In this document: piece after piece, positions 1 through 64,000 of the stretch
Position numbering within the stretch: position 1 is the stretch's first letter
How the letters are laid out: the number at the start of each line of letters is the position of its first letter
Origin: Lachnospiraceae bacterium
GTDB taxonomy: Bacteria; Bacillota; Clostridia; Lachnospirales; Lachnospiraceae
Length of the DNA: 64,000 nucleotides
Reading direction: 5' to 3'
Assembly (NCBI GenBank): GCA_014804655.1
Contig: JAAUZK010000031.1
Location: 12,477-76,476, forward strand
The notes under the pieces: model-generated
What the model saw: the letters and a program-made list of their open reading frames with translations, nothing else
Told to the model about the DNA's origin: nothing
The model's database searches: none
Position numbers and translations under genes: made by a program

Positions 1-121
1 TAAATGACAAGTAGTGAATGTCAAATAATAGGGAATCATTGCATAATTTGGCATAAATGTGAATGGTACGTGTAATCCGTAATTTAGATTTGCGCAACAC
101 TAGCGCAGAGATGGGGAAACT

Positions 122-370
122 ATGTATAAAAACAGAGCAGGATCAGGACGAAATAATATATCAGGCAGTAACATTGCCCGTATTCGTAAAAAGCTATATC
201 CTAAAGTATCACAGAGACTCCTGGCTGACAAAATGCAGCTGGAAGGTATAGAACTGGATAAGAATGCGATTCAGCGCATAGAAAGCGGTGCGCGGTTTAT
301 CACAGATATTGAACTAAAGGCCTTTGCAAAAGTACTTGATGTAAGTTACGAAGTGCTGTTAGAAGAGTAA
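122..370 (+). CDS. XRE-family helix-turn-helix regulator (82 aa)
   Basis: HTH-like SNIARIRKKLYPKVSQRLLADKMQLEG...NAIQRIESGARFITDIELKAFAKVLDVSYEVLL. Confidence 0.75.
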   Translation: MYKNRAGSGRNNISGSNIARIRKKLYPKVSQRLLADKMQLEGIELDKNAIQRIESGARFITDIELKAFAKVLDVSYEVLLEE

Positions 371-375
371 GTCCG

Positions 376-415
376 AAAAACTGATTTCCATTTAAAGCAT
401 GGAAATCAGTTTTTT
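376..415. terminator. Bidirectional intrinsic terminator between convergent genes
   Basis: AAAAACTGATTTCCAT-ttaaagc-ATGGAAATCAGTTTTT, perfect inverted repeat with A/T runs on both sides; the stop codon of the minus gene lies at the loop. Confidence 0.85.
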
Positions 416-1417
416 CACATCCTCTTCGCTCGTAGCCCAGCTCGTGGCAAATCTCACCACCGTATGATTCTCATCATACTTTTCCCAAAAATCAAATATA
501 ACCTTCTCCTGCAGTTCCATCATCCGCGCATTCTCCAACACAATAAAGATTTGATTCGTAGGCGTTTTCACGTAAAAAGTATATCTCTTTTCCTCAAAGG
601 CGTTCCGAAGCACGCCTGCCATGCGGATGGCATTTCTTCCGTTTTCCAGATACAGATCGTCTGTAAACAGCGTATCGAACTGAATACCGAGCAGCCTCCC
701 CTTCGCAAGAAGCGCGCCGTGCTGCTTGATCAATGTCATAAAATGTGCGGGCGTGTTTCTCTTAGTGAATACAACGGCTTCACCGCACAGCGCTCCCACT
801 TTCGTCCCACCGATATAGAAAACATCGCAATATTCCGCTATGTCAGGCAGTGTTACATCCGTATCCTCGCCGGCAAGCCCATATCCCAGCCGCGCGCCGT
901 CCAGATATAACGGCACGTGATATTTCGTGCATACCGCCGAAATATCCGAAAGCTCCTGTTTCGTATAGAGGGTCCCGTACTCCGTCGGATGGGTGATATA
1001 CACCATTCCCGGAAAAACCATGTGCTCGTGGTTCACATCCCCATAAAAGGATGCCATATAGCGCCCAATCTCAGCCGCCGAAAGTTTGCCGTCCGTATGG
1101 GGAAGCTCCAAAACCTTGTGTCCCGTATATTCTATCGCTCCCGCTTCATGCACATTAACATGTCCCGTCGTCGCCGCGATTACTCCCTCATATTTGGCAA
1201 GCACCGAATCGATAACGATCTGGTTTGTCTGCGTGCCGCCTGTCAGGAAATAGATGTCCGCGTCCTCACAGCGGCAGGCTTCCTTTATTTTCTTTTTGGC
1301 TAAGTCGCAGTATCTGTCGCTTCCGTATCCCGGCAGACTTTCCATATTCGTATCGATCAGTTTCTGTAATATTTTTTCATGTGCCCCTTCGGAATAATCA
1401 TTGGCAAAGCTTAGCAT
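392..1417 (-). CDS. Threonine aldolase / beta-eliminating lyase family PLP enzyme
   Basis: Full-length ORF, FLTGGTQTNQIVID, LYLDGARLGYG, IGGTKVGALCGEAVVF motifs; start chosen at MLSFANDYSEGAH. Confidence 0.85.
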   Translation of the reverse strand: MLSFANDYSEGAHEKILQKLIDTNMESLPGYGSDRYCDLAKKKIKEACRCEDADIYFLTGGTQTNQIVIDSVLAKYEGVIAATTGHVNVHEAGAIEYTGHKVLELPHTDGKLSAAEIGRYMASFYGDVNHEHMVFPGMVYITHPTEYGTLYTKQELSDISAVCTKYHVPLYLDGARLGYGLAGEDTDVTLPDIAEYCDVFYIGGTKVGALCGEAVVFTKRNTPAHFMTLIKQHGALLAKGRLLGIQFDTLFTDDLYLENGRNAIRMAGVLRNAFEEKRYTFYVKTPTNQIFIVLENARMMELQEKVIFDFWEKYDENHTVVRFATSWATSEEDVKKLISML

Positions 1418-1747
1418 GTTTTTGTCCTCCCACTGCTTTAGTCGGTGTAAAAGTATACACTTATACATATGTAAACGATTTCGTGAAAATCCGAATGCTC
1501 GTACAAATGCGTTTACTTGACTTATTACTTACGAAAATAAATATTGCATTCTTTGATGCTTCATGTAAATCAGATTATACGATAAAATGCCGACTATGAC
1601 AACGCCGGTTTGTATTGGTACTGCCAGGTCTGCTATCTTTTAAATATCATACGTAATATCTTCGGGAAAAATTTTTTAGAAAATTGATAATACTTTGTAT
1701 AAAGCTGGAAAAAACGGTTACAATGATAATAGTCAAAAGATAAGGAA

Positions 1748-1808
1748 ATACTTATCCTCCCCTAAGGAAGCCTCTAAGAGTGCGGGATCCGCATTTTTAG
1801 GGGCTTCC
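1748..1808 (-). repeat. ~61-nt element, copy 1 (GGAAGCCCC...TTAGGGGAGGATAAGTAT) downstream of the HigA-like gene
   Basis: Shares exact 18-mer TTAGGGGAGGATAAGTAT and GAAGCCCC/GAAAGCCCC start with 2816-2874; contains nested inverted repeats. Confidence 0.5.
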
Positions 1809-1842
1809 ACTATGTTTGCAAGAACTTTATTCATGTCTCGTA

Positions 1843-2136
1843 TCAATTATTAGCAGGTCGTTTAGGAACAAACTCTAACTTTAGCGTCATTCCCATTCCA
1901 TCGGCCAAACGCTTTAATAACTTGAGAGATGGATTCCTTGTTCCATTTTCGAGTTTGCTTATATCTGCCTGATTGATTCCTGTCCTTTCAGCAAGCTCTT
2001 TTTGGGTAAGATTCTGTGATATTCTTGCATCAACCATTGCCCGGATCACATCCATTTCCGGCTGAATATCTTCCCATTCTTTTCTGAACTCATCATCCTG
2101 CAATTGTTCATTTAGAAATTCCTGAAATTCACTCAT
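1843..2136 (-). CDS. HigA-like antitoxin, XRE HTH
   Basis: ISQNLTQKELAERTGINQADISKLENGTRNPSLKLLKRLADGMGMTLKLEF; overlaps the toxin ORF by 8 bp. Confidence 0.85.
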   Translation of the reverse strand: MSEFQEFLNEQLQDDEFRKEWEDIQPEMDVIRAMVDARISQNLTQKELAERTGINQADISKLENGTRNPSLKLLKRLADGMGMTLKLEFVPKRPANN

Positions 2137-2488
2137 TATTTTTCACCCTTTCCAAATAATCTTTACGATATGACTTTGCCAGCTTTATTTCACGCTTGGG
2201 CGTTTCCTGTGTTTTCTTAATAAATCCATTTGTTATTATAATCTTCTTCCCATAATAGAAAAAATATAGAACCCTTGTTATATCTGTCCCCACTTTTCCG
2301 CGAATTTCAAATATTCCGTCATCTAAATGTTTACTGTATGGTCCTCTTAACTGATTTCCTTTTTCCTCCAGTACGTTAATGATCCCCAATACTTTTGCCC
2401 GCATTTTAACATCCAGACCAAGGATAAAATCTTTAGCCGGTTTTTCACCGTTATCTTTAGTATAAAATTCCACTTCGAATTTATCCAT
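2129..2488 (-). CDS. HigB-like (RelE/Gp49 family) toxin
   Basis: MDKFEVEFYTKDNGEKPAKDFILGLDVKMRAKVLGIINVLEEKGNQLRGPYSKHLDDGIFEIR...; SD GGAG ahead of the ATG. Confidence 0.85.
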   Translation of the reverse strand: MDKFEVEFYTKDNGEKPAKDFILGLDVKMRAKVLGIINVLEEKGNQLRGPYSKHLDDGIFEIRGKVGTDITRVLYFFYYGKKIIITNGFIKKTQETPKREIKLAKSYRKDYLERVKNNE

Positions 2489-2516
2489 TGTAATCTCCAA
2501 TTCGTTTTCTACATTC

Positions 2517-2545
2517 AGTATATGGCAAATATACCATATTGTCAA
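2517..2545 (-). promoter_or_regulatory. sigma70-type promoter and candidate operator of the HigBA-like operon
   Basis: Minus strand TTGACA - 17 nt - TATACT; spacer contains inverted repeat ATATGG tATATTTG CCATAT. Confidence 0.65.
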
Positions 2546-2583
2546 TAAAGTGTCCTCACGTCTATTATATCTTTACGTCTTAC

Positions 2584-2622
2584 TAAAAGTACCCCATGCA
2601 CTACTATTAGCACATGGGATAT
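2584..2622 (-). terminator. Terminator-like hairpin after the SIR2/TPR region
   Basis: Minus strand ATCCCATGTGCTAATAGTAGTGCATGGGGTACTTTT; homologous to the hairpin at 24696-24731. Confidence 0.55.
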
Positions 2623-2815
2623 CCCATCACATACCACCATAGAATTGCTGATCCTACCTACTCCATCCACTCCGGTACGCTATTCCATATTCAGTTTTTT
2701 TCCTCAACAAATCAAAAGCTTTACCTCACCCATACCTGCAAAAAATCTGTTGCTAACACTTTCAGAGGGCTCGCAAATTACCCAATTTATCGGGTTTCTC
2801 GGACTTCTATCCTGC

Positions 2816-2874
2816 ATACTTATCCTCCCCTAAAATGAAAACCCGATGCTACAAAATTCAACACTGGGGCTTTC
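2816..2874 (-). repeat. ~59-nt element, copy 2 (GAAAGCCCC...TTAGGGGAGGATAAGTAT) downstream of the SIR2/TPR gene
   Basis: See 1748-1808. Confidence 0.5.
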
Positions 2875-2887
2875 ACTGTCTCCCCTT

Positions 2888-4489
2888 TCATTCTTTCATC
2901 GCAAGCATAACTACTTCTAGGCGATCGCCGTATTTCTTATTTTCTGGATCTAATTCTATTGCCTTCCTTATCTCTTTCATCGCTTCCTCATATCTCTTCA
3001 TTTTATGCAGGGTAGCTCCCAAACTGTCATGATATTTTGCGTTTTCTGGCTCTAATTCTACCGACTTACGCTTCTCGCTCTCCGCCTCTTCATATCTCTT
3101 CATTACATGCAGGGTAACTCCCAAACTGTCATGATATCTTGCGTTTTCTGGTTCTAGCTCTACCGACTTACGTTTCTCGCTCTCCGCCTCTTCATATCTC
3201 TCCATTTCATGCAGGGTAACTCCCAAACCGTCATGATATCTTGCGTTTTCTGGCTCTAGTTCTACCGCCTTCCTTAACTCGCTCTCCGCTTCCTCATATC
3301 TCTCCATTGCATGCAGGGTAGCTCCCATAATATAATAGTATCGAGAATTTTTTGCGTTCATTTTTACCAACTGCTTTTCTATCTCCCACGCCTCTTCATA
3401 TCCACCGCCATTATGTAATACAACAGCCTCTCTATATAGACGTTGTTGGTCTGCTTGGCTTGTAATCTTTTCGACAACTTGGCTAATCTCTCTGTCTTCT
3501 TCTGCTTTATTTTCTATCTTCTCGCCCTGCTCAAACTCCTTTCCGCCTAGCGATACTTCAGTAAATCTATCCATAGAGTTGGACAACATCTGAAAACGTT
3601 CTTCTGCATCATCTAGAAAAGCCTCTTTGGATGGTAATTTGTAGTCAAACGCCTCCCCCATAAAACACATCACTTCGTCAAAACCATTATGTTTGACTAA
3701 ATATCCCTCCGTCTCTTCCAAAAAATCCAATACCATTCCATATGCATTGTCTTTGTTATAAATCATCCAATATGGAAATAACCATTCATTTTTTAAAAAT
3801 TTTTTACTATTATCGTGTAAAAAATTCATGAGGCTGTTATCATTACCTGCGTATCCAATAAAAATCGGATGATACTCTGAAAAAACCTCTCCTAACGCTT
3901 TTTTCCAATTATCATGAAGCATTTCCAACTCATCCGTTCTGTTCTTTGGATCGAGCAGAAGATCTCTGTGTATTTTTATGATGGTAGGCCTTGATATCTG
4001 TTTGGTAACATAATGAGCTAAAGATTCATGTCCTATAACCAATGGAATTTTCTGCTCATAATAGTTCACAGCATCTTCTGTCAAATGATCAAAATTAGTT
4101 GTTATCACAACATTATGACGTGTTTTGCTCAATAAATAAGAAAGTATAACATATCCAATGCTCGGCTTAGCATGTTCCATCAATTTTTCCAAATAGTTAT
4201 ACCCATCCACTGGCTGCCTTCGAAAACGTTTTTCATAAAACTTACTGTAAAAACTGTACTTATTATCTTCCGTTATATTTAAATCTTTTTTCCACTGTAC
4301 ATGTGCTTTTTCATTTCTTACCTGAAGTTCTCTGTCCCATATTGTCACCAGTTCCTGCCTGGACTTTATTCCAGAAGAGATTGATGCACCTGCTCCAAGT
4401 ACAAAGCAAAACTTTCTTGGATGAGGTCCACTTGACACTTCTTTTATTTCATTTATAAATCCTTTTAAACTCAGTTCTTCATAACTCAT
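2888..4489 (-). CDS. SIR2-like domain protein with C-terminal TPR repeats, putative defence effector
   Basis: FVLGAGASISSGI, VVITTNFDHLTEDA, IIKIHRD, PIFIGYAGND (SIR2-like), followed by ~5 TPR units; SD AAGGGAG before MSYEELSLKGF. Confidence 0.85.
   Translation of the reverse strand: MSYEELSLKGFINEIKEVSSGPHPRKFCFVLGAGASISSGIKSRQELVTIWDRELQVRNEKAHVQWKKDLNITEDNKYSFYSKFYEKRFRRQPVDGYNYLEKLMEHAKPSIGYVILSYLLSKTRHNVVITTNFDHLTEDAVNYYEQKIPLVIGHESLAHYVTKQISRPTIIKIHRDLLLDPKNRTDELEMLHDNWKKALGEVFSEYHPIFIGYAGNDNSLMNFLHDNSKKFLKNEWLFPYWMIYNKDNAYGMVLDFLEETEGYLVKHNGFDEVMCFMGEAFDYKLPSKEAFLDDAEERFQMLSNSMDRFTEVSLGGKEFEQGEKIENKAEEDREISQVVEKITSQADQQRLYREAVVLHNGGGYEEAWEIEKQLVKMNAKNSRYYYIMGATLHAMERYEEAESELRKAVELEPENARYHDGLGVTLHEMERYEEAESEKRKSVELEPENARYHDSLGVTLHVMKRYEEAESEKRKSVELEPENAKYHDSLGATLHKMKRYEEAMKEIRKAIELDPENKKYGDRLEVVMLAMKE
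2940..3330 (-). repeat. Tandem ~102-bp TPR-coding repeats, highly similar at DNA level
   Basis: Repeated ...CGACTTACG(C/T)TTCTCGCTCTCCGCCTCTTCATATCTC...ATGCAGGGTAACTCCCAAAC(T/C)GTCATGATAT(C)TTGCGTTTTCTGG... Confidence 0.8.
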
Positions 4490-4518
4490 TTGTATCTCCC
4501 TTCTACACACTTTATCCG

Positions 4519-4660
4519 TCAGTTCTTCACATTACTTTGCCATAAAACATTAAATTGTCCCAGATCTTTCGCCCGCAGCTTAGCATTCAACCTAATAATT
4601 AACTCTCTAACCGATTTTTCACCATTATCTTTCTCCCCATTCCAATATAGGTTGCAATTC
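4519..4660 (-). pseudogene. Truncated HigB-like toxin fragment
   Basis: KDNGEKSVRELIIRLNAKLRAKDLGQFNVLW aligns with KDNGEKPAKDFILGLDVKMRAKVLGIINVLE of the intact toxin at 2129-2488. Confidence 0.6.
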
Positions 4661-4862
4661 ATATGCTCTAACAGAAGTATTAACCCTGCTCCACTTTTCG
4701 CCACTTTTTTCCCATTGGTATTTTCCATCTTGGTAACTACCAATTACTTAATATGTATATTTTACCATTAAACTATTTTTTTCGCCATAAAAAACATATC
4801 ATGCCGCAATTGTCAATTGTGCTATCCCCAAGCCACATTCTTCCCATTTTCCACTCCTTTTC

Positions 4863-5198
4863 TCAAATCAGCCTGACAATCTCATGCCGGCTTGTACCCC
4901 GAATTCTTTTGACTTGATACAAAGCTTCATCAATCCAATAGGTAATCCTGTCACCGGCAATATCATTTGTTATGATATTCGTACAGATAAGATTCTCTTC
5001 TGCATTTGTACCACCACGGGCAATGGGAAGAATGTGGTGGATATTCCAACCGCAATAAATTCTTCTCCCATTTCTCCAGACAAAGAAATCCTTTTCGCCG
5101 TAAGCCTCACGGTACATAAGCCCACCGTCGAAATCATCCGCATATTCGGCATATCCATAATTCTGAAACCACAAACGCATTGCTCGCGTGATTCTCAT
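4863..5198 (-). CDS. Small HNH-endonuclease domain protein
   Basis: IYCGWNIHHILPIARGGTNAEENLICTNIITND; SD GGAGGT before MRITRAMRLW. Confidence 0.75.
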   Translation of the reverse strand: MRITRAMRLWFQNYGYAEYADDFDGGLMYREAYGEKDFFVWRNGRRIYCGWNIHHILPIARGGTNAEENLICTNIITNDIAGDRITYWIDEALYQVKRIRGTSRHEIVRLI

Positions 5199-5706
5199 TT
5201 TGTCACCTCCAATCCGAATCAAAATAAAAAGCCCATACACCGCCGTGTGTACAGACTTAGATGATCCATATCGGATGCTTTACACACAGCGTTACTAAAG
5301 ACAATCAAACACAATTGTCTTTTCGTAAAGATGGTGTAAAGCACAATAGAACAACAATTTACCTACCGAGAGTTTATCATTGCTTTTTCAGGGTGAATCG
5401 GAATCACTTTATCCCTGATAGTTCCATCGGGGTTTACAAAACACTATAGACAGCACAGTAAGCCCAGCCGCTCTATTCCTGCTTATCCGATATCACAGTT
5501 TGAGGTTCAAGACCTATACTCTTTATCAGCTGCCTATTTACAGTCATATATTACCATGTAATACTACAAAATTCAACAAATATTTCAAAAAAGAACAAGC
5601 AAAAAGAACAGGCCCGCCGTGAATCATAGTTCCGGAATTTATTATGAAAATTCCATGACACAACCTCACTTAGCCACACACATGTCAAAACCGCTTAGAA
5701 AACATC

Positions 5707-6447
5707 TTAGTAATCATCCTCCACATATGTCTTTTGCGCTTCATTCCATATATAGCCAATCGTTATTCTCTCTCCGACAGCATTATCCCACATGCTCCCA
5801 AAGAATGACCCGTTCTCCCCCTTCTCGAAGGCTACGGAAAATTGGCCGGGACTACAGTTTGGAATATCCTTTCCCAATAAATCCAGCTTCCCATCCTCCA
5901 GGATTGTGTACAACGCGTACAGGTTGACCGAGGACGAACCGTAGCTGCCTATCGTGAAATCCGGACATCCATCCTGATTGTAATCCTCAACCATAATCTC
6001 AAAAGTTCCTGGGAAATTCATCCGATCTCCTTCCTCAAAATCCTGCCCCAGTTCTCTCTTTGACAAAACCTCGCCGTTCTCATCCACCACAGCCAGATGG
6101 TACTTGCCGATATAATTTTCCTCGTAGATACCGCCGCCCGCTCCAAACTCTTCCATGCTACCGTAGATTCCCTGATCAAGCCAAAGCTCCAGAATATAGA
6201 TTCCGTTTTCCGTTTCCAGCTCTTTCTGACAGAGACGGTATTCATTCAATTCCCTTGGGCTATCCCCGGTAATATCACCGGGTTCATCGCTGTCCTGCCG
6301 CCGTTTGTCTGCTTTGCGCTCCCTGTCCTCTTTTTCCGCCGCTGTCTGCGCCTCTTCCCGGGTGCCCGTTTCTTCTGAGCCGCATCCGCTTAAGGCAACC
6401 GCCACTGCCATAAATAGCGCCATATTTCTCATTCTTGTTTTTATCAT
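5707..6447 (-). CDS. Putative secreted lipoprotein
   Basis: N-terminal hydrophobic segment with lipobox VALSGCGSEE; DYNQDGCPDFTIGSYGSS motif. Confidence 0.65.
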   Translation of the reverse strand: MIKTRMRNMALFMAVAVALSGCGSEETGTREEAQTAAEKEDRERKADKRRQDSDEPGDITGDSPRELNEYRLCQKELETENGIYILELWLDQGIYGSMEEFGAGGGIYEENYIGKYHLAVVDENGEVLSKRELGQDFEEGDRMNFPGTFEIMVEDYNQDGCPDFTIGSYGSSSVNLYALYTILEDGKLDLLGKDIPNCSPGQFSVAFEKGENGSFFGSMWDNAVGERITIGYIWNEAQKTYVEDDY

Positions 6448-6522
6448 TTTTTCCGACCGGTACATCGTCAAATTCCTCACCATTTATGTCAATACCACCG
6501 TTGACTTATTTGTTGCATTCAC

Positions 6523-6843
6523 TCATTTTGTCAACATGCCATGATGTTCTTCCATATATCCTCCGAGCTGCGCGTTTTTGTATCCCAGCTTCTTAAACTT
6601 TTTCACGGCCTCTCCCGGTCTTTGTGTATAACTGCCTACAATATAAAACTGTGACGTTTTATCCGGGAATCTGCGAAGGATATTGTCTTCCGTGATTTTA
6701 TCGATCGGACAGTTGATCGCGCCTGAAATATGTCCGTTCTTATATTCGTCCTTTTCCCGACAGTCGATCAGGTATGCATTGTCCGATGTCCGGCATATAT
6801 TGATTACTTTGTTCACTGTAACCTTTCTCGTAAATAGTCCCAT
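6523..6843 (-). CDS. Rhodanese-like domain protein
   Basis: YLIDCREKDEYKNGHISGAINCPIDKI; SD AGGGAG. Confidence 0.85.
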   Translation of the reverse strand: MGLFTRKVTVNKVINICRTSDNAYLIDCREKDEYKNGHISGAINCPIDKITEDNILRRFPDKTSQFYIVGSYTQRPGEAVKKFKKLGYKNAQLGGYMEEHHGMLTK

Positions 6844-6958
6844 ATGCATCTCCCTGTGATATTTAGATAAGCTTGGTTTCTTCTTGTACCTAACTGAACT
6901 ATTATACCAGATTTCTACTCTCCACTCTACTTCTATCGGCAAGTTGTATACTATATTT

Positions 6959-8371
6959 TCAGATTTTCAGATTAAATCCAAAATATCGAACGGCATTCCG
7001 GTAGGAAATATCCTTCACAAGTTTTTCAAGCGACTTTTCGTCATTCGGATATTCCCCGTTTTCCACCCATCCACCTATCAGATTGCAGAGTATCCTGCGG
7101 AAATACTCATGTCTTGTATAGGATAAAAAACTCCGTGAATCTGTCAGCATTCCGACAAAGTTTCCCAGAAGTCCCAGATTGGCTAAGGATGTCAACTGAT
7201 CGATCATTCCCTGTTTATTGTCATTAAACCACCATGCACTTCCCTGCTGGATCTTTCCTGCACATTCCTCATTCTGGAAACAGCCTATAATGGTACCAAT
7301 CGCCGCATTATCCGCCGGATTTAGACTATACAGAATCGTTTTGGGAAGTGCATCCTTCTCCTGTAATGCATTTAGCAGGTCTGCTAACTGGGCAGAGGGA
7401 GTATAATTATTGATACAGTCTATCCCGGCATCAGCGCCCATACAGCGGTATACCCGCTTATTATTGTCCCGTTTTACGCCGAAATGAAGCTGCATAGCCC
7501 AGCCAAACCGTCTGTATTCTTTTCCGGCATACAGAAGAAATGCTGTCTTGTATTTTAATTCTTCTTCGTAAGACACTTCCCCGCCTGCCATTGCCCTTGC
7601 AAAAATATCTTCTATTTCTTCATCGGATGTCGGTTCATACATAGCATAATCAAGGCTGTGGTCGGATATCCGGCAACCCATTTTATCGAAAAATTCCATC
7701 CGTTTTGTAAGGGCAGTTTTCAGTGCTTTAAAAGTCAGGATTTCCATATCCGCCACACTTCCAAGGCGTTCTATATAGCCCGCAAAATTCGGTGACGCTA
7801 TGTTCATAGCAGCTTCCGGTCTCCATGCGGGCAGAACCTGCACATCAAAAGCCTTATCCTCCGCGATCTGTTTATGCCATTTCAGGTCATCCGCCGGATC
7901 ATCAGTGGTACACAGCAGCGTCACACCTGACTGTCTGATCAGGCTTCTCGCGCTGATCTGCGCCGTTTGCAGTTTATCGTTACAGATTTCCCACACATCC
8001 TGTGCTGTTTCTCCATTCAGCACTCCGTCATATCCGAAATATCTCTGCAACTCCAGATGGCTCCAGTGGTACAGGGGATTCCCAATTGCCTTTTCCAGTG
8101 TCTCGGACCACTTCTGAAATTTCTCCCGGTCAGGAGCATTTCCGGTGATATATTCTTCCCCTATCCCATTGGAACGCATCTGCCTCCACTTGTAATGATC
8201 ACCGCCCAGCCAAAGCTGTGTGATATTCTCAAATCTCTTATCTTCCGCGATTTCCTGTGGGCTGATATGGCAGTGGTAATCCAGAATCGGCATTTTTGCA
8301 GCATACTCGTGATACAGCTTCTGCGCTGTTTCAGTTGACAGCAGGAAATTTTGATCCATAAATTTTTTCAT
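6959..8371 (-). CDS. uxaC: Glucuronate isomerase
   Basis: MPILDYHCHISPQEIAEDKRFENITQLWLGGDHYKWRQMRSNG, full-length (470 aa), in the glucuronate operon. Confidence 0.95.
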   Translation of the reverse strand: MKKFMDQNFLLSTETAQKLYHEYAAKMPILDYHCHISPQEIAEDKRFENITQLWLGGDHYKWRQMRSNGIGEEYITGNAPDREKFQKWSETLEKAIGNPLYHWSHLELQRYFGYDGVLNGETAQDVWEICNDKLQTAQISARSLIRQSGVTLLCTTDDPADDLKWHKQIAEDKAFDVQVLPAWRPEAAMNIASPNFAGYIERLGSVADMEILTFKALKTALTKRMEFFDKMGCRISDHSLDYAMYEPTSDEEIEDIFARAMAGGEVSYEEELKYKTAFLLYAGKEYRRFGWAMQLHFGVKRDNNKRVYRCMGADAGIDCINNYTPSAQLADLLNALQEKDALPKTILYSLNPADNAAIGTIIGCFQNEECAGKIQQGSAWWFNDNKQGMIDQLTSLANLGLLGNFVGMLTDSRSFLSYTRHEYFRRILCNLIGGWVENGEYPNDEKSLEKLVKDISYRNAVRYFGFNLKI

Positions 8372-8392
8372 GTTGCAACGCCCTCCGTCAGA

Positions 8393-9436
8393 CTACCTCT
8401 GCACACGTCCGGAAGCATCTCCGTCCGCCAGTTTCAAGACCTCACCCATCGACACCATATTGAAGTCTCCCTCAATGGAATGCTTCAGGCAGGATGCCGC
8501 CACCGCAAATTCAACAGTCCTTTGCGCGTCATATCCATTTAAGCAGGCTGCAATCAGACCGGCGCCGAAGCTGTCCCCGCCGCCCACGCGGTCAACGATG
8601 TGCATTTTATATTTCTTGCTGAAAAAATAATCATTCCCATCATACAGCATCGCCGACCAGAGATTATCATTTGCAGAGAGTGACTCCCTCAGGGTAATTG
8701 CCACCTTTTCAAACCCGAAACGATCTGCCAGGCGTTTTGCAACACTCTTATATCCTTCATGGTTCACCTCGCCCGCATAAACATCCGTATTCTCCGCTCT
8801 TATACCGAATACATCCGCCGCATCTTCTTCATTTGCGATACATACATCTACATATTTGCAGAGGTCACCCATGACCTGCCCTGCCTTTTCCCGGCTCCAT
8901 AGCTTATTCCTGTAATTTAAATCACAGGATATCTTTATTCCTGCTTCCTTGGCAGCCTTACACGCCTCAAGACAGATCTGTGCCACATTGTCATTCAACG
9001 CCGGCGTAATCCCTGTAAAATGAAACCACTCTGCCCCTTCAAAAATCGCTTTCCAGTCAAAATCATCTTTCGATGCCATGGCAATGGAAGATCCGGCACG
9101 GTCGTAAATAACCTTTGAAGGCCTCTGGGACGCCCCTTTTTCAAGAAAATAGATACCGATTCTGTCTCCTCCGCGTACAATCCCGGATGTATCCACTCCG
9201 AATCTTCTTAAAGAATTTACTGCGCCCTGTCCGATCTCATGCGCCGGAAGCTTTGTGACAAAGCATGCATTAAAACCGAAATTTGCAAGAGATACCGCCA
9301 CGTTTGCCTCTCCACCGCCATAGGTCGCGCCGAAGCTTTCCGCCTGCACAAAACGATAATATCCTTCCGGTGCCAGCCTTAACATGATCTCACCGAACGT
9401 AACAACTTTTTTTCCCATATTCTGCTTCATTTTCAT
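8393..9436 (-). CDS. kdgK: 2-keto-3-deoxygluconate kinase, PfkB family
   Basis: VVTFGEIMLRLAPEGYYRFVQAESFGATYGGGEANVAVSLANFG, DRVGGGDSFGAGLIAACL. Confidence 0.9.
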   Translation of the reverse strand: MKMKQNMGKKVVTFGEIMLRLAPEGYYRFVQAESFGATYGGGEANVAVSLANFGFNACFVTKLPAHEIGQGAVNSLRRFGVDTSGIVRGGDRIGIYFLEKGASQRPSKVIYDRAGSSIAMASKDDFDWKAIFEGAEWFHFTGITPALNDNVAQICLEACKAAKEAGIKISCDLNYRNKLWSREKAGQVMGDLCKYVDVCIANEEDAADVFGIRAENTDVYAGEVNHEGYKSVAKRLADRFGFEKVAITLRESLSANDNLWSAMLYDGNDYFFSKKYKMHIVDRVGGGDSFGAGLIAACLNGYDAQRTVEFAVAASCLKHSIEGDFNMVSMGEVLKLADGDASGRVQR

Positions 9437-9440
9437 CCTC

Positions 9441-9484
9441 ATACCTTTCCGCAGTCTGCCGGCTTTGTGCCACAGACACAAATT
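9441..9484 (-). promoter_or_regulatory. Recurring leader hairpin motif upstream of kdgK
   Basis: Minus: AATTTGTGTCTGTGGCACAAAGCCGGCAGACTGCGGAAAGGTAT. Confidence 0.45.
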
Positions 9485-9488
9485 CGCG

Positions 9489-10130
9489 TCATTTACTTCT
9501 GATATCAGATACCAGTCTTACTGCTTCAGCAGTCAGTTTCTTTACTACATCAAATTCTTCGTTTCTGATCAGATCCGCTTTTACCATCCAGCTTCCTCCA
9601 CATGCCACAATTCTGTCGTAAGACAGATATTTCTCAAGATTGGCTGCGTTAATACCACCGGTAGGCATAAACTTAATATCCGTATAAGGCGCTGCCAGAG
9701 CTTTGATCGTGTCAATACCGCCGAACTGCTCTGCCGGGAAAAATTTGATAACCTCCAGTCCGCGTTTTACTGCCTGTGCCACTTCCGATGGTGTAATACA
9801 TCCCGGGAATACCGAAATACTTCTCTCAAGACAGTGATCCACGATCTCCGGATCAAATCCCGGACTGACAATAAACTTAGCTCCTGCACCTATGGCACGG
9901 TCGGCCTGCTCTATGGTAAGCACCGTCCCTGCCCCGACGAGCATTTCAGGAAATTCCTTTGTCATGCTCTTAATTGATTCTTCTGCGGCTTCTGTCCGGA
10001 ATGTAACTTCCGCACAGGGAAGCCCTCCTTCACACAATGCCTCTGCCAAGGGCCGGGCATCTTTTGCATCATTCAGTACAACTACCGGAACCACTCCCAG
10101 TTCCTGTATCATTTCCAGCTCACTCATCAT
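9489..10130 (-). CDS. eda: KDPG/KHG aldolase
   Basis: GLPCAEVTFRTEAAEESI, VGAGTVLT, KFFPAEQFGG, FMPTGGI. Confidence 0.92.
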   Translation of the reverse strand: MMSELEMIQELGVVPVVVLNDAKDARPLAEALCEGGLPCAEVTFRTEAAEESIKSMTKEFPEMLVGAGTVLTIEQADRAIGAGAKFIVSPGFDPEIVDHCLERSISVFPGCITPSEVAQAVKRGLEVIKFFPAEQFGGIDTIKALAAPYTDIKFMPTGGINAANLEKYLSYDRIVACGGSWMVKADLIRNEEFDVVKKLTAEAVRLVSDIRSK

Positions 10131-10198
10131 TTTCGCCGTTCCTTTCAAAGTCACAAATATATTTTAAATAATTTATCAAACTTTCCACTCTTCCTCCC

Positions 10199-11803
10199 TC
10201 ATACATATTTTTCTAATGTTTTGCGAACTGCTCCACGTCCTGCAATCAGTTCCTTAAAATAACCGTATACCTTATCGGCCATACCCGCCTCATACAGATT
10301 CACACCAAATATCTTGGCATTTTCCATGATCGGTCTCAGGATATCTTCCACATCCGTATCTCCAAGTCTGATTCTTTCTATCTGCGGACAAAGTTCCTCA
10401 AGCAGAGGATCCGGGCTCAGTTCAAAGGGCTGTCCTTCGTCATCTACCGCCATCAGATATCTCATCCATCCCGCAAACACGAGCGGGATCATCTGCAGAT
10501 CATCTGTCTTTAAGTTTTCGTCTGCTACATAAGCCTTAATGGTCTCCCCAAAACGGATTGCGAGTTTCTGGGATGTGTCTGTTGCAATCCTTTGTGGTGT
10601 GTCCGGCATAAACGGATTCGGCACACGCACCTTAAGTACTGTATCTATGAATTCCCTCGGGCTTAAGATGCCCGGATCGGCTACCACCGGAAGCCCTTCC
10701 TTGTAACCTACTGTCTCCACCAGCTTTACGAGTTCCCTGTCCTTCATCTCATCAGAGATTTTCCGATATCCAAGCAGACAGCCGAATATTGCAAGGCAGG
10801 TATGCAGCGGATTCAGGCAGGTACATACCTTCATTTTTTCTACTTGGTCTACCGTTGCACGGTCTGTAAAGATAATGCCGCCCTGTGTCAGATCAGGCCG
10901 TCCGTTCGGGAAATCATCTTCGATGACCAGATATTCTGTTTCTTCCGCATTAACAAATGGTGCAACATATGTATTTTTAGTAGTGATCACCGGTTCCAGC
11001 TCTTCCACGCCGTCTTCGCGCAAAACAGCTTCCACGGAAGCATCCGGTCTGGGCGTGATCTTATCGATCATACTCCATGTGAAAGATACTTTTCCGGAAT
11101 CAATATATTCCATAAATCCGGCATCAGCCTTTCCGTTTTCCGTCCATGCTTTTGCAAATGCCGAGACTGCCGCATATAATTTATCCCCGTTATGGGAGCA
11201 GTTATCCGTGCTGACCATGGCGATAGGTTTCTCTCCCGCGCTATATCTTGCATAAACCAGAGAGGCCACTTTTCCCATGTAGCTTGCCGGTCTTTCCGGT
11301 CCCGCCGTAAAATCCGCCACTACATCGGGCAACTGTTCTCCTTTTCCGTCGGTCAGACTATAACCTTTTTCCGTGATCGTAAAGGTAGCCATCTGCAGGG
11401 AATCTTTTCCAAAGATCTCTTTCAGTCTTCCGTATGCCTTATCATTACCTGAATCTAAAGGCAACGCCTCCGCCACGCTTCCTATCACTTTTTTGCCGAT
11501 CGTCCCGTCTGCTTTCAACGTCACGGCAATCCCCAGATTATCGTGTGTGTCATACATCTTTTCCACGATTTCATAATCGAAACCTTCCGCGACAATAATA
11601 CCTCTGTCCAGCGTTCCGTCATTCAGCATTTTCTCTGCGATCGCGGCATGAAAGGCACGGAATAGATTACCTGCACCGAAGTGAACCCAGAACGGGTTTG
11701 CTTTTGTTGCCTCTCTCATCTTGCCGATGTCGTACCGGGGAAGACCATATCCCTTTTCTTCCCATTGTTTCCTGTCCGATATTCCTTGTAAATCAACTTT
11801 CAT
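10199..11803 (-). CDS. uxuB: Fructuronate reductase / mannitol dehydrogenase family
   Basis: HFGAGNLFRAFHA, MVSTDNCSHNGD, KVRVPNPFMPDTPQRIATDTSQK; next to uxuA. Confidence 0.9.
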   Translation of the reverse strand: MKVDLQGISDRKQWEEKGYGLPRYDIGKMREATKANPFWVHFGAGNLFRAFHAAIAEKMLNDGTLDRGIIVAEGFDYEIVEKMYDTHDNLGIAVTLKADGTIGKKVIGSVAEALPLDSGNDKAYGRLKEIFGKDSLQMATFTITEKGYSLTDGKGEQLPDVVADFTAGPERPASYMGKVASLVYARYSAGEKPIAMVSTDNCSHNGDKLYAAVSAFAKAWTENGKADAGFMEYIDSGKVSFTWSMIDKITPRPDASVEAVLREDGVEELEPVITTKNTYVAPFVNAEETEYLVIEDDFPNGRPDLTQGGIIFTDRATVDQVEKMKVCTCLNPLHTCLAIFGCLLGYRKISDEMKDRELVKLVETVGYKEGLPVVADPGILSPREFIDTVLKVRVPNPFMPDTPQRIATDTSQKLAIRFGETIKAYVADENLKTDDLQMIPLVFAGWMRYLMAVDDEGQPFELSPDPLLEELCPQIERIRLGDTDVEDILRPIMENAKIFGVNLYEAGMADKVYGYFKELIAGRGAVRKTLEKYV

Positions 11804-11873
11804 CACACACTCCATTTCTGCGCACATCCTTATGCATCATTAATTTGTACCAAATGCACACAAGCCATATTTT

Positions 11874-12950
11874 CTATTTTCCTGCTACTGACGATTTTTC
11901 AATTGCTTCCCACAGACCGTTGAGATAAGCTGCGCCAAGCGCACGGTCATAAAGCCCATATCCGGGCATTGCGACCTCATCCCAGATCATACGCCCGTGG
12001 TCAGGACGAATGGGTCCGGTAAACCCGATATCATACAGGGCTTTCATGATTTCATACATATCGAAACTTCCGTCGGCGGAAAGATGGGCCGCTTCTTCAA
12101 AGTTGTCGGGTGTGATAAACTTTAAGTTCCGCACATGGGCGAAATGAATTCTTCCCTTCAAAGAGCGTATCATATCAGGAAGATCATTCTCCAGATTCGT
12201 ACCATACGAACCGGAACAGAATGTTACGCCATTATGCGGGTTATCCACCATTTTCATCATACGGAGAATGTTTTCCTTATTGATGATAATGCGTGGAAGT
12301 CCGAATACGCTCCATGCCGGATCATCCGGATGGATCGCCATGTTGATATCGTATTTATCACAGACCGGCATGATCCTTTCCAGAAAATATTTTAGGTTCT
12401 CAAATAATTTTTCATCATCAATATCTTTGTACATCCCAAACAGCTCTTTTACATGAGCCATGCGCTCCGGCTCCCACCCCGGCATTACCGTCCCGTTCAT
12501 ATCCCCGGCAATAGACTCAAACATCTTCTCCGGATCAATGGCATCCACAGCTTCCTGTGTATATGCGAGCACTGTAGATCCGTCCGGTCTTACGCGCGCC
12601 AATTCCGTACGCGTCCAGTCGAATACCGGCATGAAATTGTAACATACCAGATGAATATCTTCCTGTCCCAGATTCTCAAGAGTTTTGATATAATTCTCGA
12701 TATACTGTTCCCTCTCCGGCACGCCGGTTTTGATCGCATCATGAATGTTGACGCTCTCTATGCCCGCAATATGCAGACCGGACGCCTCCACTTCATCGAT
12801 CAATCCGCGTATCCGCTCTCTGCTCCACACCTCTCCCGGGCTCGTATCATACAATGTTGTAATGACCCCTTTTACACCCGGTATCTGGCGGATCTGTTTC
12901 AATGTTACCGTGTCAAACTTGGAGCCGTACCATCTTAGTGTCATCTCCAT
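11874..12950 (-). CDS. uxuA: Mannonate dehydratase
   Basis: MEMTLRWYGSKFDTVTLKQIRQIPGVKGVITTLYD, IAIHPDDPAWSVFGLPRI-like core, RPDHGRMIWDE. Confidence 0.95.
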   Translation of the reverse strand: MEMTLRWYGSKFDTVTLKQIRQIPGVKGVITTLYDTSPGEVWSRERIRGLIDEVEASGLHIAGIESVNIHDAIKTGVPEREQYIENYIKTLENLGQEDIHLVCYNFMPVFDWTRTELARVRPDGSTVLAYTQEAVDAIDPEKMFESIAGDMNGTVMPGWEPERMAHVKELFGMYKDIDDEKLFENLKYFLERIMPVCDKYDINMAIHPDDPAWSVFGLPRIIINKENILRMMKMVDNPHNGVTFCSGSYGTNLENDLPDMIRSLKGRIHFAHVRNLKFITPDNFEEAAHLSADGSFDMYEIMKALYDIGFTGPIRPDHGRMIWDEVAMPGYGLYDRALGAAYLNGLWEAIEKSSVAGK

Positions 12951-12981
12951 GTCTATGTCCTCCGTTAATCGGTTTTATATT

Positions 12982-14748
12982 CTAAGCCTGCAGATAAAAT
13001 TTCTGCAGAACATGAAATGCCATCTTCTTATACTTCTTATCCGCAGAACACAGCCCCTTCCGATTATAATAATTCTGAATATAGCTGGTTCTTCTCGGAC
13101 ATCGGAAATCATATAAGATCCAAGGTGTCATTCCCTTGATGTAATCGATCTTTCGTAATACTTCGATCTGCCGTTCATATACATACGCCTGACATTCCTC
13201 CGTCCCCTTATCTGTCACGGTTCCGTGATGACCTGCCAGAGCATCTGCCCCGAATTCCGTAATAATGACCGGCTTCTCCGGTCTGCTGTTTGCCATAAGC
13301 TGCGGAAGCTTCTCGAAATCAGGTGTATACCAGCCACAGTATTCATTGATACCGATCACATCCAGATACTCAATCAAGCGATCTGCTATCACATTTTTCT
13401 CGCCGTCAACAAGACATGCGGCCGACACCAGACGGTTTCCGCCTTCTTTGTGTGCACACCCGGCAAGACTGCTCATAAACTTTAACCGTTCGTCCGTATC
13501 GGCATTCTCATTACCTACAGACCATATAATCACACTTGCCCGATTCCAGTCACGTTTCATCAATTCCCTCATCTGATTTTCGGCATCCTCGTAAGTCTTG
13601 TCTCTTTCAAACCTGATTGCCCAGTACACGGGAATTTCCTCCCAGAGAAGCATCCCCATCTCATCTGCAAGCTTTGCCATTCTTTCGCTGTGCGGATAAT
13701 GTGCAACCCGCATGAAATTACATCCAAGTTCCTTTGCCAGCAGAATATTCTCTGTTCTTTCTGCGTCTGTCAATGCCTTTCCGTTTTCTACACTTTCCTC
13801 ATGACAGCTGATTCCGCGCAGGAACACAGGACTGCCATTTAGAATAATCTCGCCCTTCTCTACTTTAATTTCACGAAATCCTACCCTGTCACTGACAGAA
13901 TCATCCATATATGATACTGTTACATCATATAATCTGGGCTTATCCGGCGACCATAACTCAGGCCCTGCTTCTATAACAAGAGTCCCTGCTCCGTCCACAA
14001 CGGAAATCTGTGATTTGATCCCTAATTCTTCAATACACAGCCCGGCTTCCCCTGAAAGTTCCTCTGACAGCTTCACTTCTGCCTGTATTTTGCTAAATGT
14101 TCCGTCGGGAACAAGCGCGATCTGAAAATCTTTGATATAGACCTTCGGAAGATAGATCAACTCAATATCCCTGTATACTCCCCCATAGTTAAACCAGTCC
14201 GTATTTTCGGTCGGAACCTGCGTTTCCCTTCTGGTACTGTCAACGACGAGCATGATTCTGTTGTCTGCTTTTAAAACATCAGTAATATCAAAATAACCTG
14301 GTGTAGACCCGCCTCTGTGCATTCCCACATAGGTTCTGTTTACAAACACACGACACAGATAATTTGCAGCTCCCACTTTCAGGACCACTCTTTCCTCTTT
14401 GTTTCCGCAATGGGAGAATTTTCTGGTAAATACCATGCTGCCGTCATATAGTAAAAATCTTTCATCCAAAGTATTCCAGCAGCAGGGCAGAGACATCACA
14501 GGCCACTCGTCAAAAGAATAATCCAGCGGAAGCGTATAGCCGTTTTCATCAAACTGTCTTTCTTTGAACCACTGCTGCCTTAAACATGTATCATATTGAT
14601 CCACAGCATACTGCCATTCCCCATTCAATAAAACCTTCTTCCTTCCGGAATCAAATATCATTGTATCTGTTGTTGCCTGTTTCCCCTCATACTGCTGGGT
14701 ATAATCTTCCAAATGAATATCTGACATATAAATTTTCGGTTTTTCCAT
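12982..14748 (-). CDS. uidA: GH2 beta-glucuronidase
   Basis: GH2 architecture, [16 protein letters not shown] (acid/base) and [14 protein letters not shown] (nucleophile). Confidence 0.88.
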
Positions 14749-14764
14749 ACTCTTTTCCTCCACT

Positions 14765-17029
14765 CTAAACAATACTGACTTCTACTCGATATGTTTTCCC
14801 GTCCTGATAAGGCAGAACTACCTTTTCAAATAATCGTCCGTCCACAGATACAGCGGCTTCTTCTCCACGTTTAATCGTTATATCATAAACTGCATTCCGG
14901 TATCGTCTTCTACACTTTACCTGATCCCACCCGGACGGAAGTAACGGATGAATACACAATCCCCACACGGTACTTTCCACTCCCAGCAGCTCCTCCACTA
15001 ACAACATGTACATCCATGCGGCGGTACCCGTGCCATAATGTTGGCTGGAACGCCCGAAATTATCGGATTCCCTTAAGCCATAATAATAATTTGCCAGATA
15101 AATCGGAAGCTGTAAACTCTGGGAAGGCATATTTTCAGGATTCGTCGGAAGCGTTCTCCACAAAGTCTCATAGAAACCTTCCGCATCTTTCTCCTTCGCT
15201 TGTGCAAACGCCATAAACATAGAAGCATGACAATATACCGATCCGTTTTCCGTAGTGCCGGATTTCTTCACGCTGATTCGTCCCCAGCGCGGATTCCATT
15301 CCCGAAACGGCGGATCGAGTATGATCGGACCAAATGGTGTTGCAAGCTGCCCGAATGCCTCTCCCAAAAGCCTCGTTCTTTCCTCATCCGCAATTCCTGC
15401 CAGAACAGCCCAGGACTGCGTATTCAGAAACAATCTGTCATGACTGTCTCCGAGTATCGTTCCGTCATCGTGGATGGCAGCTGCATACCATTTACCGCCC
15501 CATGCATGTTCGTTCAGCGCATTTTCCATGCGTTCTGCCGACGCCGTCAACTCATTTGTTCCCTCCGGATCGCTTTCCAGATAAATAAGTATTTTTCGTG
15601 TCGCATACACCAATGCCATAGAAAGCCATACCGACTCACCCTTTCCTTCCCTGCCGACACCGTTGATCGGATCATTCCAATCCCCGTCGCCCATCAGACA
15701 CAGTCCATGTATCCCCACGCTTTGGTACAAATAACGCAGCGCTTTCAGCAAATGTTCTAAGACCGTCCCATCACCTCCGTCCAGATAGGGAACCTTCTTA
15801 TATAACACATCCTTTTCGCCCCTTTGCCGGGCATATATTTCAGTACAGATAACCAGCCAGACCGGTGCGTCTGTGTGGTTTAACAGACACAGCCCTCTTG
15901 GTGGTGCACCTGTCGTATCGTGCCACTGCCGGAGCGATCCATCCCTTTTCTGTAACCGCATCACATCTAAAATATATTTCTCCGCCTCTTCCGGGGCAAA
16001 CATGGCATACCCCATTGCATCCTGAAGCTGATTTCTGACCGGACAATAAGAGCTTCCGCGATTCTGTCTGGTCAACAATGTGATCTGCTTTTTCAACCAG
16101 TAATTCCCGAATGCGTTCAGATTCTCATCCGGCGTCTCCATAAAGAAACGCTCCTCCGTTTCCTTCCATGCCTTTTGCAGAACCAGCCGCTCCTCTTCCA
16201 CATAGGCACCACCGAACTTTCTCTTCTGCTCAAAAATCTGCTCCTTCGTCACCGCAGCGCCCGCCTCCAGAAAGAGTACAACTTTCTCATTCGGTCTTAT
16301 CACGAAATTATGGCACAGGGCTCCGCAAAAATCTTCCGCTTCCCCCTTTTTTCCGCTCAGCACGCCTTCTTTGACTCCCTGTGGAATATGGGTTTCACCG
16401 AAACTTCCGAAGAAACGCCGTCTGCTCATATCACAAGAGTCTGGCTCACGATCCGAAAACAGATAGAAATATGCCGCCTCCTTCTCCACTTTCTCCTTCT
16501 CCTCATACAACGCATGATACGGAAAGGCATATTTGATGATCACCTGCTCCTCCTCGTCATATACGCATTCACCGCCCATGACTCCGTGATCATAAAATCC
16601 GAATACGGTATATAAGGAAATCTCCCGCTCTTCCTTGCTTTGATTCCGTAAGGATAAAGACCACAGCTCCTTATTCCCGGCGGCCGGCACCATCACTTCT
16701 ATCGTAGTCTCTATTCCCTCACAGACAGAATGCAGTGTCGTACTCCACAAACCGTGCTCACAGGAATAAGAATCATAGTCTTTTCCTAACGGAAGAAAAT
16801 TCGGATTCCATATCTTTCCCGATTTTCTATCTGCAAGATAAAAATACCTCTCCTGACAGATACATGGTGTCCTGTTATAACCGTTTACCAACTGCCCGCT
16901 TCCCTGCAGCGTCTGATCCATTTCCAGATAATATGTATCGTTATATAAGAAATTCTTCCATGGGGCAGGTGTGTGCGGAGTCACAATCTCATACTTCTTT
17001 CCGCCCTCCGTAAAATGTCCATATTCCAT
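14765..17029 (-). CDS. GH94-like glycoside phosphorylase
   Basis: [77 protein letters not shown]; ~755 aa. Confidence 0.8.
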
Positions 17030-17046
17030 CTTCTTTACCTCTCCAT

Positions 17047-17895
17047 CTACATTTTGACAGCGCCTTCTGTCACCCCGGCAATTACCCATTTACTGGTACA
17101 TACATAAACGATAATAACCGGAATAATTGCAAGACTCGCGCCTGCCAACAGAAGTCCCCATTCCGTTGCCGCTTCTCCGGCGGAATCTTTAAGCGCAATT
17201 ACCGCAACTACCAGCGGCTGAATCTTTGTATTTGTAAATGTCATAACATACGGCCAGAAGAAATCATTCCAAATCCGATTGAAAAAGATGACTGAAAAGG
17301 TTCCGATCATCGGCTTCGCCAGCGGAATCCCCATATAAAAGAACCTCTGAAATATATTACATCCATCCAGTTCTGACGCCTCGTTAATCTCTTTTCCCTG
17401 GCTTCTGAAATACGCTTCAAAGACAAATACCTCTGCACCTGCGGTGATGATCGTACCCAATATGATAGACAGTCTGGTTCCGGTTATCCCTAACGAACGC
17501 ATGACCTCAAGCTTCGGATATAAAGTCATGGGACCTAAAGATACAAACATCGTAGCCATGATCAGAAACCGAATGAGCTTTTTCCCCGGAAAATCCTGAC
17601 ACGCCATGCAATATCCCAGAACACAGATATTAAACATGGATATTACGGTTCCGACTGTAGAATACATCACACTGTTTCCGAGATACCCGACGAAATTTGC
17701 TTCCTTAAACGCCCTTGTATAGTTATTCCAGACAACCTCTTTCGGAAAAAACGTACTTTCCGTTAAGAGTTCGGATACCGGTTTTAACGATCCCATAATA
17801 CTGAATATAATCGGAAACAGTACAATGATACTTACGATAATCAAAAAAATGTAGATCAATATCTGTCCTGCTGATTTTTTTAATTTACTATTCAT
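17047..17895 (-). CDS. Carbohydrate ABC transporter permease (MalG type)
   Basis: Multi-TM; EASELDGCNIFQRFFYMGIPLAKPMIGT EAA loop. Confidence 0.9.
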   Translation of the reverse strand: MNSKLKKSAGQILIYIFLIIVSIIVLFPIIFSIMGSLKPVSELLTESTFFPKEVVWNNYTRAFKEANFVGYLGNSVMYSTVGTVISMFNICVLGYCMACQDFPGKKLIRFLIMATMFVSLGPMTLYPKLEVMRSLGITGTRLSIILGTIITAGAEVFVFEAYFRSQGKEINEASELDGCNIFQRFFYMGIPLAKPMIGTFSVIFFNRIWNDFFWPYVMTFTNTKIQPLVVAVIALKDSAGEAATEWGLLLAGASLAIIPVIIVYVCTSKWVIAGVTEGAVKM

Positions 17896-17905
17896 AATTC
17901 ACACC

Positions 17906-18895
17906 TCAGTCATACTGCATTTTTTCTGTTACCACGTTGTAAATCGCTGTGATAATACCTACGATAACTGCAGAAACTACTGCAACCGCAGCGCCCATTC
18001 CATATTGTGCCGTTGTGCCGCTCGGGAAGAACAGATTATAAATATACATAAAAGTCAACTCTGTTGTATGATTAGGTCCGCCTTTGGTCATAACGAAATA
18101 GGATCCCATTGCCTTTAAGCATCCCACAAGTGAAAGCATAATGATCACCTGTCCCATTCTTGCCATCATAGGGATCGTGATATAGCGAAGTCTCTGAAAA
18201 TCGGTTGCCCCGTCTATGCTGGCACTCTCATACACATCCTTCGGAATATTGGTCAGACCCGCAATAAAAAATAACATATTCAGTCCGAAGTAAATCCACG
18301 CATCCGCAAGTATACCTACGATAAACGCACTCTTCGTATTGGCAAGAAAATTATAGTACCGCGGAACCGCCCCTATATTTGACAGATACTTTGTCAAAAT
18401 TCCATTGTATGGATTCAGCATAATGGTGAATACCATAAAAATTGCAAAACTCGGCAGGATCTGCGGCATATAGAACAATGTTTTGAAAAACGTACGTCCC
18501 TTGATCTTACTGGTGACAAATAAGGCACAAAAAAAGGCAAGCGGAATCTCAATCAAAGTTTTTATCACTGCATATGTCAGTGTCCTGCCCCACGAAGACC
18601 AATATACCGCATAGGGATTCCCTGCCTCACTTAAAATCGCTTTAAAGTCAAAAAGTTTCTTAAAATTGCTCAGTCCCACAAAAATCGGTATCGTCGTACC
18701 GTCATAATTATACAGACAATACTTTAATGCCCATATGATCGGATAAACGCCCATTACCAGAAACAAAATCATTGTGGGCGCCAGAAGAATGTACGTAGGT
18801 ACATTCCTTCTGGCTTTTTTTGCCACACCTTTGAGATGACTTTGTTTACCGGCAGCATTTTTTTCGTATGCTTTCTTTCCAGTTTTCATATACAT
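17906..18895 (-). CDS. Sugar ABC transporter permease (MalF type)
   Basis: Multi-TM; YESASIDGATDFQRLRYITIPMMAR EAA loop. Confidence 0.9.
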   Translation of the reverse strand: MYMKTGKKAYEKNAAGKQSHLKGVAKKARRNVPTYILLAPTMILFLVMGVYPIIWALKYCLYNYDGTTIPIFVGLSNFKKLFDFKAILSEAGNPYAVYWSSWGRTLTYAVIKTLIEIPLAFFCALFVTSKIKGRTFFKTLFYMPQILPSFAIFMVFTIMLNPYNGILTKYLSNIGAVPRYYNFLANTKSAFIVGILADAWIYFGLNMLFFIAGLTNIPKDVYESASIDGATDFQRLRYITIPMMARMGQVIIMLSLVGCLKAMGSYFVMTKGGPNHTTELTFMYIYNLFFPSGTTAQYGMGAAVAVVSAVIVGIITAIYNVVTEKMQYD

Positions 18896-18930
18896 CTCTT
18901 CCTTATTTTATTATATCCTATTCTCTGTTT

Positions 18931-20457
18931 CTACTGCAATGCCTTCCACTCATCGGCTGTCAGATACTTAATATTTTCAGGATCGATCGCCTGTTTCGGA
19001 TCAAAATTCTCGATAGACATAATCTTTCCCTGGAATCCGATCTTAACATCAGATACTTCCGCCTTCTGTTCGTCCATCTTGGCCTGCTCATACAAGCCGT
19101 TATTATAACGTGCAGACAATTCTTCCAATGTTGCCATAGCATCCATGCCCGGATTGCTGATAAGCGTTGCCAGTGTTGTCGCCTCATTATCGCCAGAGAT
19201 CTGTACACTCAGATTCACATTGGATACCGGCACCATATCTTCTGTCGGATTATAGCTCACCCACTGTGTATATTCAGAAGCAGGCTTATTCTCAGCTGCC
19301 TCTAACGCCCACGGCAGAATAGACATATCCGTTGCCTTGGATAACATTTCCGACTGATAGTCTTCTCCAAGCATGAACTCAACAAATTTTGCGGCAGCCT
19401 CCTTGTGCTCACTTGTGGAAGAAAGCATATAGTTTGCTGAATCACGCAGGCACAGTGCGCCTTTATTCTCTCCGCCCATAGCTGAAGGCCAATCAAACAC
19501 ATCCCAATCGCAGCTTGCTTCAAATTGATCATTAATTGCTGCGCAATCCCATGAAACAGAAGGTAAAATACCGATTTTTCCTGCTGCGAACTGTGCGCGG
19601 ACGCCATCATTATCAAGTGTCTCTGCTCCGGGGAATGTAATTCCTTCTGCGATCATCTGTCTGAATAAATTAATATACGGTTCCATATATGTGAAATCAT
19701 AGACATTCTTCCGGAAATCATATCCCATCTTGTAATATCCTTCGTATGCACCGATCGGCTCCGTGATAAAAGCCACTGCCGATCCGGAAGGTGCACTGCT
19801 GAGTCCGAATCCGTAATACTCTCCATTGCCTGCCTCAGTGATCTTCTTTGCGCACTCATATACTTCATCCCATGTTTTCGGTGTTTCCGTAATTCCTGCC
19901 GCTTCAAACAGCTCTTTATTGTATGCCATCTTGTAAGTTTTGGCTCCCCATACAAATGCGTATGTATTCAATTCGCCGTCAACTTCCACTTTATAGGTAT
20001 ACGGGTCGATCTTCTCTTTAAAATCAGCGGATAAATAATTATCCCACGGCTCGATCCATCCGTTACTCAGAGCCTCCGTCACATCCTGTACGCCATGAAG
20101 AATATCCGGTGCCTGTCCCGATTGGATTGCGGTTTTTAATGCCGTCTGCCACTCTCCTGTTTTCAACACCACTTCTACAGTAATATTGTCTTCATTCGTC
20201 TCATTAAATTTCTCCACCATTGGTTCAATGGCTGTCATGGATCCCGATGTCCATGTAAAATACTGAATCGTCACCGGCTCTTTATTGCTGCCGCTGTCTG
20301 AACTCTCCGTATCGGCGTTTCCTCCCTGATTTGAAGTACTTCCTGCCTGTTTCGCTTCAGCGCTGCCTCCCGTACTTCCACATCCTGATAATACGGACAT
20401 CGTCATCGCTGCTGTACAGATCACAGCCAGCACCTTATTCATTATGTTCTTTTTCAC
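18931..20457 (-). CDS. Extracellular sugar-binding lipoprotein
   Basis: Lipobox LSGCGS; SBP pattern; AAGGAGG SD before GTG start (VKKNIMNKVL). Confidence 0.9.
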   Translation of the reverse strand: MKKNIMNKVLAVICTAAMTMSVLSGCGSTGGSAEAKQAGSTSNQGGNADTESSDSGSNKEPVTIQYFTWTSGSMTAIEPMVEKFNETNEDNITVEVVLKTGEWQTALKTAIQSGQAPDILHGVQDVTEALSNGWIEPWDNYLSADFKEKIDPYTYKVEVDGELNTYAFVWGAKTYKMAYNKELFEAAGITETPKTWDEVYECAKKITEAGNGEYYGFGLSSAPSGSAVAFITEPIGAYEGYYKMGYDFRKNVYDFTYMEPYINLFRQMIAEGITFPGAETLDNDGVRAQFAAGKIGILPSVSWDCAAINDQFEASCDWDVFDWPSAMGGENKGALCLRDSANYMLSSTSEHKEAAAKFVEFMLGEDYQSEMLSKATDMSILPWALEAAENKPASEYTQWVSYNPTEDMVPVSNVNLSVQISGDNEATTLATLISNPGMDAMATLEELSARYNNGLYEQAKMDEQKAEVSDVKIGFQGKIMSIENFDPKQAIDPENIKYLTADEWKALQ

Positions 20458-20558
20458 TTTTGGTTCCTCCTTGTTTTTTGATAATTTCATTCTAAACAAA
20501 GACAGCGAAAAAAACTTATGACCCATGTGTAAAAACTTCCGCCGCTTATTAATACCAT

Positions 20559-22148
20559 TTATTGCTTTTCTTCCTGATACTTCTTGTATACCTTAGAGAA
20601 ATATCTCCCGTCTTTGTAGCCCAGCTCCTGTGCGATCTGATTTAAGTTATACTGTTCTGTCTTCATCAATTCTGCCGCCCGCTCCATCTTGATCCTCACC
20701 ACATAATCTTTGAAGTTCTCCCCATGCTCCTTAAACAGAAAACTCAGATAATTAGGACTGACGAACACGGCATCCGCCACCGTGATCAATGACACATCGC
20801 CGGACATATTCTGTTTCACATACTTCTCGGCTTTCTCAATGATACCTTCATTCCGCAGAATACGGTTATTGTTGATCCTGTCCGCAATATCATACAGAAC
20901 TCTGCTTACCTTTCTCTCCAGTTCCTGCAGCGTCGATAATTTCTTTCTTCTTCCCATATCCGCTATCAATTCTTCAAGCTCCGTAAAAAAATCATCCTCA
21001 AATACGGAACCGTCTTCCTTCAGAAAAATCAACAGATAGGTAAGAAACATTTTAATCGTTTCAATAATAAAGTCCTGTCCCTTGGACACATAATTCTCCA
21101 GAGCTTCAAAATACTTCCTAAGCTCTCTATCCGTTCCCGTACCATCACCTATCTTGATACACAAAAGCAGATCTTCCTGCTGTGCAAAGAAAAGACCTTC
21201 CCCATGCTCGTCCTTTGCCATATCACCGATATAAACAGTGCTCATATTTCCCATAAAAAAACGGAAATTCAGTGCTTTTTCCGCTTCTCGGTAGGCTTTG
21301 GGCAGATATAAAATATTATTTATCATCCTTCCGATCCCAAAACTCACTGATTCTTCCCGCAGCTTTTTCATTTCTCTCTGAATACGTTCCGCTTTCCCCT
21401 GTAAATACGTCACAGTGTCCTTCTTGGAAATATCCGCAGAATAATTTAATACGATCACAACCCGGTCTTTTAAATCATCAAATACAATACACCGATATTC
21501 ATTTCCGATTATTTCCTCACAGAGTTCGCGCAACTGGAGCTGGGATATCCGGAACAGGTCTTCTTCTTCAGGTTTATGATCCAGTTCTGCGATCATCACC
21601 GCTATATTTTCTGCATCAACAGCCACTTGGAGATAATCCATCTGCTGCCTTATTCTCTTTTCGTCTCGCTCTCGACCGTTCAGCAGTTGGTTCATAAAGT
21701 GTTCCCGTAAGATCGGAATACTCTTTTCCAGCTTTATCTTTAAAAGTTCCTCATCCGCTTTCTTCTTCCGCTCCGCCAGTATTTCTTCCTTTACCCGCAG
21801 CACTACCTCTAGCAGTTTTTCCATACGGGCAGGCTTCAATAAATAGTCACAGGCATGGTACTCCATTGCTTTCTTCACATATTCAAACTCTTCATGTCCG
21901 GACAATAAAATCACCCTGATATCCGAATACTGCTCATATACGGTTCTCGTCAGCTCAATTCCGTCCATGACCGGCATAACAACATCAGTGAGAATGATAT
22001 CCGGTTTCTCCCTTTGTATCTGCTGCAATGCAGCCTGTCCGTTTTCTGCCGCCCCTACAATCTGAATATCATACTCTTCCCAGTTTCCTACCTTACAGAT
22101 TCCCTCTCGAAGAATCTTCTCATCCTCAACGACTAACATTTTCATCAT
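20559..22148 (-). CDS. Response regulator with AraC-type DNA-binding domain (YesN-like)
   Basis: MLVVEDEKILREGI..., ILTDVVMPVMDGIEL receiver; SPNYLSFLFKEHGENFKDYVVRIKMERA AraC HTH. Confidence 0.92.
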   Translation of the reverse strand: MMKMLVVEDEKILREGICKVGNWEEYDIQIVGAAENGQAALQQIQREKPDIILTDVVMPVMDGIELTRTVYEQYSDIRVILLSGHEEFEYVKKAMEYHACDYLLKPARMEKLLEVVLRVKEEILAERKKKADEELLKIKLEKSIPILREHFMNQLLNGRERDEKRIRQQMDYLQVAVDAENIAVMIAELDHKPEEEDLFRISQLQLRELCEEIIGNEYRCIVFDDLKDRVVIVLNYSADISKKDTVTYLQGKAERIQREMKKLREESVSFGIGRMINNILYLPKAYREAEKALNFRFFMGNMSTVYIGDMAKDEHGEGLFFAQQEDLLLCIKIGDGTGTDRELRKYFEALENYVSKGQDFIIETIKMFLTYLLIFLKEDGSVFEDDFFTELEELIADMGRRKKLSTLQELERKVSRVLYDIADRINNNRILRNEGIIEKAEKYVKQNMSGDVSLITVADAVFVSPNYLSFLFKEHGENFKDYVVRIKMERAAELMKTEQYNLNQIAQELGYKDGRYFSKVYKKYQEEKQ

Positions 22149-23979
22149 CTGTATGTCCACCCCTTTCCTCAACTTTACCTCCGGAAAAATTCATCGGAAA
22201 ACAAATCCGCACCTTTGTTCCCTCCGTAATTTCTGTGTCAAACCAGACGCCGTATGATTCTCCTGCATAGAGTTGAATTCTCGCCTTTACATTTTCTATT
22301 GCATATCCATAATTCCCATCACCCTGTGCCCGGTTGCGGTTGATCTCCTCCCGCTTCTCTATGGGCATTCCACATCCGTTATCCGCAATATCAATGATGA
22401 TATCTTCCTCTTCTCTAAACACACGGATATCGATCTTCCCTTTTTCCGTCATACCTTCAAATCCATGCAGCAGTGAATTTTCTACAAAGGGCTGCAGGAT
22501 CAGTTTCGGAACGCTGTATTTAACAAGCGCCTGATCTATTGAGATCCGGTAGTCAAATGTGTCATCCATCCGCCTTTTCTGGATCTCCAGATATTTTTTG
22601 ACATGTTCTGCCTCTCTCTCCACTGTAGTAATATCTTCTCCCTTATTTAAACTCAGCCGGAAGAAATCCGCCAGATCCGCTATCAGATTTGCTGAACTGT
22701 CATTTCCCTCCATCTTATCCATCCAGTAGACCATATCCAGCGTATTATATAAGAAATGCGGATTGATCTGTGCCTGAAGCGCTTTTAATTCTTCGATCTG
22801 CTTCTGCTTTTCTACCTGTTTTACTTCCTCGATCAAATTTGCTGTTTTCTGTACCATGGCTGCAAATCTTCTTCCTAAATAAGCAACTTCATCATTATAT
22901 TTTGGCACAAAGGTAACGACCATATTATTATCCACAACCTCGTCCATTGATTTCGCCAGCGTCCGTATCGGTGTCACGACAGTGCGGGAAATGAACGACG
23001 CAATACCGATAACAATAACAACTGATATAACGAAAATAAACACTGCAGCAGTTTGTATCTGTTTCGCCTGCCTATATAAAATATTCATATCATACAGATA
23101 AACAATACTCCAATCCGCAAGATCAATCTTGCGAATGTTGATTCCCACACGCCCCTCTATTAACTCTCCTTCAAAGATTCCTGAAGTGTTGCCCCTAATC
23201 TCATCAGTCAATGCATCAACATCTTCCTCTGTAAGCCAGTCAATACTTCCTTCGGAAACGACTACATCTCCCTGATCATCAAAAATCATCACACTGGTCT
23301 GACGCTTGACCGCTTCCTTATGAATCTGTTTCTGCAGCCACGACTTCTTCAACCGAAAAATTAATACGCTGTAGTCTTCATTCTCTTCCGAAAGATATCC
23401 GACATCAGGATTTACGGAATTTTCTCCGTTCGTGTAATAGAATGATCTCACAATACTGAAATATTCCTTGTCCGGTTCAAAGTCTCCATATAGGATCCTG
23501 TTCTTATTCTCCATGCATACATCATAATAAACGGACTTCTGAAACTGTGCCCAGTCATATTCCGGTCTGTATTCACTGGAATAAACTTCGCCATTGTGGA
23601 ACAGATAGACGTCGTCGAGCTGCCTGCTGTTCCTTATCTTAATATCCATAAAATAGTTTGTAAGTTCACTGCTCAATTCCACCTTCTGAACAGGTGTCTT
23701 CACCCCTGATACACTGTTTCTGTACAAATCAATAAATTGATTGTCCGAAAAAATGTTGATAAACTCTCCATTGATTCCTTTAACCTGCGTACTGATATCT
23801 TTTTCCAAATATTCAAGCGAATCGCTTAGAATCGCCATCTCTTTCTTTTTCAGCAGATCTACCGTAAAGTGATAGGAATATAACGTAATTCCTCCCACCA
23901 ATATAACCGCAAACAATGTATATAATACTATCATTCTCATTCTCAGTGAGGTATTCATAAAAAATCTTTTCAGTATCAT
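22126..23979 (-). CDS. Sensor histidine kinase (YesM-like, HAMP)
   Basis: LQAQINPHFLYNTLDMVYWM H-box, DNGCGMP N/G boxes, two TM segments. Confidence 0.92.
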   Translation of the reverse strand: MILKRFFMNTSLRMRMIVLYTLFAVILVGGITLYSYHFTVDLLKKKEMAILSDSLEYLEKDISTQVKGINGEFINIFSDNQFIDLYRNSVSGVKTPVQKVELSSELTNYFMDIKIRNSRQLDDVYLFHNGEVYSSEYRPEYDWAQFQKSVYYDVCMENKNRILYGDFEPDKEYFSIVRSFYYTNGENSVNPDVGYLSEENEDYSVLIFRLKKSWLQKQIHKEAVKRQTSVMIFDDQGDVVVSEGSIDWLTEEDVDALTDEIRGNTSGIFEGELIEGRVGINIRKIDLADWSIVYLYDMNILYRQAKQIQTAAVFIFVISVVIVIGIASFISRTVVTPIRTLAKSMDEVVDNNMVVTFVPKYNDEVAYLGRRFAAMVQKTANLIEEVKQVEKQKQIEELKALQAQINPHFLYNTLDMVYWMDKMEGNDSSANLIADLADFFRLSLNKGEDITTVEREAEHVKKYLEIQKRRMDDTFDYRISIDQALVKYSVPKLILQPFVENSLLHGFEGMTEKGKIDIRVFREEEDIIIDIADNGCGMPIEKREEINRNRAQGDGNYGYAIENVKARIQLYAGESYGVWFDTEITEGTKVRICFPMNFSGGKVEERGGHTDDENVSR

Positions 23980-24174
23980 TGGCTTTCCTCTCTTTATCTG
24001 TGTGATATATTGATTTTAACACTATCATTGCCGCTGTTGTAATTTTTCTGTGACAATGCGCTGAAATAGCAGACCATATTCTCATAATATAAACCCCTAT
24101 TCGTAAAAACTTATCTAAAATGTATAAAAATTCATTCACTTTTCTTAATCAGCCTGACCCTGCCGTGCACACAC

Positions 24175-24691
24175 AATCGAGTAGGAGGTAGGCGATTATT
24201 TCGCCTACCGACCTCTCACACCACCGTGCGTACCGTTCGGTACAATATATCGAGTTACACTCTTCATTACCCGTTCTACCGCCTGTTGAACAAACCGGTC
24301 TACTACGGTTGGTACTCCAAGATTTCTTACTCCGCCGTCAGGTTTTGGTATCTCCACCCTGCGGACTGGTTGCGGTTTGTACTTCCTTGTCCGCAACTGT
24401 TCTCTGATACTTTCGCCGTTTTCCGAAAGGTAATCGCCAAGCTCTTCTACGTTCATGCCATCCACACCTGCCGCATTTACTCGTACTTCCGGCAACCTTT
24501 TGGACTTCAATGCTTTTAGCCGCCTTATCCTTATTTCCGAGCCTTATATGCGGTTCCTGTCCGTCAGGTCAGAGGTTTGCCTTCAGATTCCGTCTCACGG
24601 CGGACACCCTTGCTGTTCGGCTATGTGCTTCGTCGTTGCCTGCGCGCACTCGGGACTTTCAGCCGTTAGAGTTCGCCCATGCTGGGCGAAC
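24175..24691 (-). mobile_element. Deleted group II intron with 5' end, RT N-terminal remnant and domain V/VI-like 3' end
   Basis: 5' end GTTCGCCCAGCATGGGCGAACTCTAACGGCTGAAAGTCC; RT fragment AAGVDGMNVEELGDYLSENGESIREQLRTRKYKPQPVRRVEIPKPDGGVRNLGVPTVVDRFVQQAVERV; 3' GTGTGAGAGGTCGGTAGGCGAAATAATCGCCTACCTCCTACTCGATT. Ends approximate. Confidence 0.8.
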
Positions 24692-24695
24692 TAAA

Positions 24696-24731
24696 GATAC
24701 CCCATGCACCACTACCGGCACATGGGGTATC
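24696..24731 (-). terminator. Terminator hairpin at the 5' exon of the group II intron
   Basis: GATACCCCATG-TGCCGGTAGTGGTG-CATGGGGTATC then TTTA, followed directly by the intron 5' end. Confidence 0.75.
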
Positions 24732-24861
24732 CCCTCATCCACTAACCAGACAATTACTGATCAAATCTATATGCTCCCACGTTGTCTCCGCATTTGATCT
24801 TGACCAGGAATTCTTCATTAAGATTCGGTGCCTACACCGAAGCGCGGCAACCCTATTTTTA

Positions 24862-24987
24862 TTAATGCTTTACTGCTTTATGAACAGCTAATGTCTTACC
24901 TGCATTACTTTTAGCACCTTTGCTTGAGGCGTTAGAAGCAAGAGTTTTAGCCGCTTTACCAACTTTACCGCCATGATGTACTGCCAT
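24862..24987 (-). CDS. 41-aa basic peptide downstream of the PIN gene
   Basis: MAVHHGGKVGKAAKTLASNASSKGAKSNAGKTLAVHKAVKH; strong SD AAAGGAGG 8 nt upstream of ATG. Confidence 0.65.
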   Translation of the reverse strand: MAVHHGGKVGKAAKTLASNASSKGAKSNAGKTLAVHKAVKH

Positions 24988-25023
24988 ACTATTTCCCTCC
25001 TTTGCGTTTTTTAACAACTCTTG

Positions 25024-25118
25024 CAAAAGATTATCTTCTCTGTTATATTTAAATTGCTTATATTCAAATGTCGAAAGATAATCTTTTGACATCAGAACCA
25101 GATATCTTATCTGGTTCT
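25024..25118 (-). promoter_or_regulatory. Two hairpins in the leader of the 41-aa peptide
   Basis: 14-bp perfect inverted repeat CAAAAGATTATCTT (25024-25037)/AAGATAATCTTTTG (25075-25088) and AGAACCAGAT atctt ATCTGGTTCT (25094-25118), no U-tract. Confidence 0.5.
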
Positions 25119-25152
25119 ATTTATGTAAAAGAATAATTCTATTACATTAATT

Positions 25153-25758
25153 TTATCCTACTGCTTTCTTACGTTTTATATATTCTTCATATGTGCCTTC
25201 CGGCAGATACAACCCATCTTCATACATCTTTTCCCACAAATTAATTGCATTTTTTTGAGTTATTATTCCTAATTCTTCCGCTTTTACCAATACATCTGCC
25301 GTAGTCCATAAAGTAATTCCATAATTTTCTACGTATCGACCGACATCTTTTAAGTTGTTACTTGCCAGACAAGCGGCTTCATCTTCCGCATAAAGCAACA
25401 TGCTTATAGCCGCTGACTCACCCTGCCCCATACTTTCCTTTAATTCTTTATACTTTATTCCCATATCGGAAAACGGGTCAATATCTCTAATATATACATT
25501 TCCGGAACCACTCACTTTATCTTTCTTATTATTTAACTGCATGAGCGGTGTTTGCAGACGTTCCCTTGTTCTAGTACTATATCCCAGTTCCTCTATTACT
25601 GCTTGCGGAACCACTATATCCATTTCCAATTTTGCAAATAATCTCGTCACAATTCCAAATTGATTTCTCCACAAAAAACTTGACAAAAAATCTGTATCGG
25701 AAATGACAATTTCATTTTTTTCGGCAGTATTGTTCATCTTGTCACGCTGATCAGTCAT
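25153..25758 (-). CDS. PIN-domain-like putative ribonuclease
   Basis: IVISDTDFLSSFLWR, VVPQAVIEELGY, GQGESAAISMLLYAEDEAACLASNNLKDVGRYV acidic motif pattern. Confidence 0.7.
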   Translation of the reverse strand: MTDQRDKMNNTAEKNEIVISDTDFLSSFLWRNQFGIVTRLFAKLEMDIVVPQAVIEELGYSTRTRERLQTPLMQLNNKKDKVSGSGNVYIRDIDPFSDMGIKYKELKESMGQGESAAISMLLYAEDEAACLASNNLKDVGRYVENYGITLWTTADVLVKAEELGIITQKNAINLWEKMYEDGLYLPEGTYEEYIKRKKAVG

Positions 25759-26506
25759 ATATAAGTGCCTCCTTAATCATTTTACTCCATCGCTCATCAC
25801 AAAATCCTTCAAGAGCAAATTGTTTATAAAGGCTGTCTGAAATGCGTTCTTCTTTATGAGCACGTTCAAGAAGCTGACTGTATTGACCATATGATTTCTC
25901 CATTTCTTCCTCAGGAGATTTCATATACAAGGACATATCTGTTCCCGTATCCTTAATAATATCTATAATATTTGAATTTATTAATTTATGATAAACAAGA
26001 TCATTAATTTTCCCTTCCTGATGCAGTCTGTATACAACTGCCTGAAAGCTCATACGGAATAATTGACTTAATCTTACAATCTGTTCCAGCGTCCATTCTT
26101 TCACTTCATATTTTTCAGCAAACCATTCTAATGCGTCACAAGGAAGTAAAAAGTAAGATGCAAAGCGATCCGCCTCTTTTTCAGAATCTGTTATAGTTCC
26201 CTTTTTACAAATAACTCCCTGCCCTCGATGCTCAATTTCAATATGATATAATTCATGCGCAACGGTAAACCGCTGTCTCCCCAAAGACATCATAGAATTT
26301 ACGGCAATTATTTTAGAATCGCCATCAATAACGCACATCCCACTAATATTCTCTGTCATGGGCAGTCTGATAAAAGTATAACATTCCTGCGCAAGCAACA
26401 GGCCTATCACATCAATCGGCTCTGTACTCCCATAACCATTTATTCTTCTCAGTTTGACAGCTTCCGTCTGTAGTTGTAAATCATCTTTCATTACAATATC
26501 ACTCAC
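25751..26506 (-). CDS. ImmA/IrrE-family metallopeptidase
   Basis: RFTVAHELYHIEIEHRG (HExxH), EKEADRFASYFLLP. Confidence 0.88.
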   Translation of the reverse strand: MSDIVMKDDLQLQTEAVKLRRINGYGSTEPIDVIGLLLAQECYTFIRLPMTENISGMCVIDGDSKIIAVNSMMSLGRQRFTVAHELYHIEIEHRGQGVICKKGTITDSEKEADRFASYFLLPCDALEWFAEKYEVKEWTLEQIVRLSQLFRMSFQAVVYRLHQEGKINDLVYHKLINSNIIDIIKDTGTDMSLYMKSPEEEMEKSYGQYSQLLERAHKEERISDSLYKQFALEGFCDERWSKMIKEALIYD

Positions 26507-26852
26507 TCTCTAAACTAACTTTAATCCGTCTCAAATTCAATGCAATCTGCTGTACCTTTGAAACTACTTCAATATCATCCAATGTTAGATCTTTTGCCCG
26601 ATAAGCTACTGCAAGAGGACGATATTCCTGTTCCTCCAAAACAGCATCTGCCTCACACCCGAATAAACTGCATGCCTTTTCAATCAATGCCATTCCAAGG
26701 CTTCTTTCGCCAACTTCAAATTTTGCAATCAAAGAGCGGTCTACCTGAAGAAATTTTGCAATCTGCTCTTGAGTAAAATCATTTTGCTTTCTAATTTCTT
26801 TAAAACGCCTCCCGGCATTTACCAGCATTTCATTTCTCTCTTTGTCTGCCAT
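26499..26852 (-). CDS. XRE-family HTH regulator
   Basis: RFKEIRKQNDFTQEQIAKFLQVDRSLIAKFEVGERSLGMALIEKACSLFG; SD GGAGG. Confidence 0.9.
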   Translation of the reverse strand: MADKERNEMLVNAGRRFKEIRKQNDFTQEQIAKFLQVDRSLIAKFEVGERSLGMALIEKACSLFGCEADAVLEEQEYRPLAVAYRAKDLTLDDIEVVSKVQQIALNLRRIKVSLESE

Positions 26853-26892
26853 ATGAATTTCCTCCGATTATATAAGCATCTTTTGTTATCTT

Positions 26893-26948
26893 AATATACA
26901 ACGCAATTGTCACATTGTCAATATTAATATGTTTAAAAAATGTGACAA
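26893..26948 (-). promoter_or_regulatory. Promoter and palindromic operator of the XRE-ImmA-PIN operon
   Basis: Minus TTGACA - 17 nt - TATATT; 10-bp arms TTGTCACATT (26907-26916) and AATGTGACAA (26939-26948). Confidence 0.7.
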
Positions 26949-27088
26949 ATTATATGCATTACTTTTCACATTCAAACCAATCAGCCACTGCCATAGCATT
27001 TAACTTTGACATCATTTCTCCGCAAATCTCAAGTATTTCACCCTAAATTTATTTCTGCAGTTTCCCTTACTACAGATTTGCAAATATT

Positions 27089-28507
27089 CTACTCCAGCAT
27101 CAGCATAATACAGAGACAAAACTCCCCATCCTTTAGTGTAATGTCTATATCGCCGGCATATTTCCCCGCCATTCTGCGGATATTGGACAGGCCGTATCCA
27201 TGTCCTTCCACTTTTTCCTTTGACGTGACCGGAAGCCCGCTTTCCGCATCCCATTGTAAACTGCCCGTAAAACTGTTGCAGATTTCCATGATATAAGCAT
27301 TCTTTCTGCGGTATGACTCTATGGATATTTGTTTCACCTTTTCTTTTTCCGTATTTTCTATTGCATTCTGCAAAGCATTGTTCAAGATCACGCTGATGTC
27401 AAAGACATTGATATTAGTATCCACAGGGTAATGAAATTCCGAACGGAAAGAAATTCCCCTTTCCCCTGCTTCCTTTCTGAACTCCTGTAAAATCACGTCC
27501 GTTACCGGATTTCCGCTTTCTATCCCGCCTGTCATTTGAGAAAGCTCTGTCTTTAATTCTTCACCGTATGCTTTGGCCTCCTCCGTATTATTTCCTTCAT
27601 AAAGCCTTTCCAACGTGAGGATATGATTGGTCATATCATGCCTGACACTGCGGATATTCTGATAAAGATCCTCCACCTGCTCGATATGCCGTCTGATACT
27701 GTCAATCTGCACAGCAAGAATTTCCGTCTGCCGGTTCTCTTCCTGCCTTGCCTTAATTTCCTGATATAATACAATAAGCACAACAATCAAAACAACAGTT
27801 GCTGCATAAAACAGCAATATCAATATATCATAATCATCCTTCTTTCTCCCGGCTTCTACAATATAAACCATGCGGTGGCTCCCTATGATTACAAATGCCA
27901 TCATTCCCATGAGCGATGGCAGTGCCAGCATAAACAGTTCCCTTTTTTCCAGATCCGCACTCTTATTTCTATAGACCTTTATAATCTGTCGGATTCCAAT
28001 AGCGGTAAATACAAACTCCAGCGCCAGATAAAAAACAGTTACCCCTGCATACAAAGCAATCCACGTCGGATCATCCGGATGACTCTGCATATAATCCGTA
28101 TGTTCGGCAAAAGCATATAAGTTGTCATATAAAATTTCCGCCATGGCAGCACAAAGCCAGCTTACGGAAAAAAACATGATCACAAGAAATGCTTTTTGTC
28201 TGTAATTCCTACGATCGATACAACAGATCAAAAAGAACATGATAAAGCTTCCTATACGATATGCCTTAAAAAGATCCATGGGATGCGGCGTAACATACAG
28301 CAGCACTATTATCAAAAGATGGATAGCTCCCACATAAAATACAAATTTTTTCCTTTTCCCGGCAGATGCCTGTATAGCCTCTAAGCCACACATATTATCA
28401 GGCATAGCTTCGGAGAACATAAACGGTTTTACCAGACTGTAAAAAAAATATCCTCTGATCAATATCTCCATCACCACATACATATCATGAACTACAGTAT
28501 ATCCCAC
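27089..28507 (-). CDS. GHKL-type sensor histidine kinase (AgrC-like topology)
   Basis: Multi-TM N-terminus; IRSVRHDMTNHILTLERL H-box; ILNNALQNAIE, GHGYGLSNIRRMAGKY. Confidence 0.85.
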   Translation of the reverse strand: MGYTVVHDMYVVMEILIRGYFFYSLVKPFMFSEAMPDNMCGLEAIQASAGKRKKFVFYVGAIHLLIIVLLYVTPHPMDLFKAYRIGSFIMFFLICCIDRRNYRQKAFLVIMFFSVSWLCAAMAEILYDNLYAFAEHTDYMQSHPDDPTWIALYAGVTVFYLALEFVFTAIGIRQIIKVYRNKSADLEKRELFMLALPSLMGMMAFVIIGSHRMVYIVEAGRKKDDYDILILLFYAATVVLIVVLIVLYQEIKARQEENRQTEILAVQIDSIRRHIEQVEDLYQNIRSVRHDMTNHILTLERLYEGNNTEEAKAYGEELKTELSQMTGGIESGNPVTDVILQEFRKEAGERGISFRSEFHYPVDTNINVFDISVILNNALQNAIENTEKEKVKQISIESYRRKNAYIMEICNSFTGSLQWDAESGLPVTSKEKVEGHGYGLSNIRRMAGKYAGDIDITLKDGEFCLCIMLMLE

Positions 28508-28510
28508 TCT

Positions 28511-29230
28511 CTATTCCTTTCCCTTTCTCTGATTGAATCTCAAGTAACATTTAACGAAATCATGATAATTTTGTTTTGACACAGGCACCTGTGCATTTTC
28601 TAAATAAATGGTTTTCGCGTCATATTTCCTGATAAAATTGAGATTTATAAGATACGCCCTATGGGGACGGTAGAAATCATCCCCTGCTTTTTTCTCCAGT
28701 TCTTTCATTTTCCCATAGAATTCTATGTCCGCATCCATTGTGTGAATGATTATTTTCCGATTGAACACTTCTGCATATACGACGTCTTCCATAGGGATGG
28801 TAATGTGCTTGCCTTTTGTGGTTACCATCAGGCTCGGCATTTCCTTTTTTATGCCCATGCGCTCCGTCTTTCTTTCCCGAAACTGTCTGACGGCATTGTG
28901 TAAGACTTCCTCAAATTTCTCATCTTCAAACGGCTTAATAAGATAATGAAACGCCCCGACATCAAACGACCGGAATACATAATCTCCTGTTACGGTCACA
29001 AAAATAATTATCATATGCCGATTCAGTTTACGGAGCTCTCCGGCAGTTTCCAGTCCGTCCATTCCCGGCATCTGTATGTCAAGAAACAGGATATCCGGAA
29101 GATGTAATGCCGCCAGTACTTCCTGTCCGGATCCGTAAGATACAATATCTTCCGCAGGATAAAACTTCTTTACTTTATCGATGATCATCTCCCGGATTTC
29201 TTTCTGATCATCACATATACCGATCTGCAC
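28511..29230 (-). CDS. LytTR-family response regulator
   Basis: QIGICDDQKEIREMI, ILFLDIQMPGMDGL, C-terminal LytTR DNA-binding domain; AGGAGGT SD before GTG. Confidence 0.9.
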   Translation of the reverse strand: MQIGICDDQKEIREMIIDKVKKFYPAEDIVSYGSGQEVLAALHLPDILFLDIQMPGMDGLETAGELRKLNRHMIIIFVTVTGDYVFRSFDVGAFHYLIKPFEDEKFEEVLHNAVRQFRERKTERMGIKKEMPSLMVTTKGKHITIPMEDVVYAEVFNRKIIIHTMDADIEFYGKMKELEKKAGDDFYRPHRAYLINLNFIRKYDAKTIYLENAQVPVSKQNYHDFVKCYLRFNQRKGKE

Positions 29231-29324
29231 GATTCCACCTCCTGAAAAACATATGATATATTTATATCGGATTTGAACTTGGTTTTCATCAATAGCTTGT
29301 CGCGGACAGACCATTTTATGTTGT

Positions 29325-29347
29325 AAAAAATCGAGCTACGCTCGATT
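29325..29347 (-). terminator. Hairpin terminator upstream of the LytTR gene
   Basis: Minus AATCGAGCgtaGCTCGATTTTTTAC. Confidence 0.6.
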
Positions 29348-29396
29348 GCGAGATTTGCTTCGCAAACTCGTGCCTAAACGAGCAATTTCCTATAAG

Positions 29397-29441
29397 AAAA
29401 ACCCCGCCACGACTCCTTTACGGAATCATGACGGGGTTTTC
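29397..29441 (-). terminator. Intrinsic terminator of the pullulanase gene
   Basis: Minus AAACCCCGTCATGATTCCgtaaaGGAGTCGTGGCGGGGTTTTTC. Confidence 0.85.
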
Positions 29442-29502
29442 TTTATTTACAGCACGGTTTCGCACTGCTTATTATGTTTTGTTACATACATCACCTGAGA
29501 TA

Positions 29503-32500
29503 CTATCTTGTGTCAGATGTCATCGGTTTCGCGTTAATCTTAAAGCTTACAGTCTTGGTGCCGCCGTACTCGCCGATACCGTGTATGGTCACTTTTGCCG
29601 TGCCCTTCTTGGTATTGTTGGAGTACCCTGTGATCTCGAAGTTGGATTTATCTATTGCCACCCACTTTCCGTTCTCTTTCATTTCAACGGTGATGTCGTT
29701 ATAATTGAGTTTCACCTCTGCACCCGTATATATCTGCGGTTCAACCTTAACTTTGGCTGCAGCAATATTCTTATCATTGGCAATGACTCTGAATGTCGTG
29801 GATACTTCTCCGGTATAGTTTCCTTCTTTGGCTTTCGCCGTAACTTTTATGACAGAACCGACTGCCGGATCTCCCTTGATTTCACTGCCGTCCTCGTAAG
29901 TATATGCCGTCAGTTTATCGACTGTGAAGTCCGTCTTGTTTTGCAGCTTCTTGCCGTTTAAGTCGGTGATTACCGGAATCACGGTGTTGTACTTCTTCGC
30001 ATTCTTTTCCAGAATATCTCCCGCAACGGCATAGTCTTCCAGTTTACTGAGATCTCTCGGTATAATCGTGAACGGAATATCCTTGATCGTTCCCTTATAA
30101 TTACCTTTACCCTTGATCGAGACGCTGGCATCGCCAACCGCCGTATTCTTCTTATAAGACAGAGTATAATCTTTGCCCTGCTCCAACGCCTGCTCTCGCT
30201 TAACAGCACCGTTTACGGTAAAGCGTGCATTCACATTCTCATCGGTAAGCTTACTGCCACCCTTTGCATAAGGGATCTGACCCGTGATCACATTGTTCTC
30301 TCCGTAGGTAAACAGACTGTCCTCCTTGGCAATATCATAAGCCGTGATCTTAAAGGTCTTCTTGACCGTGCCGGTGTAACCGTTGATACCGGTCACCACG
30401 ACAGTGGCCGTACCTACATCCTTGTTCTTTTGATACTCTACTGCAAACTTCTTATAACCATTCTCTTCTGTATCGTCAACACCGTCAACTACCACTTCTG
30501 GCTCCTGTGCTGCTCCCGTGTAAACAAGTCCTGCTTTCGGCACATCTTTCAATGATACTTTGCTTGCCTTTAAAGCTGTTCCCGTAATCTTGAAGGAAGC
30601 CGTCTTTTCACCAACATACTTTTTACCGCTTCCCTTGACAGTGATTGTCGCCGTCTCGCCGACCTCCGTATGTTTTGTATCATAGATTACTTCGTAGTCC
30701 CAGCTCTCTTCCGGCTTGCTGTCATCTTTGCAAATCAGCGTATTATTCTTGTAAGTCACGACGACATCCGGTTCCTGTACCTTGCCTTTCCCTGCAGTTT
30801 CATTCCACTCGTATGGCCGCGCCGGAATCTTCTTGATGGTTACCTTGCTCATCAGCACTTGCTCATCTTTATTGGCAAGTACCATCTGAATCTCTTTGCT
30901 GCCCGTGAAATTTGTACTGTTCGCATTGGACTCCAATATAACTGTGTAAGTATCCGGTGTCTTACCGTCTGTTTCGGGATTCTTGTAAGCAACCGTATAA
31001 TCCGTTTTCAGCTTCAATGCTTTGCCATTATATTTTACTACCGGCGTCGGCTTTACCTGTTTTGTATTATTTGCTGCTACTACCCCGTACAGATCAGCGA
31101 TCTCCAAAGTGCCGATATCCACTTTATCGATGAAAAAGCTCTGTTGGAGAGACTGTGCGTAGTTTCCTTTTCCGGTCACGGTAATAATCGCCTCGCCCGC
31201 GTTGGTATTCTTCTTATAGGCCACCGTGTAGTCAGTCTTTTCTTTCAGTTGACTCGTGCCGTCGTAAACCAGAATCGCCGGCTTAATTGCCTTGCCCGTG
31301 TAGGTAATATGGTATGCGCCATCCTCATCTTGTGTAAACATTGACGCATCCGCCCATTTGACCCAAAGTCCATGTTGTGCTTCCTCCAGATCTTCATAGG
31401 CTTGCTCCAAAGCCGCCCTTGCACGGTCGATATCCGCCTGCGTTGCATCTGGGTCGTTCACCACACGCTCCGCCTCTTTCAGCGCCTCTTGGAATGCCGC
31501 CCAGCTTTCGTCGGTATAATCGCCCTGCTCTATCTTGCCGTACTTGTTCACAAGGTCTTTCAATGCACTGTTATCCACAGGACCGGTGTATTCCGCAAGT
31601 CCTTCGTAAGCCGCCTTAAGCGCTTCATAAGCCTGATTGACCTCTTCCTGTGTCGCGTCCGTCTCAGCCAGAACTTCTTCCGCTTTTTTCCGAGCCTGTG
31701 TGAACTTTTCCCAGCTTTCGTATGTATAATTGCCCTGTTCTGTCAGCTTGCGGCACTGCTCTACCAGCCCGCTCAGTTCATTTTTGTTAACTGTTCCCGC
31801 CGGAACTTCAAGCCCATTATAAGCAGCCCGCAGCTGATCCATTGCACTGTCAATCTCTTCTACCGTCACATCACTCTTCTCGGCAATTGCCTTAGCTGCT
31901 GCCAGCGCGTCGGTAAATGTCTTCCAGCTTTCATCCGTATAGTTGCCCTGTTCCAGTTTCTCATATTCTGCAATCAAGTCTTTCAGTGCCTGCAGTTTTC
32001 TTATTGCAAGCTCATTCTTGTCATATACGGATTCCTGATCTTTCGCCTCTCCTTTGACGAGAACCATGGCTGAGATCGGGGCAACTGTCACCTTTCCGTC
32101 TGTCACGGAATCAAGTGTCTTTATGCCTGCCTTCTGATCATTAATGCAGACATTCCATGTTCCTTCGGCAACGCCATAATTGTTATACAGATTGATCGCC
32201 TGCTCGGAGTCCGTGGCATTGAAGATCACCACAATTCCGTCAGAAACTTCACCTGCTATTGTGTCCTTGCCGCCTATCACAAACATAACTACGTCGTTGG
32301 TGATCCACTTGTAGTCTACATTCGCCGCTACATCGGCCGCCGAGGTTAAGCGCAGTGCGGCATGGTTTTTACGGAATTCAATAAGTCCCTTGTAGTAATC
32401 CCTTACATTCCTGTATTCTTCTTTATCAAGGTCACTCCACTTAATACTGTTGACCGAATCAGGAAGATTATAACTGTTATGCTCCACACCGTGATTATCC

Positions 32501-35500
32501 TCATCCGGGTCCAAACTTGGCTTCGTCCTAAGAATCTCCTCGCCCGCATGGATCAGCGGTATTCCTTCCGCGGTCATATAAATTGCCGCAGCAAGGTTGT
32601 TCATCCGAATTCGATCTTCTTCCAAGGCAGCTGATCTGGAAACACTGATCTTATCCCACAGTGTATAGTTGTCATGGCAGGAGGCATAGTTTATGGTCTG
32701 CGTCGGGCTCTTGCACCATGAAGTCGCTGCTTTAAAGCAAGCCGCAATATTCGCCTCCAGTCCTGTTGCACCAGTCACAAATCCGGTACTCTTCGCATCA
32801 AAGTTATCACCCTTGATGGCATCCCTTATGGTATCACTGAAGTATGCAAAATTCGGTGTCTTCGCAGAATTTGTCTGTGCTGCCATGGTAATGTTCGGCT
32901 TGCTGACCGCAGAATCCATCGTCCAGCCTTCCCCGTAAAATATTGCGTCGGGATGTTTCTGATGTACAGTCTCCACCACTTCATTAATGGTTTCGGTATC
33001 CAACAGTCCTACCAAGTCAAACCGGAATCCGTCGATGTGATATTCATCCGCCCAGTAATTGACAGAATCCACGATATACTTTCTTACCATCGCCCGTTCG
33101 GAGGCGGTGTCATTGCCGCAGCCGGAAGCATTGGAATAACTGCCGTCCGCATTTGTTCTTGAGAAATACTTCGGAACCAGCTGGTTAAAGCAGAATTCGT
33201 CCGCATTATATACATGGTTATACACAACGTCCATAATGACATTAATGTCATTATCATGCAGTGTCTTAATCATCTGCTTCATTTCTTTTACTCGTTTTTC
33301 CCCATTGTAAGGATCCGTAGAGTAAGAGCCCTCCGGCACATTGTAGTTCACCGGATCATATCCCCAGTTATACTGCTCCTCATCCAGTCTCGTCTCATCT
33401 ACTGAGCCATAATCATAAGAAGGAAGCAGGTGGATATGGGTTACACCCAGATCAACCAGATAATCCAACCCTGTGGGCTGCCCAGTCTCGTTTGTCGTTC
33501 CTGTCTCCGTCAGCCCGAGGAACTTGCCTTTGTGATTCGCCGAGATGCCGGAGGATTCATCGATGGAGAAATCTCTCACATGAAGCTCATAAATGACAGA
33601 GTCATTATAGCTCATACCCTGATTCGGTCCGCTGTCATTTGCCCATCCCGCCGGATCGGTAGAATCCAGATCGATGACCATCGCACGGTCTCCGTTCACA
33701 CCGGTGGTTCTCGCATAGGGGTCGCAGGCCTCTACAGACTCACCATCCTGCACCGCCACATAAGTATAGTAGGTGCCGTTTAAGTCTCCTGTCTTCACTG
33801 CTGTCCAGATGCCCTTCTCACCCTTTGTCATAGCAATGGATTCGATCTTGTCATCTGTTCCCTTCGTCCCTGATTTATATAAATTAACTGTTACTTCTTC
33901 TGCTGTAGGCGCCCAAACCTTAAAGGTAGTCTTCTCTTTGCTCCATGTTGCGCCAAGATCATCGCCTGTGTAAGTATATTCATCTTCAAAAGCGTTCGAG
34001 GAATATACATCCGGCATCGTTATTTTATACTCATACCCGTCAAACACCACGAACCATTTCTTCTGCTGTGCCTCTGCTGTTGACAGATTAGCATCTGCTT
34101 CCAATGTATATACATTCCCGTCTGCAGTGACTTTATTGACCTTGACAGTTTCTTCGCTCTTATTAACAGAAGCCTTTAAGGCGAATACGTCATCAACACT
34201 TCCTGCAATCTGTATTCCGGTGGTTACCTTAATTGTACTGGTTGTTTCAGTGTCATATACTGCTGATGTAATTTTAGCTCCGGTCAGAACATCATCACCC
34301 AACACTCTGGTGCCTTCTGCCTTACCGGACTCTACATAGAAATCAACCGTACCGCAAAGAATATCCGAAAGATCTACCAAGCGGTTTCCAAAGTCCTCTC
34401 TGTCTGTCCAATCACCCTTGCGGATAATATAATTGAAAGCAGCAATAGCACGAGCATCTTCAAATTCCAGCTTAAGAACCTGATCATCATCGCCCGCCGT
34501 AAAGTCATACTGTTTACCTTCTGCACCGGTCATCCATCCCCAGACATTCCAATCGTCATATGTGTCATCCGTTCTGTGATAGTGCAGGTTCAATGTAATT
34601 TTGTTTGTATCTTCAACAGCGTTCACAGTAATATTTGCTGTATACTTCTTCTCATCATCTGTTGCTGTTACGGTCATCTCGATCGCGCCTTTGTAATCAC
34701 CTACCGTAATCACTTTACCCGCTGCGTCAAGGTTTACACCATCAACATCCTCGCTAATAGCGTAGGTTACATCTACCTGATTTTCCTTGCCATCTTCTGT
34801 CAGCACAACCATCTGCTCAGGCAGAACCGTTTTCTTATTGGTTGCAACATTGAACTTCGTAACAACAAGACCCGGTACATAAACAACACTCTTACCATTC
34901 TCGGTACGAATATTCTTAGGGTCACTAATTGTTTTATCGTCCACCTTGAACTGATATAGATGTTTGCCTGTTTCCAATTCAATCTCGCAACTAAATACGT
35001 CGCTACCTTCCTCTTTCGTCATCTCAGCACTCTTAGCACTGGGACCATCGCCATATTCGACTGATACGGCTGTTGCATCTTCGCTCTGATAACGGAATGT
35101 CACTTTATTGCCATTTACTTCAGGACTTACAAGCTTCTCCTCAACAATCTTCAGCGTAAGAGTTGCTGTCTCCGTCTTCCCTCCTACTGTTGCCGTTGCC
35201 GTCAGATCCAATGTTTCTCCTTCATATGTTTCGGGAATTTTGATTTTATTGCCATCAATCTCAACGCCTTCTGTTTCTGTAGCATATGTTACTGCTACAT
35301 ACTCTACTGTATCGGGATCCTCTGTCTGGAAACGTAATTCGTTCGGGAGTCCATTCTCCTCACCCTTAGTAACGTCTACCTCCGCGTCATAAAGTCCGGT
35401 TACAACAACAAGACTATCATTCTCAGTACCCGGTTTAATCTTGTTCGTACTGGGATCCTGAATCCAATACTTCTTATCTCCATCTTCGTAGTAGAACTTG

Positions 35501-36453
35501 TACCCGTACACACCTGTTTCCAGCGGCATTGTAAGTGTATACACGCCGCCATCACCCTTTATCATCTCGTCTCCATCCCAGCCATTCATATCACCTTTTA
35601 CATATACTTTATCAGGTGCATTTGCATTCTTATAACGGAATGTTACTTTTTTGCCGTTAACTTCGGGGCTGACAATCCTTTCACCCTCATTCCAGTCGGC
35701 AGGTTCTGTAAATGTTACTTTTTCATCACCCTTGTTGACTCCACCTTCAGGCCAAACTACCCATGCTTCATATGTACCGGTTGCATTGGTTAAGTCAAGA
35801 TCCGCCGTCTGTTTATCATGATTGTTATTATTAAAAATATACTTAAATGACTCAGGATCAGACATCGTCAGAATATATGTATAACACAACGATTTCTCTG
35901 AATCCGGCTTAACTTCGTTACCCGGCCAACTTTCACCTTTGGTATCTGTATCCCCACCCCAATAGTATATGCGAACCTCCGGCCATGACTCCGTGTTTTT
36001 GAAATGCAGTTTAACAGTTACCGCTTCATCCCCGGCACCATCCGCTATCGGTTCATCGACAGCGCTGCCGGTGTCATCCGCGGGCGTATTATCGCCAACA
36101 TCCGAACCGTTATCGTCTCCGTCACTTTCATCCGGTGTTGCGCTGTCGCCTGTGCCTGCACTGCTATCAGCTGGTGCCGTACCGTCATCCGGACTTGCAG
36201 CGTCTCCTGCACCGTCGTTCTCATCACTGCCCGACGCTGCGTCGCCTGCTGCGTCACTGCCGCCTACGTCATTACTCTCACTGGTATAGACGGTTTTACC
36301 CCCCCCCACTTCATTTTCGGCCGCCAGAGAAGTCATTGCAAACCCCGGTGCAGTCGATACACTCGAAACGACTATGGCAAACGCCAGCAGCCAACTGAAG
36401 ACGCTGTTTGCCATTCTGTGCTTCTTTCGAAAGAATTTCTTTTCTCTCTCCAT
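29503..36453 (-). CDS. pulA: Secreted multidomain type I pullulanase with FIVAR-like repeats
   Basis: Signal peptide; CBM-like VRIYYWGGDTDTKGESWPGNEV; FEDEYTYTGDDLGATWSKEKTTFKVWAPTAEEV; NVIMDVVYNHV, GFRFDLVGLLD, FYGEGWTMD GH13 motifs; three FIVAR-like units; SD GGAAGGG. Confidence 0.92.
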   Translation of the reverse strand: MEREKKFFRKKHRMANSVFSWLLAFAIVVSSVSTAPGFAMTSLAAENEVGGGKTVYTSESNDVGGSDAAGDAASGSDENDGAGDAASPDDGTAPADSSAGTGDSATPDESDGDDNGSDVGDNTPADDTGSAVDEPIADGAGDEAVTVKLHFKNTESWPEVRIYYWGGDTDTKGESWPGNEVKPDSEKSLCYTYILTMSDPESFKYIFNNNNHDKQTADLDLTNATGTYEAWVVWPEGGVNKGDEKVTFTEPADWNEGERIVSPEVNGKKVTFRYKNANAPDKVYVKGDMNGWDGDEMIKGDGGVYTLTMPLETGVYGYKFYYEDGDKKYWIQDPSTNKIKPGTENDSLVVVTGLYDAEVDVTKGEENGLPNELRFQTEDPDTVEYVAVTYATETEGVEIDGNKIKIPETYEGETLDLTATATVGGKTETATLTLKIVEEKLVSPEVNGNKVTFRYQSEDATAVSVEYGDGPSAKSAEMTKEEGSDVFSCEIELETGKHLYQFKVDDKTISDPKNIRTENGKSVVYVPGLVVTKFNVATNKKTVLPEQMVVLTEDGKENQVDVTYAISEDVDGVNLDAAGKVITVGDYKGAIEMTVTATDDEKKYTANITVNAVEDTNKITLNLHYHRTDDTYDDWNVWGWMTGAEGKQYDFTAGDDDQVLKLEFEDARAIAAFNYIIRKGDWTDREDFGNRLVDLSDILCGTVDFYVESGKAEGTRVLGDDVLTGAKITSAVYDTETTSTIKVTTGIQIAGSVDDVFALKASVNKSEETVKVNKVTADGNVYTLEADANLSTAEAQQKKWFVVFDGYEYKITMPDVYSSNAFEDEYTYTGDDLGATWSKEKTTFKVWAPTAEEVTVNLYKSGTKGTDDKIESIAMTKGEKGIWTAVKTGDLNGTYYTYVAVQDGESVEACDPYARTTGVNGDRAMVIDLDSTDPAGWANDSGPNQGMSYNDSVIYELHVRDFSIDESSGISANHKGKFLGLTETGTTNETGQPTGLDYLVDLGVTHIHLLPSYDYGSVDETRLDEEQYNWGYDPVNYNVPEGSYSTDPYNGEKRVKEMKQMIKTLHDNDINVIMDVVYNHVYNADEFCFNQLVPKYFSRTNADGSYSNASGCGNDTASERAMVRKYIVDSVNYWADEYHIDGFRFDLVGLLDTETINEVVETVHQKHPDAIFYGEGWTMDSAVSKPNITMAAQTNSAKTPNFAYFSDTIRDAIKGDNFDAKSTGFVTGATGLEANIAACFKAATSWCKSPTQTINYASCHDNYTLWDKISVSRSAALEEDRIRMNNLAAAIYMTAEGIPLIHAGEEILRTKPSLDPDEDNHGVEHNSYNLPDSVNSIKWSDLDKEEYRNVRDYYKGLIEFRKNHAALRLTSAADVAANVDYKWITNDVVMFVIGGKDTIAGEVSDGIVVIFNATDSEQAINLYNNYGVAEGTWNVCINDQKAGIKTLDSVTDGKVTVAPISAMVLVKGEAKDQESVYDKNELAIRKLQALKDLIAEYEKLEQGNYTDESWKTFTDALAAAKAIAEKSDVTVEEIDSAMDQLRAAYNGLEVPAGTVNKNELSGLVEQCRKLTEQGNYTYESWEKFTQARKKAEEVLAETDATQEEVNQAYEALKAAYEGLAEYTGPVDNSALKDLVNKYGKIEQGDYTDESWAAFQEALKEAERVVNDPDATQADIDRARAALEQAYEDLEEAQHGLWVKWADASMFTQDEDGAYHITYTGKAIKPAILVYDGTSQLKEKTDYTVAYKKNTNAGEAIITVTGKGNYAQSLQQSFFIDKVDIGTLEIADLYGVVAANNTKQVKPTPVVKYNGKALKLKTDYTVAYKNPETDGKTPDTYTVILESNANSTNFTGSKEIQMVLANKDEQVLMSKVTIKKIPARPYEWNETAGKGKVQEPDVVVTYKNNTLICKDDSKPEESWDYEVIYDTKHTEVGETATITVKGSGKKYVGEKTASFKITGTALKASKVSLKDVPKAGLVYTGAAQEPEVVVDGVDDTEENGYKKFAVEYQKNKDVGTATVVVTGINGYTGTVKKTFKITAYDIAKEDSLFTYGENNVITGQIPYAKGGSKLTDENVNARFTVNGAVKREQALEQGKDYTLSYKKNTAVGDASVSIKGKGNYKGTIKDIPFTIIPRDLSKLEDYAVAGDILEKNAKKYNTVIPVITDLNGKKLQNKTDFTVDKLTAYTYEDGSEIKGDPAVGSVIKVTAKAKEGNYTGEVSTTFRVIANDKNIAAAKVKVEPQIYTGAEVKLNYNDITVEMKENGKWVAIDKSNFEITGYSNNTKKGTAKVTIHGIGEYGGTKTVSFKINAKPMTSDTR
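36299..36307 (-). repeat. G9 homopolymer inside the pullulanase coding sequence
   Basis: Coding strand gaa gtG GGG GGG GGt aaa at codons 49-52. Confidence 0.9.
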
Positions 36454-36872
36454 TGTTTTCCCTTCCTTTCTTTTTAGTCCTTCACCATTTTCATAGATAA
36501 TACATCTCAGTTCATCTTATATAACAACACTTTATCACTTCGTTTATTTTCCCACAAGTATGCGTAGCGAAATTATACGAAAATTTTTATTCTCGTTTTT
36601 TGTGCAATATATACAAATTGCTGGTATATAATGGCAGAATCACCTACAGATGTATAGAAAGCAAATTCAATCAGCCCTTAGAAGACTACATGAAATGGAA
36701 CTTCTTATGCATAAACTACCAAAAAAGTCCCCTAGATTCGAAAAAATACAAAATTTAGTGTTGTCCCTATTCCATATTACACATAGTATTTAATAATTTG
36801 CCACTCCTGTTGAAACTCCAACTCCCCACAATATGATGCGTATAATACCACATATAAATAGCAGATAGGATG

Positions 36873-37358
36873 TTATCTTTCAGGATACCTTAAATAATAT
36901 ATATCATTATGTTCCATATACTTAGTTTTTTTGAATCCGTGCTTTATGTAGAATTTCGCCGCCAACTCATTTTCTTTATGGCAGCCTAAAGCTATAGGTC
37001 TAACTCCGAAATCTTTGTAAACTTCAGCAATTGTCATTTCCAGTGCCTTACCCCCAATTCCTTTTCCACGATACTTTTTATCGATAACAAACCCCATTAA
37101 GCGATAAAAGGGCACACTTTTCATTTCAGGTGGATCAGTTTCCCATTCTATTGCTTCTCCAAGCATAATTAATCCTATATATACATCATTTTTTATGATT
37201 GCAAAAGTATGACCGATACAACAATGTTCAATTCCATAATTCGTATATTCCATTATCGTATTTATGTTATCAACAAAATTTTCGCTTATATCGCTTCTGT
37301 CAATTCTACTTGCAAGTGCAAAGTTTTTATGTGTAAGCTCTTTGAGTTCAATGTCCAT
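36873..37358 (-). CDS. GNAT N-acetyltransferase
   Basis: GFVIDKKYRGKGIGGKALEMTIAEVYKDFGVRPIALGCHKENELAAKFYIKHGFKKT. Confidence 0.88.
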   Translation of the reverse strand: MDIELKELTHKNFALASRIDRSDISENFVDNINTIMEYTNYGIEHCCIGHTFAIIKNDVYIGLIMLGEAIEWETDPPEMKSVPFYRLMGFVIDKKYRGKGIGGKALEMTIAEVYKDFGVRPIALGCHKENELAAKFYIKHGFKKTKYMEHNDIYYLRYPER

Positions 37359-37402
37359 AATATCAACCTTGCCTTTATAGATTTGTTTGTCGCTCCTACG
37401 CA

Positions 37403-37736
37403 CTATCCAACCTCTGCAAGAGAAATAAACCTGTGAACGTCTCCATCTTTCGCAGTATCAGTGTACGTCTCCAGTCTGGTCACCTGATAAGCCAGTGGGG
37501 AAATATCTATTCCCACAAACTGACAGAACTTCTCAAATATAATCGTAGGTTTTATATTGCCACTGCTGCTTGCATTAACCAGCATGTAGATTGCTCCATC
37601 CGGCTGCGCTCCGATTTCATCGATGCCCTGCTTTAAATCCAGTTCTACAACGCTCTTTTTCGTCTCTTTCTTGTAAGGGATGATGTCCTATAAATTTCAT
37701 TGTGCCATATTTGGCGAATTTGATTCTGATTTTCAT
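37403..37736 (-). pseudogene. Internally deleted, frameshifted DUF2344 (radical-SAM-linked) gene
   Basis: N-terminal MKIRIKFAKYGTMKFIGH joined out of frame to a C-terminal piece AIYMLVNASSSGNIKPTIIFEKFCQFVGIDISPLAYQVTRLETYTDT. Confidence 0.6.
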
Positions 37737-37754
37737 TTGCTAGTCCTCATTTTG

Positions 37755-37785
37755 GAAAAAGTCCTCCACCTTACGGCGAAGGACT
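37755..37785 (-). terminator. Terminator after tldE
   Basis: Minus AGTCCTTCGCCgtaaGGTGGAGGACTTTTT. Confidence 0.8.
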
Positions 37786-37858
37786 ATACTTTCGACCCAA
37801 CCACTTATATACCGCATATTGGTCAGCGGTATACTTTCTTTGTAATTTCATTCTATTA

Positions 37859-39157
37859 TTATTTCCCCGAAATCACAATCTTGTCAAAGGCAATGTAAGG
37901 CAATACGTCACTGCCGTTTTCTACCGTCTCTTTGGAGATGTCTACCACATTCATCAGCATCCTGGCAAGGTTGCCGCTGATCATCGTCTCGCTTACCGCA
38001 CCGGTGATTTCTCCATTCTCAATTAAAAAGCTGTTTTTGGCCACCCCGGAAAAGTCTCCGCTGCTACCCGGTCTTCCTCCTGAGAAGCGTCCTACGATAA
38101 GCCCTTTTTTGATTCCTTTCAGAATTTCCTCATAGGGAGTAGCGCCGCCCTCGATGATGACAGAGAAGGAAGAGCTCTTCTCACGCTCAAATCCGGACTT
38201 ATTTGCCACATACAGAGAGATCATAAAGGATTTAAGTATACCGTCCTTTATAATATCATAGTCTTCTTCCAGAAAACCGTCCGACGTAATGTGATCCCTG
38301 TCTACAACGCGGGGATCGGATGGTTTTATGGAAAGGGTAAGCCGTTCATCTGCCACCTTTTCATTCAGCTTATTAAGCCATATACTTGTCTTCTCCAAAA
38401 TGGCAGAATCACATGCGAAATTGCTGAGAATACCGTAAAGGAAAGAGCCAAGGCTGTCGGGAGTCAGGACGATGACACCCTCAAACTTGCCTTCAAGGGG
38501 AGTCGTCACAAGCTGAGCTTCCGCCTCCTTTAACTGTGTTTCAATGGTTCCCAGTTCTATAAAGGGGTTATCCAGATTATCTGTCATTACGCCTGTTCCA
38601 CAGATTGAAGTGGTCACATCTCCTTCATGCCCTGCAAACGACAGAGAAACCGAATACTTTCCCTTAAATACTTCACATTCCGTACCGTTGGTATTCAGGT
38701 AAAGGGTATGGATCTTCTGATGGGAAACGCTCAGTTGATCCACAAGGACCTTGGGATATCGCTTTTCGATATCAGCCATCAGTTCCCTGGTTCGTTCAAA
38801 GAGGCGTTCCATATCCGGCTCATAGCCGTTGTCATGAAAGCACTGTTTCTCCTGTACGGGTGCAATATCATATGCCTCATCCGCAATTCCCGATTCTGCA
38901 GAGGCAAGGGCCCCCTCCACAGCCGAATCGATGGAAACGTCGTCCAACTTATTCGTGGTGATGGAGCCTTTTTTGTTTTGATGATATACCGTAAGATTTA
39001 AACCATTGTCAAATAAGGTGCGGAACAGGGTAAACTCCCCGCCCTCTACATTAAATTCCTGTGTTTCCGTTTCCGTCACCCAGAATCCTGCCTTGTCCAC
39101 ACTATGTCTTTTTAAGGCGTCATTTACCCTGCCGCCTGCGCTTTTAATATCTACCAT
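37859..39157 (-). CDS. TldD/PmbA family protein (TldE/PmbA-like)
   Basis: GGRPGSSGDFSGVAKNSFLIENGEITGAVSETMISGNLARMLMNVVDIS; 3' partner of TldD. Confidence 0.85.
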   Translation of the reverse strand: MVDIKSAGGRVNDALKRHSVDKAGFWVTETETQEFNVEGGEFTLFRTLFDNGLNLTVYHQNKKGSITTNKLDDVSIDSAVEGALASAESGIADEAYDIAPVQEKQCFHDNGYEPDMERLFERTRELMADIEKRYPKVLVDQLSVSHQKIHTLYLNTNGTECEVFKGKYSVSLSFAGHEGDVTTSICGTGVMTDNLDNPFIELGTIETQLKEAEAQLVTTPLEGKFEGVIVLTPDSLGSFLYGILSNFACDSAILEKTSIWLNKLNEKVADERLTLSIKPSDPRVVDRDHITSDGFLEEDYDIIKDGILKSFMISLYVANKSGFEREKSSSFSVIIEGGATPYEEILKGIKKGLIVGRFSGGRPGSSGDFSGVAKNSFLIENGEITGAVSETMISGNLARMLMNVVDISKETVENGSDVLPYIAFDKIVISGK

Positions 39158-39160
39158 ATT

Positions 39161-39208
39161 ATAACCATGCCTTTCCGTAGCCTGCCGCCTACGCCGCAGA
39201 CACAAATC
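39161..39208 (-). promoter_or_regulatory. Recurring leader hairpin motif upstream of tldE-like gene
   Basis: Minus ATTTGTGTCTGCGGCGTAGGCGGCAGGCTACGGAAAGGCATGGTTAT. Confidence 0.45.
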
Positions 39209-39211
39209 GTT

Positions 39212-40597
39212 TTAACGTCCACCTATCATAATCTTGCAGCGGAGAGCCGGACCGCCCATGCCCACCGACATCGGCTGCTTTTTGCCACACGTACCGCTGC
39301 AGGTCCAGATGACCTCATCCGATACCATATCCACCGTCTTTAACATATCAAAGGCGACTCCTGAGACCGTGGTATCAAGAATAGGACGTGCAAGTTTCCC
39401 TTTTTTGATCTCATATCCCATGGTGACACCGAACATAAATTCGCCCGTAAGGTCTGCCTGCCCATTATTTGTGTTGATCAGATAATAACCGTCATCCACC
39501 GATGCGATAATATCTTCCAGCTTATCTTTTCCAGGCAGCACAGCCGTATTTCTCATGCGGATAAGCGGTTCATCCGAAAATGACCACGCACGGGCGTTAC
39601 CCAGAGGATTCATGTTAAAGTGCTGTGCGCTTTCGCGGCTGTTCAGATATCCTGTCAAAATGCCGTCCTTTATCAGAACTGCATCTTCCGCCGGCGTTCC
39701 CTCGTCGTCCAGAAATACGGGAAGCGGAGCAGGCTTACCAAAAGCGGTATGCGCAAAATCCACAAGGTTCACAAGCTCAGAAGCCACACGCCTGCCCAGA
39801 TTCGGTCCCGCCACGGAACCGCTCTGCACAAGGTCTGCTTCGACCGTGTGCCCCACCGCCTCATGTGCGATCATTCCGGACAAAAATCCTCCCAGAACCA
39901 CCGTTTTATAACCTGCGTCGGCATGGACGCCTTCGCGTTTGTGCATCAAGGTCTCATATAATTTATCTATTTCCGGGTAAAGGAGCGCCGGATCTGAAAA
40001 ATTATCCTCAAAATTGCCAAAACCGCCCACCGGTGTATATAATTCAACAGGATCACCCGAAGCCGATTCCGTGTTAAAGCTAAAAATAATGTGGACGCGC
40101 GGTGATGTGGTATGCCCATTGTAACCATCGGACGTGCATAATATTTTTTCCATGGAGTCCGCTCTCATTATGACGGAGCGGCTGGACAGATCAGGATAAG
40201 TTCCGGCAATGTAAGCGTCCAGCTCCTTACAGAACTCAAGATATCGTTTCTGCTCTGTGTCGGAAATCACTTTACCAACCGGTATCTGCCCTGCCGGTAT
40301 GACGGGGAAGGTGCCTTTATTCTTTTGGATATGTCTGTCCATAAACATAGCATTCTCCGTAGCCGCCTTCAATACAGTTTCCGCGGCCAAGGAAGAGCAT
40401 TCCGCCATAGATGAGAAACCGTACACTCCGTTCTTATATACTCTTGCGCAAACTCCTGAGACCTCGGAACGGCTGTTGGATGTCAGGCTGCCCTGTACCA
40501 ACGCGATATGCCTGTTACGGTTCTCCTGCGCTCTCAGTTCCATATGTACACCATCTTTAAACAGTGCCTTTTTACCTGAAATAAAATCATCAAGCAT
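39212..40597 (-). CDS. tldD: TldD-family metallopeptidase
   Basis: GMIAHEAVGHTVEADLVQSGS (HExxxH), DEGTPAEDAVLIKDGILTGYLNSRESA, CSGTCGKK. Confidence 0.9.
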   Translation of the reverse strand: MLDDFISGKKALFKDGVHMELRAQENRNRHIALVQGSLTSNSRSEVSGVCARVYKNGVYGFSSMAECSSLAAETVLKAATENAMFMDRHIQKNKGTFPVIPAGQIPVGKVISDTEQKRYLEFCKELDAYIAGTYPDLSSRSVIMRADSMEKILCTSDGYNGHTTSPRVHIIFSFNTESASGDPVELYTPVGGFGNFEDNFSDPALLYPEIDKLYETLMHKREGVHADAGYKTVVLGGFLSGMIAHEAVGHTVEADLVQSGSVAGPNLGRRVASELVNLVDFAHTAFGKPAPLPVFLDDEGTPAEDAVLIKDGILTGYLNSRESAQHFNMNPLGNARAWSFSDEPLIRMRNTAVLPGKDKLEDIIASVDDGYYLINTNNGQADLTGEFMFGVTMGYEIKKGKLARPILDTTVSGVAFDMLKTVDMVSDEVIWTCSGTCGKKQPMSVGMGGPALRCKIMIGGR

Positions 40598-40694
40598 TAT
40601 TGTTTCCTCCTTATTTTCATGGCAGGCAAAGAAACATTTCCACTTCTTTGCCCACAAACAAATTCAGTATAGCACATCCTGCGCATATCCACAA

Positions 40695-42035
40695 TTATTT
40701 CACCCAAAACGCCTCGTATTGCACATCCTCATCACAATACATGTTGGCAAACGTCAGGTCAGCATCATTGTAACAAATTCTGCTGTTTTCGCTGTAAATG
40801 GAGTAAATTCCCTCTTTTGCCAATCCGGCCAGCGCATCGTACTGAAGCGTGTCCGCGATATAGACGGGAATCATCCGAAGCAGAATTTCACTACAGCTCG
40901 ATTCGCTGCTATAGCATACCAGATCACTGCAGGCACTCCTGCAGATGCCGTCTTTTGTATCCAGATACGGGGTGCGTCTCTCTCCGCCTGAATATAAGTA
41001 AAATAAATGCTGCGCACTGCCCAATGCATAATCACGGAGACAGACTATACATGACGGACCGCTGTATTGTATGCTTGCCGCAGGATAAATCGTGGTATCC
41101 TGTCTGTTGTAAAAAATATAATCATAGACCTCTCCACTCCGGTCCAGATTTCTGGTAAATCCGTCCAGACTGGAAATGCAGCCCCTAAAATAACCTGCCG
41201 AAATCATCTCCTGTACCAGATAGTCCACAATAAAAGCATTCTTCATCCAATAAAAATCAATAAAACTTCCGATCTCATTTTCCGAAGCAAAATCCAGATA
41301 CTCCTCTGCTACCCTCAGACAGATCCTGTTTTCTCCCAGAAGTTCCAGATCTATCATCCGCGTATCATTGGCGAACCCTGCTACTGCGGCGTAGTAATCC
41401 GCCACATCCTGATTCAGATAAGGATCATATTCCACCGTCTGATATTCCTCCGTGCAGTAGAATAAACCATCATATTGCTCATAAACAGGCGCAAGATAGA
41501 GGCTTCTGTCCTCGGATTCCTGAATCAAAGAAAATGCCCGGTACAGAACATCGTCTACCTTCATCTCCTCGTTTGGATGGCGATTGATATAGTACATATT
41601 GTGAACATTTTCGTATTCCACATCATTTGTAAACATCCGAAACGCATATTCTGTGGCAGCGGAATAACATGCGGTGATCTCCTTATTCTCCGCTGTGGCT
41701 GAAGCCTCGCCCTGTCCCAGGCAATACAAAAACACAAAATCATCGCTACAATTTAGTTCTGAAGAATCGGCTTCTATTTCACTCCATCCGGAATCCTTTG
41801 ATGAAAGATTTGCCACACTAATAGCTAAAAAAAATGCTCCCACGATCAAAAAAACGACGGCCAGAACCAATCTCAGCCGCCTGTGCTCTGCCGGAAGTTC
41901 AATCTTATTCACTGGTTTCGGATGCGGCAGGTCTCTTCCCCCGCCGCCGGTTCTGCTTTCCCTCAAAGTTCTTCTCCTCATTCCTGTTTCATTCAACACG
42001 GCGCACGGAATGAAATGCTCCCGTGCGCCATACAT
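40695..42035 (-). CDS. Hypothetical membrane-anchored protein
   Basis: One TM helix (RLVLAVVFLIVGAFFLAISVANL) then a large extracellular domain; family not recognised. Confidence 0.55.
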   Translation of the reverse strand: MYGAREHFIPCAVLNETGMRRRTLRESRTGGGGRDLPHPKPVNKIELPAEHRRLRLVLAVVFLIVGAFFLAISVANLSSKDSGWSEIEADSSELNCSDDFVFLYCLGQGEASATAENKEITACYSAATEYAFRMFTNDVEYENVHNMYYINRHPNEEMKVDDVLYRAFSLIQESEDRSLYLAPVYEQYDGLFYCTEEYQTVEYDPYLNQDVADYYAAVAGFANDTRMIDLELLGENRICLRVAEEYLDFASENEIGSFIDFYWMKNAFIVDYLVQEMISAGYFRGCISSLDGFTRNLDRSGEVYDYIFYNRQDTTIYPAASIQYSGPSCIVCLRDYALGSAQHLFYLYSGGERRTPYLDTKDGICRSACSDLVCYSSESSCSEILLRMIPVYIADTLQYDALAGLAKEGIYSIYSENSRICYNDADLTFANMYCDEDVQYEAFWVK

Positions 42036-42143
42036 TTATATAAGAAATTCTTAAGTTTAATTCGAGTTCGCCGAGATGCACAGCATCTCATGGGCGATAT
42101 CTCGCAATCGAGCTTGCCTCGCAACCCCGCAAAGCTCAATTTT

Positions 42144-43454
42144 TTATATTACCGCCAATAATATCAACAGCAGGAAGATAAGCACGATCACAGCCAGAGT
42201 GATCAGCCCGGCAATAGCCCCTCTCTTACATGCCCTGTAATTTCGAATATGATTGATCCGCCTGAAGATAAATGCCGCAATCAGTCCGAGTATTGGCAGG
42301 AAGAATGAAAGAAGCTTATATATGAATGATCCCGTATCATGAACAGGCGGAAGCTTTATCTCATCCTCTGAGGCTGTCACCTCCTGCACATGATCCGTAA
42401 TCTCAGTACCGGAAAAATTAATGGTAATAGCTTTAACAGGCTCATTCTTGTCCCTGATGGCTTTATACTCCTCAATCTCCTTTTTGCTTCCGTATACATA
42501 GTGGTTATGGCCGATGTTGACTAACTCCGGCTCTTCCTCGCTGTAATCATGGATGGAAGGATCGTATGTATAGAGCACTTTGTTCTTCTCAAGTTTCGGA
42601 TCCGGAATGGGAATCGCCGAAATCAGAGAGTGGGTGTAAGGATGCAGTGGAAAGTTGAAAAGCTCCTCCGCCTCTGCAATCTCCACAATTTTACCTTTAT
42701 AAATAACACCGATACGATCTGAAATAAACCTTACCACAGACAGATCGTGTGCAATAAAGAGATATGTAATCTCTTTTTCACGCTGGAATTTCTTCATCAG
42801 GTTCAGCACCTGCGCACGAATAGACACATCCAGCGCAGAAATAGGCTCATCCGCCACTACCAGCTCCGGTTCCATAACCATAGCGCGGGCGATACCGATA
42901 CGCTGACGCTGTCCGCCGGAAAACTCATGCGGGTATCTGGTCAGATGTTCAGGCAGAAGCCCTACCTCTTTGATCATATTTTCCACCTTTTGCTGACGGT
43001 CAGCCTTGCTCGTATAGAGATGGAAATTGTACAGTCCTTCGGAAATAATATAATCCACTGTCGCTCTGTCATTTAAAGAAGCGGCAGGATCCTGGAACAC
43101 CATCTGAATGTTACGAATCACCTTACGATCCAGTGCGCGGGGAATTTTCCCTGAAATACGGACACCTTTATACAATATTTCACCGCCTGCAAGCGGATTA
43201 ACGCGAATGACAGCCCGTCCCACAGTAGTCTTTCCCGAACCGGATTCTCCTACCAATGAAAAAGTTTCTCCTTTGTAAATATCAAAGGAAGCATTCTGTA
43301 CGGCTTTGACCGCATTTTCCTTTTTTCCAAAAGTGATATCAACGTTCTTAACCGACAGCAGGATTTCCTTTCCGTCTTCATTAAGCGGTCCATGTTCGGG
43401 AAAAACGGTGGCGGTACTTGATTTTGAGTTTGAATTTAAATTTGACACAATCAC
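42144..43454 (-). CDS. oppF: Peptide ABC transporter ATPase (OppF type) with C-terminal TM extension
   Basis: [46 protein letters not shown]-terminal hydrophobic segments. Confidence 0.88.
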
Positions 43455-45208
43455 ACCCCCTGAATATTGTATGCATGCATGAGCCGCTCATGAAGATTAC
43501 AGATGATCTCCGGCTTCTCAATTTTCGGAGCATCCGGATCCAAAAGCCATGTCTTGGCAAAATGCGTATCGCTGACCGAAAACATCGGTGGCTCCAGCAG
43601 TGTATCGATTTTCATGCAATATGGATTTCGGGGCGCAAACGCATCTCCCGTAATTTCATTATAAAGGGAAGGCGGTGTACCGGTAATGGAATATAGTTCG
43701 GTATCAGGCTCCGCCAACTGAGGCAGCGAGGACAATAATGCCCATGTATAAGGATGGCGCGGATCATAGAACACATCCTCTACCGTTCCCAGTTCTACAA
43801 TCTGTCCTCCATAAACCACTGCCACCCGGTCGGCAATATTTGCCACAACTCCCAGGTCATGCGTGATAAAGACGATCGTATAATTAAATTCTTTCTGCAA
43901 ATCCTTGATCAGCTGTAAAATCTGTGCCTGTATGGTCACATCCAGCGCAGTAGTCGGCTCATCACAAATCAGAATCTTCGGCTGGCATGAAAGCGCAATC
44001 GCGATAACAATACGCTGGCGCATACCGCCGGAATACTGGAAAGGATAATCATCGTAACGGGCAGCCGGATTCGGAATGCCTACTTTCTGCATCAAATCCA
44101 AAGCCTGCATCCTTGCCTGCGCTTCAGAGCAGTTCTGATGCTTTATAATAATGGAAGAAATCTGTTTTCCGATTGTAATAATAGGATTTAGGGATGTCAT
44201 GGGATCCTGAAAAACAGTAGCAATCTTCTTTCCGCGAACCTGTGCCCAGTCCTTGGGAAACTGCATATAAGCTAAATCCAAAATACAATAACCGATCAGT
44301 TCGCTATTCGTTTCGCTTACAAATTTTACCCTTGGTACAATGCCGTCGTAAATACCGTTATGCTGTGCCTCATCCTTCCAGTCGATTCCGAGTTTCATCG
44401 CGTCTTTGAAGGATTCCATCAATTGATTCATAACCTTTCTTCGGCGTATTAAATCGCCTCTGGCAACAGACAGATATATTTCTTTTGCCAGTTTCTCATT
44501 TCTGTCCAAAACATCCTTAGAGAGTTCTTTATGGATCAGCTTATCATATTTCTCCTTAAGTTCCGCTTCACGTCTGGCATACTGCGCATTATACTCCGTA
44601 TCATGCTCTGCAGCTTCTTTCTGCTTGAGGATTTTCTCTTTATTACGGGCTTCCAGCTCTTTGATCTGCGTATCCAGCCGGGAAATCTCCTCCTGTGCAG
44701 CCTTGATCTCTTCTTTGTCCCTGGAACGGTCCATCGCCGTCTTACGGTTATAAACCTCTGTCCGCTGGAACGTCAGATCTTTCAACTCTTTTTCTTGCGC
44801 CGCTCTCTCTTCTTCACTGAGTTCGTAACGATCTCTTTTCTCCGCTTCAAGGGCAAGAATCTCGCGATATACGGAAGCGCCCGGCTCCAGCTTTGAAAAA
44901 GTATCCAGTTTTTCCTTAATGGAAGCGATATTGCGGCGTGTTTTATCATTTAACTGTACGCGTGTATCTGCAAGCTCCTCATCATGGAATACAATATGTC
45001 CGTTGCTGACAAACCCGTTGGAATCCAGCATTCCGGCAAAAGTTTTAGTAAAAACGGATTTGCCCGAACCGGACTCTCCTACAATAGCAATCGACTCATT
45101 CTCATATATATCAAGGGATATCCCGCGAATCGCCTTCAAAATCCGCCCGCGGACACGGAATTTTACTTCCAGATCCCGGACAGACAACAGTACCTTTTTA
45201 TTTTCCAT
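43451..45208 (-). CDS. oppD: Peptide ABC transporter ATPase (OppD type) with long internal insertion
   Basis: [48 protein letters not shown]; Walker A Lys50 and Q-loop Gln334. Confidence 0.88.
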
Positions 45209-45218
45209 GCTCTACCTC

Positions 45219-46199
45219 CTACATATGCGTCCGAGGATCGGATGCATCACCCAGATTCTGTCCCACCACATACAGTACAATCGTGATGATAGAAACAACT
45301 GCTACAGGACCCCAGAATTCCAACTCCCAGCCCGGTGTCACCATGGCCGCCTCAGCCGCATAAATCAGACGTCCAAGAGACATCTCACTCATGCCCATTC
45401 CGATGTAAGCTAAGAACACTTCATAGGAGATATAGGACGGAAGCTCCGTTGCAAGCAAAGTTACGATCACCGATGTCATAAAAGGCAGAATATTTTTTAT
45501 GGCAATCTTTATCGTGGAAGTACCCAGACATCTGGACGCCAGATTATATTCCCTGTCACGGATGATCAGTACCTGTGTACGGATAAAATACGCTATGCTC
45601 AGCCATCCGACGATCGTAAGTGCAAACACCATCGTCCAGAAAGTAGGCGAAAACAGCATGGAAAGCACGGATATGATCAGAATCAATGGTACATTTCCGA
45701 TAATATTGTAAACCTCTGTCATGATGATATCCACTTTCTTGGAAAATCCCCACACCGCTCCCAACAATACGCCGATGGTCATATTGATGGCCGCGCACAA
45801 AAATGCCAAAGAAATTGAAATCTTCGCCCCGTTCCAGACTGCTTCAAAGGTCGGCTCTCCGGACGCTCCCGAACCGAGAATCCATTTCAAACCGAAGCCA
45901 AAATGTTCGAACGCGCCGCTGGGGGAGAGATGCTTAGCTCCGGTATCCAGCAGGTTGGCATAAGGATCATAATCCGTCACCGTAGGATATATGTATGCAA
46001 ATGCAATTACAAACAACAGAAGACTCAAAATAACAATATTCACTTTGTTCCGGAAAAACACACGGAACACCGACTTCCAGTAGGAATACCTCGGCGCTGC
46101 TATTTTTTCCGACTCCGTATCACTATGTGCCACACGGCTGAACAACTCTTCTTTACTTAAGCCGGTCTTACTTTTCAATTCTTCATACATTCCTATCAC
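45219..46199 (-). CDS. oppC: Peptide ABC transporter permease (OppC type)
   Basis: Multi-TM permease; ASRCLGTSTIKIAIKNILPFM. Confidence 0.9.
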   Translation of the reverse strand: MIGMYEELKSKTGLSKEELFSRVAHSDTESEKIAAPRYSYWKSVFRVFFRNKVNIVILSLLLFVIAFAYIYPTVTDYDPYANLLDTGAKHLSPSGAFEHFGFGLKWILGSGASGEPTFEAVWNGAKISISLAFLCAAINMTIGVLLGAVWGFSKKVDIIMTEVYNIIGNVPLILIISVLSMLFSPTFWTMVFALTIVGWLSIAYFIRTQVLIIRDREYNLASRCLGTSTIKIAIKNILPFMTSVIVTLLATELPSYISYEVFLAYIGMGMSEMSLGRLIYAAEAAMVTPGWELEFWGPVAVVSIITIVLYVVGQNLGDASDPRTHM

Positions 46200-47818
46200 C
46201 TGCCTTTCGATGTAAATGAAATCCGAGGGTCTACACTGGCTATCAAAATATCTCCCAGAATAATGGAAGTTACCGTCAACAGCGCATAGAACAAGGCAAC
46301 GCCCACAATGACGCCGTTATCGTACTTGTTGATAGCCTGAGTCAGCAGATTACCTGCACCGGGAACAGCGTACACACGCTCGGTGATAATTGCTCCTACC
46401 ATAGCAGTCAGGATACTTCCTGGAATACCATGGACAAGAGGGATCGCAGCATTCTTCCAGATATGCTTCGTAAAGATTTCTGTCTCGCTTAATCCTCCTG
46501 ATCTGGCAAACTTCACATAATCGCTGTTCATCTGGTCGATCATGTAACGCCGCATCCATTTCATCAGACTACCGACGCTGGGCAGTGTCAGAGATATAAT
46601 GGGCATGATGAACATAAGCTTACTGGATGAATCCATATCAAACAATGTAGGTAGTTTGAATACGCTTCCGCCAATCGCTTTAAACAGGAAAATATATGCC
46701 AGTGGAGGCACTGCTATAATGAATATAATATATAATGTGCCGATTTTATCCAAAATGCCGTTCTTGAACCGTGCCATTAATATTCCAATCGGAAGGCCGA
46801 GAACATAGGCAATTATAGTCGATATAATACCGATCACAAAGGAATATCCCAGTTTTGACATGCTTCTTTTATGTGTAATCGTATTTGTGTAATCATCCGT
46901 AAACCGTGCTGCATACATATCGCTCATCTCCAGAGATCCTTCCGCATATGTTGCGGTATGCAGATCATCGGCGCTTTGCTCAACATGCCCTGTGGGATAA
47001 CTCACAGTACCCAGCACATAGCTACCCTGGGATGCAGTCATTGTTTCAAACACATCAACGCCACGGTTAACAGTGTAAGATTCTCCCAGATTCAGCGTCA
47101 GGAAATTCTGATGGAAATAAGGGAATTTTTTGTCGAAATACATTAAGTATTTATGTTTCGTACCGTTTCCAATAATAGCAGGTGAAAATTTATCCCCGCC
47201 GTAAAGCGGGTCATAGAGCGTAAATGTCAGTTTACGTTCTCCAATATCCGTATATTCATCCACATAATGAATGTTATCAAGGAAAAACATTCCCGTAAAA
47301 TAAGAAACAACACGGGTATACAAAGGTTTATCCCTGGTAGCAAATAAAGCTGCCTGCCCACCGTCCTTCACCCGGCCATTTGTCTTTTTATCCGCATCCA
47401 GACGTACAATGGTATACCCCTGGCTTTCATATTCTTCCGTAAATTTCTGAATATATTCGGCCGCGATCTCTTTATCCTTTTCCGGCGTCTGCCCGATAAG
47501 CGCCGCATCGCTTCTGTTTTCTTCGTCAAGTTCTCCTCTTTTTACCAACATGGTAATATAGTCCGAATAATTCACATAGTCCACATAACCAAACGCCTGA
47601 TACCGGGTTTGTTCATATGTAATTCTCGCATTACTCTGCGTCTTGGTGTAATTGCTGTCACCGGCAAAGATATTGCCTCTGTCCATCAAAGAGTAGACAA
47701 GTATCATGATAAGAATTACCACACAGATTGCAGAGAGTGTTCCCTTTATAATTCGCTGCACTATATATTTTGCCACTTTCCTATCCCTCCATGAAATGCC
47801 CTTCCCTATTCTATACAA
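46196..47818 (-). CDS. oppB: Peptide ABC transporter permease (OppB type) with large extracytoplasmic insertion
   Basis: Single TM, ~250-aa soluble segment, then permease core; FARSGGLSETEIFTKHIWKNAAIPLVHGIPG. Confidence 0.9.
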   Translation of the reverse strand: MYRIGKGISWRDRKVAKYIVQRIIKGTLSAICVVILIMILVYSLMDRGNIFAGDSNYTKTQSNARITYEQTRYQAFGYVDYVNYSDYITMLVKRGELDEENRSDAALIGQTPEKDKEIAAEYIQKFTEEYESQGYTIVRLDADKKTNGRVKDGGQAALFATRDKPLYTRVVSYFTGMFFLDNIHYVDEYTDIGERKLTFTLYDPLYGGDKFSPAIIGNGTKHKYLMYFDKKFPYFHQNFLTLNLGESYTVNRGVDVFETMTASQGSYVLGTVSYPTGHVEQSADDLHTATYAEGSLEMSDMYAARFTDDYTNTITHKRSMSKLGYSFVIGIISTIIAYVLGLPIGILMARFKNGILDKIGTLYIIFIIAVPPLAYIFLFKAIGGSVFKLPTLFDMDSSSKLMFIMPIISLTLPSVGSLMKWMRRYMIDQMNSDYVKFARSGGLSETEIFTKHIWKNAAIPLVHGIPGSILTAMVGAIITERVYAVPGAGNLLTQAINKYDNGVIVGVALFYALLTVTSIILGDILIASVDPRISFTSKGR

Positions 47819-47883
47819 GGAAGTGCGGAGAAGTAAGACTCCCCCGCACCTCCATCAGTGCTTTCAATTTTCACTGCTGTATC

Positions 47884-50169
47884 TTAATACAATCCGATAT
47901 TCTTACACATATAACCATAAGGCTGAATCGTATCAAGGTAGGTCTGCGCATCACCATAGTCAGGACCCCAGCCGCTGGTACCGGGAGCAGCGTCAAAGTT
48001 TGCTTCATTACCGTTGCTGATACGGTAATAGGAATAGGTATAGTTGGTCTGATCATCAAATTCAACCAGGTTCACAATTACCTTTCCGCCAAGTGACTTC
48101 TCAATTGACTGCTTGTATGCATTAGCCCTGTTAGAATAATATTCTGCGAAAGAACCGCAAGGAATATCAATATAAACCGGATTCTCTGCGGAAACCTCTA
48201 CACCAACTTCTGCCAGTTCCGCGATCGCAGTATCCAGGAATGCTGCTGCGTTGCTTTCATTGTACCAGCCATCAAAACCGTCACCGGAACCTACGCCGTC
48301 ATCAGCTGACGGATCCCATACAGTAAGCGGTATTTCATCTGCATCCAACTGTGCCTGCATAACCTCACCGTAGTAGGTGCCTGCTTTGAAAGTAACGCTC
48401 TCGCCATTGATATCAACCGTTGTATCATTAGCAAGGCTCTGGAATGTACCGGGTACATAGGAATTTCTAAGGCTGGCATACTTCAGATCCTCACCTACGC
48501 TCGTTGCGTTAAAGGCGCCTCTGTCAAATGCCATTGCCAAAGCAAGACGGAAATTCTGGTTGCTCAAGGCTTCTCTTGTCTTAGCTTTATCTTCGTCTGT
48601 CTGAGGGGAAATACCTACCGTATCGTCATTGTAATTCGTCCATGATGCACGGTTAACGTTTACCCAGCCGCAGAAGGTTGTACCGTCAGTAGCGGATACA
48701 TAATTATACAGATCGAAATATGTCTCAGTCTCTCCATCCGGAATATCCTGCTGTGCCTGTACCAGTGCGGAAGAGTTAAATCCACATGCAGAACAATTAT
48801 TATCCTTCGTATCGTTATACATACGGAGCGGATCCGAACCGTCGTTATAATAAATATTTATATTCGGAGTATTAACTGCGTCTGCATTCCAGTATGCAGG
48901 GTTTGCTTTGTAGCTGGTAACATTATTCTCCGTGTAGTTGGTAACCAGATAAGGACCGCAGTATGCAATGTGGCTGGGGTCAGTACCGTAATTACCGGGT
49001 GTATATTCATCGCCTTCCGCTGAGAATGTACCGCCCTGTGACTTATAGAAGGAACGGTTCAGCGGAGCAAAACAGCCATAACCCATCATGGATATAAATG
49101 CCGGGAACGGAGCTTCCAGTGTGTATACAAGAGTATAATCATCTACAGCTTCAACACCTACTTCTGAGAAATCTGAAATCTCGCCGTTTACCCATGCGTC
49201 ATAATTCTTGATTCCACAACCGTCTGTGGTGGTCATAAGATATCCAAGTTCACCGTCATTATCAGCCACGTGCTGCATGGAAGCAACCCAGTCGTCTGCT
49301 GTTACTTCGCCGACTTCACGCCCCTGCTGGTCTACCCATTTCACACCCGGGCGGATATGGAAAGTATAAGTCAGACCGTCATCGGAAACCTCATAGCTCT
49401 CAGCCAGAGCAGGCTGCTGCTCATTCAAAGCATCATATTCCAGCAATCCTGAATAAGTACATGAAATAAAGTAAGAATCACTGGTCATGCTGGTAGCGAT
49501 AACATCCCATGTTACCAGCTGATAGCTGATCTCATAGTTATATGTGTCATTTAGTGTGTAACCTTTCTCATCTAGAAAAGCCTTTGCGTTAGCGAACCAT
49601 TCGTCTGCAGTCTCGCTCTCTCCCCATATGGAAACCAGTTCTGCTCTGTCTTCTGAATGGAGTAGTTCGTTGGTAACCAGATAAGTATACCACTTATACT
49701 CATCCAGACCCCAGAGAGTTGTTGTTCCGGTACGAGGTACGATACGGGTCATAGCATATCCACCCCCATTACTCTGAACAGGCTGGAACACACCGGACTC
49801 TAACAGTTTCGCTTCAGCGACAGCCATCAATGCCATACGCTTATCCAAATCTGTAACCTCTTCTTTTGCCACCTGATAGTATTCATTGAATTCGCCCAGG
49901 TTGTAGTCATACAGCGCATCAGACTTTTCATCATAGTCCATTGCGTCAATAGCCTCCCAATCCGGTCCCACATAACCATCTGATTCAGCTGTGTCTGTCT
50001 CTCCTTCACTTTCGCTGCCGTCGGTAGATTCATCGACTTCATTTGTACTGCTGTCGGTAGCCGGAGCATCATTGGTTGTTCCGCCGCCATTACCACAGGC
50101 AGACAGTCCAAATACCATAGACGCTGACAGAAGAACCGCCAGCAATTTCTGAACTTTGTTCTTTTTCAT
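47884..50169 (-). CDS. oppA: Peptide-binding lipoprotein (OppA type)
   Basis: Lipobox GLSACGNG; ALAESYEVSDDGLTYTFHIRPGVKWVDQQGREVGEVTADDWVAS. Confidence 0.92.
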   Translation of the reverse strand: MKKNKVQKLLAVLLSASMVFGLSACGNGGGTTNDAPATDSSTNEVDESTDGSESEGETDTAESDGYVGPDWEAIDAMDYDEKSDALYDYNLGEFNEYYQVAKEEVTDLDKRMALMAVAEAKLLESGVFQPVQSNGGGYAMTRIVPRTGTTTLWGLDEYKWYTYLVTNELLHSEDRAELVSIWGESETADEWFANAKAFLDEKGYTLNDTYNYEISYQLVTWDVIATSMTSDSYFISCTYSGLLEYDALNEQQPALAESYEVSDDGLTYTFHIRPGVKWVDQQGREVGEVTADDWVASMQHVADNDGELGYLMTTTDGCGIKNYDAWVNGEISDFSEVGVEAVDDYTLVYTLEAPFPAFISMMGYGCFAPLNRSFYKSQGGTFSAEGDEYTPGNYGTDPSHIAYCGPYLVTNYTENNVTSYKANPAYWNADAVNTPNINIYYNDGSDPLRMYNDTKDNNCSACGFNSSALVQAQQDIPDGETETYFDLYNYVSATDGTTFCGWVNVNRASWTNYNDDTVGISPQTDEDKAKTREALSNQNFRLALAMAFDRGAFNATSVGEDLKYASLRNSYVPGTFQSLANDTTVDINGESVTFKAGTYYGEVMQAQLDADEIPLTVWDPSADDGVGSGDGFDGWYNESNAAAFLDTAIAELAEVGVEVSAENPVYIDIPCGSFAEYYSNRANAYKQSIEKSLGGKVIVNLVEFDDQTNYTYSYYRISNGNEANFDAAPGTSGWGPDYGDAQTYLDTIQPYGYMCKNIGLY

Positions 50170-50541
50170 TTTTTTCTCCTCTCATTAAATTTGTACATAC
50201 TTTTGCACTTTATTGCTTTAAACTGTTACAATCAACAAAAAAGGATAGAATAGAAATAACAGATCTACTCGTCCCTTGTGTGCATGTATACACTAAAACA
50301 ACAAAGTGTAATATGCAATTACATTACAGCACCATATATTGTACTGTATGCCACATTAAATGTCAATGAATAAAACCATTTTAAACACGGAAAGCGGCAA
50401 TTAATCTGATTAAACGGTATAAAGAAAGAGCAGGGTCAAAGCGCGCTATGTCTAAAATTATGTTTGACTGTCTGCTCAATCCTTCCGCAACATAAGCATG
50501 ATCGTCAGAGGAATTAACGGCATCCGTATTTCAAAACGAAC

Positions 50542-52257
50542 TTACTTCGCCCACGAAAGCGCCTCCTCCAGACTTCCTGCGCCCAGAATATTCAACATGA
50601 ATTTCGTATATTCCTTCCCCTGATCCGTGTCGATATTTTTGTATACGTCGCAGATATACTTGGGCGTGTGATCCATTTCATAGATACCGAACGAAAGTCC
50701 CTGTTTAACTTCTTCCAGCGCATCGGTCTGCCTGTTCATTATGAATGCATCCACATAAGGGTTGTCCTCAATGATATAATAGCAGTACGCAAAAGCAGCC
50801 GCCTGCAGTTTTTCGCCGGAGGCAGAAGTAAAACCAAGTTCCGTGACTGTAATACTCCGTACATTTCCGTTCCGGTCAAGATATTCTTCCTGCCTTAAGA
50901 AATCCGTCACCGTGCTTAAATTCATCAGCGTAAGGACAGGAGCATCCGGCGTCTTGTCATAATTCTCCGTCCAGTAGTTTACTTTGGTGAGTGGATTCGG
51001 GTACGGATGGATCGCCAGCCCCCAATCGTAATTTCCTTTCTGCCCGGCCATCTCATTGACCGCCGCCACGACCTCTTTCGCATTGAAGTATTTCTCGTCA
51101 TTCCCTCTGTTGCTGTTCCAGTCGTGATCTATGCTGAAATACACTTTGGCATCGGCATAGTTACTCTTCGCCGCATAATAGAAGATACGCAGCGCCTTCT
51201 CAAATTCGGCAGCGTATAACATAATGTCATCCGTGTCCATATAATTCCAGACTTTATATTGATTGATTTCATTGGCAATGACCCAGTTCGATACAAGTCC
51301 GTGTTCCTTGCCGGAATAGCGCTCCGTCAGAAAGGACGCGATCGCTTCCAGACAATTGATTCCTTCCTGGTTGGCGGTATTAAAAGCATAGTAATATGCG
51401 CCCGCTTCTTTATTGTCTGACAACGGATGGATCAACTCCGGATACGTTTCATTCCAGTCATTTAAGATGATCGCCGTGGAATTCATCCCCTGGCTTGTCA
51501 GGTAGGAAAAAAGGTAGTCATAGCCGTTGATGGCAGCACCGTTAAACAGATATGTCTCCCCCTGATATTCATAAGAGATCGTGGGAAAAGTTTGATCAGT
51601 GGTTTCTCCCATAATAATGGAAAGGGGAATATTGTAAATCGCATACTGCACCCCTAAATCCGTCAGTAGAGAAGTCTCCAGCATCTGCGGGTCTAAGAGC
51701 AGTCCTTTTTTGGACTTAGGCTGCGGGCAGTCTTCTATCGTATCCGCCAGCATTTCCGGATTGCTGATGCAGATACCCGCGGACAGCGGCATATATTCTC
51801 CGTTCAGAAGCAGGGCCGGAACGAACTGTTTAAAAAGATATTCATCCTGATATGCACACTCCAGTCTGCACTCTGTGGATTTTCTCTGACTCGCGATCGG
51901 TTCCCGCTTAAGCTCTTCGGTAAAAGTACACTCTTCATATGTTTCAAAAGCAAACAGATAAACCATGGCATCATCGCTCTTCGGAATATCCGGCATGGTG
52001 AGCGTAAGCGACAGTGTCTTCTTATCACTCTGCAAGGAGCAATCCGTAATCTTACCGTACAGTGCAAGCTGCAGCCGTGACATGGTAACGTTTCCTTCCG
52101 TCAGTTCTCTCTCGATCTCTTCTTCCGTTTTTCCCGACTGCCACGATACGCTGTCAGAGACCGCAGGTGTCTTCTCTCCACATCCCGATAACAGGAGCAG
52201 AAAACCGGAAAGAAGCAGTACAACAAATACATATGGATTATAGCTGGATTTCATCAT
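50542..52257 (-). CDS. DUF5722-like lipoprotein (glycosidase-like TIM-barrel predicted)
   Basis: Lipobox LLLSGCGEK; LGVQYAIYNIPLS...LVSNWVIANEINQYKVWNYM...WGLAIHPYPNPL...ITVTELGFTSASG. Confidence 0.65.
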   Translation of the reverse strand: MMKSSYNPYVFVVLLLSGFLLLLSGCGEKTPAVSDSVSWQSGKTEEEIERELTEGNVTMSRLQLALYGKITDCSLQSDKKTLSLTLTMPDIPKSDDAMVYLFAFETYEECTFTEELKREPIASQRKSTECRLECAYQDEYLFKQFVPALLLNGEYMPLSAGICISNPEMLADTIEDCPQPKSKKGLLLDPQMLETSLLTDLGVQYAIYNIPLSIIMGETTDQTFPTISYEYQGETYLFNGAAINGYDYLFSYLTSQGMNSTAIILNDWNETYPELIHPLSDNKEAGAYYYAFNTANQEGINCLEAIASFLTERYSGKEHGLVSNWVIANEINQYKVWNYMDTDDIMLYAAEFEKALRIFYYAAKSNYADAKVYFSIDHDWNSNRGNDEKYFNAKEVVAAVNEMAGQKGNYDWGLAIHPYPNPLTKVNYWTENYDKTPDAPVLTLMNLSTVTDFLRQEEYLDRNGNVRSITVTELGFTSASGEKLQAAAFAYCYYIIEDNPYVDAFIMNRQTDALEEVKQGLSFGIYEMDHTPKYICDVYKNIDTDQGKEYTKFMLNILGAGSLEEALSWAK

Positions 52258-53474
52258 TTTTCCGGTATCCAAAGGTCTTCCTCCTGCTGTTCATGCCAAA
52301 TAACCGAAACGGTCGTCTCCGGCTGCGTATCTATGTCGTCTGATACTTGAATGTCACCGCTCTTTAGGCCGGCGATCACATGTAAATAGTCACTCATTGC
52401 CGCCGACTGAAAGCGCCATGCAGCACCATACACGGGCAGACGGACGCATTTTTCTTTCGCGCCGTAGGAAATCACACTGCCCGCAATTTCTTTAGGCCAG
52501 CTCCTTCCGCTGGCAAAAAACTCATCCAGCGCATCGATCACGGAAGAATCAATCCCTTTCATTGCGGAAGTTAAGATCAGTTCGGAAATATCGCTCTGGT
52601 CTACGTCCGCCCCGATCAACTTTCCGCCGCAGGACTCCGCGGATAACAATACCGACTGATACAACGAACCGCCGCAGGCGAAAATAACCTCCGTGCCCGC
52701 CTCGTACCACTCGCGGGAGGTCTCCTCAATCTGCTCATCTGGCAGAAAAGTGCCCGCATACCAATACTCTACGCTGATATCATCACTGTTGTCCAAATGG
52801 GCTGCCGCCGCATCGATTCCCTGCAGATAACCGTATCCATACCGCTCCACAGAGGGAAGCTGTTCCCCTCCGATAAATCCCAGCTTGGTGTAGCCATCCA
52901 AAACCGCCATATATCCGGCCAGATATCCTGCCTCCTCCTCCCGGTACGTAATACAGTGGACATTGGGTGCAATGGCAACCGCATTGCCCTCGGCATCTTT
53001 TGGCACGCCGTCTAACAACAGGAAAAACACATCGTCGTATTCATTTTGCATCCGCCCAACCGTCCCTTCAAAATGGCTGCCGGCACATATGACAAGTGCC
53101 GCATCATTCTGAATCGCCGTGGTTACGGCTTTCTCATAGGATTCCTGCGTGTCATCGTCGGCACTGTAGTAAGAATAAGAGACCTCCGCTGCATCGGCAT
53201 AGGTCTGCGCACCGTTAAGCGCCGCCTGGTTGAAACCGCTGTCCATGGCGGAACTTGCATCGATCACCAACGCAACCTGTCCGCCTGCGATCTGACAGTT
53301 ACTCACCGTAGTCTGTTCCGGTTCCATCTCCGGTTCTTTCTCAGACGTATTGTCCTCCTGCGCCGGTCTCTCAGTCGCTACAGGTTCCTCTGTAATCTCA
53401 TCGTTTTTCCCACAGCCTGCGGATAACATACCGACTGCTGCAGCCAGGCCGAAAATTGTTAATCGTTTTCTCAT
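52254..53474 (-). CDS. BMP/PnrA-like substrate-binding lipoprotein
   Basis: Lipobox LSAGCGKND; AALVICAGSHFEG, LGFIGGEQLPSVERYGYGYLQGIDAAA. Confidence 0.8.
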   Translation of the reverse strand: MRKRLTIFGLAAAVGMLSAGCGKNDEITEEPVATERPAQEDNTSEKEPEMEPEQTTVSNCQIAGGQVALVIDASSAMDSGFNQAALNGAQTYADAAEVSYSYYSADDDTQESYEKAVTTAIQNDAALVICAGSHFEGTVGRMQNEYDDVFFLLLDGVPKDAEGNAVAIAPNVHCITYREEEAGYLAGYMAVLDGYTKLGFIGGEQLPSVERYGYGYLQGIDAAAAHLDNSDDISVEYWYAGTFLPDEQIEETSREWYEAGTEVIFACGGSLYQSVLLSAESCGGKLIGADVDQSDISELILTSAMKGIDSSVIDALDEFFASGRSWPKEIAGSVISYGAKEKCVRLPVYGAAWRFQSAAMSDYLHVIAGLKSGDIQVSDDIDTQPETTVSVIWHEQQEEDLWIPEK

Positions 53475-53533
53475 ATTCCACCTCTTCTTCTATCATAAAT
53501 CTATCGTTGATAGAAAACTCACGCCGGAACTTT

Positions 53534-54463
53534 TCATTCCTTTCGTACATCAAACGGCGGTATAAAACTCTCCCGTGCCGTATCTCCCTCCTGAATGTAA
53601 GCGTTCGTGATTCCCAGATCTATGGCATAATCCACTACGGACTCATACTCCCTTTTCGTCACTTTCCTGCCCAACTCACCATACTCCGGACGATCCCGCA
53701 GTCTGTCAAAAGGAGTGTACTGGTTCATCAGACTGATATATACGCTGTCACCGTATGTCTCATAAACATATCGGATCACATCTTTAGCATTCTGCTTATG
53801 ACCCGGCAGAAGAAGGTGCCTGACGATCACGCCTCTTTGCATCATACCGGTTTCATCGAAGAGAGGCAAATTCTCATCGCCATCTTTATATGTTATGTAA
53901 ACCATTTCTTCCAGTGCTTCCTTCGCCACGGCAGGATAATCCAACGCCGCGGAATACTTCGCCGCAAGGGCCGGATCCATATACTTGAAGTCTGTCAGGA
54001 AAATATCTACGATCCCCGCCAGACTCTTTATAACCTCCCGCTTGGCATAGCCGCTGCAGTTATATACAACGGGAAGCACAAGTCCCTGTTTTTTTGCCTT
54101 AAGGACAGCCTGCGCCACACCGGGCACATAATGATCAGGCGTGACCAGATTGATATTGGCAGCTCCCTGCTCCTGCAGTGTAAGGAATATCTGCGCCAGT
54201 CGCTCTACGGAAACCGCTTTTCCTCTTCCTCCCGCCGCAATCTCATAATTCTGACAGTAGACACAGCGCAGATTACATCCGGAGAAAAACACCGTTCCGG
54301 AACCTTTTTCCCCGGAGATGCACGGCTCCTCCCACATATGCAGCGCCGCCCTCGCGATAAAGATCCGGTCATCCGAGCGGCAGTAGCCCATCTGTCCTTC
54401 TTCCCGGCGGACATTACACTCTCTGGGACACAGATTGCAGGGATTTATACTCAACTTATCCAT
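53534..54463 (-). CDS. Radical SAM protein, PflA-like activase family
   Basis: NPCNLCPRECNVRR; FFSGCNLRCVYCQNYEIA. Confidence 0.85.
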   Translation of the reverse strand: MDKLSINPCNLCPRECNVRREEGQMGYCRSDDRIFIARAALHMWEEPCISGEKGSGTVFFSGCNLRCVYCQNYEIAAGGRGKAVSVERLAQIFLTLQEQGAANINLVTPDHYVPGVAQAVLKAKKQGLVLPVVYNCSGYAKREVIKSLAGIVDIFLTDFKYMDPALAAKYSAALDYPAVAKEALEEMVYITYKDGDENLPLFDETGMMQRGVIVRHLLLPGHKQNAKDVIRYVYETYGDSVYISLMNQYTPFDRLRDRPEYGELGRKVTKREYESVVDYAIDLGITNAYIQEGDTARESFIPPFDVRKE

Positions 54464-54505
54464 TTATATAGCCATGCCCCTTTCTCAGGCTGTGTAATTT
54501 GTGCC
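54464..54505 (-). promoter_or_regulatory. Recurring leader motif upstream of the radical SAM gene
   Basis: Minus GGCACAAATTACACAGCCTGAGAAAGGGGCATGGCTATATAA. Confidence 0.4.
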
Positions 54506-54546
54506 GGGAAGCGCTCTTACCGATCATCGCGATCCATTCATCGGGA

Positions 54547-57135
54547 TTACCTGATCTGATACACTGACCGCAGCGCAAACTCCGTGGCATCTCCTTCCAG
54601 GATCTCCACTCGCTTCGTGCCGGGATTCATGTCAAAAAAGTTATCGGACAGTTTCACATCTCCATCCACACCCCGGATCTCCACACTCTTCGCATATGCC
54701 TGCGCATTAATTAACAAGCTGTTCCCCTCTCTCGTATAGGACAGCTTCGGATCTTCAAACTTAAAATGCTTCGGCGCCGTAAACAGGCTGGTACCTTCCG
54801 ATACAACCTGTCCTTCTACTTCCAAAGCATAACTTATGTAAACTTCCAATTCGCTAAATGATGAGAAATCATGTCGCTCAATCCACGTGCCGCTAAGCGG
54901 TTCCACTCTGACCCGCTCTTCACCTACCAGCAGAATCTCACCCTTGGCCGTGCGGAGCTGCCACGTCACCAAACCGCTCACCGGTTCAAACGTCTCATTT
55001 GCCACATGCAGTCTCGCCGACTTCACAATAGGTGCCGGCTGTGATACACAGAAGGGTCTCTCGCTCAGTTCCCCTGTTTCCTCACAGGAGATCATGATCG
55101 GTGCAAAAGCCCGCTTTTCGGCATAATGCAACGCTTTCCAGCGGCCGTAATAATCAATACTCGCCCATGATGCCACTGGCCAGATATCATTGAGCTGCCA
55201 TACGATCGTGCCCATGCACCTGCCCCGGTGCCTGCGGAAATGTTCAATTCCGTAGCGGACCGCATCCGCCTGCAGAAGCTGGGAAGCATACAACAGTGTA
55301 TCGAAATCCGTCGGATAGAGGTACGTCGCAGACAGATATGTCATGATCTTACCGTTCGCCGCCACATTCCGCTGATGCATCTCCATGACTCTGGAAAAGA
55401 TATTGCGATCCTCGGGTTCAGTGAAAGTCTCCACAGTTTTTAAGCACGGGAAAGACTGGAACCCAAACTCAGACACATAACGGAATCTGAATTTACGATA
55501 CTCCGTAAATGGTTTATTCCCATGCCATACATCCCAATAATGTGTGTCCCCTCTGTTTTCATCCCACGGATTGTCAAAATTTCCTCCGGAAGACGGGGAT
55601 GACGGCCAATAAAATGTCATCGGATCTTCCTCTTCCAGAATCTTCGGAATGATATATTCAAACAGCTTAATATAGTCACATTTCTGTTTCTCAGACGGCT
55701 TCCACGCCTTATCGAGCGTCTGGGTCTCTATCTCGTTATTGCCGCACCACAGCCCCAGACAGGCATGGTGTCTGATCCTTCTTATGTTATCGCAAAGCTC
55801 CATGCTGACATTGCGCTCAAAATCGTCATCCAACTCATAAGCCGCGCAGGCAAACATGAAATCCTGCCATACGACCAATCCCAATTCGTCGCACAGATCA
55901 TAAAACCAGTCATCCGGATAATATCCGCCGCCCCATACCCGGATACAGTTGTAATGTGCCTGTGCCGCATCCTGCAACAGCTTCTTCGTGCGCTCCGCTG
56001 TCACTCTGGACAAAATATTATCTTCCGGAATATAGTCTGCCCCCATGGCAAAGATCTTAACACCGTTCACCTCATGAGCAAAGCACTCTCCCCACTCGTC
56101 CTGCTGTGTGTTGACTGTCATGGTGCGCAGACCGATCCTGCGGCTCCACACATCCAGCACCGTCCCCTGATCATCTAACAGCGTCACTTCCGCACGGTAG
56201 AGCGGCTGCTTGCCGTAACCGTTAGGCCACCAGCGCTTCGGGTCATGCACAGTGATCGTATCCCAGTTGTCCCTTGTTTCGTCACCCTTATCTGCTGTGA
56301 CCGTCTCCGCATATTCTTCCGCCGCACTTGCGCCCGCACGCTGCCCGGAGGACTTCTCCGCAATCAGCATACCCTTGTCGTCATAGAGCGCCGTCCTGAT
56401 TTCATAGCTGTCATCCGACATTTCCGGTACAAAATTTTCAATGGTGACATTATACTTTATGTCAACCGACCCCGTGTGAATACCCACACCCTTCGGTGTA
56501 ACATCCACTGCATTTCCATGGAGCCAGTCTTGTGTTATGTAAATCTGTTCCAATCTTGCCATCCTGCCGGATAAAACGGAGACTTCCCTGAAAATCCCCA
56601 CATCAGGCAACCTCGGACCCCAGTCCCATCCGAACATGCAGTGTGCCTTGCGCAGATGTGGGAACCCTTTCATACACTCTCCGGAACCGCCGGTATATAC
56701 TTTCTCATTCTCTTTTGCAATGTATTTCGTCGGAGACGAGAACTCCACGCGTAACGTATTCTCACCAACCTTGGCAATTTCTTCAATATCAAACTCCCAA
56801 ACACGGTGCATATTGTCAGTTTGTCCCAAAAGTCTGCCATTAAGGTAGACTTCTGTAAGCGTGTCAATCCCGTCGAAACGCAACAGCAGGAAATCACCCA
56901 GCAACTGCTCTTTGTCAATAGTAAACGTGGTCTGAAAGCAAAAATCATTTTCCATCAGACGCAGTGCCTCTAACTCGTTCATCCTGTCATATGGATCAGG
57001 CATAAGCCCCTTTTCCAGCAAAGTACCATAGACGGAACCCGGAACCTGCATATCAATCCAGTCTTCCGGTATGTCATAGACATTCTCCCCCACGATCTTC
57101 ATCCGCCAATTCTTGTCGAGTATCATTCTATCCAT
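54547..57135 (-). CDS. GH2 beta-mannosidase
   Basis: NCIRVWGGGYYPDDWFYDLCDELGLVVWQDFMFACAAY, HACLGLWCGNNEIETQ, YVSEFGFQSFP. Confidence 0.92.
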   Translation of the reverse strand: MDRMILDKNWRMKIVGENVYDIPEDWIDMQVPGSVYGTLLEKGLMPDPYDRMNELEALRLMENDFCFQTTFTIDKEQLLGDFLLLRFDGIDTLTEVYLNGRLLGQTDNMHRVWEFDIEEIAKVGENTLRVEFSSPTKYIAKENEKVYTGGSGECMKGFPHLRKAHCMFGWDWGPRLPDVGIFREVSVLSGRMARLEQIYITQDWLHGNAVDVTPKGVGIHTGSVDIKYNVTIENFVPEMSDDSYEIRTALYDDKGMLIAEKSSGQRAGASAAEEYAETVTADKGDETRDNWDTITVHDPKRWWPNGYGKQPLYRAEVTLLDDQGTVLDVWSRRIGLRTMTVNTQQDEWGECFAHEVNGVKIFAMGADYIPEDNILSRVTAERTKKLLQDAAQAHYNCIRVWGGGYYPDDWFYDLCDELGLVVWQDFMFACAAYELDDDFERNVSMELCDNIRRIRHHACLGLWCGNNEIETQTLDKAWKPSEKQKCDYIKLFEYIIPKILEEEDPMTFYWPSSPSSGGNFDNPWDENRGDTHYWDVWHGNKPFTEYRKFRFRYVSEFGFQSFPCLKTVETFTEPEDRNIFSRVMEMHQRNVAANGKIMTYLSATYLYPTDFDTLLYASQLLQADAVRYGIEHFRRHRGRCMGTIVWQLNDIWPVASWASIDYYGRWKALHYAEKRAFAPIMISCEETGELSERPFCVSQPAPIVKSARLHVANETFEPVSGLVTWQLRTAKGEILLVGEERVRVEPLSGTWIERHDFSSFSELEVYISYALEVEGQVVSEGTSLFTAPKHFKFEDPKLSYTREGNSLLINAQAYAKSVEIRGVDGDVKLSDNFFDMNPGTKRVEILEGDATEFALRSVYQIR

Positions 57136-57202
57136 ACAATTCTGTCTCCGTTCTCCGTACTAAATATAATTGCTTTTACTGTTTTAACATAACCGATACC
57201 CA

Positions 57203-57354
57203 GCGCAGATGAACGTGAATATCTTAAGAAGCCCCTCAAAAAGCGTCAGCGCTTAACGAGGTTATGAGTTGCAAAGCAACTCACGAGTTTAGCGTCTGCT
57301 ACGCTTTTTGCGGAGCGAAAGCGCGGCTTCGTAGATATTCACTTTCATCTGCGC
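57203..57354. repeat. Palindromic intergenic element, copy A
   Basis: Ends GCGCAGATGAAcGTGAATATCT / AGATATTCACTTTCATCTGCGC; internal CAAAAAGCGT/ACGCTTTTTG stem. Confidence 0.8.
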
Positions 57355-57751
57355 GTACGGTTTACATAACTTACAAGCAGTAATATTTTTACATTTATTA
57401 CATCATAGCGGAATTCCCCCCATTTGTCATCTTAATTATTTCTGTACATCCGCACCCACCGAAACAGGCACAGATCTTCCGTTGCTTCCTGACCGAAATC
57501 ATGCTAAAGTATGAAAAGAATATCTCTGAATCAGCTCTGCGCACTTGCTGCGCTGAGCGTACACGCGCCATGCTGCACATGCAGCTTGTCTGCATGAGAG
57601 CATAGTGTGCATCACAATACTTGCACCGGACTTTTCATGGACATTTGTATCCGAGAAGACATGAGGTGCAAGTATGGGATATAGACTGCAACAAACTGCT
57701 CTGACACGTAGACTGACATTAAATACGCAGATGTTAAGAAGGAGAACTCTT

Positions 57752-57958
57752 ATGAAAAAAAAGACCCCGAAACAGATCGTCGCCCTTACATGCGTCGTTC
57801 TGCTCGTTGCCATGTATGTGATTACTCTGATTGCAGCATGTCTGGATTCAACGGCTACCGGACGGCTCTTCGCAGGATGCCTTGCGCTCACGGTAGCCCT
57901 GCCGATTTTATGCTGGATTATCATTCATTTTTGTAATAATTCTCAAGATCAATCATAA
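57752..57958 (+). CDS. Small two-TM membrane protein (68 aa)
   Basis: SD AGAAGGAG; MKKKTPKQIVALTCVVLLVAMYVITLIAACLDSTATGRLFAGCLALTVALPILCWIIIHFCNNSQDQS. Confidence 0.5.
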   Translation: MKKKTPKQIVALTCVVLLVAMYVITLIAACLDSTATGRLFAGCLALTVALPILCWIIIHFCNNSQDQS

Positions 57959-58648
57959 CAGACCGCTCCTGCGATAAGCATAGATAAACATTCCTGCGGC
58001 GATTACGGCGCTGACCGCAATGACAAGCAGACTCTTCGGCTCAGCTCCCGTCCCTGACGCAAGGCCGTTCAACATCAGTTGAACCTGTTGTGAGTAAGCA
58101 TAATCCGCCACCTTGGCGATGGTTTCATTGAACATGGCGAGCATGGGCAGGAAAGCAAACACCATCATGGTCGGCGTTGCGATCGTTGTGGCGCTGATCT
58201 GACTCTTCGTCAGGATTCCGATCACCGCGCCTAAAAGCATGGAAACGCAGATCCCCGCTGCCATAATCAGCAGAAACCGCAGGAACTCTACTCCGCCATA
58301 TCCGCCCACTACGGCAAATACAACAGTTCCCGCCATGCAGGCACTAAAGACAAAACTGCCGATTCCCAGAAGATACTCTACAGGCTTCACACTGCCGAAG
58401 AAGAGCATGCGCAGCGTGTTCTTCTCTTTTTCCTCCGAAATGACTGCCGCCATGACGTTGAGCGGCGCCATGCCGATATGCATGACCGCAAACATACCCA
58501 CGAAAAAGTGCGGCGGCATATTCTCGACCTGTATGGCGTTTTCCATAATGACCGCCATCAGGGGAAACATAATAAACTGGATGCCCAGAGCAAGATTTCT
58601 ACCGGTGTCTTTCACTTGTTTTCTGAATATAATGATCGAATTTTTCAC
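57953..58648 (-). CDS. ABC-2 type transporter permease
   Basis: Six hydrophobic segments; AAVISEEKEKNTLRMLFFGSVKPVEYLLG. Confidence 0.88.
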   Translation of the reverse strand: MKNSIIIFRKQVKDTGRNLALGIQFIMFPLMAVIMENAIQVENMPPHFFVGMFAVMHIGMAPLNVMAAVISEEKEKNTLRMLFFGSVKPVEYLLGIGSFVFSACMAGTVVFAVVGGYGGVEFLRFLLIMAAGICVSMLLGAVIGILTKSQISATTIATPTMMVFAFLPMLAMFNETIAKVADYAYSQQVQLMLNGLASGTGAEPKSLLVIAVSAVIAAGMFIYAYRRSGLL

Positions 58649-58766
58649 TCTTTTCTCCTACCTTCCATACTCTTTTAAGCTTCGCTTTCTCATTTGACTG
58701 CGCTACACTGCACTACAAAATCCGCTTGCGTGCTTCCAGCGATTAAGCCAAATCAGTTTACATAAC

Positions 58767-59672
58767 TTATTCCTGTAAACGCTGTCCCGTCAGTTCCAGA
58801 AACACGGATTCCAGATTCGGTTCCGTGGAATGTATCGTCTCAATCTGTCTGCTTTGCAAATACTCATATAACTGCTCCGCCGCTTCCTCCGTATTCGGCA
58901 GTTCCAGATCCTTGCCGCTGTACAGTCGTATCCTCAGTCGGTTCATATGATTATATTTCCTGTTGATCTCCTGGGGTTCTCCGTACTCTACGATCTTCCC
59001 TTCATGCAGGAGCGCAACATGTTTACATAACTTCTCAGCCTCATTCATATTATGTGTTGTCAAAAAGACTGTTGTCCCCTCCTTGCACATTCCGAAGATC
59101 AGCTCATGAATATGTCCGGTCGTGGCCGGGTCCAGTCCGCTTGTAGGTTCATCCAAAAACAGAAATTCCGGTCTGTGCAAGACGGCTCTCGCCAGCATAA
59201 GTCTGCCTCTCATGCCTTTAGACAGCTTCTGCGCCGAACATTTCCTGTCTTCATACAAGCCCACCCACTTTAACACCTCACCGATCCTGTCGTGACCGAT
59301 TCGGTACAGATCGGCATACAGCCTCAGATTGTCATAACAGGACAGTCTCTCATAGAGCCCGCAGTCGTCCATCATCATGCCGATTCTCCGATAAATTGCC
59401 GGACCGGGACTTCGCATATCGCACCCCGCCAGTTCCACGCTGCCGGACGTAGGTACGAGCTGCCCCGTGATGATCTTAATAAGTGTTGTCTTGCCCGCAC
59501 CTGACGGTCCTAAGAGACCTATGATTTCTCCTTTCTTTACAGACAAGGAAATGTTTTTCAGCACTTCTTTGTCCCCGAATCGGTGGGATACATTTGCAAT
59601 CATAATCGTGTTCTGATCAAGCTGTTTATCGTCTTTTGTTTGAAACTCTTTTGTTTGAAACTGGTTTTCCAT
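58767..59672 (-). CDS. ABC transporter ATP-binding protein
   Basis: GLLGPSGAGKTTLIKIITG, LSKGMRGRLMLARAVLHRPEFLFLDEPTSGLDP. Confidence 0.93.
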   Translation of the reverse strand: MENQFQTKEFQTKDDKQLDQNTIMIANVSHRFGDKEVLKNISLSVKKGEIIGLLGPSGAGKTTLIKIITGQLVPTSGSVELAGCDMRSPGPAIYRRIGMMMDDCGLYERLSCYDNLRLYADLYRIGHDRIGEVLKWVGLYEDRKCSAQKLSKGMRGRLMLARAVLHRPEFLFLDEPTSGLDPATTGHIHELIFGMCKEGTTVFLTTHNMNEAEKLCKHVALLHEGKIVEYGEPQEINRKYNHMNRLRIRLYSGKDLELPNTEEAAEQLYEYLQSRQIETIHSTEPNLESVFLELTGQRLQE

Positions 59673-59777
59673 CTTCAAAATCCCTCTTTTTTCTCTACTT
59701 TTTCCTTTACTCTCATCCGCTTCCTGTCCTATCACTTCGGCGCTCATGATATTTGCACAGAAAGCTCATCTTTGACA

Positions 59778-60266
59778 TTAAGAATCCTCATTCCCTTTCT
59801 CCTGCTCCTTCAGCCTCGACAGTGCTTCCTCCATCCTGCGGTTCTGCGTCCGCTCCTTCAACAGTGTGAGTATAAGGCTTCCCACAAAGCACACGCCGAA
59901 GCTGACAGCAAATCCCGCCCATGCCTGCCACATGTCTGCCGGAAACCAGCCGAACACCGCCGCACATACTATGATCATCACGATCACACACAGCAGCATA
60001 CATACTGTGCGCAGCGTGACAGACATCCGCTTGATCACGCCATCCGTGAAGAAAATTGTACGAAATGCAGTAATGCAGACCGATACGCCCAGAAACTGCA
60101 GTATCGTTGCTACGGACAATCCCTCTTTGCCCAGAGAATACAGGCTCGAAACCTCCCTTGCCTCCTCTCCCACAATACTGCAGAAGATGCACAGCACTAA
60201 AATGCTAAAGCCGAATGTAATAAATACATGACCGCAATAATCAAATATCGTTCTTTTCTCTTCCAT
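59778..60266 (-). CDS. DUF3021-family membrane protein
   Basis: Four TM segments, 162 aa, next to LytTR gene. Confidence 0.75.
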   Translation of the reverse strand: MEEKRTIFDYCGHVFITFGFSILVLCIFCSIVGEEAREVSSLYSLGKEGLSVATILQFLGVSVCITAFRTIFFTDGVIKRMSVTLRTVCMLLCVIVMIIVCAAVFGWFPADMWQAWAGFAVSFGVCFVGSLILTLLKERTQNRRMEEALSRLKEQEKGNEDS

Positions 60267-60304
60267 AATATCCTGCCTCCGTCATATCCGCGATTCTGTT
60301 TCTC

Positions 60305-60748
60305 TCACTTCGCAATCCCAAGCCGTTTCTTGATCCCGTCCGCATACTGCCTTGAGGCTATGATCACTTCTCCGTTATCCAGTGTCACACGAATCCTGCG
60401 GTTAATGTCACTTCGAAGAGACCTGACGGCGCTTAACCGAACCAGACATGATTTACTCACCCGCAAGAATCCCCACGCTTCCAACTGCTCCTCCAGCTCA
60501 TACAGCTTGAGTCCCGACTCATACACACCATCTTTCGTATAGACAAAAGTCTTTCGCTCCAAGGATTCTATATAAATGACCTCTGTGACATCAAGCAGAT
60601 ACGTCTCCTCTTCCCGCGTGACGGCAAGCTGCCTTTCCGGCAGACGCAGCATGGCAAGAATTCTGGAGAGTTCCGGTGTCAGTTCTCTACAGGATATCCT
60701 GATGCAAGTCTCATCGACCTGCTCATCCACATTAATCTCTATTTTCAT
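60305..60748 (-). CDS. LytTR DNA-binding domain regulator
   Basis: YLLDVTEVIYIESLERKTFVYTKDGVYESGLKLYELEEQL...FLRVSKSCLVRLSAVRSLRSD. Confidence 0.9.
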   Translation of the reverse strand: MKIEINVDEQVDETCIRISCRELTPELSRILAMLRLPERQLAVTREEETYLLDVTEVIYIESLERKTFVYTKDGVYESGLKLYELEEQLEAWGFLRVSKSCLVRLSAVRSLRSDINRRIRVTLDNGEVIIASRQYADGIKKRLGIAK

Positions 60749-60790
60749 TTTTCTAACTATGCCCTTCTCTCAACTTGCAAGTTTGCATCC
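60749..60790 (-). promoter_or_regulatory. Recurring leader motif upstream of lytTR (divergent variant)
   Basis: Minus CGGATGCAAACTTGCAAGTTGAGAGAAGGGCATAGTTAGAAAA. Confidence 0.3.
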
Positions 60791-61043
60791 GTATGATGCC
60801 CCATATTCCTCTTGATATATTCTGACATGGGAAAACATGCTATGCAGTATGCCTCCCATATATGAGTGTCACTGTACGGATCAGGATTTTATACTGGAAA
60901 CATACCACAACACTGCTTCCCGCACAATATCCCGATACCTGTTCTGCCCGATTCCGGACATAACATGCCGTGACAGTGACATGAAAAGACTTTAATAGAT
61001 ACGATTAGAAAATTTTAATGTCGTTAACTATAAAAGAAATGAA

Positions 61044-62411
61044 TCACTGATATTCTGCAAGTGTTCCCTGTTTCACTAGCTTATATAATTCTTCTGCGGC
61101 AAGTCTCGCTTTCGCCACAATGTCGCCACTCTCTTTCGGGAAACAGTAATACTGCACCCGCGCGTCCCCGATGCTGATCACGTCGCCGATCTCATACCAG
61201 TAGAAATCGGAATACAGACTGTAGGAGGCAAGCGGTTCCTGTCGATAGTCTAATCTGCCGTCGCAGCCTGTCAGCTGGAAGCCTTCTGCCGAATGGCTGA
61301 GTACCCCTTCCCCTACCTGATAGATTCTATCCGTATTAACCATCATATAGATCGTAACAGGCACATCCATCCGATAATTTCCTGAAAGAATCTCCTGTCT
61401 GACACACTCCCGCTCCCAATGGTACCAGTCGGGAATATGGGTGAAATCAGGGGATTCCTGATTCTCTTTTTCTCTGCTCTCTGTTTCTAAGGCGTGCAGA
61501 TATCCGTACTCCGTCAGTTCATACGCCTTTCCGCATAGTTTACATAATATTTTTGTCCCCTGCCCCAGCATCTGTCCTTCCGCCTTACACCGGGGACACT
61601 TGTACAGCATCCGATTAAGTCCGTCCGCACGAAACGGCTCTTTGATCCTGATCTCATTCTCCTGCTGCCAACGGAAATAATCGAAGGTAAACTTCTCCTG
61701 TAAGATATCGTTCAGCTCCTGCTGGGATTTCTCTGCAATCTCTTTAGCGGAAAGCAGATATTCCACATCGGCGGATATCCTGACCTTGCGAAGCTGCAGA
61801 TTATTGTACAACGGATCTCTCGCAAAAGCACCGTGGGTTCTGATCATGACAACCGGGACCTTCAATATCTTAAGGCATTTTCCGAGGCTGTCCGGCAAAG
61901 GTGTCTGGGTTCCATCGAAGCTGTAGCTCGCCTCCGGAAACATAAGAATGGAACTTTTCAATTCTTTGGTCGCATAGACCATATCCCGTACCAGCGTCAC
62001 ATCCGTCATGAATTTTCTCGTCGGAATACAGCCGATCTGCCGCATCAGCCACCTTTTTCCCACAAAGCCGTCGGCAGTGCATATGATATGAAACGGTCTG
62101 GTGCACATAAGCCGCGCCGCGATCTTTAAGTCAATAAAGCTGGAATGATTCATCAACACGAGACACGGTTCACCCTTTTCCAGTTTCTCCATGCCGATCA
62201 TCCGATATGTAAACCGGGTCATCCACAGATCCCATATGGACAACAAAAGCAGCACTACCCGAAAGAGCAGCCGCTGCTTGATTGGTTTCTGATGTATCGT
62301 AACCGGAAGCGCAAGCACTTCCTCATAGCTCATCTTAGCAGTTTTAATCTTCAATCTTTTCTCCCCTTTGTCCTCTATCCCTTCAGATATATTATATACA
62401 GCTGCTTCCAT
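61044..62411 (-). CDS. PlsC-like acyltransferase with C-terminal zinc-ribbon-like region
   Basis: CLVLMNHSSFIDLK (HX4D), LMFPEASYSFDGT; CPRCKAEG...CKLCGKAYEL. True start may lie downstream. Confidence 0.85.
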   Translation of the reverse strand: MEAAVYNISEGIEDKGEKRLKIKTAKMSYEEVLALPVTIHQKPIKQRLLFRVVLLLLSIWDLWMTRFTYRMIGMEKLEKGEPCLVLMNHSSFIDLKIAARLMCTRPFHIICTADGFVGKRWLMRQIGCIPTRKFMTDVTLVRDMVYATKELKSSILMFPEASYSFDGTQTPLPDSLGKCLKILKVPVVMIRTHGAFARDPLYNNLQLRKVRISADVEYLLSAKEIAEKSQQELNDILQEKFTFDYFRWQQENEIRIKEPFRADGLNRMLYKCPRCKAEGQMLGQGTKILCKLCGKAYELTEYGYLHALETESREKENQESPDFTHIPDWYHWERECVRQEILSGNYRMDVPVTIYMMVNTDRIYQVGEGVLSHSAEGFQLTGCDGRLDYRQEPLASYSLYSDFYWYEIGDVISIGDARVQYYCFPKESGDIVAKARLAAEELYKLVKQGTLAEYQ

Positions 62412-62495
62412 GCTGTATGATATCTTCTGAACATTATCATCGGTAACTGTTTCGCCTGTATGAATCTCCTGTACGGACTTTATAAGTTTAGTATA

Positions 62496-63269
62496 CTATA
62501 GCAGAGGGCCATACGGCAATATCCTATCCCCCACCAGGTCCTTCACCACTTCCCCCGCAATGATCAGTCCCGCGACGGACGGCACGAACGCGATACTGCC
62601 CGGCGTACTTCTCCTGCCTGTCGCAGCCTGTCCGTTTTCCGCATCTGTTTCCTCCGCCGTCTCTTTCTCCTGCCCGATCGGTTTCATAGGCTCTTCTTCC
62701 GAATATACCACTTTCAGATGTTCCACATTTCTTTTTTTCAATTCCCTGCGCATCACCTTGGCAAGGGGACACACTTTCGTCTCGTATATGTCAGCCACGC
62801 GAAAAGCGCTCGCATCAAGCTTGTTCCCGGCTCCCATGCTGCTGATGATCGGAACATTCTTCTCCTGTGACCGCAATACCAGTTCGATCTTAGCGGTCAC
62901 GGTGTCCACCGCATCCACCACATAGTCATATTCCTCAAAAGGAAACTGATCCGCATTTTCCGGCAGGAAGAAGCACTGATGAATCCGCACGCGTGCATTC
63001 GGGTTAATATCCAGAATCCGCTCTTTCATCACCTCTGTCTTGTGTCTGCCTACTGTCTTATGGGTGGCAATGATCTGTCGGTTCAGATTGGAAAGACAGA
63101 CCGTATCGTTGTCGATCAGATCAAGCGCGCCCACACCGCTACGCGAGAGCGCTTCGCATACATAACCGCCCACGCCGCCCACGCCGAACACCGCCACACG
63201 CGCACGCGCCAGTCTGTCCATTGCGTCGCCGCCGATCAGCATTTCCGTTCTGGAAAATTGTTCCGTCAT
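62496..63269 (-). CDS. tcdA: tRNA threonylcarbamoyladenosine dehydratase (ThiF-like)
   Basis: VAVFGVGGVGGYVCEALSRSGVGALDLIDNDTVCLSNLNRQI; YVVDAVDTVTAKIELV. Confidence 0.92.
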   Translation of the reverse strand: MTEQFSRTEMLIGGDAMDRLARARVAVFGVGGVGGYVCEALSRSGVGALDLIDNDTVCLSNLNRQIIATHKTVGRHKTEVMKERILDINPNARVRIHQCFFLPENADQFPFEEYDYVVDAVDTVTAKIELVLRSQEKNVPIISSMGAGNKLDASAFRVADIYETKVCPLAKVMRRELKKRNVEHLKVVYSEEEPMKPIGQEKETAEETDAENGQAATGRRSTPGSIAFVPSVAGLIIAGEVVKDLVGDRILPYGPLL

Positions 63270-63320
63270 AATAATAACCATGCCTTTCCGTAGCCTGTGA
63301 ATTTGAACCACAGGCACAAT
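63270..63320 (-). promoter_or_regulatory. Recurring leader hairpin motif upstream of tcdA
   Basis: Minus AATTGTGCCTGTGGTTCAAATTCACAGGCTACGGAAAGGCATGGTTATTATT. Confidence 0.45.
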
Positions 63321-63444
63321 TTAATGCTTACTGCCCTTATTGTACCGCATTTCTCACTCACAGACAACGAATCCTTCCACCAACCCTATCAGTTGTTGTA
63401 TATTCATTTCCACAGTTTCTCTTCCCTCCCACACCACAGCCTAA

Positions 63445-63581
63445 GCGCAGAGGGAAGTTAATATCTGAAGGAACCCCTCAAAAAGCGTCGGCACTTGACG
63501 AGGTATTTCACGAGTCTAGTGTCCGCTACGCTTTTTGCGGAGCGAGAGCGCGGTGACGCAGATATTAACTTTCCTCTGCGC
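63445..63581. repeat. Palindromic intergenic element, copy B
   Basis: Ends GCGCAGAGGgAAGTTAATATCT / AGATATTAACTTTCCTCTGCGC; CAAAAAGCGT/ACGCTTTTTG inner stem. Confidence 0.8.
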
Positions 63582-63746
63582 GACCGGTTTTGCCGCGTGT
63601 AAAAAGCAACTTTCCTGCCGGCCTGCCGGACTGAACATCACAAAATCTTGTCAAGCCATTTAAAAGAGGTTATACTAATATAGCATCGCAATGAAAAATT
63701 GATGTAATTTTCAAACCTCAAATATATCATAAAAAGGAGACCCAAT

Positions 63747-64000
63747 ATGCAGATCACGAAAGACATTCAATACATAGGCGTAAACGATCACGATATCGAC
63801 CTCTTCGAGGGACAGTATATCGTAGAAAACGGAATGGCATACAATTCCTATGTGATCATCGACGACAAGATTGCCGTCCTCGACACGGTGGATACCCACT
63901 TCGGCGAAGAATGGCTGCAGAACCTGAAGGAAGTTCTCGGATCACGTACCCCGGACTACCTGATCATACAGCACATGGAGCCGGATCACTCCGCTAACAT
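63747..64000 (+). CDS. FprA/flavodiiron A-type flavoprotein, truncated by window end
   Basis: SD AAAGGAGA; MQITKDIQYIGVNDHDIDLFEGQYIVENGMAYNSYVIIDDK...IIQHMEPDHSAN. Confidence 0.88.
   Translation, partial: MQITKDIQYIGVNDHDIDLFEGQYIVENGMAYNSYVIIDDKIAVLDTVDTHFGEEWLQNLKEVLGSRTPDYLIIQHMEPDHSAN

What the first reader, a model, noticed from the sequence alone, without database searches (positions are those of the whole stretch)
24862..26948. XRE - ImmA/IrrE peptidase - PIN nuclease - 41-aa basic peptide operon as a candidate novel toxin-antitoxin/defence system
Seen: four co-directional genes; HTH/ImmA and ImmA/PIN overlap by 8 bp, so they are likely co-translated. A clear TTGACA-17-TATATT promoter is overlapped by a perfect 10-bp inverted repeat (TTGTCACATT/AATGTGACAA). 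The block ends in a short, highly basic peptide and a strong hairpin. Knowledge: ImmA/IrrE peptidases cleave XRE-type repressors (e.g. ICEBs1 ImmR/ImmA), and Xre-COG2856 pairs and PIN proteins are recognised toxin-antitoxin components. Inference: a damage- or phage-triggered circuit where ImmA cleaves the repressor and releases a PIN RNase, with the peptide as inhibitor, toxin or signal. I do not know this four-part arrangement as a characterised system.
Basis: partly seen in the sequence, partly recalled or inferred. Interest (0 to 1): 0.75.

Follow-up and report, generated by a model that had tools for sequence, protein, structure and literature searches.

The report
Immune operon plus antisense-RNA-controlled mini-gene
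The 'four-gene system' is really two things joined end to end: a three-gene toxin/defence operon of a type predicted in 2009, and a separate, apparently undescribed mini-cassette (a predicted antisense RNA that switches a 41-residue basic protein gene) which turns up behind several unrelated bacterial immune operons.

Summary
Observation confirmed: HTH (26499-26852), ImmA/IrrE (25751-26506), PIN (25153-25758) and a 41-aa peptide (24862-24987) lie on the minus strand, with 8-bp overlaps and an operator-embedded promoter. HTH-ImmA-PIN recurs in nine lineages, but the peptide accompanies it in only two. The same peptide lies behind MqsR/SocA-Panacea toxin-antitoxins, AAA+DUF4276 pairs and an RmrA gene. 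The three-gene part matches the Xre-COG2856-PIN system predicted by Makarova 2009, and its operator is conserved.

The new finding is in the 165-bp gap before the peptide. It holds a conserved element, not matched by Rfam, that reads on the opposite strand as a ~70-nt antisense RNA gene: TTGnnn-17/18-extended -10 promoter (14/14 elements) and a terminator-like hairpin. In the sense mRNA, segment I pairs with II (strong covariation), and II is alternatively complementary to the Shine-Dalgarno region: the layout of antisense-controlled attenuation. Elements follow HTH-ImmA(-PIN), MqsR-Panacea, AAA-DUF4276, RmrA or IetS genes and precede the 41-aa ORF, a different 32-40-aa ORF, or another gene. 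A similar layout precedes ICE replication genes. Transcription, switching and peptide function are untested.

The parts
26893..26921 (-). promoter of the three-gene operon, TTGACA-17-TATATT
   Evidence: 11 of 12 consensus matches
26907..26948 (.). operator: TTGTCACATT / AATGTGACAA, arms 22 bp apart, overlapping the promoter
   Evidence: same layout (TTGTCAYAA..TTRTGACAA) in 9 of 10 homologous operons
26499..26852 (-). XRE-family HTH regulator, 117 aa
   Evidence: Pfam HTH_3 6.8e-10
25751..26506 (-). ImmA/IrrE zinc peptidase, 251 aa, HELYH motif
   Evidence: Pfam Peptidase_M78 9e-18; PADLOC capP 1.4e-24
25153..25758 (-). PIN-domain protein, 201 aa (putative toxin/effector)
   Evidence: Pfam PIN_4 below cutoff, PADLOC PDC-S70 7.5e-9, AlphaFold/Foldseek matches to PIN proteins, invariant D21/E57/E114/D138
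25021..25049 (+). predicted antisense promoter, TTGCAA-17-TATATT with TG extended -10
   Evidence: conserved in all 14 elements compared
25056..25126 (+). predicted cis-antisense sRNA, about 70 nt, two hairpins, complementary to the peptide mRNA leader
   Evidence: promoter and terminator positions, fold; start and end are estimates
25094..25118 (+). terminator-like hairpin of the antisense sRNA (the window copy has a weak U-tract)
   Evidence: the only terminator-like site in 24700-27000
25076..25088 (-). mRNA leader segment I (CAAAAGATTATCT)
   Evidence: pairs with segment II; covariation
25024..25036 (-). mRNA leader segment II (AGATAATCTTTTG); its 3' part is also complementary to the SD region
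24996..25005 (-). segment III / Shine-Dalgarno region GCAAAGGAGG of the peptide gene
24862..24987 (-). 41-aa basic peptide (predicted pI 10.8), MAVHHGGKVGKAAKTLASNASSKGAKSNAGKTLAVHKAVKH
   Evidence: purifying selection; weak match phrog_20619 5.9e-5
24205..24604 (-). truncated group II intron downstream of the peptide gene (not part of either system)

Best explanation
Two modules stand in tandem. (1) HTH-ImmA-PIN is a three-component toxin-antitoxin/defence operon. The HTH protein represses the operon through the conserved palindrome (supported by footprinting). ImmA is proposed to cleave it under stress, freeing expression of the PIN nuclease (inferred from ImmR/ImmA). (2) Behind it lies a portable cassette: an antisense sRNA on the opposite strand, an attenuator leader and a small basic protein gene. 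The peptide mRNA is probably made by read-through from the upstream operon (inferred). Its leader has three segments. If I pairs with II, the Shine-Dalgarno (III) is open and the peptide can be translated. If the antisense RNA covers I, II is free to pair with III and shut the ribosome site. The peptide would then be made only when the upstream operon is induced enough to outrun the antisense RNA, making it a gated second output of the immune operon. The sequence signals for the sRNA, leader and operator are shown; the switching, the trigger and the peptide's activity are inferred.
For: Three-gene operon in nine lineages with a conserved operator in 9 of 10 loci, PIN acidic residues invariant, PIN-like fold; predicted as a three-component system in PMC2701414. 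Cassette: the gap from upstream stop to peptide ATG is about 145-170 bp. Antisense promoter with -35 TTG 14/14, TG extended -10 14/14, spacer 17 in 12 and 18 in 2, with variable spacer sequence. Terminator-like hairpin on the antisense strand. I:II covariation score 0.595 vs 0.214 +/- 0.043 shuffled and at most 0.267 slid. Own I:II is the best match in 12 of 14 swap tests, permutation p below 5e-5; II:III p 0.0037. Peptide under purifying selection. All 15 non-replication elements recovered in the R1 family survey follow HTH-ImmA, TA or defence genes.
Against: No RNA-seq or experiment: sRNA, read-through and switching are predictions. In the window alone the antisense promoter (9 of 12) is not significant (17% of shuffles reach it) and the U-tract is weak; the case is comparative. 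L009 and L016 pair less well. L002 has lost about 101 bp including the sRNA yet keeps the peptide intact. L030 and L097 have the peptide without a recognisable element. PIN fold matches are modest (best E 1.6e-3). Calling the survey elements at 30-38 bits real rested on my inspection of promoter, hairpins and SD.
Confidence: 0.6

Rival explanations
1. The antisense RNA and the 41-aa peptide form a type I toxin-antitoxin (addiction) module riding on immune operons, as SymE/SymR does in defence hotspots: the peptide is toxic and the RNA silences it.
For: Small basic ORF with a predicted cis-antisense RNA over its 5' UTR; symE type I TA reported in a Pseudomonas defence hotspot (PMC10250203).
Against: No membrane-spanning segment, composition A/K/S/G/H (GRAVY -0.37); L002 lacks the sRNA with an intact peptide ORF; peptide occurs without the element in L030, L097, L031, L032; the element also precedes other ORFs.
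Confidence: 0.22
2. One reading: HTH, ImmA, PIN and the peptide are one four-component system, with the peptide as inhibitor, toxin or signal of the PIN protein.
For: Four co-directional genes in the window and L002-L004 and, independently, in L027.
Against: Seven of nine intact three-gene lineages lack the peptide; the peptide occurs behind unrelated systems; peptides of L027 (behind PIN) and L009 (behind Panacea) differ by only 3 nonsynonymous changes whereas L027 and the window differ by 15.
Confidence: 0.06
3. The gap element is a DNA operator or inverted-repeat regulatory site, or a riboswitch-like leader with no antisense RNA.
For: Inverted repeats; the sense mRNA can fold into two alternative structures; sense G-U exceeds A-C only modestly, 11 vs 5.
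Against: Arms vary freely but stay complementary within each locus, unlike a protein site shared by unrelated operons; an extended -10 promoter and a terminator-like hairpin on the opposite strand are conserved in position; no Rfam riboswitch.
Confidence: 0.12

Closest known systems
Xre-COG2856-PIN/RelE three-component toxin-antitoxin (Makarova et al. 2009, PMC2701414)
   Same: Xre HTH, COG2856 HExxH peptidase and PIN protein in one operon; peptidase proposed to cleave the Xre repressor
   Different: Here HTH and peptidase are separate genes and a palindromic operator is seen to be conserved; the peptide cassette is not part of that prediction
ICEBs1 ImmR/ImmA
   Same: XRE repressor gene followed by an ImmA-type protease gene
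   Different: Linked gene is a PIN protein in the same operon; no ICE excision genes seen among the neighbouring ORFs
CapH/CapP (PADLOC)
   Same: ImmA matches capP (1.4e-24) and the HTH matches capH (1.9e-7)
   Different: The operon partner is a PIN protein, not a CBASS-type effector operon
Antisense-controlled attenuation of plasmid rep genes (pT181 / inc18 type; from general knowledge)
   Same: cis-antisense RNA complementary to an mRNA leader with mutually exclusive pairings; similar-looking elements precede ICE replication genes
   Different: Target is a small basic ORF behind immune operons; an anti-SD rather than a terminator is the proposed off-state; no match to Rfam ctRNA models
SymE/SymR type I toxin-antitoxin
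   Same: small protein under a cis-antisense RNA, associated with defence loci (PMC10250203)
   Different: no sequence relation seen in family scans; toxicity unknown; different upstream systems

Membership tests
Xre-COG2856-PIN three-component TAS | Xre/Cro HTH protein | tested here: met
   Pfam HTH_3 6.8e-10
Xre-COG2856-PIN three-component TAS | COG2856/ImmA-IrrE peptidase with HExxH | tested here: met
   Peptidase_M78 9e-18; HELYH in P0002
Xre-COG2856-PIN three-component TAS | PIN nuclease fold with acidic residues | tested here: met
   D21, E57, E114, D138 invariant; model pLDDT 79, Foldseek prob 0.99-1.00 to Nmd4-type PIN and VapC4; the sequence hit to PIN_4 is below cutoff
Xre-COG2856-PIN three-component TAS | Conserved operon across lineages | tested here: met
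   nine intact lineages
Xre-COG2856-PIN three-component TAS | Toxicity of PIN and neutralisation | not testable with these tools
   needs expression experiments
Four-component XRE-ImmA-PIN-peptide system | Peptide conserved with the three genes | tested here: not met
   present in 2 of 9 lineages and found behind other systems
CapHP | CBASS or other CapHP-linked effector operon alongside | tested here: not met
   the partner is PIN; ORFs flanking the operon look like histidine-kinase/response-regulator genes and a group II intron, by reading of the sequences
ImmR/ImmA of ICEBs1 | Location in an ICE with excision genes | tested here: inconclusive
   none seen among ORFs close to the operon; element boundaries over the whole window were not tested
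Antisense attenuator (pT181/inc18 type) | Promoter and terminator of an antisense RNA over the leader | tested here: met
   (sequence signals only)
Antisense attenuator (pT181/inc18 type) | Mutually exclusive I:II and II:III pairings | tested here: met
   (II:III weaker: p 0.0037 overall)
Antisense attenuator (pT181/inc18 type) | Match to a described ctRNA family | tested here: not met
   no Rfam hit at gathering score
Type I toxin-antitoxin | cis-antisense RNA over a small ORF | tested here: met
   sequence signals only
Type I toxin-antitoxin | Toxic peptide, usually a hydrophobic membrane peptide | tested here: inconclusive
   not hydrophobic; toxicity not testable; SymE-like non-membrane toxins exist

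The most novel reading that the evidence does not exclude
Bacteria of the Lachnospiraceae share a portable, RNA-gated 'tail' module: one antisense-RNA switch that plugs into the 3' end of unrelated immune operons (HTH-ImmA-PIN, MqsR-Panacea, AAA-DUF4276, RmrA, IetS) and couples their induction to production of a small basic protein, as a common fail-safe, amplifier or guard for anti-phage defence.
Probability: 0.3. Interest if true: 0.82.

Novelty: new variant of a known kind. Interest (0 to 1): 0.6.

Why it matters
If true, very different defence and toxin-antitoxin operons share a regulatory RNA tail with a conserved mini-protein. That would be a handle for discovering immune operons by their tail, a regulatory layer that is easily missed because its parts are a ~70-nt antisense RNA and a ~40-aa ORF, and a direct experimental question: what do these mini-proteins do when an immune operon fires? 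It also shows that gene adjacency in defence islands can mislead: the peptide looked like part of one system but is an independent traveller.

Tried and rejected
Four-gene system: rejected (peptide in 2 of 9 lineages). Sense-strand riboswitch: considered first from the alternative folds; replaced by the antisense-RNA reading once all compared elements showed the opposite-strand promoter and terminator; the switch logic is kept. Local sense promoter for the peptide: no conserved one found. Rfam: nothing at gathering score; Clostridium-PBP (25.9 bits vs threshold 94.4, E 0.34) taken as chance. Phage and plasmid tblastn with the peptide: no match; its low complexity may be masked by the filter, so this is not evidence of absence. 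Plasmid blastn with two elements: none. Viral DNA pattern for the element: chance hits only. Viral patterns for the peptide: only the contigs of L031, L032 and L021. phrog_20619 survey of the class: only the own genome. Weak R1 hits such as L117, L118, L120, L125-L127 were judged not to be elements.

Full report
THE OBSERVATION. The four genes are as described, all on the minus strand. Both overlaps are 8 bp, the HTH promoter is TTGACA-17-TATATT, and the 10-bp arms are perfect. HTH is HTH_3, the second protein is Peptidase_M78 with HELYH, and the third is PIN-like by weak sequence matches (PADLOC PDC-S70). The downstream hairpin is the peptide gene's terminator-like hairpin, uninterrupted in L004; in the window a truncated group II intron follows it.

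THE THREE-GENE OPERON. Close copies occur in three Lachnospiraceae MAG contigs (L002-L004). Distant copies (PIN 29-36% identical) occur in L016, L017, L018, L027, an Acetoanaerobium record (L015) and viral contigs L151, L152, L155, with broken or cut copies in L153 and L154. The operator-promoter layout (TTTGTCAYAA, 22-26 bp, TTRTGACAAA in most, second arm between -35 and -10) recurs in 9 of 10 loci examined (exact arms 8-14 bp), which supports autoregulation by the HTH protein. PIN D21, D23, E57, E114 and D138 are invariant. An AlphaFold model (pLDDT 79, nine sequences) places D21 just after strand 1, E57 in the helix after strand 2, and E114 and D138 at the starts of later helices. Foldseek's best matches include Nmd4-type PIN, VapC4 and VapC proteins, mostly with prob 0.9-1.0 but modest E-values and TM-scores. 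Makarova et al. 2009 predicted this three-component system (PMC2701414). So this part is a new member of a predicted kind.

THE PEPTIDE IS SEPARATE. Among nine intact lineages only the window group and L027 carry it. The same peptide (63-95% identical) occurs behind MqsR-like + SocA/Panacea pairs (L009, L029, L021), AAA_15 + DUF4276 pairs (L010, L011) and an RmrA gene (L028, 1.9e-138), and elsewhere (L030, L097, and high-GC viral contigs L031 and L032). It is a real gene: L010 and L011 differ by 12 synonymous and 0 nonsynonymous changes, and other between-genus pairs have pN/pS 0.05-0.46. Peptide relatedness does not follow the upstream system: L027 (PIN) and L009 (Panacea) differ by 3 nonsynonymous changes, L027 and the window by 15.

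THE GAP ELEMENT. In the window group (window, L003, L004), L027, L009, L029, L021, L010, L011 and L028 the gap from upstream stop to ATG is about 145-170 bp and carries one conserved element. Covariance model R1 was built from nine of these plus L016. A survey of 299 Lachnospiraceae genomes found it above 60 bits in nine genomes, including G876 (L128), which was not in the training set and has no 41-aa peptide. Hits at 30-38 bits were checked by eye: L132, L133, L134, L145, L146 and a decayed L147 are elements by architecture; several others are not. L129, L131, L148 and L149 show a similar layout before replication-type ORFs of integrase-bearing elements; whether they share ancestry is not tested.

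READING THE OPPOSITE STRAND. All 14 elements compared have TTGnnn, a 17-bp (12) or 18-bp (2) spacer and TAnnnT preceded by TGn, at nearly the same distance from the SD, with variable spacers. The window site is 25021-25049 (+). A hairpin with a T-rich tail follows about 45 bp downstream (25094-25118); in many other loci the tail is TTTTTCTATG or a longer T-run. The predicted product is a ~70-nt RNA of two hairpins complementary to the peptide mRNA leader. Most single copies are not significant against shuffles (window 0.17); the conservation is the evidence.

THE LEADER. Segment I (inside the antisense RNA region) is complementary to segment II (the antisense promoter spacer and -35): p at most 0.02 in 14 of 16 against shuffled II. 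On an alignment fitted to the model the 8-bp core scores 0.595 for covariation against 0.214 +/- 0.043; because such an alignment leans to the model, I also swapped strands between elements without any alignment: own II is the best of 14 for 12 elements (p below 5e-5), and II:III fits its own SD region better than swapped ones (p 0.0037). G-U over A-C (11 vs 5) leans to the sense RNA. The layout I:II versus II:III with an antisense RNA over I is that of antisense-controlled attenuation.

CONTEXT. All 15 non-replication elements recovered in the R1 genome survey lie directly behind, and co-directional with, HTH-ImmA(-PIN), MqsR-Panacea, AAA-DUF4276, RmrA or IetS (3.4e-65) genes; the viral L021 adds another MqsR-Panacea case. 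The loci are not all independent, but the upstream systems are of unrelated types. Downstream ORFs are the 41-aa peptide, a 32-40-aa MYIFRAWITTKDGTKIYAKTYGKRAFRIW family, or a larger gene (L128). Since no local sense promoter is conserved, read-through from the immune operon is the simplest source of sense RNA; this is inference.

HOW IT MOST LIKELY WORKS. HTH represses the operon; ImmA is proposed to relieve this; PIN is the proposed effector. Strong induction would deliver enough sense RNA, and disturb the antisense promoter enough, to open the SD and make the peptide. The type I toxin reading is possible but weakened by L002, where about 101 bp with the sRNA are missing and the peptide is intact (an assembly collapse between short repeats cannot be excluded), and by peptides without the element.

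NOVELTY. The three-gene operon is already predicted. I found no description of the antisense element in Rfam or in six searches of an open-access paper library; subscription papers were not searchable. I rate the whole a new variant of a known kind.

Noticed in passing
window 24205-24604 (-): Truncated group II intron (RF02001 domain, N-terminal RT fragment) just downstream of the peptide gene's terminator-like hairpin; absent from L004, where a rhodanese-like ORF follows.
   Followed up: partly
L002 5590-5670: About 101 bp removed between CTTTTACA and CTTTTGCA, deleting the antisense sRNA gene but leaving the peptide ORF and SD intact; real deletion or assembly collapse.
   Followed up: partly
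L132 4203-4296, L133 1119-1199, L134 4521-4607, L145 3824-3912, L146 3749-3847: Second family of small ORFs (MYIFRAWITTKDGTKIYAKTYGKRAFRIW..., 32-40 aa) behind the same kind of element, after HTH-ImmA or IetS genes.
   Followed up: partly
L129, L131, L148, L149: Elements of a similar layout between integrase/MobC-like ORFs and RepA- or primase-like ORFs, suggesting antisense control of replication genes in integrative elements.
   Followed up: partly
L031 5110-5235 and 6001-6126; L032 6001-6126: 41-aa peptide relatives in high-GC viral contigs, two copies in L031, without the element.
   Followed up: no
L016 3833-3922 (-): Element retained behind HTH-ImmA-PIN but the peptide ORF replaced by a fragment of a neighbouring repeated AAA-type gene.
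   Followed up: partly
L028 9345-9509 (+): Rfam TwoAYGGAY RNA (86.6 bits) a few kb from the RmrA-peptide locus.
   Followed up: no
L146, 336-785 bases after the element: HTH-ImmA, element and small ORF are followed by another Panacea-type antitoxin-like ORF: two immune-like modules in tandem.
   Followed up: no
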